From Candidatus Methylomirabilis sp. (GTDB lineage Bacteria; Patescibacteriota; DYJS01): a stretch of 42,558 nucleotides of DNA. The position numbers were made by a program, and so were the translations under genes. A model generated the notes under the pieces. That model was not told the origin of the DNA and did not search any database. It saw only the letters and a program-made list of their open reading frames with translations. Position 1 is the stretch's first letter. Each line of letters starts with the position of its first letter. Positions 1-42,558 of this stretch are shown piece by piece. Where the stretch lies: assembly GCA_020723005.1 (NCBI GenBank), contig DYJS01000003.1:28836-71393 (forward strand), written 5' to 3'.

Positions 1-164
1 GAGGCAAAGAAGTTCATTGCAAAAAGAATGTAGATATTTCGTTTGTATGGATTTATGAAAAAATTTAAAATCACAGATTTTCTAAAAAAATTTTTAAAAA
101 TGTAAATTTAAGTAAATTTTATTTTTGAAAAATATATTTTAGAAAATTTTTGAAATGATTTTTA

Positions 165-1028
165 ATGAATAAAAAGTTTAGAATTTTAATTTTTTCAATT
201 TTTGTAATATTAATTTTATATCTTAATATCTCGACAAGAGGTTTTAGTGTAGAAATGATTATGATTTCAATATATTTTTCACTTTTAATTTTTGGTGTTT
301 CAAAAAATTTTCTAAAAGATTGGATTCCTTTTTTGATTGGCTTTTGGGGATATGAATCCACGAGAGGAATTGCAGATGATTTTGCAAGCATGCTTGGAAT
401 AAAACCAAATTTTAATATAGTTTTTAATCTAGAAAAATCTTTATTCTTTTTTTTAAAAGATGTTCCAACTATTTTACTTCAACAAAATTTTCCTTTTTCC
501 GAAATGCCAAAATTTTTTTTGATTACTCTCTTTTTTTTCTATTCATCTTTTTTTTGGATTTGGGCAGGAACAGCTTTCTTGATTTGGCTTAAAAAACCAG
601 AATATTTTAAAAATTTTGTTACAAGTTTTTTACTAATGTCTTTTTTTGGAAATTTTGTTTTTGCATTTTTCCCAACAATGCCACCATGGTATGCATCACA
701 AATTGGAAAATTGCCAGAGCTAGAAAGGGTAATGTGGTCTGCAATTTTTCCAAACCATGGAGTTAGTTTTGTTTCTTTTTGGGATAGCAACGATTTTGCT
801 GCATTTCCTTCTCATCATTTTGGATGGACATTTTTTTCTGCACTTTGGATAACGAAACTTTTTGGAAAAAAATGGGTTTGGAGTTTTATTTTTCCTTTTG
901 TGATTTTGTTTTCAATAGTTTATGGAGCAGAACACTATTTTGTTGATGCAGTTTTCGGTGGAATTATCTCTTTTGTTTTTTTTAGAATTTTTTCAAAAAA
1001 TAGTTTAGAATATTTTGCTAGAATATAA
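165..1028 (+). CDS. PAP2-superfamily (phosphatidic acid phosphatase / inositolphosphotransferase-like) membrane protein
   Basis: 287 aa, multiple hydrophobic segments; motifs AAFPSHHFGW and YGAEHYFVDAVFGG match the C2/C3 PAP2 signatures (PSxH and xxxHxxxD). Confidence 0.8.
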   Translation: MNKKFRILIFSIFVILILYLNISTRGFSVEMIMISIYFSLLIFGVSKNFLKDWIPFLIGFWGYESTRGIADDFASMLGIKPNFNIVFNLEKSLFFFLKDVPTILLQQNFPFSEMPKFFLITLFFFYSSFFWIWAGTAFLIWLKKPEYFKNFVTSFLLMSFFGNFVFAFFPTMPPWYASQIGKLPELERVMWSAIFPNHGVSFVSFWDSNDFAAFPSHHFGWTFFSALWITKLFGKKWVWSFIFPFVILFSIVYGAEHYFVDAVFGGIISFVFFRIFSKNSLEYFARI

Positions 1029-1034
1029 AATTTG

Positions 1035-1591
1035 TTATGTTGGTTGTTGTACTGGGATATAAGCATACATTAACTTTTCGTCGGTAGTAGTTGTACCAGT
1101 GGTAAATACAAATTGATTTGATCCTTCCGTTATCATTATAATGATTTGAGCTATTGTTGGATCAACAGATTCCTCAATTGTAAAATTTTCTAAATTATTT
1201 TTTATATTGGCAATCCAAATTCCAAAGTCAGATAAATCATTTCGATTAATACTTTTTATATTTTTTAGTTTCTCATCAATGTATTTTAATAAAATAGATT
1301 TAATATTTTCTAGTGTAAAGATCTCTTTCTGTTGATAATTTTATTTCAAGTCCTGAAATAAAAGAGTTTTTAAGTATGCTTGATATATTCTCTGGAGCAA
1401 GTTTACTAACAAATGACACTGTTTGATCTCGTTGATATCGTTGATCTCGCATTGAGTTTTCTCTCAAAATCTCTATTATTCTTGTAAGAGCTTGCAAGGT
1501 TTTTTTGTTTTAGTGTTTCATCGGTTAATTGTGATTCTATTGCTTCGTTTATTTCTGTTCCATCTGTTTTTTGTATAATATATTTTTCCAT
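1035..1591 (-). pseudogene. Frame-disrupted gene of unknown function (about 180 codons in three frames)
   Basis: ORFs 1406-1591 and 1300-1497 plus an unlisted reading to TAA at 1035-1037 (TLENIKSILLKYIDEKLKNIKSINRNDLSDFGIWIANIKNNLENFTIEESVDPTIAQIIIMITEGSNQFVFTTGTTTTDEKLMYAYIPVQQPT) join end to end if one base is removed at each of two junctions. Confidence 0.6.
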
Positions 1592-1685
1592 TTTTTTTTA
1601 AAAATTACACAATCTATTCGTTTAATAATAGATTTTTTGAGAAATAATCAAGGTTTTTTAATATTTAAGACGAAAATTTTAGTTT

Positions 1686-4600
1686 TTATTCATAATATCT
1701 CAAAGCTTCAACTGGTTTTAGCTTTGAAATTTTTATAAGAGGAAAAACTACAAAGAAAAGCGAAGAGAGTAAAATTAAAATTGACATAGAAACTATTTCG
1801 GAAGTTGGATACGGAACACCTCGGAGGGATTCGTTAGCAGAAATCACAAGATACGATGAAATTGATCCAGAAATTACTCCAATCAAAATTCCAAAAATTG
1901 CCAAAGACGAAAATTCAATTAAAAATCCAAGAGAGATAAGATTTTTTGAAAATCCAATTGCACGAAGAAGTCCAATCTGCTGTCTTCTTTCAAAAATGCT
2001 TCGGTATGCAATTATTGCAACTCCAGCAATTCCAACAATAAGACTAAAAAGCATAAAAGATTCAAAAATTTCTAAAATGGAATTGAAAATAGTTCGTATC
2101 AGATCAATTTGAATAGAGGTTATTGATATTATCGCAGAATTTTTATTAAATTCTTTTTGCAAATTTTTATTAAGTTGAGATAGACTTTCATCATCTTTCG
2201 TTTTAAATTGATAGATCACCTCATTTTTTTCAATTTTAAGATTTTCAAAAACTTCTTCAGAAATAAAAATTCCAGAAATTCCATTTTCAATTGCTCTAAA
2301 ATTTTTTGAATCAAAAAAAACAACAGCACCAACTATAAATTCAAAATGTTTATCTCCATTTTTTAGAAAAATTTTGTCTCCAGCTTTTAAACTAAAGAGT
2401 TCTAATTTTAGATCTTCTTCAAATTTTTCTCTCCTTTCTCTTTTTTTTGGTTGGTTTTCATAACCTTTATCAATAAAATTTTTACTATAGTTTGAACCGA
2501 CAAGAACCATATTTTCTGAGTTTAAAATTTTTTCCAACTCCTCTTTGTTGTTCAAATTTTCATCTAATTTTGATTCTAAAACAAGGTTTTTTTCTATTAA
2601 ATCTTTATTAAAAGTTGAAAGATAATCGAAATAATCTATCTTTTTGGATTCATTTATTTGTGAAACCTCAAAATATGATTTTGAAGTTTTTTTAATTTTT
2701 TTAAATGGATAACTTGAAAAATTTTTACTTTTACGAATCCTTTCTTCAAAATTTTCAACGATTTTTGGAGATGAAAAATATACACTTCCGTCATAATCTC
2801 CAAAAATCTCTGTTGCAGATGAAAGCTCTTTGTTCACAGTTCCAGAAACAATAATTTTTTGAGCAACAACAGCAAAAATCACAACAGCAAACATCAAAAA
2901 TGTTAAACCAGTTCTTGTTTTATTTTTTGTTGGATATTTTAGCGAAATAAGAGTTGTTGCAAAAAATTTGCTCCATTTTTTTGAAAAAGTTCCAATAATC
3001 CAAATAAATATGTTCGTAGAATTTAAAACAAATACAGTAAGAAAAAATAGAAGATTCATAATTAGTAAAAAGTATGTAGTTAAAAATTTTGAAGCATCGG
3101 AAGAATTAAAATTTTCTTTTACAAATGAGATATTTTGAACAAGAAAAATTGTTAAAAAAACAGAGATTCCATTTCCAATTCCAGAAATTATCTCTTTTTT
3201 AAAAATTTTTTTTGCTAAAAAATTAAAAAAAATTGTTGCAGAAAGTGGTAAAAATGTAAATGTTAAATAAGGAGATTTTGTGAAAAATCCAAATATTCCA
3301 AGAAAAATTATAAAAAATCCAACAAGTGGTTTTGTTGCAGAAACTAAAAGCTCAATAAAATTTTTCATTGCAGAAATAAGTTTAAAAAATTTTATAGATT
3401 TCAAAAGTTTTCTTCCAATTTTTTTTAGTTCAAAAAGATAATTAAGTTTTGGCTTTTCGTTTTCTATGTTACGAATTGCTTCAACTATGTTTAATTTTGT
3501 GATTTTCCAAATTGCAAAAATTGTTACAAAAAATGTTAGAATCAATCCTGTATTAAATGAAATCATCATATTTTTGAACGAAATTGCTAAATCAATTTCT
3601 ATTCCAATTTTTGAACCAGTTGAATTTTCAATATTGTTAAATATATTTTGAAATCCGTTTAAGGAAAATTTTGCAATTCCAACTCCTACGAAAATTCCAA
3701 CAAAAGATGCAAGAGTTGAGTAAATCATTCCTTCATATAAAAAACTTCTAAGAAGTTGAAATTTTGTAAATCCAATAGCTCTCATAATTCCAAGTTCAGT
3801 TTTTCTTTCCTCAGAAAGCATTGAATATATGTTTATGATCAATAAGATGCCTGCAAAAATTCCAAAAATAGAAAATGCTAAAAATATGTAACTAATTTCA
3901 TTTAAACCATTGCTAAATTCGATTATTTCATGCTTGATTCCAGAAATCTTTGTTGAATAAGTTTTATTTGAGAAAAAACTTGAAATCTCTTTTTGATTTT
4001 TTTCAAAATTTTTATCTCCTTCGAGAACATCTCCATTATTTGAAGCAAGAATTGAATTCCAACCAGATTTTATTTCAAAAAAATTTCTAAAATCTTCTTC
4101 GTTCAAAAAAAATGTTTGACCAAAATTTATTCCTACTGCTCCGTCTTCTTTATAAATTTTTTCGACTTTGAAAGTTTTTTTCTCAGATTTATCATTAAAA
4201 ATTATAACTTCACTTCCAATTTTTAGATCTAAGTTTTCTGCAACATGCTCTGTAATTATAACAAAATCTTTTTTAACTGATCTAATGAGGTTAAAATTTG
4301 TTTTTTCTCTTCCAAAGTTTCCAATTTTTTCATAATCCATAGAAATTGCATTTCCAGAAAAAATCAGTTCAGTTTCTCCGTTTTTTGATTCCGTTTGGGT
4401 GGAAATTGATTTTGACAAAATTGCAACAGATCCATCTAAATCTATTTTTTTTCCAAAATTATAAAAACTTTGTACATCTTCGTCTGATATAAAAGTTTGA
4501 GTGTTTTTAAAATTTTGTGAAATTTTTGAATCAAAAAATTCTATCTGATAGTCAATTTCACCAAAATATTTATAAGCTGTTTGAAGCTCTACTTTGTTAA

Positions 4601-4814
4601 AACTATCACTCATTGCAAGAGATCCAGAAATCAAAGAAGTTCCGACCATAGATCCTAAGACTACAATAATTGTATTGATTGGTCTTCGAAAAATATTTCT
4701 TATTCCAATTTTTGCAATTATTTTGTCAAAGATCGTTCCAAATAAAAATAAAATTCCAATAATTATAGAGATTATTGTTGTATATATGAAAAATCCGCCG
4801 GTATATTCGCTCAT
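1686..4814 (-). CDS. ABC transporter permease, FtsX/MacB-type with duplicated FtsX domains
   Basis: 1042 aa; two FtsX-like regions (EERKTELGIMRAIGFTKFQLLRSFLYEG and ERRQQIGLLRAIGFSKNLISLGFLIE); adjacent to an ABC ATPase on the same strand. Confidence 0.88.
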   Translation of the reverse strand: MSEYTGGFFIYTTIISIIIGILFLFGTIFDKIIAKIGIRNIFRRPINTIIVVLGSMVGTSLISGSLAMSDSFNKVELQTAYKYFGEIDYQIEFFDSKISQNFKNTQTFISDEDVQSFYNFGKKIDLDGSVAILSKSISTQTESKNGETELIFSGNAISMDYEKIGNFGREKTNFNLIRSVKKDFVIITEHVAENLDLKIGSEVIIFNDKSEKKTFKVEKIYKEDGAVGINFGQTFFLNEEDFRNFFEIKSGWNSILASNNGDVLEGDKNFEKNQKEISSFFSNKTYSTKISGIKHEIIEFSNGLNEISYIFLAFSIFGIFAGILLIINIYSMLSEERKTELGIMRAIGFTKFQLLRSFLYEGMIYSTLASFVGIFVGVGIAKFSLNGFQNIFNNIENSTGSKIGIEIDLAISFKNMMISFNTGLILTFFVTIFAIWKITKLNIVEAIRNIENEKPKLNYLFELKKIGRKLLKSIKFFKLISAMKNFIELLVSATKPLVGFFIIFLGIFGFFTKSPYLTFTFLPLSATIFFNFLAKKIFKKEIISGIGNGISVFLTIFLVQNISFVKENFNSSDASKFLTTYFLLIMNLLFFLTVFVLNSTNIFIWIIGTFSKKWSKFFATTLISLKYPTKNKTRTGLTFLMFAVVIFAVVAQKIIVSGTVNKELSSATEIFGDYDGSVYFSSPKIVENFEERIRKSKNFSSYPFKKIKKTSKSYFEVSQINESKKIDYFDYLSTFNKDLIEKNLVLESKLDENLNNKEELEKILNSENMVLVGSNYSKNFIDKGYENQPKKRERREKFEEDLKLELFSLKAGDKIFLKNGDKHFEFIVGAVVFFDSKNFRAIENGISGIFISEEVFENLKIEKNEVIYQFKTKDDESLSQLNKNLQKEFNKNSAIISITSIQIDLIRTIFNSILEIFESFMLFSLIVGIAGVAIIAYRSIFERRQQIGLLRAIGFSKNLISLGFLIEFSSLAIFGILIGVISGSISSYLVISANESLRGVPYPTSEIVSMSILILLSSLFFVVFPLIKISKLKPVEALRYYE

Positions 4815-4898
4815 TTTAGAAGGTTTTAACTTGTAAATTTTTTAACATTTTGATTTTTTAAAATAGATTGAAAAGATTAAAAAGATTTTTAAAAATTT

Positions 4899-5570
4899 TT
4901 ATACAATTTTTCCATCTTCAATTTTTACAATTTTATGGCAAAAATCTGCAACTTTTTGACTATGTGTGACAAGGACAAAAGTTAAATTTTCATTTTTATT
5001 AAGTTCAGAAATCAAATTTAAAATTAGATCTTCAGTTTTGCTGTCCAAATTTCCAGTTGGTTCATCTCCAAAAACAATTTTTGGCTTTCCCGCGATTGCT
5101 CTTGCTATTGCAATTCTTTGTTGTTCTCCTCCAGAAAGTTCGCTTGGTTTTGAGTCTTTTTTTTCAAACATTTCAACTTTTTTTAAAGTATCTTCTGCTA
5201 AACTTTTTGCTTTTTTTTGGTTCATTCCAGAAATTAAAAGAGGTAGTAAAACATTTTCTAAAGAAGATAAAACAGGGATTAAGTTAAAAGATTGAAAAAT
5301 AAAACCGATATTTTTTGCACGAAAATGAGATTTTTTATTGTCAGACAATTTTTGAATATCTTTTCCATCAATTAAAATTTTTCCAAAATCAAAAGAGTCT
5401 AAAGCAGAGATGCAGTTTAGAAGTGTTGTTTTTCCACTTCCACTTCTTCCCATAATTGCAATCATCTCCCCGCTTTCAATTTTTAGATTGATATTTTTTA
5501 AAATTTCTGTTTCAGAATTTCCTGCAAAATATGATTTTTTCAAGTTTATAACTGAAATAATTTGATTCAT
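4899..5570 (-). CDS. ABC transporter ATP-binding protein (LolD/MacB family)
   Basis: Walker A GRSGSGKTT, signature LSGGEQQRIAIARA, Walker B IVFGDEPTGNLD. Confidence 0.93.
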   Translation of the reverse strand: MNQIISVINLKKSYFAGNSETEILKNINLKIESGEMIAIMGRSGSGKTTLLNCISALDSFDFGKILIDGKDIQKLSDNKKSHFRAKNIGFIFQSFNLIPVLSSLENVLLPLLISGMNQKKAKSLAEDTLKKVEMFEKKDSKPSELSGGEQQRIAIARAIAGKPKIVFGDEPTGNLDSKTEDLILNLISELNKNENLTFVLVTHSQKVADFCHKIVKIEDGKIV

Positions 5571-5673
5571 AAATTTTTGAATTCATTTTACGATCTAATT
5601 TTATCAAAACTTTTGTCAAAATTGAAAAGTGTATTTTTGAAATAGATTTAATTTTCTTGACGAGAAAATTTTT

Positions 5674-7065
5674 TTGCCTAAACTTCTCTTGTTAAAAATT
5701 GAACAAAAAGTGCCAATTTATAGAAGAGTAAAGCAGGAGTTAAATAGTGATGAGGTGGATGAAAAAAATAATTTTCAAAAATTTCAAGCACCAAGAGGAA
5801 CTGATAATATCTCTGTTGAAGATAGTAAATTTATGCGATATATTCGCAAAATATTTTTTAAACTTGCAGAAGAGAGGGGTTTTGAAGAAGTTTTTATTCC
5901 AGCTTTTGAAGATGTTGAACTTTTTAAAAGATCAGTTGGAGAGGGAACAGATATTGTTGAAAAAGAGATGTTTCTACTTGAAGAGAGAAAAGAGGGACAA
6001 GAAAAAAAGTTTGCACTTCGTCCAGAAGCAACAGCTGGAATTTGTAGAAAATATATTGAATCTGGTTGGGTGAATTTGCCACAACCTGTAAAAGTTTTTT
6101 TCTTTGGAGAAGTTTTTCGTGCAGAAAGACCACAGGCTGGAAGATTTCGTCAATTTTATCAACTTGATCTTGAAACTTTAGGATCAAAAAGTCCTGTTTC
6201 TGATGTTGAGATTATAAAATTTGCTTGGGATTTTTTAGAAAAGCTTGGATTAAAAAATTTGAGATTAGAGATAAATTCTATTGGTTGTCCAAAATGTCGT
6301 CCAAAGTATATAGAAAATTTAAGAGCTCATTTTGAATCATATGAAAAATCATTATCTGAAGAATCTAAAGCAAGAATGAAGAAAAATATCTTGAGAATTT
6401 TAGATTCTAAAGATGAAAAAGATATTCGTGTTGCAAATTTAGCCCCAAGATCAACGGATTTTTTATGTCCAGAATGCAAAGAACATTTTGATTCTGTGAA
6501 AAATTCTTTAAAAAATTCAAATATAAATTTTGAAATAAATCATAAACTTGTTCGTGGTTTGGATTATTACACGAAAACAACCTTTGAAATTATGCCTTAT
6601 GATGATTTTGAGGGTCCAAAATCTTCTCTTGCTGGTGGTGGAAGATATGATAATTTGTTAGAAATGATTGGTGGTAGATCAACATCTGCTGTTGGAATGG
6701 CAATGGGAGTTGAAAGAATTATGGCAGAGCTAAAATCTCAAGGAATTGAACCAAAATTTGCAAAAAAGAGAGTTTATGTTGCTTTTATTGGAAAGGAAGC
6801 AGAGAGTGAAAGTGTTAAACTTTCTGCAACTCTTCAATCTGCTGGTTTCAAAGTTTTAAAACCATCTGCGAGTCTTGGAATCTCTGCACAATTTAAAGAA
6901 GCAAATAAGCTTGGTGTTGAATGGGTTGTGATGCTTGGAGAACATGAAATTGAAACAAACACTTTGATTTTAAAAGAATTAAAAACAGGTGTTCAGTCTG
7001 TTATTTTGCGAGAAAAGGTTATTGAAGAGCTTGTCTCAAAATTTCAAGTGGAAGACGATGAATAA
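5674..7065 (+). CDS. hisS: Histidyl-tRNA synthetase
   Basis: Class II aaRS: PRGTDNI near the N-terminus, LRPEATAGICR motif 2 region, LVRGLDYYTKTTFE, AGGGRYDNLLE. TTG start; exact start uncertain. Confidence 0.92.
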   Translation: MPKLLLLKIEQKVPIYRRVKQELNSDEVDEKNNFQKFQAPRGTDNISVEDSKFMRYIRKIFFKLAEERGFEEVFIPAFEDVELFKRSVGEGTDIVEKEMFLLEERKEGQEKKFALRPEATAGICRKYIESGWVNLPQPVKVFFFGEVFRAERPQAGRFRQFYQLDLETLGSKSPVSDVEIIKFAWDFLEKLGLKNLRLEINSIGCPKCRPKYIENLRAHFESYEKSLSEESKARMKKNILRILDSKDEKDIRVANLAPRSTDFLCPECKEHFDSVKNSLKNSNINFEINHKLVRGLDYYTKTTFEIMPYDDFEGPKSSLAGGGRYDNLLEMIGGRSTSAVGMAMGVERIMAELKSQGIEPKFAKKRVYVAFIGKEAESESVKLSATLQSAGFKVLKPSASLGISAQFKEANKLGVEWVVMLGEHEIETNTLILKELKTGVQSVILREKVIEELVSKFQVEDDE

Positions 7066-7082
7066 AAGATTTTAAATAAAAG

Positions 7083-7211
7083 TTATGCTGTTTTTACACC
7101 TTGAATTTTTTGGTTTTCTTTATTTAGTATTTGCATACGATAAATCCATAAAGATATTAAAAGTGTAGAAATTGAAATTATTATTTCAATTATTTGTAAA
7201 TCTGGTTCCAT
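7083..7211 (-). CDS. Small putative single-pass membrane protein, 42 aa
   Basis: Manual reading: MEPDLQIIEIIISISTLLISLWIYRMQILNKENQKIQGVKTA*; one hydrophobic segment; start overlaps the stop of the upstream reading frame. Confidence 0.45.
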   Translation of the reverse strand: MEPDLQIIEIIISISTLLISLWIYRMQILNKENQKIQGVKTA

Positions 7212-7212
7212 A

Positions 7213-7431
7213 TTATATTTTATAAGCTGAAAAAGCAGATAACGAAGAATCAATCATAAAAATAATTTGAGCTATTGAGTAATCTTTCTTATTCTCTTTG
7301 AATTTTTCTATGTCAAAAAATTTTAATTCACTAAGAGCTTCTTTAAAATCTTTATCTCTAATTTATTCCAAAATTCTGGATCCATATAACTTCATTCCAA
7401 AAATTTCTGGTGGTCTTTGTTTTTCTATCAT
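7213..7431 (-). pseudogene. Small gene interrupted by an in-frame TAA
   Basis: MIEKQRPPEIFGMKLYGSRILE-TAA(7363-7365)-IRDKDFKEALSELKFFDIEKFKENKKDYSIAQIIFMIDSSLSAFSAYKI*; same frame on both sides of the stop. Confidence 0.5.
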
Positions 7432-7628
7432 TTTAATTCTTTAATTTTTAAAATTTTTTCTTCTAAAAATTTACATTTTTAGTTTTTGCTTCTAGGAAAA
7501 AAATGAAGTCAAGATTAAATTTTTATTAAAATTTTGATGAGGTAAAAAATTGGATAGAATATAAATTTTTAAATTTTAATTTGTAAAATATCTAATTTCG
7601 TTTTAGAAAAAAAATGTAAAATTTTAAT

Positions 7629-8714
7629 TTGATAAATTTAACTGAAAAAATAAAATTTATAAAATCTGTAGCAGATGGTGGAGAAATTATTGGTGATGAT
7701 GAATTGCCAAAAATTTTGGAGAAAGAGAAACCGATTTGCTACGATGGGTTTGAGCCAAGTGGAAAAATTCATATTGCACAAGGGCTTGTTCGTGCGATAA
7801 ATGTGAACAAAATGACGAAAGCAGGTTTTAAATTTAAAATGCTTGTTGCAGATTGGCATGCTGCTTGCAATCATAAATTTGGTGGAGATTTGAAAAAAAT
7901 CAAAATTGTTGGAAGGTATTTTGTGGAAGTTTGGAAAAGTTGCGGAATGGATTTAGAAAATGTTGAATTTGTTTGGGTTAGCGATTATGTGAAAGATCCA
8001 CACTATTGGGAGTTAGTTTTGAAAATTTCTCAAACAACAAATTTGCCAAGAATTATGAGAACTCTTGATATTATGGGACGAACTGAAAAAGATGTTTTGA
8101 CTGCTTCACAAATTCTTTATCCTTGTATGCAAGTTGCTGATATTTTTTATTTGAATGTTGATGTTTGCCAACTTGGGCTTGATCAACGAAAAGTAAATAT
8201 GCTTGCTAGAGAAATTGGTCCAGAATTAGGTTTTTGGAAACCAGCAGTTGTGAGTCATAGGATGATGAGTGGGTTGCTCGCACCAGAAAAATCGTTTGAA
8301 AATATGACTCCAATGGAAAAATCTATCGCTAAAAAAATGAGCAAAAGTAAACCAGACACAGCGATTTTTATGACAGATTCAGTATCAGAAGTTGAGCGAA
8401 AAATTATGAATGCATTTTGTCCAATGAAAGTTGTGGAAGAAAATCCAGTTCTTGAATATTATAAACTTATTGTTTTTGAAAAATTTGAATCTGTGAAAGT
8501 TGAGAACAGAATCACAAAAACTTTACAAGAATTTTCTTCTTACGAAGAGCTAGAAAAAGAATTTGTGGAAGATAATTTGAATTTAAAAAGTTTGAAACAG
8601 GTTTTGGCAGAAAAGATAAATTTACTTTTAGATGCAACAAGAAAACATTTTGAAGAAAATGAAGAAGCAAAAAATTTACTTAAGCAGGTTGAAAGTTTTC
8701 AGATTACAAGATAA
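7629..8714 (+). CDS. tyrS: Tyrosyl-tRNA synthetase, archaeal/eukaryotic type
   Basis: YDGFEPSGKIHIAQG (class I HIGH-type motif), ILYPCMQVADIF, CQLGLDQRKVNMLARE, KMSKSKPDTAIFM (KMSKS). TTG start. Confidence 0.9.
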   Translation: MINLTEKIKFIKSVADGGEIIGDDELPKILEKEKPICYDGFEPSGKIHIAQGLVRAINVNKMTKAGFKFKMLVADWHAACNHKFGGDLKKIKIVGRYFVEVWKSCGMDLENVEFVWVSDYVKDPHYWELVLKISQTTNLPRIMRTLDIMGRTEKDVLTASQILYPCMQVADIFYLNVDVCQLGLDQRKVNMLAREIGPELGFWKPAVVSHRMMSGLLAPEKSFENMTPMEKSIAKKMSKSKPDTAIFMTDSVSEVERKIMNAFCPMKVVEENPVLEYYKLIVFEKFESVKVENRITKTLQEFSSYEELEKEFVEDNLNLKSLKQVLAEKINLLLDATRKHFEENEEAKNLLKQVESFQITR

Positions 8715-8816
8715 AAATTATAAAATATAATTTTTATTTAACGAAAATTTAATTTTTAAAAAAATCTATTCTCATAAATTTAAAATCTTTTAGAAAGTTT
8801 TTGATGAAACAAAAGT

Positions 8817-10451
8817 TTGTCTTCAAGTTATAGAATTCTTAGGCCAAAAATTTTTGATGAAGTAATTTCGCAAGAATTTATTACAACATCGATAAAAAAT
8901 CAGTTAAAATTTGGAAAAACTTCTCATGCATATCTTTTTTCTGGACCTCGTGGAGTCGGAAAAACTTCTGTTGCAAGAATTTTTGCAAAAGCATTAAATT
9001 GTAAAAATTTAAAAGATGGAAATCCTTGCAGAGAGTGTGAAAATTGCAAATTGATTGAGAGTGGAAGAACTATGGATATTATTGAAATTGACGGAGCAAG
9101 TCAGAGAAAAATTGAGGAAGCAAGAGAATTGATTGAGACAGTTAAATTTCCACCATCAGTTTTGTCAAAAAAAGTTTATATCATAGACGAAGTTCATCAA
9201 CTGACAAAAGAATCTATTTCTGCGCTTCTTAAAACTTTAGAAGAGCCACCAGAATATGCAGTTTTTATTCTTGCAACGACAGAAACTCAAAAAATGTTGC
9301 CAACAATTGTTTCAAGATGTCAGCATTTTTCTTTTCGTCCAATTCCAAAACAAAAAATGTTAGAAGTTTTACAAAATGCAGTTTCATTAACAGGAGTTTC
9401 TGCAAGTTCAGATGCTTTAGAACTTATTGCTTTGAAATCAGAGGGGTGTGCAAGAGATGCACTTTCAATTTTTGATCAAGTCGCTGGTTTTTCAGAAGAT
9501 AAAAAAATTTCTATAGAAATTGCTCGTGATATTTTAGGTGTTGTTCCAACAAAAGAGATTTTTGAGATTCTTGAAAAAATTTTGGAGAAAAATCAAAAGG
9601 TTGCCACTGAACTTTTTCATAATTTATATTTTAAAGGTGTTGCATCAGAGATTATTTTTGAAAATTTAATCTCAATAACAAGAAATTTTTTAATTTATAT
9701 TTCAACAGATGGAGAAGCGATTTTTGACACAACAAACGAAGAGATTTTAGAATTTAAAAATTTTTTATCTCAAAAAAAACCCAATTCTCGTCAATTGGTT
9801 TTTGTTTTGGAAGAGTTGATACAAGCAAAAAGATATTTTTCAATTGTTGAAAATCCAATGATTCCAGTTGAAATTGCAATTTTTAAATCAACAAATTTTG
9901 AAAATTTCGGTTCTATAAAAGAAAGTTTTTTTGAACTAAAAAAGGAGGAAGTTTTAAAAAAAGAAGTTTTTACTCATCAAAATTTTCAATCAGAAACAAG
10001 AGAAAAAGAGAAAATTGAAGAAATTAAGAAGGCAGAAGAGAATGAAAAAATTAAGGAAGAAGAAAAAATAGAGATACAAAAAATTGTTAAAACCGAAGAG
10101 GTTCAAGCCGAATCTCTTCCAAAAAGTGATTTTAATTCTAAAATTCAAAATTCTCAAAATCCTGATTCAGAAAAAATTACAAAACTTATCGAAAGAGCTT
10201 TGAAAGAAAAAATGATGCTTGGAAGAATGTTGAAAAATGCTAAGATTTTTGAGAGAGAAAAAGATGTTTTAATTGAGCCAAATGGAGCGGGGGAAGGAAT
10301 AATAAAGATGTCAGAAAATTTTGAATACCTTAAAAAATTAGTTTTAGAAATTTTTGAAAAACCAATTTTTCTATCAACAGAAGAAGAGATCTCTGGAGAT
10401 GAATTAAAAGGTGTTTTGAAGAGTATTTTTTCAGAAAGTTTTGAGGAATAA
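8817..10451 (+). CDS. dnaX: DNA polymerase III subunit gamma/tau
   Basis: HAYLFSGPRGVGKTSVARIFAKALNC, zinc motif CRECENCKLIE, YIIDEVHQLTKESISALLKTLEEPPEYAVFILATTE. TTG start. Confidence 0.95.
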   Translation: MSSSYRILRPKIFDEVISQEFITTSIKNQLKFGKTSHAYLFSGPRGVGKTSVARIFAKALNCKNLKDGNPCRECENCKLIESGRTMDIIEIDGASQRKIEEARELIETVKFPPSVLSKKVYIIDEVHQLTKESISALLKTLEEPPEYAVFILATTETQKMLPTIVSRCQHFSFRPIPKQKMLEVLQNAVSLTGVSASSDALELIALKSEGCARDALSIFDQVAGFSEDKKISIEIARDILGVVPTKEIFEILEKILEKNQKVATELFHNLYFKGVASEIIFENLISITRNFLIYISTDGEAIFDTTNEEILEFKNFLSQKKPNSRQLVFVLEELIQAKRYFSIVENPMIPVEIAIFKSTNFENFGSIKESFFELKKEEVLKKEVFTHQNFQSETREKEKIEEIKKAEENEKIKEEEKIEIQKIVKTEEVQAESLPKSDFNSKIQNSQNPDSEKITKLIERALKEKMMLGRMLKNAKIFEREKDVLIEPNGAGEGIIKMSENFEYLKKLVLEIFEKPIFLSTEEEISGDELKGVLKSIFSESFEE

Positions 10452-10652
10452 ATTGCAAGATTTTTCTTTTTCAGAAAAACAATGTATAAGATAAGTTTTC
10501 CAAGCTTGTTTTAAAACTTTTAAAATTCTATATTTCAAAAAATTAAAAAAATTTTAGATTTTTTCTGTATTTATTCAAAAATTTTTTTCTATAAAATTCA
10601 AATTTCAAGACCTATTTCACCATTAACATATTTTTCTGAGAAAAAATTAAAT

Positions 10653-11897
10653 TTGGGTAGTTTAGTTTTGGTTTCAATAAAATCAAAACTGGAGTTTGGA
10701 ATTATACTTTCCGAAGATGAAAATCAAAATTTTAAAACAAAAAAAATTGAAAAAGTTTTTCCAATTATTTATGAGAAAAATCAATTAGATTTTTTTAAAT
10801 CTCTTAATTCAAAAATTTTTGGGACGATTTTAAAAAATTCAAAAACAATTTTTGAAAAGTTGATTTCATCTTCAGAAATAAAAAAATTAAATTTTAAGAT
10901 AGAAAAGAATTTTAATAAAAGGAGGGGTTTTTCAAAAAATTTTATTCAAATTTTAGAAAATAAAGATTTTCAAAATACGATTTTCGTTGGTGCAACGAAT
11001 AAAGAAAGCTGGATTTTAGATTTTCAAAAAATTTCATATAAAAAAAATTTCTCTTTTTTCTCTTCTGAAAATCTTTTTATTTCAAAAAATTTTATTGTTT
11101 TACCTTTTAAAAATATCGAGAAGATCGTTTTATTAAATTATCATAAAAAAGAATTTTTTGGATTTTTTGACCAAAAAGATGTAGATTTTTTGGATCTCTT
11201 TGAATCTTTGGCAAAATTTTTAAAAATTCCTATCTTTTTTCATTCTGCAACACCAAATTTTTCAGAAGCAAAAAGTTTGAAAATTTCAAACTTAAAGTTT
11301 TTTCCAAAATCTTTTATTGTTTCACTTGATTCGGAGAGAAAAAAAGGAAATTTTGGAATTCTTTCAGAATTTTCTAAAGAAAAAATTCTTTCTAAAAAAA
11401 GAATTCTTGTTTTGTGGAACAAAAAAACCGATGGATTTTTTGAATGTATGGAGTGTGGTTTTATATCTCAAAAAATTGAAGATATTTGTCCTATTTGCAA
11501 AGGATATAACTTTTATCAAAAATCAAAAGGAATAAATCAAATTCAGAAAAATTTAGAAAAGGAGGTTGGAAAAGGTGTTGAAATTTTTGAAAAAGAGAAA
11601 AAAGTAAAAGATTTTGAGATTTTGCTTTCAACAACTGCAATTTTTGATTCTAAAAAAATATCAGATTTTCAATTTGATCTTATTATTATCCTAAACACAC
11701 AAAATCTTTTTTTTCAAAAAGATGAAAATTCCGATGAAAAATTTTTTCAAAAAATTTTTGATATCTCTTTTGAGTCTTTTGCAAATGATTTAGAAGTGAT
11801 TTTTCAAAGTTTTAACTATCTTGATCCCTTGCTTCAGTTTGGAGCTTTTTTAAATTATCAAGGATTTTTTGAATGGATGAAAGATCAAAATTTTTGA
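10653..11897 (+). CDS. PriA-like primosomal protein with degenerate helicase domain
   Basis: Zinc-ribbon CMECGFISQKIEDICPICKG and following GINQIQKNLEKEV, in PriA order; IPIFFHSATPNFSEA corresponds to the PriA GSATPSLES motif. No GKT or DEEH. Confidence 0.7.
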   Translation: MGSLVLVSIKSKLEFGIILSEDENQNFKTKKIEKVFPIIYEKNQLDFFKSLNSKIFGTILKNSKTIFEKLISSSEIKKLNFKIEKNFNKRRGFSKNFIQILENKDFQNTIFVGATNKESWILDFQKISYKKNFSFFSSENLFISKNFIVLPFKNIEKIVLLNYHKKEFFGFFDQKDVDFLDLFESLAKFLKIPIFFHSATPNFSEAKSLKISNLKFFPKSFIVSLDSERKKGNFGILSEFSKEKILSKKRILVLWNKKTDGFFECMECGFISQKIEDICPICKGYNFYQKSKGINQIQKNLEKEVGKGVEIFEKEKKVKDFEILLSTTAIFDSKKISDFQFDLIIILNTQNLFFQKDENSDEKFFQKIFDISFESFANDLEVIFQSFNYLDPLLQFGAFLNYQGFFEWMKDQNF

Positions 11898-12051
11898 TAA
11901 ATTTTATTTTTTTACTTATAATTTTTAAAATTTAATTTTTTAAAAAAATTCTAACCAAAGTTTCTTTTTTTGAAATTAAAAAATGTATTGTAAATAAAAA
12001 AATAGAATTTTGTAAAGAAAATTCTATTTTTCAAAAATTTGCAAAAAGGTT

Positions 12052-12321
12052 TTATACTTTTGCCTTTTCTTTTTTTGTTGAAATAAATAATTTTTCAACT
12101 GGTTCAACTTGAGTTAAATTTTTATATGTTTTTAAGCAGTGCGTGCAAATATTTATACGAACAGAAGTTGATCCACCTGCAATTTTAATTTTTAATTTTT
12201 GAATATTTGGTTTAAATTCTCTTTTCTTTTTTTGAGCTTTTCTAAACCAACCACCACCATATTGATGTTGAATTGTATTTCCTATTGTTCTTCCTTTTCC
12301 ACAAATTTCACACTTTGCCAT
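12052..12321 (-). CDS. rpmB: 50S ribosomal protein bL28
   Basis: AKCEICGKGRTIGNTIQHQ...KPNIQKLKIKIAGGSTSVRINICTHCLKTYKN. Confidence 0.92.
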   Translation of the reverse strand: MAKCEICGKGRTIGNTIQHQYGGGWFRKAQKKKREFKPNIQKLKIKIAGGSTSVRINICTHCLKTYKNLTQVEPVEKLFISTKKEKAKV

Positions 12322-12365
12322 TTAAAAAATTTAATCTAGTTAAAAACCAAAGAAAACCTAAACAA

Positions 12366-13400
12366 ATGGAAGAAAAAAATCAAGAAAAAATTTTAAATTT
12401 GCGAAATAATCAGAATTTGGGCAATTTTTTTTCAAAAAATACGATAGATTTGAGGAAAAACTCTTCATATTTCTCTAAAAAGAAAGAAGAGAAAGCTAAA
12501 GAATTTTTTTATTTTTCAGAAAGTATAAAAAAGAAAAGCTCTTTTTTCTCTTTTTCAACAATTTTTACATCAATCTTTGCAGTTTTTTTAAGTATAATTT
12601 TTGTTGGATCTGGAATAATTGGTGCAGTATCATTAAAATTTTGGCTTCCAAAAGTTTTTTACGAAAATATCTTAGAAAATAAAAATTCTGAAAAAATTTT
12701 TATTCCAGATTTTTTATTTGAAGAAATTGATAAATCTAAAGAAGATCCTGATGTTTTTGATTTTCAAACAAAACATTTGATTTTAAGATATGAAGATTTT
12801 CAAGAAAATTTTGTTGAAGGCCTTGGGGTTCCTCCAACGACAACTTTTGATGAATTTATTAGAAATTTAGATAGATTAAACTCTGAAAATATGACAAGTG
12901 TTACAATTTATGATTTTTTGAAATCTCTCTTTTTTAAGGAAAAAGAAAGTAAAAAAAATTATTCAGTAATTCTTGTTGGTGGTTATTCTGGTCAGTATAA
13001 AGCTTTTCAAATTTTGAAATCAAAAAAAATTAAAGCAACTTTTTTTATTCCATCTGAAAAAATTGGAAAAAGTGGATTTTTAAATTGGGAAGAGGTTCGC
13101 GAGATATCTGATGCAGGATATGAAATTGGTGCAACCGGATATGAATATTTGAGAATGGGAGGAATGAAAACGGGTGAGCAAAATTTTCAAATTAAAGAGA
13201 GTAAAAAGATTTTAACACAAAAACTAGAAAAAGAGATCTTGCTTTTCTATTATCCTTTTGGAAGCTATACAGCAGATACATTGGCATTGGTAAGAAATAA
13301 TGAATTTGTTGGTGGAATTGGAAACGGAGAAAGTATTAATCAAGATTTGGCAAAAAGTTTGGAACTTCAAACTTTGTATGCAAAGTCATATTTTGGATAG
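12366..13400 (+). CDS. Membrane-anchored NodB-fold (polysaccharide deacetylase-like) protein lacking catalytic residues
   Basis: One TM segment, then IKATFFIPSEKIGKSGFLNWEEVREISDAGYEIGATG...FYYPFGSYTADTL typical of the NodB homology domain. Start placed at ATG 12366, because the listed ORF start at 12273 runs antisense into rpmB. Confidence 0.75.
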   Translation: MEEKNQEKILNLRNNQNLGNFFSKNTIDLRKNSSYFSKKKEEKAKEFFYFSESIKKKSSFFSFSTIFTSIFAVFLSIIFVGSGIIGAVSLKFWLPKVFYENILENKNSEKIFIPDFLFEEIDKSKEDPDVFDFQTKHLILRYEDFQENFVEGLGVPPTTTFDEFIRNLDRLNSENMTSVTIYDFLKSLFFKEKESKKNYSVILVGGYSGQYKAFQILKSKKIKATFFIPSEKIGKSGFLNWEEVREISDAGYEIGATGYEYLRMGGMKTGEQNFQIKESKKILTQKLEKEILLFYYPFGSYTADTLALVRNNEFVGGIGNGESINQDLAKSLELQTLYAKSYFG

Positions 13401-13520
13401 TTGTTTAAAAATTAGACCCTTACAAAATTATTTATAAACTTTCATATTTTCAAAATTTTTTGATAATTTTATAATTTTAAAAATTATATTTTACCAAAAT
13501 AAGGATTTAAATATAAATTT

Positions 13521-14252
13521 TTATTTTTTTATCCAATGTTTCTTTAAAGCTTTTGTGATATGATAAAGTTGTTCAATTCTTTTTTCAAAAAATTCAATCT
13601 CTTTTGATTCAAATGCAGTTTGTTCTTTTGGATGAGTATAATTTATTGAAATTGAAATTGGTAAAGTTCCAGATTTTAAAATATCAATAATAGGAATAAA
13701 ATGAAAGTCCCATAAATCTCCATATTCTCCGTTGTAGTTTATAAAAAAATCTAAAAATTTTTTTGTCATAATTCTGACACCGAACCACATATCAAAATCA
13801 AAATTTGTTAAATTTTTCCAAAAAAGATTTCCTGCAATCTCTGAACAAACTTGGTTTTCTGGATATGATTCCATTGAGACCCTTCTCGGAATAACAAATT
13901 CAGCTTCTTTTTTCAAAATTGGTTCTGCACATACAGAAAGATAATTTATCATATCAATTTTTTCTGGTTCAAGCCAAGCAAAAATATTGTTTTTTGAGTT
14001 TTGCTTTGCAAGTTCAAAAACCTCTCTTCTAGACGCTCCCATTCCTGTATTTTTTTGAACAAAAATTTTTGCACCAAAATTTTGAATTGTTTTAAAAAAG
14101 TTTTTTTCAGATCCACCATCAACAACAAAAACTTCAAAATTCATATTTCTTGCATTCTTAATCATTTGAATTGCAAGTTTTTTTCTAATTGTATCGCGAA
14201 AGCTTCCTTCTTTATAAAATGTTGTTGTTAGGATTGTAATATTTTCATTCAT
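13521..14252 (-). CDS. Glycosyltransferase family 2-like protein
   Basis: NITILTTTFYKEG, FEVFVVDGGS, GMGASRREVFELA give a GT-A-like layout. Confidence 0.65.
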   Translation of the reverse strand: MNENITILTTTFYKEGSFRDTIRKKLAIQMIKNARNMNFEVFVVDGGSEKNFFKTIQNFGAKIFVQKNTGMGASRREVFELAKQNSKNNIFAWLEPEKIDMINYLSVCAEPILKKEAEFVIPRRVSMESYPENQVCSEIAGNLFWKNLTNFDFDMWFGVRIMTKKFLDFFINYNGEYGDLWDFHFIPIIDILKSGTLPISISINYTHPKEQTAFESKEIEFFEKRIEQLYHITKALKKHWIKK

Positions 14253-14331
14253 TTAAATTTGTTATCTTAAAAATTATAAAAATTTTATGTTAATTTTAAA
14301 TTTATGATATTCGCGAAATTTGATGAATATA

Positions 14332-15027
14332 TTAGAGCTTGTTTTTAAATTTATGAATTAAAAAATTTATCTCTAACCATAGTAGAATTTCTGATACAGC
14401 AATTTTTTCTATAATGCCTCTGTGGTTTAAAATTGGTTTATATAATCCAAAAATTCCAACAGCTAATAAAAACATTTGAAAAATTGAAGTTATAAAAATA
14501 AAAATGGTTATATGTTTTAAAAAAATATTATTTTTCCAAATGCTTGTTTTTTGTAAATTTTTTATATAGTTTATAAAAAATATTATTCCTAAACAACCAA
14601 GAAAAAAAGCAAAAGATGTATGTGTCCAGTTTTCTATATTGCTTTTATAAATATTTGAATTTATTCCAGATCTAAAAATAGTTAACGATATTGTTGTTGA
14701 TGTAATTAAAATTGGAATAAAGTTTTGGTTTTTTTTGACAGAAGACAATAGAAATTTTGATATAAAAAAAAGATAAATTCCAAAAATAATAAAATTTATA
14801 TCTTGAAATTTTGAGTGCTCTCCGAGCGATATTCTGGATATTGTGTCTCGAATTTGGTTATATTCGTTTTGGTGAAGAGAAATTATGATATAAGAAATTG
14901 TAAAAATAAAAGGTTCAGTTATTAAAAAAATATCTAGAAAGATATTAAAATATTTATTATAGTTTTGTAGTTTTTTTGTCGTAGTTAAAAAAATATCTCT
15001 TTTTAGAATGTAGAATTTTTTTAACAT
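14332..15027 (-). CDS. DUF998-like integral membrane protein
   Basis: 231 aa with about six hydrophobic segments; YNQIRDTISRISLGEHSKFQDINFIIFG resembles the DUF998 N-terminal pattern. Confidence 0.5.
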   Translation of the reverse strand: MLKKFYILKRDIFLTTTKKLQNYNKYFNIFLDIFLITEPFIFTISYIIISLHQNEYNQIRDTISRISLGEHSKFQDINFIIFGIYLFFISKFLLSSVKKNQNFIPILITSTTISLTIFRSGINSNIYKSNIENWTHTSFAFFLGCLGIIFFINYIKNLQKTSIWKNNIFLKHITIFIFITSIFQMFLLAVGIFGLYKPILNHRGIIEKIAVSEILLWLEINFLIHKFKNKL

Positions 15028-15091
15028 AGAAAATTTTTATAATTTTTTTCTTTTAAAAGCAGTTTTTAATTTTTTAGAAATAAATTATTAT

Positions 15092-15127
15092 AAAAAACCT
15101 TCTCTTTAACAAAAGAGAAGGTTTTTT
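15092..15127 (-). terminator. Rho-independent terminator downstream of rplL (bidirectional-looking)
   Basis: AACCTTCTCTTT-AACA-AAAGAGAAGGTT, a perfect 12-bp stem flanked by A-run and T-run. Confidence 0.9.
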
Positions 15128-15142
15128 GTTTTTTGTAGAAAT

Positions 15143-15556
15143 TTATTTTAATTCAACTTTTGCTCCAGCTTCTTCAAGTGTTTTTTTCATACTTTCTGCA
15201 TCTTCTCTTTTAACACCTGTTGCAACAACAAATGGTAATGTACCTTCCGTTGCATCTTTCGCTTCTTTTAAACCAAGTTCTGGTTTAACTGCTCGAAGTG
15301 CTTTGATAACTGCAAGTTTTTGTTCTCCAACTGCTGATAATAAAACATCAACAATAGCCTTTTCTTCTTCAGTTTCTGCTGGTGCTCCTGCTGGTGCTAC
15401 TCCAACTGTTGCAACTGCAACTGGTGTTGATGCTGTGACACCAAATTCATCTTCCATAGCATGAACTAACTCCGCTGCTTCAACAAGGGTTAACTTTTTT
15501 ATCTCTTCCAAAAGTTTTGCAACATTCTTGGATAATTCTTTTTTTTCTTCGCTCAT
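15143..15556 (-). CDS. rplL: 50S ribosomal protein bL12 (L7/L12)
   Basis: EEEKAIVDVLLSAVGEQKLAVIKALRAVKPELGLKEAKDATEGTLPFVVATGVKREDAESMKKTLEEAGAKVELK. Confidence 0.96.
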   Translation of the reverse strand: MSEEKKELSKNVAKLLEEIKKLTLVEAAELVHAMEDEFGVTASTPVAVATVGVAPAGAPAETEEEKAIVDVLLSAVGEQKLAVIKALRAVKPELGLKEAKDATEGTLPFVVATGVKREDAESMKKTLEEAGAKVELK

Positions 15557-15601
15557 CGTAAAAATTTAATTATTAAAAATTTTTAAAAATTTAAAATCAA
15601 G

Positions 15602-16123
15602 TTAATTCGAAAATTTCTGACTTGCTTCTTTTATTACAATTGCAAGGTTTTGAATCGGAGCATTAACAACACGAACAATTCCAGAAATAACTCCATTTAG
15701 AACTTCAGCCATCTTTCCAAAAAGTTCCGTTTTTGATGGTAGTTTAGAAATTGCTTCAATTTCATTAGAAGACAAAATCTTTCCATCAAAAAAACCACCC
15801 TTAAACTTTACTTTTTCACCTTTAATTTTTTCTGTTCCGAAAATCTTTAAAACTTTCATTTCATCAGCAAGATCTGTTGCAACAAGGGTTGAACCGTTTA
15901 ATTCAATTTTTTCACCACCAAATATTTTTGAAAATGCTAAGGAAATGATTGTATTTTTTGAAATGCTGAGGTCTCCACCATTTTCACGAACTTTTTTTCG
16001 TAAATTTGTCTGTTCTTCAAAATTTAAGTTTGGATTTTGAATTAAAACAATTGTTTTTGCTCTTTTGAACATATCTAAAAGAGAATCTAATTGTTCTGAT
16101 TTTTTTGATTTTGATACTGCCAT
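15602..16123 (-). CDS. rplJ: 50S ribosomal protein uL10
   Basis: N-terminal KSKKSEQLDSLLDMFKRAKTIVLIQ and position immediately upstream of rplL. Confidence 0.9.
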   Translation of the reverse strand: MAVSKSKKSEQLDSLLDMFKRAKTIVLIQNPNLNFEEQTNLRKKVRENGGDLSISKNTIISLAFSKIFGGEKIELNGSTLVATDLADEMKVLKIFGTEKIKGEKVKFKGGFFDGKILSSNEIEAISKLPSKTELFGKMAEVLNGVISGIVRVVNAPIQNLAIVIKEASQKFSN

Positions 16124-16135
16124 TTTAATTTTTTA

Positions 16136-16215
16136 AATAAAAAACCTGCTTAATTTTTAATTTTGCAGGAACAGATCTCGTTAGGTCTTACAATTTTTGC
16201 CTAATTTCTTAAATC
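16136..16215 (-). promoter_or_regulatory. Candidate L10-type leader / transcription attenuator of rplJ-rplL
   Basis: Minus strand: TTAGG...CCTAACGAGATCTGTT followed by CCTGC-AAAATTAAAAATTAA-GCAGG-TTTTTT ending about 10 nt before the rplJ ATG. Confidence 0.55.
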
Positions 16216-16453
16216 CAAAATATCTCTAAAAAAACTATTTTTCTTGTCAAGGAATAAAATTTTATGGTTTTAAAATTTTAAGTTTGATCAAAAAAATAGT
16301 TCAATTGAATTTTTAAAAAGAATTAAAAAACATTATTGGATGAAGTTAAAAAGGCAATTTATTAAATTTTAAAAAACTCTAGACATTTATAAATTTCGAT
16401 TTAGCATGATTTGAAAGGTTGAAGAGAGAGAAATTAAGTACATTAAAAATTTT

Positions 16454-16691
16454 AGCACGAGTCTTAAGGACCACCGAGAACCTTTCTTGTGTTTCTTAAA
16501 TCCTATTGGTAAGAAGCAAAAGGTTCTCTCCTTTGGACTCTTGCTAGTTGAAGAAGGCAGACCGATCTCTGCCGATCAGTTTTTAAAAAATAAAAAAAGT
16601 TAGTTTTTTAAAAAATAAAACAAAAAGTTCGTATAAAAAACTGATGGGGCAAACCCCAAAAAACCGGCAAGAAAAGCTACAAAAAGATCGG
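16454..16691. ncRNA. Candidate structured non-coding RNA(s), strand unresolved
   Basis: Long imperfect hairpin 16454-16545 (AGCACGAGTC/GACTCTTGCT; GAGAACCTT/AAGGTTCTC), then nested pairings CCGATCT(16562-16568)/AGATCGG(16685-16691), TGCCG/CGGCA, ATCAGTTTTT/AAAAACTGAT, and GGGG-CAAA-CCCC. No plausible ORF. Confidence 0.5.
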
Positions 16692-16778
16692 ATAAAGTGG
16701 CAAAAACATAATTTTTTGAAAAAAGAGGTTTTATTTTAAAAGGCAAAATCTACTATCAAAAAATTATAGAACAAAAAA

Positions 16779-16844
16779 TAAAAAACCCTTTTGTCAAGGT
16801 TGCTAGTGACCTAAAAAAGCAAACCAAAACGAGAGGGTTTTTTT
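16779..16844. terminator. Terminator-like inverted repeat with internal structure
   Basis: AAAAAACCCT ... AGGGTTTTTT enclosing short pairings (GTCA/TGAC; GGTTGC/GCAAACC). Confidence 0.45.
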
Positions 16845-17094
16845 ATTGGTTTCGAATGCTTAATAAAGATATAAAATTTTGTTAAAATCGGTTAGAAAAA
16901 GTAATGTTTGTAATCAATCTCTAAAAACAATAAATCCATTAAGCAATTTTAGGAATTTATTAATTTTAAGATTTTTAAGTAAATTTGAAAAATTTAATAT
17001 TAAAATTTTAGTGATTTTTATTTTACAGAAATTTTAAAACTCAAAAAAAATTTAACAAATTATTTATAAGTTTTATCATGTAAAAGATAAAAGA

Positions 17095-17343
17095 TTATTT
17101 TCCAAATATACTTGCTATTGCATTTCCGATCACATCAAATCCACCAGCCCAAACAATTACTCCAGAAAAAGTTAAAAAACTTCCAAATAGTACCATGAAA
17201 AGCATTGTTCCTCCCGGACCAAGAATTTTTTCTGCAAAATCTAAACCACCAAACCAATTATCAATCTCTCTTCTAAATTTTATTAAAGCAATTCCAGATG
17301 CAATTAATAATGCACCTTGAAAAATTTTTATTATTATCTCCAT
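17095..17343 (-). CDS. Small two-TM membrane protein of unknown function (82 aa)
   Basis: Hydrophobic segments ALLIASGIALI and TMLFMVLFGSFLTFSGVIVWAGG; ATG start and clear stop. Confidence 0.6.
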   Translation of the reverse strand: MEIIIKIFQGALLIASGIALIKFRREIDNWFGGLDFAEKILGPGGTMLFMVLFGSFLTFSGVIVWAGGFDVIGNAIASIFGK

Positions 17344-17474
17344 AAACTATTCACTACTTTCAACTCTCTTTTACATTTCAATTATAAAAAATCAATTTTT
17401 GTTTAAAAAATTCTTTTACAAAAATCTTTAAAACTTTTTTATTTAAGTTAGTTTTTTTCTGAATTTAAAAATTT

Positions 17475-18552
17475 ATGGAATTTGTAGAAAGAATCGCAAA
17501 ACTTAGGAGGTTTCTTTGAAATAGATTTTAAAAAATCTGAAATTTTAAAGATGAATAACGAGATTTTAAATGAAAAAGATTACCAAAAAATTTCACAATT
17601 ATCTAAAAATGTTTCTGATTTAGAAAAGGTTATTTCTGAATTTGAACAAATTGAAAAACTTTTTTCTGATCTTCTTGAAGTTCAAGATTTTTTAAAGGAA
17701 GATTTTTCTGAAGAGTGGAAAAAAGAAGAAGAAAGAATTTCTTTTGAGTTGGAGTCAAAAATTTTAGCTGAAGAAGAAAAATTAAAATTTTCTGGTCCAT
17801 ACGACAAACTTCCTTGTACTTTGGAAATTCATGCTGGAACAGGTGGAACCGAAGCGATGGATTGGGCAGGAATGATTCTTAGGATGTATCTTAGGTTTTG
17901 TGAAAAAAATGGTTTTGATGCAAAAATTATTGATAAATTAGATGGAGAAGATGCTGGAATAAAAAGTGCAACAATTGAGATTTCGAACGAATTTGCTTTT
18001 GGAAATTTTAGATCGGAGAGTGGAACTCACAGACTGGTTAGAATTTCCCCTTTTAATTCTCAAGGGCTTCGTCAAACTTCTTTTGCTCTCGTTATCGTGA
18101 CACCTATTTTTCCAGAAAGTCAAAATCAAAATACAGATGAAATTAAAAAAGAAGATATTGAGTTGCAATCTTATCATTCTAGTGGAAAAGGTGGTCAAAG
18201 TGTGAACACAACAAATTCTGCTGTTAGAATTATTCATAAAGAAAGTGGAATTGTTGTAACTTGTCAAACCGAGAGAAGTTTTGAACAGAATAAAAGAAAG
18301 GCAATGGCTTTGCTTCAATCGAAGTTGAAATTTTTAAAACTTGAACAAGAATCTGAAAAAACAAATTTAGCTCGTGGTGAGGTGAAAACTGGAAGTTGGG
18401 GAAATCAGATCAGAAATTATGTTCTTCAACCTTATCAACTTGTCAAAGACACAAGAACTCGTGTTGAATCAAAAGATCCAGATGCTGTTCTTGATGGAGA
18501 GTTAAAAATTTTTATTGATGCATTTTTGGAAGGAAAGATCTTGCAAGAATAA
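17475..18552 (+). CDS. prfB: Peptide chain release factor 2, expressed through programmed +1 frameshift
   Basis: SPF tripeptide in ISPFNSQGLRQTSFA, GGQ in HSSGKGGQSVNTTNSAVRI. Upstream 14-codon zero-frame ORF ATG(17475)...CTT AGG AGG TTT CTT TGA(17517-17519) joins in +1 to EIDFKKSEILKMNNEILNEK. Confidence 0.93.
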
Positions 18553-18626
18553 AATTTTCATTTTAATTTTTAAAATTTAGTTATAAGGAAATCTTTAAAA
18601 AATTTAGATTTAATAGTTCTATTTGT

Positions 18627-20411
18627 ATGAAAGAGGTTTTAAAAATTGTTTTTGGAACAAAAAAATTCAAATTTTTTTTTGGAATTTTTATTGTTGCGAT
18701 CATTGTTCTTGAGGGTGCAATTATGCAAATTTTTCCAATTGTTGATAGCCAACTTGCAAAAGCAATTCAAGATGTTGCAATAGATGGGTCTGTTGATTGG
18801 AATTTGATAAAAAAATTTTTATTTTTTGTGATTTTGGCACAAGTTTTTTACAAAATTTTTGATGGAGCAATTTGGACTATTGCATCTATTCTAAATAGGA
18901 GTGTTAGGCATGAGACTTTTTTAGCTGGTTTCAGAAAACTTTTATATCATGATGTTGAATTTTTGAATCAAACAAGTTCTGGCGAACTTTTGAGTCGTGT
19001 AAATCGTGCAAGTTATACAATTGCTTCAACTTTTACAGATTCTGCTCAAGCATTTTTTCGAAATATTATTCGTGCAATTGTTTCTTTTGGAGTCACAATT
19101 TTTATCTCTTGGAAAATTGCTTTAGCAATTTTGATGACGGTTATAGTTTATTCTATAATTTACTTAATTCGATTTAAATTAGATAAACCATTTTCAAAAC
19201 AAAGCGAAGAGATTTGGGACAAAGATTTTAGTAGAATTTATGAAGTTATTCCACAGGTAAAACTTACAAAAATTTTTACAAATGAAGAGTTTGAGGAGAA
19301 AAGTTTGCAAAAGTTTAGAGACAAAGATATAAAAATTGAGATGAAACGGCAAGCTTTGTGGAGAGTTGCAAATCTTGCTGAACTTATTTTAGTAACAATT
19401 CCAACAACTTTTATAAAATTTTTTGGTGCATATTTAGCTTTAAAGGGTGAATTTGGAATTGGCACTTTTATTCTTTTATATGGAATGATTTTAAATGTTC
19501 AAAATCCTTTTTGGGTGATAAATTGGTTTATTTGGGAATTTCAATGGACATTGGAACGAGCAAAAAAATATACTGAAATTTTAAAATCTGAACCAAAAAT
19601 TCTTGATCCAGAAAATCCAAAAATTTTGGAAAATGCAAACGAGTCAATTGAATTTAAAAATGTTTCTTTCAAATTTGGGGATTCCGAGAAAAAAGTTTTA
19701 GATGGATTAAATATGAAGTTTGAAGGTGGTAAAATCACTGCACTGATTGGAAAATCTGGTAGTGGAAAAACTATAATTACAAATTTGATTTGTAGATTTT
19801 ATGATCCAGAAAGTGGGGAAATTTTGATTGGAAAAGAGAATATTAAAAATTTTTCACAAAAAAATTTGCGGGAAAATATCGGTTTAGTTCTGCAAGATTC
19901 TTATGTTTTTTCTGGAACTATTGCGGAAAATTTGCGATATGCAAAACAAGATGCAAATAAAAATGAAATTGTTGAAGCTTTAAAAAAAGCGAATGCTTGG
20001 GATTTTGTGGAAAAATTTGAGAAAAAAATTGATACAGAAATTGGAGAAAGGGGGGTAAAACTTTCTGGAGGTCAGAGACAGAGAATTTCTTTGGCTCGTG
20101 CAATTCTCAAAAATCCAAAAATTTTAATTCTTGACGAAGCTACAAATGCACTGGATTCTGAAAGTGAAAAATTGGTTCAAGATTCTTTGCAAAAATTTAT
20201 GAAAGGGCGAACCGTCATAATTATTGCACATAGGCTCTCCACAATCAATAATGCTGATAAAATTTATGTTTTGGATGAAGGAAAGATTGTTGAAGAAGGA
20301 AATCATAAAACTTTAGTCTCTAAAAATGGAGTTTATAAAATGCTTTACGATATTCAATCAGGTGGATTTATCGAGCGGAAAAGGATTTTGGAAGAATATG
20401 AAATGGAATAA
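18627..20411 (+). CDS. ABC exporter, fused membrane and ATPase domains (MsbA/LmrA-like)
   Basis: N-terminal six-TM region; Walker A ALIGKSGSGKT, signature LSGGQRQRISLARAIL, Walker B ILILDEATNALD, H-loop IIAHRLSTI. Confidence 0.94.
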   Translation: MKEVLKIVFGTKKFKFFFGIFIVAIIVLEGAIMQIFPIVDSQLAKAIQDVAIDGSVDWNLIKKFLFFVILAQVFYKIFDGAIWTIASILNRSVRHETFLAGFRKLLYHDVEFLNQTSSGELLSRVNRASYTIASTFTDSAQAFFRNIIRAIVSFGVTIFISWKIALAILMTVIVYSIIYLIRFKLDKPFSKQSEEIWDKDFSRIYEVIPQVKLTKIFTNEEFEEKSLQKFRDKDIKIEMKRQALWRVANLAELILVTIPTTFIKFFGAYLALKGEFGIGTFILLYGMILNVQNPFWVINWFIWEFQWTLERAKKYTEILKSEPKILDPENPKILENANESIEFKNVSFKFGDSEKKVLDGLNMKFEGGKITALIGKSGSGKTIITNLICRFYDPESGEILIGKENIKNFSQKNLRENIGLVLQDSYVFSGTIAENLRYAKQDANKNEIVEALKKANAWDFVEKFEKKIDTEIGERGVKLSGGQRQRISLARAILKNPKILILDEATNALDSESEKLVQDSLQKFMKGRTVIIIAHRLSTINNADKIYVLDEGKIVEEGNHKTLVSKNGVYKMLYDIQSGGFIERKRILEEYEME

Positions 20412-20507
20412 AATTTTGTAAAAAAGAATTTTGTTTTTTAAACAACATTTAAATAAAATTTTGTATTATACCTAAAAATTTAGAAATAGATTTTTAAAAT
20501 ATGAAGA

Positions 20508-20741
20508 TTATATTTCTCCAGAAAGAATTCCATTTAAAAGTGCAATTGAATTTTTTTCTATTATATCTTGGTAAATTCTTGAAGAGAGAATAAGAATATA
20601 AATTGTTTCTGTTAAATTTGATTGAAGATTTGGAAGATTTTTTCCATTAATTTGAACAGAAAAACCTGAATCGGTTAAAAATTCAATTGATTCATTTTGA
20701 AAATTTTTAATGCTAGATTTTAAAACTTGGTAGATATCCAT
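20508..20741 (-). CDS. Hypothetical 77-aa protein next to mreB
   Basis: Complete ORF 19 nt downstream of mreB on the same strand; no family recognised. Confidence 0.5.
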   Translation of the reverse strand: MDIYQVLKSSIKNFQNESIEFLTDSGFSVQINGKNLPNLQSNLTETIYILILSSRIYQDIIEKNSIALLNGILSGEI

Positions 20742-20760
20742 TTTTTAAAATTTAAATTTT

Positions 20761-21762
20761 TTAATTTACACTTCTTTTGTAATATTCCAAATTTTCCAAA
20801 GCAACACCAGTTCCTTTTGCAACACAAAATTGAGTATCATTTGCAACAAAAACAGGAACATGAAGAAGGTTTGATAAAAATTTATCTAAATTTCTTAATT
20901 TTCCACTCCCTCCAGTTAGATAAATTCCATTATCAATAAGATCTGCAGAGATTTCTGGTGGAGTTTTTTCCATCACCCATTTTGCAGATTGAAAAATTGA
21001 ATTTAAATTTTCTTCTAATGCTTTTGCAATTTCGTTTGAATTTATCTCTATAGATTTTGGTAAACCAGAAAGAAGATCTCTTCCTTTAATTTCCATTGTT
21101 ATATTTTCTTCTTTTGGAAGTTCAATAGCTGTCCCAATTGTAATTTTTATTTTTTCTGCAGTTTGGTCTCCAATTGCGATATTGTAATTTTTTCGAATAT
21201 GAGATGCAATTGTTTCGTCAAATGTATCTCCAGCAACACGAAGAGAGGTTGCAACAAGAATTCCACCAAGTGAAATCGTTGCAATTTCAGCAGTTCCACC
21301 ACCGATATTTATTATCATATTTCCAATTGGTTCTCCTACTGGAAGTCCAGCTCCAATTGCTGCGGCAAGTGGTTCTTTGATTAAAAAAACTTTTCCAGCT
21401 CCAGCTTCAAGAGCAGCATCAATCACAGCTTTTCTCTCAGTTGAAGTTGCACCAACAGGAATTGAAATCATCACATCTGGTTTTACAAGCCAAAAATTCC
21501 CCATTGCACGATTGATAAAATAGCGAAGCATTGCAAGTGTAATACGATAATCTGCAATCACGCCACTTCGAAGTGGACGAAAAGCAGTAATATCGTCAGG
21601 AGTTTTTCCAATCATATCTTTTGCTTTGTTTCCAACTGCTAAAACTGTGTTATTTCTGGAAACAGCAACAACAGAGGGTTCGTTTGCAACAACACCTTTG
21701 CCTCTAACATATACCATCACATTTGCAGTTCCAAGATCAATACCAATAATTTTTTTCCACAT
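20761..21762 (-). CDS. mreB: Rod shape-determining protein MreB
   Basis: IGIDLGTANVMVYVRGKGVVANEPSVVA, RPLRSGVIADY, NIGGGTAEIATISLGG, ISIPVGATSTERKAVIDAALEAGA. Confidence 0.96.
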   Translation of the reverse strand: MWKKIIGIDLGTANVMVYVRGKGVVANEPSVVAVSRNNTVLAVGNKAKDMIGKTPDDITAFRPLRSGVIADYRITLAMLRYFINRAMGNFWLVKPDVMISIPVGATSTERKAVIDAALEAGAGKVFLIKEPLAAAIGAGLPVGEPIGNMIINIGGGTAEIATISLGGILVATSLRVAGDTFDETIASHIRKNYNIAIGDQTAEKIKITIGTAIELPKEENITMEIKGRDLLSGLPKSIEINSNEIAKALEENLNSIFQSAKWVMEKTPPEISADLIDNGIYLTGGSGKLRNLDKFLSNLLHVPVFVANDTQFCVAKGTGVALENLEYYKRSVN

Positions 21763-21870
21763 TACAAATCTTTTTAATTGGTTTTTTTGCTAAAAAAAAT
21801 TTTTATTAAATCAATAATTTTAAAATTTTTTAAGCAAAAACTTTCTAAATTTAAAATAAAAATTTATCAA

Positions 21871-23058
21871 CTAAATTAGCTTTTCTAAAGATGAGAAAAT
21901 TTTTTTTGTTGATTTTTCCCAACTAAATCGTTTTAAATTTTCTCTTCCAGAAAAAATCATCTTTTTTTGTAAATCTGAATCTTTTAAAACTTTTTTTAAA
22001 ACATCTGTTGCTTCATTTAAATTTTTTGGTGAAAAATATCTTGCAGAATCTCCTCCAATTTCTGGAAGACTAGAAGAATTTGAAGAAACAACAGGAAGAT
22101 CAAAACTCATTCCTTCTAGAAGTGGAATTCCAAAACCTTCAAAAAGGGATGGATGAAAAAGAATAGCAGAATTTTTTAGTAAAATATGAAGATCAAAATT
22201 TTTTGTAAAACCAAGAAAAATTGCATCAAAATTCTCCTTAAAATTATTTTTTAAATCACTTTCTGTAAAATCATCAAAAAACTTTACTTTCAAATTTTTC
22301 TCTTTTGCAACTCTTAAAATCTCTGTATTGTTTAGACAAATCTTTCCAGCAAAAACAAATTTAAAATTTTTAAAATCTAAACTCCCCCTTTTTAAGTTTG
22401 ACAAAACTTCTAAAGCAAATCTCCAGTTCTTTTTCTCCTCAACTCTTCCAATAATTGTTGCAAAATTTTTTGATTCAAGAGAAAATTTTTGTAAAAAAAC
22501 CTTTTCATCATTTTGTGAAACTTTTTGATTCACTAAATCGCTTGCAAATCCAAGATGTACAACTTGAACTTTTTTTTCTTCTGCTCCAAAAAATTTTATT
22601 AAATCGTCTTTTGCATTTTTTGAATCTGTAAAAATTAAATCAGATCTTTTTACTGCAAGAAAAGTTGAAAAATTTTGATAAAAAATCTCTTTTTTAGAGT
22701 AGCTTTCTGGAGTATATTTCCAACCAAGATCGTAGATTGTGATTGCATTTTTTCTGCCTAAAAAAAGTGGAAAAGTGTGTGATGGAATGTATAAAACATC
22801 TGGTTTATTTTTTAAAACCTCAAAGCTCAATTCTTTTAAAGTCCAAAAGTTTTTGTTCTCCAAAATTTTAATTTCAGAATTTTCTGGCAAAAACAATTTT
22901 TCTTCCTCGTTTAAAGGTTTTGAAAGATAAATTCTGTATAAAAAATCTTTATTAACAAATTTTTTAAAATTTTTAAAAAGTTCAAAAGAGAAATTCTCTG
23001 TTCCTGTTCGTGGAAATTTGAAAGCTCGGGAGAAATCAACTCCAATAATTTTTGTCAT
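21871..23058 (-). CDS. Glycosyltransferase family 4-like
   Basis: GT-B fold pattern: FATIIGRVEEKKN, ILFHPSLFEGFGIPLLEGMSFDLPVVSSNSSSLPEIGGDSARYF. Confidence 0.9.
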   Translation of the reverse strand: MTKIIGVDFSRAFKFPRTGTENFSFELFKNFKKFVNKDFLYRIYLSKPLNEEEKLFLPENSEIKILENKNFWTLKELSFEVLKNKPDVLYIPSHTFPLFLGRKNAITIYDLGWKYTPESYSKKEIFYQNFSTFLAVKRSDLIFTDSKNAKDDLIKFFGAEEKKVQVVHLGFASDLVNQKVSQNDEKVFLQKFSLESKNFATIIGRVEEKKNWRFALEVLSNLKRGSLDFKNFKFVFAGKICLNNTEILRVAKEKNLKVKFFDDFTESDLKNNFKENFDAIFLGFTKNFDLHILLKNSAILFHPSLFEGFGIPLLEGMSFDLPVVSSNSSSLPEIGGDSARYFSPKNLNEATDVLKKVLKDSDLQKKMIFSGRENLKRFSWEKSTKKIFSSLEKLI

Positions 23059-23089
23059 AAAAAAATTTTCATTCAGAATCTAAAAATTT

Positions 23090-24472
23090 TTGAAAATTTG
23101 TCATCAATTAAAATTGGACTTTTTTTGCCTAAATTTTAGAAATTTTTTGATAAAAATTTTTTTGAAACTCATTATTGATGCAACAACAACACAAGATCAG
23201 ATGGCATTTCATGGTGTTGGTCAATACACAAAAAATGTGCTACTTAAAATGTTCGAACTTGACTTAAAAACTGATTTTAGAGTTTTACTTTTTAATGCTC
23301 CCTCAATTTTAGATAAATTTTTATCAAATTTTTCAAATGTAAAAATTGAACGAATTGGTGCATTGAGACAAAACAATTTTTTAAATTTTTTTTGGTGGAA
23401 AAGAGAATTTTTGCCAAAAATCTATGAAATTTTGCAAGAAAATTCAAATGAAAAAGATATAAAATTTTTTCAGCCGTATTTTTGGCGAGGAATTCCAAGT
23501 AAAATTTTACCAACAATTTTGATGATTCACGATATGAATTTGCCAATCTTTAACATCTATTCACAACAAGGTTTTTTTCAAAATCAAATTCGAAAATTTC
23601 AATATTGGAAAGAATTAAATAAATCAAAATTTTGCGAATCTATCATCACAAACTCGAAAAACACAACTAGGGATTTTTTGAAATTTTTTCCAAAATTTGA
23701 TAAAAACAGAATTCACTCAATTCATCTTGGAATTGATTTAATTCAAAAAGATATTGATTTATTGCAAAATAAAAAATTACCAAGAGACCTATTTGAAAAA
23801 AAATATGCAATTTATCTTGGTGGTGGAATTACAAAAAACAAAAATTCCGAAGGAGTTTTGAGAGGTTTTGCAAAATTTTTGGAAATTATCAAAAAAGATT
23901 TTATGGTGAGCAGATCAATTGATTATAACGAGTCTGTCGAATCACACAAATTGTCAGAAGAATATTTTGATAGGTCCAAAATGGCAAATTTGGAAAATTT
24001 ACCATACTTGCTGATTGCTGGTGAAATTTTTAATCAAGATCGTCAAGAAGTTTTGGAACTAAAAAATCTTGCAAAAAAATTAGGAATTTCTGAAAATATA
24101 ATTTGGTTTGGAAAATATGAAGATTCTGAAAAATTTTCACTTCTAAAAAATGCATTTGCATTTTTGCATCTTGCATTTTATGAGGGGTTTGGTTTTTCTG
24201 TGGTTGAGGCAATGAGAGCTTGCACCCCAGTTGTTGCTCATAAAAGTTTGGTTTATGAAGAAATTATTCAAAATTCAGATTCACTTGTTGATGGAGAAAA
24301 TGAAAATGAAGTTGCAGAAAAACTTTTGAAAATTTGGAACGATGAAAATTTTGCAAAAGAAATGGTAGAAAAAAATTACAAAATTTCTTTGGATTATGAC
24401 TGGAAAAAAACGGCAGAGAGGAGTTTAGAGGTGATAAAAATAAATTATAGTCGTTTGATTTATCAAATTTGA
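23090..24472 (+). CDS. Glycosyltransferase family 4-like
   Basis: LIIDATTTQDQMAFHGVGQYTKNVLL at the N-terminus and FLHLAFYEGFGFSVVEAMRACTPVVAH. A TTG at 23162 is a plausible alternative start. Confidence 0.87.
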   Translation: MKICHQLKLDFFCLNFRNFLIKIFLKLIIDATTTQDQMAFHGVGQYTKNVLLKMFELDLKTDFRVLLFNAPSILDKFLSNFSNVKIERIGALRQNNFLNFFWWKREFLPKIYEILQENSNEKDIKFFQPYFWRGIPSKILPTILMIHDMNLPIFNIYSQQGFFQNQIRKFQYWKELNKSKFCESIITNSKNTTRDFLKFFPKFDKNRIHSIHLGIDLIQKDIDLLQNKKLPRDLFEKKYAIYLGGGITKNKNSEGVLRGFAKFLEIIKKDFMVSRSIDYNESVESHKLSEEYFDRSKMANLENLPYLLIAGEIFNQDRQEVLELKNLAKKLGISENIIWFGKYEDSEKFSLLKNAFAFLHLAFYEGFGFSVVEAMRACTPVVAHKSLVYEEIIQNSDSLVDGENENEVAEKLLKIWNDENFAKEMVEKNYKISLDYDWKKTAERSLEVIKINYSRLIYQI

Positions 24473-24503
24473 AAATTTGAAAATTTAGGATTTAATTTTT
24501 AAA

Positions 24504-24673
24504 ATGATAAAAGTTGGAATTGAGGGAACTGGTTTTATTTATCATACATTCAGGTATTTAATGGCTTGAAAGACCAAAAGTTGTTGCAGTTTGTAAACAA
24601 AATTTTATTAAATCAAAAAATTTCTGAAGAAAATTTTATCATTGATGAAATTCCAATTGTTCAAAAGCTGTGA
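24504..24673 (+). pseudogene. Decayed fragment, possibly Gfo/Idh/MocA-type oxidoreductase N-terminus
   Basis: MIKVGIEGTGFIYHTFRYLMA-TGA (frame 0), WLERPKVVAVCKQNFIKSKNF (frame +1), SEENFIIDEIPIVQKL-TGA (frame +2). Confidence 0.45.
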
Positions 24674-24694
24674 AAATTTTAAAAAATTAAGTTT

Positions 24695-25507
24695 ATGAAA
24701 AATATTTTTTTTGAGTATCTACGGAAATTAGAAAAGGAAATTTCCAATTTGCCAAAATATAAAACAGAATTTAATTTGGAAATTACAAAAGAGAAAACAA
24801 AGCTTAAAAGTTTTGGTGTGATCTATTCCGAAGTAAATAAAATAAAATTTAAAAACTTTTTTTCAGAATTTCTAAAAACTGAAAAATCTGATTTGAAAAA
24901 GAAAAGTAATAATTTTAAACTTTTAAAGAAATTTGAACTTTTAGAATTTTTTTGGCAAAATTCTGTTTATCTAGAAGTTTTGGTTTGGATATTAAAGCAG
25001 ATTTCGAAATTTCCAATTGAGTTTTTACAAAACAAAAAATTTCATTTAGAAAATTTTCAAGAAAAAGTTGATAACTGGGTTTTGAGCGATATGTTAAGCA
25101 GTATTTTTTCCAAAATCTTGGAATTTGAATATCAAAATTTTGATGAAAAAATTTTTGAAAATAAAAACTCTTTTTTTCATATTTTAGAAAATTGGAATAA
25201 ATCAAATTCTCCTTGGAAAATTCGCCAATCTCTAGTATCTTTGTTGTATTATTCTGAAAGTAGAAAAAAATTTTTATCATATGAAATTTTAATTTCTTTT
25301 GTTTTGCCACACTTAAATTTTTCCCACTATTATCTTCAAAAAGGGATTGGTTGGATAATTCGAGAGATATTTAATCTTTATCCCAAGGAAACTTTTCTGT
25401 TTTTACAAAATTTTGCAAAAGAAATTTCGTCAACAGCTTGGTTTGCTTCCACAGAAAAATTATCAACTTCACAAAAAAGTCTTTTGATGAAGATTAGAAA
25501 AAGTTAA
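24695..25507 (+). CDS. AlkD-like DNA alkylation repair (HEAT-repeat) protein
   Basis: VDNWVLSDMLSSI, SPWKIRQSLVSLLYY, QKGIGWIIREIFNLYPKETFLFLQNFAKEISSTAWFASTEKLS resemble conserved AlkD-family blocks. Confidence 0.75.
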   Translation: MKNIFFEYLRKLEKEISNLPKYKTEFNLEITKEKTKLKSFGVIYSEVNKIKFKNFFSEFLKTEKSDLKKKSNNFKLLKKFELLEFFWQNSVYLEVLVWILKQISKFPIEFLQNKKFHLENFQEKVDNWVLSDMLSSIFSKILEFEYQNFDEKIFENKNSFFHILENWNKSNSPWKIRQSLVSLLYYSESRKKFLSYEILISFVLPHLNFSHYYLQKGIGWIIREIFNLYPKETFLFLQNFAKEISSTAWFASTEKLSTSQKSLLMKIRKS

Positions 25508-25592
25508 TTTTTTGAAAAATCTTCGTTGATTAAAAAATTTTTTAATTTAGAAAAATTTTGCAATTTGAAAAAATCTGAAAATTGATGATGCA

Positions 25593-26408
25593 GTGATATT
25601 TTCAAAACGAAATGTTAAAAAAGAGTGGCTAAAAGAATTGCTACCAATTTTTTGGACTATATCAAAATTTTTATCTGTTTTTTCAATATTCTATTTTTTT
25701 CTTTTTTCTGGATTTTTTTCTGTTTCAGAGATCACAATTTTTGGTGATAAAGTTTTGTCCGAAATAGATATTTATTCTGATTTTTTTCCAACCAGTCAAA
25801 ACAAAATTGCATTTTTGCAAACAAAAAAAAATATTATTTTTCTTAACACGAAGTCTTTAGAAAAAGAGATTTTGAATTCAAAAAGTATTGTTTCTGATAT
25901 TAAAATTGAAAAAAAGTTTCCTAACACTCTTGTTTTTACAATCAAAAAATCTGAGCCTGTTTTGGTTTTAAAATTTTCTAGCAACGATTTTTTAACTATC
26001 AATAAGTTTGGTTTTGGAATGGAAGTTTTCCGTGAAGATGAAGCGAAAAATTTGAATCTTCCTATTTTAAACACTGAAAAAGTTTTCAACCAAAAATTTT
26101 TGGATGGAAAAAATTTGGTAATTGATCCAGAGGTTGTTTTGTTTGTTGCAGAGATAAAATTTTTTATTGAAAATAGGATCGGTTCAAAAGTTTCTGCTGT
26201 AAATTATGATTTTGATTCAAAAGGTAAAATTTTCGATGTTGTTTTAGACGAAAAAATCTCTGTTAAAATATCTTTGGAAATTGGTGCTCGTGAAACGATT
26301 GAAAAGTTAGCAGAAGTTTTTGAAAAAATAGGAAAGGAAAAGATCGTTTCTGTGAATATGACAGTTCCGAAAACTTTTTATGTTGTTTGTAAAAATGGAA
26401 GATGTTAA
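25593..26408 (+). CDS. FtsQ/DivIB-like cell division protein with POTRA domain
   Basis: Single N-terminal TM, then VSEITIFGDKVLSEIDI...SDIKIEKKFPNTLVFTIKKSEPVLVLKF typical of POTRA/FtsQ. Confidence 0.7.
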   Translation: MIFSKRNVKKEWLKELLPIFWTISKFLSVFSIFYFFLFSGFFSVSEITIFGDKVLSEIDIYSDFFPTSQNKIAFLQTKKNIIFLNTKSLEKEILNSKSIVSDIKIEKKFPNTLVFTIKKSEPVLVLKFSSNDFLTINKFGFGMEVFREDEAKNLNLPILNTEKVFNQKFLDGKNLVIDPEVVLFVAEIKFFIENRIGSKVSAVNYDFDSKGKIFDVVLDEKISVKISLEIGARETIEKLAEVFEKIGKEKIVSVNMTVPKTFYVVCKNGRC

Positions 26409-26520
26409 AAAACTTTACTTTGAATAAAAATTTTTTAGTTAGTTCTTTGGAGAGTTTTTTGATCAATTTAAAATTTCTTAAACTTAGGAAGGAAAAATTG
26501 AATAAAAAGTTTTCGCTTAC

Positions 26521-26560
26521 GGGGCGGTAGTTCAGTGGCTCTCACATTTCTCTGATTTTG
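26521..26560 (+). pseudogene. tRNA 5'-half remnant
   Basis: GGGGCGGTAGTTCAGTGG is a tRNA acceptor/D-arm start; the following CTCTCACATTTCTCTGATTTT lacks a complete D-stem, T-arm and 3' acceptor. Confidence 0.5.
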
Positions 26561-26623
26561 AATGAATAAAATGAGTGAAAAATTAGAGAAAAAATATTGA
26601 GCAGATTAAAATTTTTGGTTTAT

Positions 26624-26697
26624 GGGCGAGTAGCTCAGCTGGTTAGAGCACTTCTCTGATAAGGAAGGGGTCGATGGTTCAAGTCCATCCCCGCCCA
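26624..26697 (+). tRNA. tRNA-Ile (anticodon GAT)
   Basis: Cloverleaf read by eye: GGGCGAG acceptor, D-arm GCTC/GAGC, anticodon arm CTTCT-CTGATAA-GGAAG, T-arm GATGG-TTCAAGT-CCATC, 3' CCCGCCC-A. CCA not encoded. Confidence 0.95.
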
Positions 26698-26907
26698 CAT
26701 TTTTTTACAAAATAAAAATATTTACAAAATACTCATCTTTTTATCAGATCTAAGCAATGAAAAAAGATCAATTTCATTTTTTTGTTCATAAATTTTTATA
26801 AAAATTTAATTTATACAAGATACAAAAGATTTGTTATTAAATTATTTAGTAAAATTATATTGATTTATAAGTTAAAAATTTTTAACTGTTTTATGGATTA
26901 AAAATTT

Positions 26908-28335
26908 TTGAAAAAAACTTATTCGATAAAAACCTTTGGTTGTCAGATGAATTTTTCTGATTCAGAAAAGTTGGAAACAATTTTGGAAAGTGAGAATTTT
27001 GAAAAAGTTGATGAAATTTATTCTTCAAAAATTGCAATCATCAATTCTTGTGCTGTGAGAAAATCTAGCGAGGATCGTGCTGTTAATTTGACAAAAGATT
27101 TAAGAAAAAAAAATAAAGATCAGATAATCATTTTTACTGGTTGTGTTGAAGAAAATTTTCGTTCAAAAGATTTGGCAAAAATGATGCCAGATGTGAATGT
27201 TTTTTTACCAATTTCTGAAATGAGCGAGTTGCCAGAGATTTTGCGAAGAGTTGATGAAAATTCTCAAGAATTTATTCCAAAAATTAGAAATTCAGTAAAT
27301 TATTTTTCTATTTCTCCAAAGCTTTCTAGCAAATTTAAAGCATTTGTTCCAATTATGACAGGTTGTGATAAATTTTGCACATATTGTGTTGTGCCAATTA
27401 CTCGTGGCGCAGAAGAAAGTCGTCCTGCTCGTGAAATTATTGATGAGATAAAAATTTTGATAAAAAAAGGTGTAAAAGAGATTACACTTTTAGGTCAGAA
27501 TGTAAATTCATATGGAACTCGTTCTGGTCGTAAAAGTTTAAGTTTTCAAGAGATTTATAAAAAAGGTTTTTGGGCAGAAAACGAAAACTCAAAAACTAAA
27601 ATTCAAAATTTTGAAAATAATGAAAATTTTCATCCATTTTCACAGCTTGTTAAACAGATTTTGGAAGAGATTGATGAATTTTTTTGGTTAAAATTTTTTT
27701 CTCCACATCCAAATGATTTTCATAAAAATTTGATTGAAGTTGCAAAAAATGACGAAAGAATCGCAAGAAGTTTTCATATTCCGCTTCAAAGTGGATCAAA
27801 TAAAGTTTTGGAACTGATGAAAAGACCTCATTCTGCGGATGATGTGTTAAATAAAATTTTGGAGATAAAAAAAGAGATTCCAGATATCACTTTTACGACA
27901 GATATTATTGTTGGTTTTCCAAACGAAACTGAAGAAGATTTTCAAAAAACTTTAAAAATTGTTGAAAAAATTGGTTTTGTGAATATTTTTACTGGAAAAT
28001 TTTCAAAAAGATTTCGTACACCAGCTTGGAATTTTGAAGAGACTTGCGACAATACAGAAAAAAGAAGAAGAGATTTTGTTTTAAATCAACTGCTTGAAAG
28101 TATTACATTAAAACACTCTGAAAGTTTAGTTGGAAAAGAAGTTTTATGTTTGGTGGAAGAGAAATTGCAAGATTTAGAAAATAATCAAAATCAAATTTTT
28201 ATCGGACGGCTAGATTCCGGAAAAAGTGTAGAGTTTTCTATTCAAAGTTCTCAAAATAAAAATTTACAAATTGGAGATTTTGTAAAAGTAAAGATTTTAA
28301 AAGCTGGAATGTGGCGAGTTTGGGGAGAGGTTTAA
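26908..28335 (+). CDS. miaB: tRNA-2-methylthio-N6-dimethylallyladenosine synthase
   Basis: KTFGCQMNFSDSE, radical SAM CDKFCTYCVVPITRGAEESR, LLGQNVNSYG, IPLQSGSNKVLELMKRPH. TTG start. Confidence 0.94.
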   Translation: MKKTYSIKTFGCQMNFSDSEKLETILESENFEKVDEIYSSKIAIINSCAVRKSSEDRAVNLTKDLRKKNKDQIIIFTGCVEENFRSKDLAKMMPDVNVFLPISEMSELPEILRRVDENSQEFIPKIRNSVNYFSISPKLSSKFKAFVPIMTGCDKFCTYCVVPITRGAEESRPAREIIDEIKILIKKGVKEITLLGQNVNSYGTRSGRKSLSFQEIYKKGFWAENENSKTKIQNFENNENFHPFSQLVKQILEEIDEFFWLKFFSPHPNDFHKNLIEVAKNDERIARSFHIPLQSGSNKVLELMKRPHSADDVLNKILEIKKEIPDITFTTDIIVGFPNETEEDFQKTLKIVEKIGFVNIFTGKFSKRFRTPAWNFEETCDNTEKRRRDFVLNQLLESITLKHSESLVGKEVLCLVEEKLQDLENNQNQIFIGRLDSGKSVEFSIQSSQNKNLQIGDFVKVKILKAGMWRVWGEV

Positions 28336-28602
28336 AAAATTTGAAATTTTTCAAGGTTTAAAATTTAGATACTTTTTCAAGGCTTTAAATTTTAAAATTT
28401 TTTCAAGTTTTAAACTTTCCAATTTTCTTAAACTTCTTAAAATTTTTAAACATTAAAACCTCTCTTAATCTTTCAATCTTCCCAATTTTTTCAAAATTTT
28501 TCAAATCTTTAACTTAAAAATTTTTTTAAAAACTTCAATTTTTTTAATTTTCTTGACTTCATTTTTTTTTTCTAAAAAACAAATGAAAAAATTCGTTAAA
28601 AA

Positions 28603-30057
28603 ATGAAAAAAATTTTACCAAAATTTTTTATTTCTGTTAGTTTGGTTTTAGGAAATTTAATAATGTTGGTGAAATTTGATTCGTTGGAGACGAAAAAAGT
28701 TTTTGGAGCAAATAGCTCTTGTTATGAAGATTCTGTAAATGTTTCAAATATGGAAGGTTGGGGTTTGGAAGGTGTTTGGTTGTATCAAAATAACAATTAT
28801 AATAATTCAAATTTAGATCCCTGTTCGCATTTTACATACAATCAAGTAAATTATGGAACTTGGACAAACTATGCTCCAAACTGGAATGTTGGAAATGATT
28901 CCGTTTCTTCTTTGCGAATAGTTGGAAGCTTTAAAGTCAAAATTTATAAAGATGTAAACTCATCTAGTGATGTTTTTGAATTTAACACAGGTTGGCAAAA
29001 TGAATATTACACAGAGATTGATTTGGCAAACAAAATTATAAACGGAGTTTACAATCAATGGCTTCAAGATTTTGACAATGCAATTTCTTCAATTGAAGTT
29101 GAAACGGTTTCAAATTGTGTAAATAAATATCAAACAAACTTTAATCCAAATAACTCTTCAACGATTTTTGAAAATGGAGTATATTTTTTTGAGAATGAGA
29201 ATTATGCTGGAAGATGCACATTAATGTCGATGAGAAGAGACATAAAAAGAGGAGATCAAACAATAAATACTTATGATAACTTCTTTTTTGCAGATAATAT
29301 GTGGAACTGGTTCGTTGGAAACGATGCTGTATCGTCAATTTATGTAAGATCTGGTTGGGACTTGGTTGTTAAAACCGATGCTGAAGGAAAAGGAGAATAT
29401 AAAAATCAGCAATCATCAACAACTCTTTTGGATAGTGCTTGGAATGATAAAATCTCCTCAATGGATGTAACAGACGAAGATACTGTGCAATTTTTTCTTC
29501 ACCAAGGAATATCTCCTAAATCTTTTAGAAATATAAGCTGGAGGGATGATTCTAGTGTATATAATAGTGGATTATATTATGGTGAGTATACGGAAATGTT
29601 TGAAGAGGTAAGGAGCAGATGGGATAGTTCATTAAAATCTTTAAATATTCAAAATAATTCTTCTTCAGGAACAACGTCAGTAGTAAATTTTATTCAAGAT
29701 AGATATGACAATAAGTGTGAAGTGGCAGGTGGAACAGCATTTTACTATTTAGATTCAAACAATCAAATTCAAAACGATGTTGCAGAAGGCTTTCATGGAG
29801 CAAAGTATATTGAAGTTTATGGTTATCATGATGGAATGAAAAAATATATAAATCCTGAAGATTGTATGGGCACATTATGGATATGGTCTGATAATGCAAA
29901 AATTTCTAATCTTACTCACGAATATGGTCATATGCTCAGTCTTGGTCATAATACAGATTCTCAAAATACGGTTATGAGACAAGGGATGCAAAGTATTGGT
30001 CCTCAAACAGACGACTGGTGGTATCTCAAACAGAGAAGTGAAACTTTCAAAGGGTGA
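28603..30057 (+). CDS. Secreted protein with beta/gamma-crystallin motifs and matrixin-like (metzincin) metalloprotease domain
   Basis: N-terminal signal-like segment; four (N/D)(N/D)xx(S/T)S motifs NDSVSS, DNAISS, NDAVSS, NDKISS; C-terminal HEYGHMLSLGHNTD...TVM. Confidence 0.8.
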   Translation: MKKILPKFFISVSLVLGNLIMLVKFDSLETKKVFGANSSCYEDSVNVSNMEGWGLEGVWLYQNNNYNNSNLDPCSHFTYNQVNYGTWTNYAPNWNVGNDSVSSLRIVGSFKVKIYKDVNSSSDVFEFNTGWQNEYYTEIDLANKIINGVYNQWLQDFDNAISSIEVETVSNCVNKYQTNFNPNNSSTIFENGVYFFENENYAGRCTLMSMRRDIKRGDQTINTYDNFFFADNMWNWFVGNDAVSSIYVRSGWDLVVKTDAEGKGEYKNQQSSTTLLDSAWNDKISSMDVTDEDTVQFFLHQGISPKSFRNISWRDDSSVYNSGLYYGEYTEMFEEVRSRWDSSLKSLNIQNNSSSGTTSVVNFIQDRYDNKCEVAGGTAFYYLDSNNQIQNDVAEGFHGAKYIEVYGYHDGMKKYINPEDCMGTLWIWSDNAKISNLTHEYGHMLSLGHNTDSQNTVMRQGMQSIGPQTDDWWYLKQRSETFKG

Positions 30058-30110
30058 CAAATTTGGAAAAGAATCAATAATTTTAATTTTTAAATTTTTA
30101 ATACATCAAA

Positions 30111-30917
30111 ATGAAAAAGATATTTTCTTCAAAAATCTTCATAATTTCTATTTTTTCTATTTTTTTAGGTTTTGCATATTTTTGGTTTAAAAACAGAAAC
30201 GAATACTACTATAAAGGAGAAATTGAAACATTTTTGCCACCAAATTTTTCTTCAGAAGATCTTCAAAATAACAATTTAATTGCTGAAGCAAAAACAGGAT
30301 TTATTGCAAATATGCAAATTTATGGTCCGGAAGATGAAGGAAATAGATATTTTTTTGCTTATGATGTTGTGATTGGAACACCTGTTAACAACTTTGTGGA
30401 TGAAGAACATTACAACACATATAAAACCATAACCCTTGAAGATGGAAGAACTTTTGACAATGTATTAGATAGTCAAACTTTTAGTACTTCTATAGATTTT
30501 AAAGTTTATAAATCCTTAAAAGGAAAGATTAAAGAGGGAGAAGTGATCAAACTATCTGAGAATGCAACTGTTGACAAAGGAAGTGTTATAATTGGTGCAG
30601 GAGGAGTGATTATGCAAAAAGATGTCTTTTATTTAGTATATCTTCCTTCAAAATATAGCGAAAAAGGTGCAAATGAATTTACACATAATAGTAGAAATTT
30701 TCAAGCTATTTTTAATATCGATGGTTTTGACAAAAACAACGAAAAAAATGAAAGAATTAAAGAACATAAAGCTTTAAAAGAGAAAATTTTAAAAAAATAT
30801 GCAAAGCAGATCTCTGAAGTTGCAAAAGAGGTGAATAAAGAGAGAGAAAAAGAGAAGAAAGAAAATCCAAATATTTTAACAGATGAAGCAAAAATCTCTT
30901 CAGAAGAGATAAAATAA
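30111..30917 (+). CDS. Membrane-anchored extracytoplasmic protein of unknown function
   Basis: 268 aa; N-terminal TM (IFIISIFSIFLGFAYFWF) and charged Lys/Glu-rich C-terminus; 53 nt downstream of the metalloprotease gene on the same strand. Confidence 0.65.
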   Translation: MKKIFSSKIFIISIFSIFLGFAYFWFKNRNEYYYKGEIETFLPPNFSSEDLQNNNLIAEAKTGFIANMQIYGPEDEGNRYFFAYDVVIGTPVNNFVDEEHYNTYKTITLEDGRTFDNVLDSQTFSTSIDFKVYKSLKGKIKEGEVIKLSENATVDKGSVIIGAGGVIMQKDVFYLVYLPSKYSEKGANEFTHNSRNFQAIFNIDGFDKNNEKNERIKEHKALKEKILKKYAKQISEVAKEVNKEREKEKKENPNILTDEAKISSEEIK

Positions 30918-31027
30918 AGTTAAAAGACAAAAGTTCGAAAAAGAGAGAGAAAAGTTTGGAAGATGAGAGAAATTGAGATTTGGTTTGTTAAATAAGATTT
31001 TGTAGTTTTTTAAAAATTTTGAAATAA

Positions 31028-31324
31028 TTATTTTGCTTCCAGTTGCTTTAAATCTAAGCTTAACGATGCAACAGAACCTAAACAAGAGATTAAAATACCA
31101 CAAAGTGTAATAGAAATTTGTATAATCCTTGAATATATTTCATCATTTTCAGTAGGAAGTATGCTAGGAATATCAATATTGTTGACCATCGTATAAATTC
31201 CTAATCCTGTAAGTCCTAACCCATAAAGAATGATGGAAATTTTGCCTAAAATTTCTAAAACTTGAACAAGTTTTGTGAGAAATTCTTCAGAATTTTCGTT
31301 TTCTAAAATTTTAACTTCTTTCAT
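31028..31324 (-). CDS. Small two-TM membrane protein of unknown function (98 aa)
   Basis: Two hydrophobic segments (ISIILYGLGLTGLGIYTMV; IIQISITLCGILISCLGSVASLSL). Confidence 0.6.
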   Translation of the reverse strand: MKEVKILENENSEEFLTKLVQVLEILGKISIILYGLGLTGLGIYTMVNNIDIPSILPTENDEIYSRIIQISITLCGILISCLGSVASLSLDLKQLEAK

Positions 31325-31645
31325 ATATTTTTTAATTTAATTTATTTTAAATAAACAATTCTTTGGACCTAAGATTACAAAAAAATAATTGCAAGAATTT
31401 CAAAATTTCAGAATGTATTTTTTTTGTTTTTTTGGATAAACAATAAAAGAGATTTTTAAAAATTATAAGTACTTGTTTTCAGAGAATTTATGAAATTTTG
31501 AGAAAAAGATTAATGTTTATTAGGTTTTTTGAACAAGAATTTTGTTGAAAATTTTTTAAAAAAATAAATTTTACAAAACTCTTTACTTCAATTTTTTTTT
31601 ATTTAGTTAGAAAATTGGGTTTTTATAAACTTTTAGAAATAATCG

Positions 31646-32272
31646 ATGAATACATTGTTTGGAAAAAAAATTGGAATGACAGAGATTAAAGATAAGTTTG
31701 GAAAACTTATTGGAGTTTCTGTTGTTCTTGTTGAAAAAAATATAGTTGTTCAAGAAAAAACTTTGGAAAAAGATGGATATAAATCTTTAGTTGTTGCATT
31801 TGGAGAGAAAAAAAGAATTTCAAAACCAATTTCTGGAATTTTAAAAAAAGCTGGAGTTGAAAAAAAGCCAGAATTTTTAAGAGAGATTAGATTGAAAGAC
31901 TCTTCTGATCTTGATTCAAAGAAAGTTGGAGATGAAATTTTGCTTTCCGAAATGTTTAAAGAGGGAGATAAAGTTAAAATTTCTGGAATTACAAAAGGAA
32001 AAGGCTTTCAAGGTGTTGTAAAAAGATTTGGTTTTGCAGGAGGTCCAAAAACACATGGATCAAACTTTCATAACCATGGTGGTTCTTTTGGTATGAGAGA
32101 GTGGCCTGGTGAGGTTGCAAAAGGAAAAAAGATGCCTGGAAGAATGGGTGGAGATAAAATCACTATCAAAAATTTATCAGTTGTTCGTATTGATGGTGAT
32201 TATTTAATTTTAAAAGGTTCCGTTCCAGGGCCTAGTGGTTCAATTGTAAAAGTAACTTCTGATAATAAATAA
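31646..32272 (+). CDS. rplC: 50S ribosomal protein uL3
   Basis: GKKIGMTEI, GITKGKGFQGVVKRFGFAGGPKTHGSNFHNHGGSFG. Confidence 0.97.
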   Translation: MNTLFGKKIGMTEIKDKFGKLIGVSVVLVEKNIVVQEKTLEKDGYKSLVVAFGEKKRISKPISGILKKAGVEKKPEFLREIRLKDSSDLDSKKVGDEILLSEMFKEGDKVKISGITKGKGFQGVVKRFGFAGGPKTHGSNFHNHGGSFGMREWPGEVAKGKKMPGRMGGDKITIKNLSVVRIDGDYLILKGSVPGPSGSIVKVTSDNK

Positions 32273-32273
32273 T

Positions 32274-33026
32274 ATGGAAGAAACCATAAAAACAAAAATT
32301 TTGAAGTTAGATGGAAAAGAGGGTGAAGTTTTTGAACTTAATCCTTCTGTTTTTGGTGTTAAATATGATCCACATACTATTAAATTGGCTCTTGATAGAT
32401 TTTTATCTAACTCCAGAAATACAGTTGCTCATACAAAAACAAGAGCAGAAGTTGCTGGTTCTAAAACAAAAGTTTATAAACAGAAAGGAACAGGAAGAGC
32501 AAGACAAGGACAAAATTCTGCTCCACATAGAAAAGGTGGTGGAGTTGCATTTGGTCCAAGAAACAATGCAAATTATATGAAAGATTTACCAAAAAGGTTA
32601 AGAAGATTTGCTCTTTTTTCTGCACTTTCAAAAAATCTTTCAGATGGAAATTTAAGAATTGTTGAGAATATAAATTTTGAATCTCCAAAAACTAGTAAAG
32701 CAAAAGAGATTATTGAGAAAATTTCAAATAGTTCAAAAAATCTTTTTTTAGTCGTTGATGAAAATGGATTTGTTAAGTTATCTTTTAGAAATATTCCAGA
32801 TCAAAAAGTAGTTAAAGCGAATTTTTTAAGTATAAAAGACATTGTTGAATATGATAAAATTTTTATCACAATAGACGGGGTTTCAAAAATTTATGAAACA
32901 TACCTAAAAGAAGATGTAAAAGTTAAAAGTCAAAATTCAAAAGAAGATTTAGAAAAGAAAAGGTCAAAATTAATTAAAGAAGAAAAACCAAAATCTGTAA
33001 AAACAAAAAAGGAGGATAAAAAATGA
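32274..33026 (+). CDS. rplD: 50S ribosomal protein uL4
   Basis: KTRAEVAGSKTKVYKQKGTGRARQGQNSAPHRKGGGVAFGP. Confidence 0.96.
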   Translation: MEETIKTKILKLDGKEGEVFELNPSVFGVKYDPHTIKLALDRFLSNSRNTVAHTKTRAEVAGSKTKVYKQKGTGRARQGQNSAPHRKGGGVAFGPRNNANYMKDLPKRLRRFALFSALSKNLSDGNLRIVENINFESPKTSKAKEIIEKISNSSKNLFLVVDENGFVKLSFRNIPDQKVVKANFLSIKDIVEYDKIFITIDGVSKIYETYLKEDVKVKSQNSKEDLEKKRSKLIKEEKPKSVKTKKEDKK

Positions 33027-33298
33027 TGATTTCAATAGTTCCTCATATCTCTGAAAAAAGTAGTTTATTAACATCAGAAAAGCAGTATGTTTTTTTGGTG
33101 TCGAGAGGTGCAACAAAAGAAGAGATAAAAAATGAAGTAGAATCATATTTTAAAGTTGAAGTTGATAAAGTTAGAGTTGTAAATCTTCCAAATAAAAAAA
33201 GAGTTTATAAAAGAAGAAACGGAATTGTTAAAAGAGATAAAAAAGCAATTGTAACACTTAAGAAAGGTTCTATAACAATTATGGAGGGTGTTAAATGA
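33023..33298 (+). CDS. rplW: 50S ribosomal protein uL23
   Basis: Position between rplD and rplB; PHISEKSSLLTSEKQYVFLVSRGATKEEIKNEVE. Confidence 0.94.
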   Translation: MMISIVPHISEKSSLLTSEKQYVFLVSRGATKEEIKNEVESYFKVEVDKVRVVNLPNKKRVYKRRNGIVKRDKKAIVTLKKGSITIMEGVK

Positions 33299-34134
33299 GT
33301 ATAAAAATTTATAAACCAACAACATCTACCCTCAGACATAAAATAGGAATAGATTATAAAAAAGATGGAATCAAAAAAGTTAAACTTCCAAAGTCTTTGT
33401 TAGGTGGAACTTTAAAAAGACAGGGAAGAAGCAAGCAAACTGGAACTATAACAGTTCGTCATAGAGGTGGTGGAACAAAAAAACTTTATAGGAATGTTGA
33501 TTTTCGGGGAAAAGAAGGAAGAGTTCCAGGAGTTGTTGAAGCTCTTACATATGATCCAAACAGAAATGCATTTGTTGCTTTGGTAAAATATGTTGATGGA
33601 GATAGAAGATTGATTTTGGCAACCAAGAATATGAAAGTTGGTTCAAAAATTGATGAAAATTTAGATGTTATACGAGAAGGAACAAGGCTTCCTTTGGAAC
33701 AAATTCCAGTTGGTGTTGAGGTTCATAATATAGAAATGAATCCTGGTCAGGGTGGAAAATTGGTTCGTAGTGCTGGGGTTGCTGCATTTTTAGCTGGAAT
33801 TGTTGGATCTTTTGCACAGATTAAATTGCCATCTGGAGAACTTCGATTGATAAATAAAAAGTGTAAAGCAACTGTTGGAAGAATTGGAAACGAAGATGCA
33901 AGAAATGTAAAACTTGGTAAAGCTGGAAGCTCAAGGCAGAGAGGAATTCGTCCAAGTGTTACAGGAAAAGCAATGAATGCTGTTGATCATCCACATGGTG
34001 GTGGTAAAGCTCATCAATCAATTGGTATGGCTGGTCAAAAAACACCTTGGGGAAAACCAGCAATGGGTGTTAGAACAAGAAGATCAAAAAATCCAACAAA
34101 TAAATTTATCATTAAGAGAAGATATAATAAGTAA
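33295..34134 (+). CDS. rplB: 50S ribosomal protein uL2
   Basis: [38 protein letters not shown]. Confidence 0.97.
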
Positions 34135-34136
34135 AT

Positions 34137-34430
34137 ATGTCAAGATCATTAAAGAAAGGCCCATTTGTTTCTGATAAATTGATGAAACATGTTTTAAAAT
34201 CAAAAAATTCTTCAGATGTAAAAGTAATAAAAACTTGGTCTAGGGCATCAACGATTTTGCCTGATATGGTTGGATTAACAATTGCTGTTCATAACGGAAA
34301 AACACATATACCAGTCTTAATTTCTGAAAATATGGTTGGACATAAATTAGGTGAATTTTCAGCTACAAAAAAATTTTTAAAGCATGGTGGCAAGAAAGCA
34401 AAATCTAGCACATCAGCAGGAAGAGTTTAA
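34137..34430 (+). CDS. rpsS: 30S ribosomal protein uS19
   Basis: [44 protein letters not shown]. Confidence 0.97.
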
Positions 34431-34453
34431 TTTAAGAAGAAGTTTTTAATAAT

Positions 34454-34942
34454 ATGAAAGAAGTTAAAGCAATATCAAAATATTTGAGGGTTTCAGCAAG
34501 AAAGCTGAGAATGAGAGCTAGATCTGTTATAAATCTAACAGTTCAAAATGCTTTAATGTTTTTGCAATACGAAAACAGCAAATCAGCAGAATTTTTATAT
34601 GATACAATTAAGAGTGCAGCAAGTAATGCAACAAATAATTTTAATTTAGATTTTAACACTTTGGTTGTAAAAAATGTTCAGGTTAATGAAGGTCCAGTTT
34701 TGAAAAGAACACAAGCAAGAGCAAGGGGAAGGTCTGACAGAATTACAAAACCAACTTCTCATATTTTTGTTCTTGTTGAAGGAGATGTTTTTTCTGGTGA
34801 AATTAAAAAAGAAGCAAAAACAAAGAATATTTTAAAGAAAAAAATTTCTGGTGAAAAGAAAAAGAGTGCACCAAAGAAGATTGGAGAGGTTAAAAAAGGA
34901 CAAACAAGCAATTCTGTAAGAGTTAGAAAGGAGGAGATGTAA
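34454..34942 (+). CDS. rplV: 50S ribosomal protein uL22
   Basis: AISKYLRVSARKLR, LKRTQARARGRSDRITKPTSHIFVLV; Lys-rich C-terminal extension. Confidence 0.95.
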   Translation: MKEVKAISKYLRVSARKLRMRARSVINLTVQNALMFLQYENSKSAEFLYDTIKSAASNATNNFNLDFNTLVVKNVQVNEGPVLKRTQARARGRSDRITKPTSHIFVLVEGDVFSGEIKKEAKTKNILKKKISGEKKKSAPKKIGEVKKGQTSNSVRVRKEEM

Positions 34943-34943
34943 A

Positions 34944-35603
34944 ATGGGACAAAAAGTTAATCCAGTAGGTTTTAGAATTGGAGTTAATAAGACATGGGAT
35001 TCTTCTTGGGTTGTTAGTCCAAGATCATATTCTTCTATGTTACACAAAGATCTTGCACTTCGTGATTTTATGGATAAAGATTTAAAAGGTTTGTCTGTTG
35101 ATAAGATAAATATATCTTCATCGGGAAATGATTTTAGTATCACAATAAACACATCAAAACCAGGAATTTTAATTGGTAGAAAAGGTGAAAGACTTGAAGA
35201 GCTAAAGCAAAAGTTAGAAAAATTAGTAGGTGCTCCAATAAAACTTTCTATTAAAGATGTTAAGAAGCCAGATCTTTCTGCAAGAATTATGGCAGAAGAG
35301 ATTCAGCTTCAGCTTGAGAAAAGAGGTTCATATAAAAAAGCACTTCAATTTGCATCTTCAAAAATTATGGAAGGTGGTGCTTTGGGATCAAAAGTTCAAG
35401 TCTCTGGTCGTTTGGGTGGAGCAGATATGAAAAGAAAAGAATATATTATTCAAGGTAGGGTTCCTCTTCAAACAATATCTGCAGATATTGATTATGCATA
35501 TGTAAGAGCATTAACACAAACAGGTATTGTTGGTGTAAAAGTATGGATTTTTAAAGGAATAAAATCTAAAAAAGAAAGCAATGTTAGAGCCAAAGAAAAT
35601 TAA
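34944..35603 (+). CDS. rpsC: 30S ribosomal protein uS3
   Basis: MGQKVNPVGFRIGVNKTWDSSW, KH motif GILIGRKGERLEEL, VSGRLGGADMKRKEY. Confidence 0.97.
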   Translation: MGQKVNPVGFRIGVNKTWDSSWVVSPRSYSSMLHKDLALRDFMDKDLKGLSVDKINISSSGNDFSITINTSKPGILIGRKGERLEELKQKLEKLVGAPIKLSIKDVKKPDLSARIMAEEIQLQLEKRGSYKKALQFASSKIMEGGALGSKVQVSGRLGGADMKRKEYIIQGRVPLQTISADIDYAYVRALTQTGIVGVKVWIFKGIKSKKESNVRAKEN

Positions 35604-35991
35604 AAGAAGAAAGCCACATGATCCATTTACAGGTGGCACGACAACAAGAAACACAGAAGTTTCTTTTGGTGATTTTGGATTAAAAGCAATGTCATCTGGT
35701 TGGGTGACAAATCGTGCTATTGAAGCAGGTAGAAGAGCAATTATTCGTTTTTTAAAAAAAGGTGGAAAAATGTGGATTAGAGTTTTTCCAGATAGAATTG
35801 TAACAGCTGGACCAAATACAACCCCTATGGGTGGTGGAAAAGGTGGTCCAGATAGAATTGTTGCAGCTGTTCGTGCTGGTTCTATGCTTTTTGAAATTTC
35901 TGGAATTGATTCAGTTTTAGCAAAAAGAGCATTGGAGCTAGCAGGTCACAAACTTTGTGTTAGAACTAAAATTGTTGAAAAGGAAGGTTAA
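35581..35991 (+). CDS. rplP: 50S ribosomal protein uL16
   Basis: MLEPKKIKRRKPH, IEAGRRAIIRFLKKGGKMWIRVFPD; overlaps the rpsC 3' end by 23 nt. Confidence 0.96.
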   Translation: MLEPKKIKRRKPHDPFTGGTTTRNTEVSFGDFGLKAMSSGWVTNRAIEAGRRAIIRFLKKGGKMWIRVFPDRIVTAGPNTTPMGGGKGGPDRIVAAVRAGSMLFEISGIDSVLAKRALELAGHKLCVRTKIVEKEG

Positions 35992-35993
35992 TT

Positions 35994-36197
35994 ATGAAAA
36001 AGCTTGCATTTTTAAAATCAATAAAAGAGAAAAGTGTTGGAGATTTATCTAAGAGTATTTCTAACGAAAGAAGATCTATTAAAGATTTTTTGATAAATTT
36101 AAAATTAGGAAAAGATAAAAATTATAGAAAAATTAGAGAGTTGAAAAAATCTATCGCAAGGATGTTTACATTATTAAATCAAAAAATTTCAAAATGA
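35994..36197 (+). CDS. rpmC: 50S ribosomal protein uL29
   Basis: 67 aa; KSISNERRSIKDFLINLKLGK...IRELKKSIARMFTLLNQ. Confidence 0.9.
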   Translation: MKKLAFLKSIKEKSVGDLSKSISNERRSIKDFLINLKLGKDKNYRKIRELKKSIARMFTLLNQKISK

Positions 36198-36484
36198 AAG
36201 AACAAGAAAATTTAAGAAAAAAATTAAGTGTAAAAAAATTTGTTGGTGTTGTTGTTAGCAACAAGATGACAAAAACAATCGTTGTTCGTGTTGAGCGAAA
36301 AAGAAAACATCCAAAATATGGTAAATTTTTTAAAGTTGCAAAAAAATTGAAAGCTGATTGTAAAGATGAGAGACTTTTTCCAATTGGTTCAGTTGTAGAA
36401 ATTATTGAATGCAGACCAATTTCAAAAGATAAAAAGTTTAGAGTATTAACAACAAAAACAGAAGAAAATAATTTAAATTCATAA
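36194..36484 (+). CDS. rpsQ: 30S ribosomal protein uS17
   Basis: FVGVVVSNKMTKTIVVRVERKRKHPKYGKF, VEIIECRPISKDKKFRVL. Confidence 0.95.
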   Translation: MKEQENLRKKLSVKKFVGVVVSNKMTKTIVVRVERKRKHPKYGKFFKVAKKLKADCKDERLFPIGSVVEIIECRPISKDKKFRVLTTKTEENNLNS

Positions 36485-36485
36485 A

Positions 36486-36857
36486 ATGATACAATTAGGA
36501 ACAAATTTAGTTGTTGCAGATAATACAGGAGCAAAACTTGCTGAATGTATTCATATTTATAACGGTAGTAAAAGAAGATATGGGGCAGTTGGTGACATAA
36601 TAAAAGTTGTTATCAAAGATGCCTCTCCAACAGCTTCTGTAAAAAGAAAGCAGAAATCAAAAGCAGTCATTGTCAGAACAACTTCAGCAATAAAAAGAAC
36701 AAGAGATGATTCATATATTAGATTTTCTGAAAATGCTGTTGTTCTGATTAACGATAAAAAAGAACCTGTTGGAACGAGAGTTTTTGGACCAATTCCTTTT
36801 GAAATTAAAGATGCAGGATTTACAAAAATTGCATCACTTGCTAAGGAGGTGCTGTAA
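36486..36857 (+). CDS. rplN: 50S ribosomal protein uL14
   Basis: MIQLGTNLVVADNTGAKLAECI, GTRVFGPIPFEIKDAGFTKIASLAKEVL. Confidence 0.97.
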   Translation: MIQLGTNLVVADNTGAKLAECIHIYNGSKRRYGAVGDIIKVVIKDASPTASVKRKQKSKAVIVRTTSAIKRTRDDSYIRFSENAVVLINDKKEPVGTRVFGPIPFEIKDAGFTKIASLAKEVL

Positions 36858-37162
36858 TGTTTGTAAAAAAAGGTGATAAAGTAAAAATTCTTTCTGGAAA
36901 GAATAAAGGAAAAATTTCAGAAGTGATAAAATCAATTCCAAAAGATGGAAAAGTTGTTGTTGAAGGTGTAAATGTTTTAAAGCGACATAGTAGAAAAACA
37001 CAAAAGAATCCTCAAGGTGGAATTATTTCAATTGTTAAACCAATTGATGTTTCAAATGTTCAGCTTGTTCATAGTAAAAGTGGAAAACCATCAAGAATTT
37101 CATATAAAATCGATGGAGATAAAAAAGTTCGTTTTAGTAATAAGATGAAATCTGAATTTTAA
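36857..37162 (+). CDS. rplX: 50S ribosomal protein uL24
   Basis: KKGDKVKILSGKNKGKISEV, GVNVLKRHSRKTQKNPQGGI. Confidence 0.95.
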   Translation: MFVKKGDKVKILSGKNKGKISEVIKSIPKDGKVVVEGVNVLKRHSRKTQKNPQGGIISIVKPIDVSNVQLVHSKSGKPSRISYKIDGDKKVRFSNKMKSEF

Positions 37163-37216
37163 AATTTATTATTTTAAGGTAATTATAGATTTGAATTAAA
37201 AAATTTTTCAAACAAT

Positions 37217-37756
37217 ATGGAAAAAGAATTTGATAAAAAAATTATTACAGAAAAGCTTAAAAAAGAGCTCGGTATTTTGAATATAAATGCTGTTCCAAAA
37301 ATTAAATTTCTTTCTGTAAATATTGGACTTGGAAAAGCTTTGTCAGACAAGTCATATATAGAATTTGCAGAAGACATATTATCTAAAATTACAGGGCAAA
37401 AACCACAACAGAGAGCAACAACAAAATCTATTTCTAATTTTAAAACTAGAAAAGGAATGATTGTTGGAATTCGTGTTACTTTGAGATCTCAACGAATGGT
37501 TGATTTTATTCAAAAATTAGTAAGACTTGCTTTGCCTAGAATAAAAGATTTTAGAGGGTTGTCATTGAAGTCTTTTGATAAAGTTGGAAATTATTCAATT
37601 GGAATTAAAGATTTTAGAATTTTTCCAGAAGTAAGCAGTGTTGATTTTGCAAAAACTTTGTCTTTGCAGGTTAATATATCTACAACTGCAAAAAATAAAA
37701 AAGAAGGCGAAGCACTTCTTAGAGCTTGGAATTTTCCATTAAAAAAAAATAAATGA
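37217..37756 (+). CDS. rplE: 50S ribosomal protein uL5
   Basis: [49 protein letters not shown]. Confidence 0.96.
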
Positions 37757-37956
37757 GAAAGTCTTGGATAGTATCAGGAAAAAATAAAAACAATACATTG
37801 GGTAGAAAACCGAAATTTTCTGTACAAGGGGTAAATCGTTGCAAACGATGTGGAAGGGCAAAGGGTTATATGGGCTTTTTTGGGGTTTGTAGAATTTGCT
37901 TCAGAGAATTGGCAGATAATGGAAATTTGCCCGGTGTGAAAAAAACAAGTTGGTAA
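37753..37956 (+). CDS. rpsN: 30S ribosomal protein uS14, short zinc-binding form
   Basis: [27 protein letters not shown], two CxxC pairs; 67 aa. Confidence 0.95.
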
Positions 37957-37968
37957 TTTTTTAAAAAT

Positions 37969-38367
37969 ATGCAAACAAGTAACGATACAATTTCTGATTT
38001 TTTAGCAAGAGTAAATAATGCTATTTTGGCAAAACATAGCGATTTTATTGTTCCGAAAACAAAATCGGTTTTAGCAATTGCAAGAATTTTAGAAAAAAGA
38101 GGATATTTTAGATCCGTTGAAGTTGTTTCAAAAAAACCTCAAGATGATTTGAAGATAGTTTTGAAATATTTTAAAGGTGAATCGGTTATTAGAGGATTAA
38201 AAAGAATTAGTAAACCTGGTAGGAGAGTTTATTCTAATTCAAAAAAAATTCCTCAAACAATTGAAGGGCTTGGTCTAACAATAATCTCCACCTCAAAAGG
38301 GATTTTGACAAGAAAGGAAGCTTTTGAGCAAAATGTTGGTGGAGAAGTTTTATGTCAAATTTGGTAA
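37969..38367 (+). CDS. rpsH: 30S ribosomal protein uS8
   Basis: DTISDFLARVNNAI, GLTIISTSKGILTRKEAFEQNVGGEVLCQIW. Confidence 0.96.
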   Translation: MQTSNDTISDFLARVNNAILAKHSDFIVPKTKSVLAIARILEKRGYFRSVEVVSKKPQDDLKIVLKYFKGESVIRGLKRISKPGRRVYSNSKKIPQTIEGLGLTIISTSKGILTRKEAFEQNVGGEVLCQIW

Positions 38368-38377
38368 ATTCAAAAAT

Positions 38378-38920
38378 ATGTCAAGAATAGGTAAAAAACC
38401 AATAAAAATTGAATCTGGTGTTTCTGTATCTTTAGAAGATAGAATTTTATCTTTTAAAGGTTCAAAAGGAACAATGAATATTAAACTTTTTGACTCAATT
38501 GATGCGAAAATAGAAAATGGAGAGATTGTTTTTTTTAGAAATAACGAATCACAAGAATCAAATGCACTATGGGGACTTCAAAGAACTCTTGCTTCGAATT
38601 GTCAAATCGGTGTAACTAAAGGTTTTGAAAAAAAATTAGAGATAGTTGGTGTTGGTTATAAGGCTGATATGGTTGGAAAGAATTTGATGTTAAAATTAGG
38701 TTTTTCTCATCCAGTCGAATTTAAAGCACCTGAAGGGATTGTTTTTTCGCTTGAAAAAAATATTATCACCGTTTCTGGAATTAACAATATTTTGGTTGGT
38801 GATACGGCATTTAAATTGCGATCTCTTAGAAAACCAGAACCATATAAAGGAAAAGGTATAAGATATCTTGGTGAAAAAGTTAAAATAAAAGAAGTTAAGA
38901 AAGCAGGAGGTAAGAAGTGA
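38378..38920 (+). CDS. rplF: 50S ribosomal protein uL6
   Basis: MSRIGKKPIKIESGVSV; EPYKGKGIRYLGEKVKIKEVKKAGGKK. Start at ATG 38378 instead of the listed 38324. Confidence 0.96.
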   Translation: MSRIGKKPIKIESGVSVSLEDRILSFKGSKGTMNIKLFDSIDAKIENGEIVFFRNNESQESNALWGLQRTLASNCQIGVTKGFEKKLEIVGVGYKADMVGKNLMLKLGFSHPVEFKAPEGIVFSLEKNIITVSGINNILVGDTAFKLRSLRKPEPYKGKGIRYLGEKVKIKEVKKAGGKK

Positions 38921-39258
38921 CAAATTCTGTTCAAAGAAAAATAAGACATTATAGGGTTAGAAAAAATATATCAGGAAGTAGTACTCTACCAAGAGTTTCT
39001 GTTTTTAAGAGTTTAAAGTTTTTATCTGCTCAAGCAATTGATGATGATTTGCAAAAAACAATTTGTTCAGTTACAACCAAAGCTATTAAATCAAAAGGAA
39101 CAAAAACTGAAACTTCTTCAGAAGCAGGAAAAAAATTTGGTGAAGCTCTTTTAAAGTTAAATATAAAATCAATTGTTTTTGATAGGGGTGGATACAAATA
39201 TACTGGAAGAGTTCAAGCATTTGCAGACGGAATTCGTTCTGCGGGAATTAGTTTTTAA
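38917..39258 (+). CDS. rplR: 50S ribosomal protein uL18
   Basis: RIKHYRVRKNISG-type N-terminus, GEALLKLNIKSIVFDRGGYKYTGRVQAFADGIRSAGISF. GTG start overlapping the rplF stop. Confidence 0.95.
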   Translation: MTNSVQRKIRHYRVRKNISGSSTLPRVSVFKSLKFLSAQAIDDDLQKTICSVTTKAIKSKGTKTETSSEAGKKFGEALLKLNIKSIVFDRGGYKYTGRVQAFADGIRSAGISF

Positions 39259-39269
39259 AATTTTTTTAA

Positions 39270-39821
39270 ATGATAAAGGAAGAAAAAAAAGAAGAACTGC
39301 AAGAGGGTAAAATCAAAATAAATTTGCAGAAGATTAAGAAAGAAGTTTCTACTTCCGAAAAAGAGGGGAATCTTTTTAAAACAATTCTTCTCATCAGAAG
39401 AGTTTCGAGAATGGTGAAGGGTGGTAGAAGAATGGGTTTTTCTGCTTTTGCTGTTGTTGGTGATAAAAAAGGAAAAGTTGGTTTTGCAACTGGAAAAAGC
39501 AAAGATGCAAAAGAAGCAACAAAAAAAGCTTTAAGAAAAGCAGAGAATAGAATGTTTGATATAAAGATTTGGAATGAAACAATTCCTCACTCTGTTTCTG
39601 CAAAATTTAAAGGAGCAAATGTAGTTTTACGACCAGCACAAAAAGGAACAGGAATTATTGCAGGTGGTGGAGTTCGTACAGTTGCTGATATGGCTGGAAT
39701 CATAAACATTAAAGGAAAATCATTAGGATCTTCAAACAAGATTTCAGTTGTGAATGCAACAATTAAGGCTCTTCAAAAATTACGAACAAAAGAAGAAATT
39801 AAAGAAATGTTAAAATCATAA
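39270..39821 (+). CDS. rpsE: 30S ribosomal protein uS5
   Basis: VSRMVKGGRRMGFSAFAVVGDKKGKVGFATGKSKD, GTGIIAGGGVRTVADMAGI. Confidence 0.96.
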   Translation: MIKEEKKEELQEGKIKINLQKIKKEVSTSEKEGNLFKTILLIRRVSRMVKGGRRMGFSAFAVVGDKKGKVGFATGKSKDAKEATKKALRKAENRMFDIKIWNETIPHSVSAKFKGANVVLRPAQKGTGIIAGGGVRTVADMAGIINIKGKSLGSSNKISVVNATIKALQKLRTKEEIKEMLKS

Positions 39822-39822
39822 A

Positions 39823-40257
39823 ATGGCAATAAAAAATTTAGCTTACAAATTTGGATCAATAAAAAAATCTAAACCAAGATTTGGGCGAGGAATTGGTTCA
39901 CGACTTGGTGTTACATGTGGAAAAGGTCCAGAAGGTCAAACAAAAAGAGCAGGAGGATCTGTTGGAAATGTTTTTCAGGGCGGACAAACTGTTTTAGTAA
40001 AAAGACTCCCACTTCTTCGTGGAACAAGAAATGTAAAAAAATCTATCAAAAATTTATTAGTGAATCTTTCAAGTTTTCCAATCGGAGTTGCAGAAGTTGA
40101 TGCAAGAAGTTTGGTAAAGTTTTCTCCTGGGAAAAAGGTTAAAGTTTTAGGAAATGGAGAGATCTCTTCAAAGATAAAAGTTTTTGCACATGAATTTTCA
40201 AAAACTGCAAAAGAAAAAATCGAAAAACTTGGTGGAGAAGCAGTTGTCATCGAATAA
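39823..40257 (+). CDS. rplO: 50S ribosomal protein uL15
   Basis: GRGIGSRLGVTCGKGPEGQTKRAGG, FQGGQTVLVKRLPLLRG. Confidence 0.93.
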   Translation: MAIKNLAYKFGSIKKSKPRFGRGIGSRLGVTCGKGPEGQTKRAGGSVGNVFQGGQTVLVKRLPLLRGTRNVKKSIKNLLVNLSSFPIGVAEVDARSLVKFSPGKKVKVLGNGEISSKIKVFAHEFSKTAKEKIEKLGGEAVVIE

Positions 40258-40326
40258 ATTTGGTTTTATAGAATTAAATTAGTTTTATAATTTCAATTAT
40301 ATTTTATGGTTTTAAAAAGTTTTGAA

Positions 40327-40359
40327 TTTTAGAGTTAAGATTTTTTCTCTAAAATTTTT
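40327..40359 (+). terminator. Weak AT-rich terminator candidate between rplO and secY
   Basis: TTTTAGAG-12 nt-CTCTAAAA followed by TTTTT. Confidence 0.35.
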
Positions 40360-40400
40360 GTTTATAAATCTTCATTATTTTCGAGGTTAATTTTGTTCAA

Positions 40401-41723
40401 ATGTTTAATTTTTTAAAGAGAGTTTTTTTAAACAAAGAGTTACGAAAAAGAATTTTTGTCACACTCGGAATACTTGTTGTTGCAAGATTTTTATCCATAA
40501 TTCCAATGCCCGGTGTAGATAGAAATTTACTTGCAAACTATTCCTCTTCTCAGTTTAATACTTCAAGTGGTTTAGTTGGAATAATAGGATTGATCTCTGG
40601 AAATGGAATGGGAGCATTTTCAACATTTTCAATAATTATGATGGGGGTTGGTCCATACATCACTGCATCAATTATAATTCAACTTATGTCTTCAGTGATT
40701 CCAGCTTTAGAAGAGCTAACAAGAGAGGGAGAATTTGGAAGAACAAAAATAAATTTTATTACAAAAATTTTATCAATCCCTTTAGCATTTATTCAAGGAT
40801 ATTCTTTTATTTTGTATATGAGAAATGCACAGATTACTCCGGAGACAACTGCAATTTTTGAAAATTTAACTGGTTTCAATTTGTTTCTTGCACTTCTTGT
40901 GATGACTTTTGGAACACTTTTTTTAACTTGGCTTGGAGATTTAGTCACAGAGTATGGAATTGGAAATGGAGTTTCGCTTATAATTTTTTCTGGAATTGTT
41001 TCCAGAGTTTCTTTTTTTGTCAGCTCTTTTATTATAGATTTTAAAGAAAATGTTGGAGATCTCCCAAAAACAATTCTTTTCTTAGTTCTTGCAAGTTTAG
41101 TTTTGATGTTTGTGATTTTCATCACAGAAGCAGAGAGGAAAGTGCAAGTTGCATATGCAAAAAGAATGCAAGGAAATAGAATGTATGGTGGGATGAACAC
41201 ATATCTTCCAATAAAAGTGAATCAAGGTGGTGTGATTCCAATAATTTTTGCAATTTCAATTTTGAATTTTCCAAGTGTAATTGCAGGATTTTTTCAAACA
41301 GCAAAAACAGAGTGGATCTCAAATTTATCAATAAAGATTTTGACTGATTTTAACGAAAGTAGTAATTTTTATCTTTTTCTATATTTTTTGCTTGTGATTT
41401 TATTCTCATATTTTTATGGAGTTATTGCACTTCAACCAGATAAACTTTCTGAAAATCTTCAAAAACAGGGTGGTTATATTCCGGGAATTCGTCCAGGAAA
41501 ACCAACAGCAGAATTTTTAACAAACGTTTTGATGAGAGTAACACTTGCAGGAAGTTTATTTTTGGCAATTATGGCAACAATGCCAGCACTTTTACTTAGA
41601 ATTACAGGAAATACAAATATGGCAGTTGGAGGAACATCAATTTTAATAGCAGTTTCCGTTGCATTAGAAATTTATCGTTATTTTAATTCACAACTATCAA
41701 CATATTCGTACTCTAAATTTTAA
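40401..41723 (+). CDS. secY: Preprotein translocase subunit SecY
   Basis: RIFVTLGILVVARFLSIIPMPGVD, ITASIIIQLMSSVIP, YGIGNGVSLIIFSGIV, VNQGGVIPIIFAISIL, GGYIPGIRPGKPTAEFL. Confidence 0.96.
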   Translation: MFNFLKRVFLNKELRKRIFVTLGILVVARFLSIIPMPGVDRNLLANYSSSQFNTSSGLVGIIGLISGNGMGAFSTFSIIMMGVGPYITASIIIQLMSSVIPALEELTREGEFGRTKINFITKILSIPLAFIQGYSFILYMRNAQITPETTAIFENLTGFNLFLALLVMTFGTLFLTWLGDLVTEYGIGNGVSLIIFSGIVSRVSFFVSSFIIDFKENVGDLPKTILFLVLASLVLMFVIFITEAERKVQVAYAKRMQGNRMYGGMNTYLPIKVNQGGVIPIIFAISILNFPSVIAGFFQTAKTEWISNLSIKILTDFNESSNFYLFLYFLLVILFSYFYGVIALQPDKLSENLQKQGGYIPGIRPGKPTAEFLTNVLMRVTLAGSLFLAIMATMPALLLRITGNTNMAVGGTSILIAVSVALEIYRYFNSQLSTYSYSKF

Positions 41724-41743
41724 AAAATTTTTAAAAAATATAA

Positions 41744-42478
41744 ATGACTTATAGCAACAATTTTTTAGATGTGGTTTTTTTTGGGCCACAAGGAGCAGGA
41801 AAAGGAACTCAGGTTGCAAAACTTTGGGGGAAATATGGAAAAGATGAATCTTGGTTTCGTGTTCAAACAGGAGATCTTTTTCGAGAAATTCGTTCTCAAG
41901 AAACAGAGTTGGGAAATAAGGTAAAAAATTTGATAGATAATGGTTTTCTTGTTCCAGATGATATAACTGTTGAAATTGTTTCTAGCAAATTGAATCTTGA
42001 AGATGTAAAATCAAAAAATTGGATCTTTGACGGATTTCCAAGAACCTTAAAGCAAGCAGAATTTTTTTTTGATTTTTATTCTAAACTTCAAAATCGTAAA
42101 TTAGTTGTTGTTAGCATTTTTTTACCATACGAAAAAGCACTTGCTCGAATTGAAAAAAGACTTGTTTGTAAATCTTGCAAAGCAATTGCAAGTGAAGTTT
42201 TTGGACTTAAGGAGGGATCTATTTGCAAGCATTGTGGAAATGGAGTTTTGGAGCATAGAGCAGATGAAAAAGATATTGAATCTGTGAAAAAAAGGCTTGA
42301 ACTTTTTGAAACTCAAACACTTCCAGTTTATGATTTTTTTCAATCTAAAGGGATAGAAATTTTGAAAATTGATGGGAGTCCATCAATAAAAGAGGTTCAT
42401 GAAACGATTATTGATTTACTAAAACCAACAGAATATGATGGAATTAAAAAATCTTTTGAAGACGAATTGGGAGGATAA
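41744..42478 (+). CDS. adk: Adenylate kinase with zinc-type LID
   Basis: VVFFGPQGAGKGTQVAKL, FDGFPRTLKQAEFF, LID cysteines CKSCKAIASEVFGLKEGSICKHC. Confidence 0.95.
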   Translation: MTYSNNFLDVVFFGPQGAGKGTQVAKLWGKYGKDESWFRVQTGDLFREIRSQETELGNKVKNLIDNGFLVPDDITVEIVSSKLNLEDVKSKNWIFDGFPRTLKQAEFFFDFYSKLQNRKLVVVSIFLPYEKALARIEKRLVCKSCKAIASEVFGLKEGSICKHCGNGVLEHRADEKDIESVKKRLELFETQTLPVYDFFQSKGIEILKIDGSPSIKEVHETIIDLLKPTEYDGIKKSFEDELGG

Positions 42479-42558
42479 AATTCTTTAAAAAATTTAGTTT
42501 AAAAATAAAATTTATTGTTTACATAATTATTTATCTTTTTTTGGTTGTTGTGGAGCTT

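Follow-up and report, generated by a model that had tools for sequence, protein, structure and literature searches.

A putative Mtz-Tim-type gene pair with a crystallin-borne metzincin, and its broken and recombined copies, in a reduced patescibacterial genome

The gene pair and its relatives

The Mtz-Tim pair of Listeria consists of a secreted metzincin that cleaves a surface-anchored, TIMP-like lipoprotein, and co-expression of Mtz and Tim weakens the cell walls of the producers and of their neighbours (PMC8235301). The TIMP-like fold of Tim rests in that paper on Phyre2 (about 60%), and the lipobox is missing in the Firmicutes relatives outside Listeria (PMC8235301). We analysed a stretch of 42,558 bp (the window) from a patescibacterial genome of 0.75 Mb in 25 contigs, the sole genome of its class in our sample. 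It contains a protease gene that is followed after 53 bp, on the same strand and with no terminator-like site between the two, by a partner gene (Table 1). The locus is flanked by a MiaB-like gene and by genes for ribosomal proteins, and no mobile-element surroundings were found. The original prediction described the first gene and overlooked both the two-gene unit and its broken, recombined copies.

Judged by homology, the window pair is a diverged member of Mtz-Tim, its two genes being homologous to Mtz and Tim, since the same HMMs match the Listeria pair and the window pair. The protease HMM, built from six plasmid-borne proteases none of which comes from this genome, selected three of 1597 frames, namely the window gene (E 1.4e-7) and two paralogs; the partner HMM, likewise built without sequences of this genome, matched the window gene (E 2.6e-5) and the paralogs on contigs C4 and C5 (8e-9 to 6e-10). 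A Listeria record displaying the published hallmarks (an upstream XRE gene, an AIMLD Met-turn and an LTAC lipobox) was recovered with E-values of 8e-26 for Mtz and 6e-29 for Tim, both HMMs having been built without the Listeria pair of the published type.

Among plasmid records, a Tim-like gene adjoins a metzincin gene in Brevibacillus, Rhodococcus, Cytobacillus, Metabacillus, Exiguobacterium and L. innocua. In the first two, the gene for an exported hypothetical protein lies within a few bases after the protease gene, and the Brevibacillus partner is similar to the gene that follows the C5 copy (E 9e-8). Tim-like genes with no annotated protease adjoining were also observed in Brevibacillus laterosporus and Listeria (L044:1801-2385, L045:1801-2409 and L046:1801-2409).

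Within the phylum, metzincins of this general kind occur in 45 of 384 genomes and partner matches in four, and the two genes stand side by side in the window genome and in two others (L052:828-2091 and L053:371-2354). In L053 the order is reversed, with Tim first, and the protease carries further C-terminal domains. Two weak partner matches were left out of the count, one being a parvulin (G048) and the other having no adjoining metzincin (G344). The original prediction proposed to look for the fused crystallin-metzincin order in other CPR genomes, a label that agrees with the genome sizes. In samples of 59 and 384 genomes of the phylum no other genome showed it, and two scans of genome contigs and a search of phages yielded no direct relatives of the fused protein.

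The window partner, with its hydrophobic N-terminal segment, is probably exported and membrane-anchored. It has no lipobox, there being no Cys after the hydrophobic segment, and searches with Pfam, NCBIfam and a PDB profile returned no TIMP or NTR homology.

Table 1. Positions in the window of the two genes, their domains and the stretches shared with other copies
Feature	Position	Strand	Basis
Shared leader (about 95 bp): -35-like TTGACT (28553-28558), start codon and first ~16 codons	28551-28652	+	Near-identity to other loci
Crystallin-metzincin (Mtz-like) gene, intact, 484 aa	28603-30057	+	ORF call, translation
Signal-peptide-like N terminus, residues 1-35	28603-28707	+	Sequence itself
Beta/gamma-crystallin domain 1 (NDSVSS 28894, DNAISS 29074)	28750-29118	+	Alignment, profile, model, Foldseek
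Beta/gamma-crystallin domain 2 (NDAVSS 29320, NDKISS 29443)	29158-29484	+	Alignment, profile
Metzincin catalytic domain, residues 290-484	29470-30057	+	HMM, profile versus PDB
Zinc-binding HEYGHMLSLGH and Met458	29917-29976	+	Sequence, alignment
Putatively recombined 5' block, intergenic DNA and partner anchor: 126/131 identical to C13	30066-30196	+	Alignment
Tim-like partner gene, 268 aa: hydrophobic N-terminal anchor, partner domain, charged C-terminal tail	30111-30917	+	HMM, synteny
Putatively recombined 3' block, partner C-terminal tail: 200/202 identical to C13	30719-30920	+	Alignment

Domains of the protease gene product

The product of the first gene starts with the signal-like segment (hydrophobic residues 10-23, with VFG/A in the window copy and AFA/V in the C4 copy), followed by two beta/gamma-crystallin domains (about residues 50-294) and, at the C terminus, a metzincin domain (about 290-484). 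The original prediction had the open reading frame and all its coordinates right, as well as the signal-like N terminus and the union of a crystallin module with a zinc protease. A secreted chimera is supported, its export being presumed. That an assembly error or a gene fusion artefact united two unrelated genes is scarcely credible: several contig ends of this 25-contig assembly do fall inside the gene family, but the window frame lies within a single contig, and two paralogs of different sequence keep the same domain order.

The four (N/D)(N/D)xx(S/T)S motifs that had been reported begin at residues 98, 158, 240 and 281, two per domain, and they exceed chance, since shuffles of the same protein gave a mean of 0.27 motifs and four or more in only 0.03%; none occurs among 9421 residues of other window genes. 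A proposed fifth, degenerate motif (WDSSLKS, residues 340-346) proved to lie in the protease, where its W aligns with a conserved Trp of the N-terminal half of metzincins. By itself the window protein scores hardly at all in Pfam, and its crystallin domain alone gave no match; the suggested comparison with Crystall succeeded for the paralogs (E 3e-5 and 8.5e-5). Twelve crystallin domains from the same genome align motif by motif, and their profile retrieved 18 PDB matches, all crystallin-type, with clostrillin as the best (E 8e-14) and Protein S, spherulin 3a and lens gamma-crystallins among the others; no non-crystallin appeared down to E 0.009, the one match named DUF1881 being a crystallin domain according to its structure title. 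The AlphaFold2 model of domain 1, made from the 12-domain alignment, is all-beta (mean pLDDT 72), and its best 16 Foldseek matches in the PDB are beta/gamma-crystallins, with probabilities of 0.96-1.00 and E-values of only 4e-3. The Greek-key fold expected around the motifs is therefore supported as a prediction for domain 1, in the form of a double Greek-key beta sandwich, and the motifs suggest that both domains are of the Ca2+-binding type.

The crystallin module is common to several exoproteins of this genome, because CAP-type proteins carry it too. Contig C7 encodes an intact 561-aa exoprotein (L030:1278-2963), located near another copy of the shared leader described below. Its N-terminal half is CAP-like, and it carries six beta/gamma-crystallin motifs; a truncated homolog lies on C17 (L009:8098-9327). 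The CAP-like assignment was made by eye and is backed only by a weak SEC10/PgrA match of the C17 homolog. Crystallin domains were also seen in two other genomes of the phylum (L017 and L018), within proteins of great length (open frames of 1820 and 913 aa) that show no metzincin within the stretch read.

Could the module be an inhibitory prodomain that keeps the protease inactive until it is removed? In many metzincins an N-terminal domain regulates the enzyme (PMC8235301), metalloproteases are blocked by inhibitors that resemble beta/gamma-crystallins (Inhibitor_I36, for example SMPI), and the protease copies and the CAP-crystallin proteins match Inhibitor_I36, above the cut-off in two CAP-type proteins. 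However, I36 and Crystall are related folds and the protease copies score higher with Crystall, relatives devoid of any N-terminal module exist, and the presence of the same module on CAP-type proteins without a protease domain indicates a role that is not tied to the protease. We regard an inhibitory prodomain as improbable.

For the C-terminal domain, the excised sequence gave weak Pfam matches that are, bar one chance match, all to metzincin families; none reached its own cut-off, M10 scoring 15.8 bits against a required 24. A joint protease profile matched MMPs in the PDB (E 2.7e-9), and tblastn against plasmids aligned 93% of the domain with a matrixin-family protease of Brevibacillus and also retrieved an M57 protease from Rhodococcus. 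Matches of the protease to AriA and to an apicomplexan microprotein were rejected as chance, their scores being low and the paralog lacking them. In the HExxHxxGxxH/D pattern, which begins at residue 439, the His, Glu, His and His are all there, and the Gly position is occupied by Ser, as originally noted. This Ser at position 8 is a recurrent variant, since it is shared with some relatives (HEFGHALSMAH, HEMGHALSLAH and HELGHALSLDH). Met458 follows the third His (His449) by nine residues; it was aligned with the Met-turn of the relatives by sequence alone, and the spacing agrees. A paralog of 39% identity retains His439, Glu440, His443, Ser446, His449, Met458 and the residues after the Met. 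No cysteine switch (PRCGxPD) occurs in the 484-aa protein.

Together these comparisons support a metzincin akin to the small matrixin-like proteases of bacteria. The earlier "matrixin-like" stands in this sense; the missing cysteine switch and the M10 score below the cut-off lend no support to membership of the matrixins proper. AlphaFold2 modelling of the full-length protein from two sequences reached a pLDDT of 34. The segment before HExxH is about nine residues shorter in the window protease than in its paralog, and the enzyme could be weak or dead because it has diverged in its Pfam score, the Ser at position 8 and this shortened segment.

Other copies, shared leader and mosaic partner gene

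Sequence searches of the genome place the cassette at about five sites, and only the window pair is fully intact. Two further protease copies share the crystallin-metzincin order, both damaged. The copy at the end of C5 has one in-frame TGA where other copies have Trp, and its partner looks frameshifted near the start. The TGA is most simply a TGG-to-TGA nonsense mutation; recoding was rejected, TGA being the terminator of several window genes, the protease gene included. The copy at the end of C4 has several stops, and its zinc motif has degraded to HEIGY with loss of a zinc His. Contig C5 also holds a deletion scar (L007:10221-10490), in which 225 bp of leader are followed about 20 bp on by 29 bp of the gene's last codons, and beyond it another partner-gene remnant (L007:9562-9960). 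C13 begins with the leader's end fused to the gene's end.

The shared leader is 95-98% identical at four loci, including contig ends of C7 (88/92), C3 (89/92) and C23 (61/62); over a longer stretch, the C5 scar and the window leader agree at 203 of 225 positions. In C3, C7 and C23 its 5' edge is sharp and falls at the TTGACT box. We would guess that the leader acts as a promoter; in a promoter scan, promoter-like sites were no more frequent than in shuffles. Unlike these near-identical leaders, the mature proteins of the copies differ by about 60%. The leader-bearing ends of C3, C7 and C23 are probably continuous with the bodies on C4, C5 and C13.

The partner gene is a mosaic. Between window positions 30066-30920 and L038:8-854 of C13, whose partner copy is frameshifted, the ends are 96% and 99% identical while the middle reaches 58% (279/484); the similarity stops at the stop codon, with nothing beyond. 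Uniform divergence cannot yield near-identical ends around a divergent middle, and the alignment is most simply explained by recombination or gene conversion among the copies.

Such exchange, through the near-identical leader and partner-gene ends, could belong to a variation system in which one expressed locus swaps its variable mature parts with silent, broken cassettes. If true, a tiny, presumably episymbiotic bacterium would possess a changing surface protease and a matching partner, but we think this unlikely. The mosaic may serve variation or be a by-product of decay, and with all other copies broken the family may be decaying. It is likewise unlikely that the window protein has lost catalysis and is now an adhesin or surface protein, from a family that a shrinking genome is losing. 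Every other copy is indeed broken (one TGA in C5, many stops in C4, deletion scars in C5 and C13), and the segment before HExxH is shortened in the window protease. The window copy, however, has no stops, retains all catalytic residues and is accompanied by an intact partner gene, whereas one zinc-binding His is already gone from the dead C4 copy.

Proposed function and comparison with known systems

We consider it reasonably likely that the locus is a two-gene module of the Mtz-Tim type, composed of a crystallin-borne metzincin and a surface-exposed cognate Tim-like partner. The first gene would encode an exported endopeptidase, zinc-dependent and belonging to the metzincin clan, carried behind two Ca2+-binding-type crystallin domains whose probable role is to stabilise it extracellularly, to keep it at a surface, or both. 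The second would place a membrane-anchored Tim-like partner on the producer's own surface, where, by analogy with the Listeria pair, it may be cleaved and released by the protease and/or restrain the protease near the producer. The protease would have as its substrates proteins of the surface or wall, either the producer's own or those of neighbouring cells. Action on host or neighbour surfaces, as first suggested, may occur; the published relative acts on its own partner lipoprotein and on the walls of producer and neighbours (PMC8235301). The cassette copies would have spread in the genome and would recombine via their near-identical leaders and partner-gene ends.

The Mtz-Tim pair itself is known; new are the crystallin fusion and the broken patchwork copies in the same genome. 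The homology widens the reach of Mtz-Tim from Firmicutes, and Rhodococcus as found here, to a phylum of small genomes, in at least three of its members, and shows the pair able to carry a crystallin module. The idea that protease and partner work together is strengthened because their adjacency is conserved across three phyla. On sequence grounds, the locus is a concrete candidate for the means by which a cell of this kind might act on the surfaces of cells, and its mosaic copies suggest that ongoing recombination reshapes the exoprotein, which is unexpected in so reduced a genome.

Compared with Mtz-Tim of Listeria monocytogenes and related Firmicutes (PMC8235301), the window pair displays the same order of an exported metzincin and then an anchored exported partner on one strand. 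It differs in the gain of two crystallin domains by the protease, in a partner with a long charged tail and no lipobox, in a location between miaB and a ribosomal protein operon instead of on a prophage or plasmid, and in the several broken mosaic copies of the same genome. The alkaline protease of Pseudomonas and its inhibitor AprI (PMC8235301) similarly combine an exported metzincin with a cognate exported regulator, but the inhibitor's fold and family differ from those of the window partner. The small matrixin-like proteases of bacteria (Pfam Peptidase_M10, MEROPS clan MA(M)) and the window protein have similar catalytic domains, with HExxHxxxxxH and Met and a C-terminal D..LK.R, but the window domain has Ser for Gly at position 8 and Asn after the third His, lacks the cysteine switch and stays under the Pfam cut-off. 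The microbial beta/gamma-crystallins clostrillin, Protein S, spherulin 3a and flavollin (3hzb) resemble the window protein in having a pair of Greek-key motifs in every domain, with (N/D)(N/D)xx(S/T)S at the end of each motif, and share the fold predicted for window domain 1; this domain differs by its longer first loop, and the module here serves a protease.
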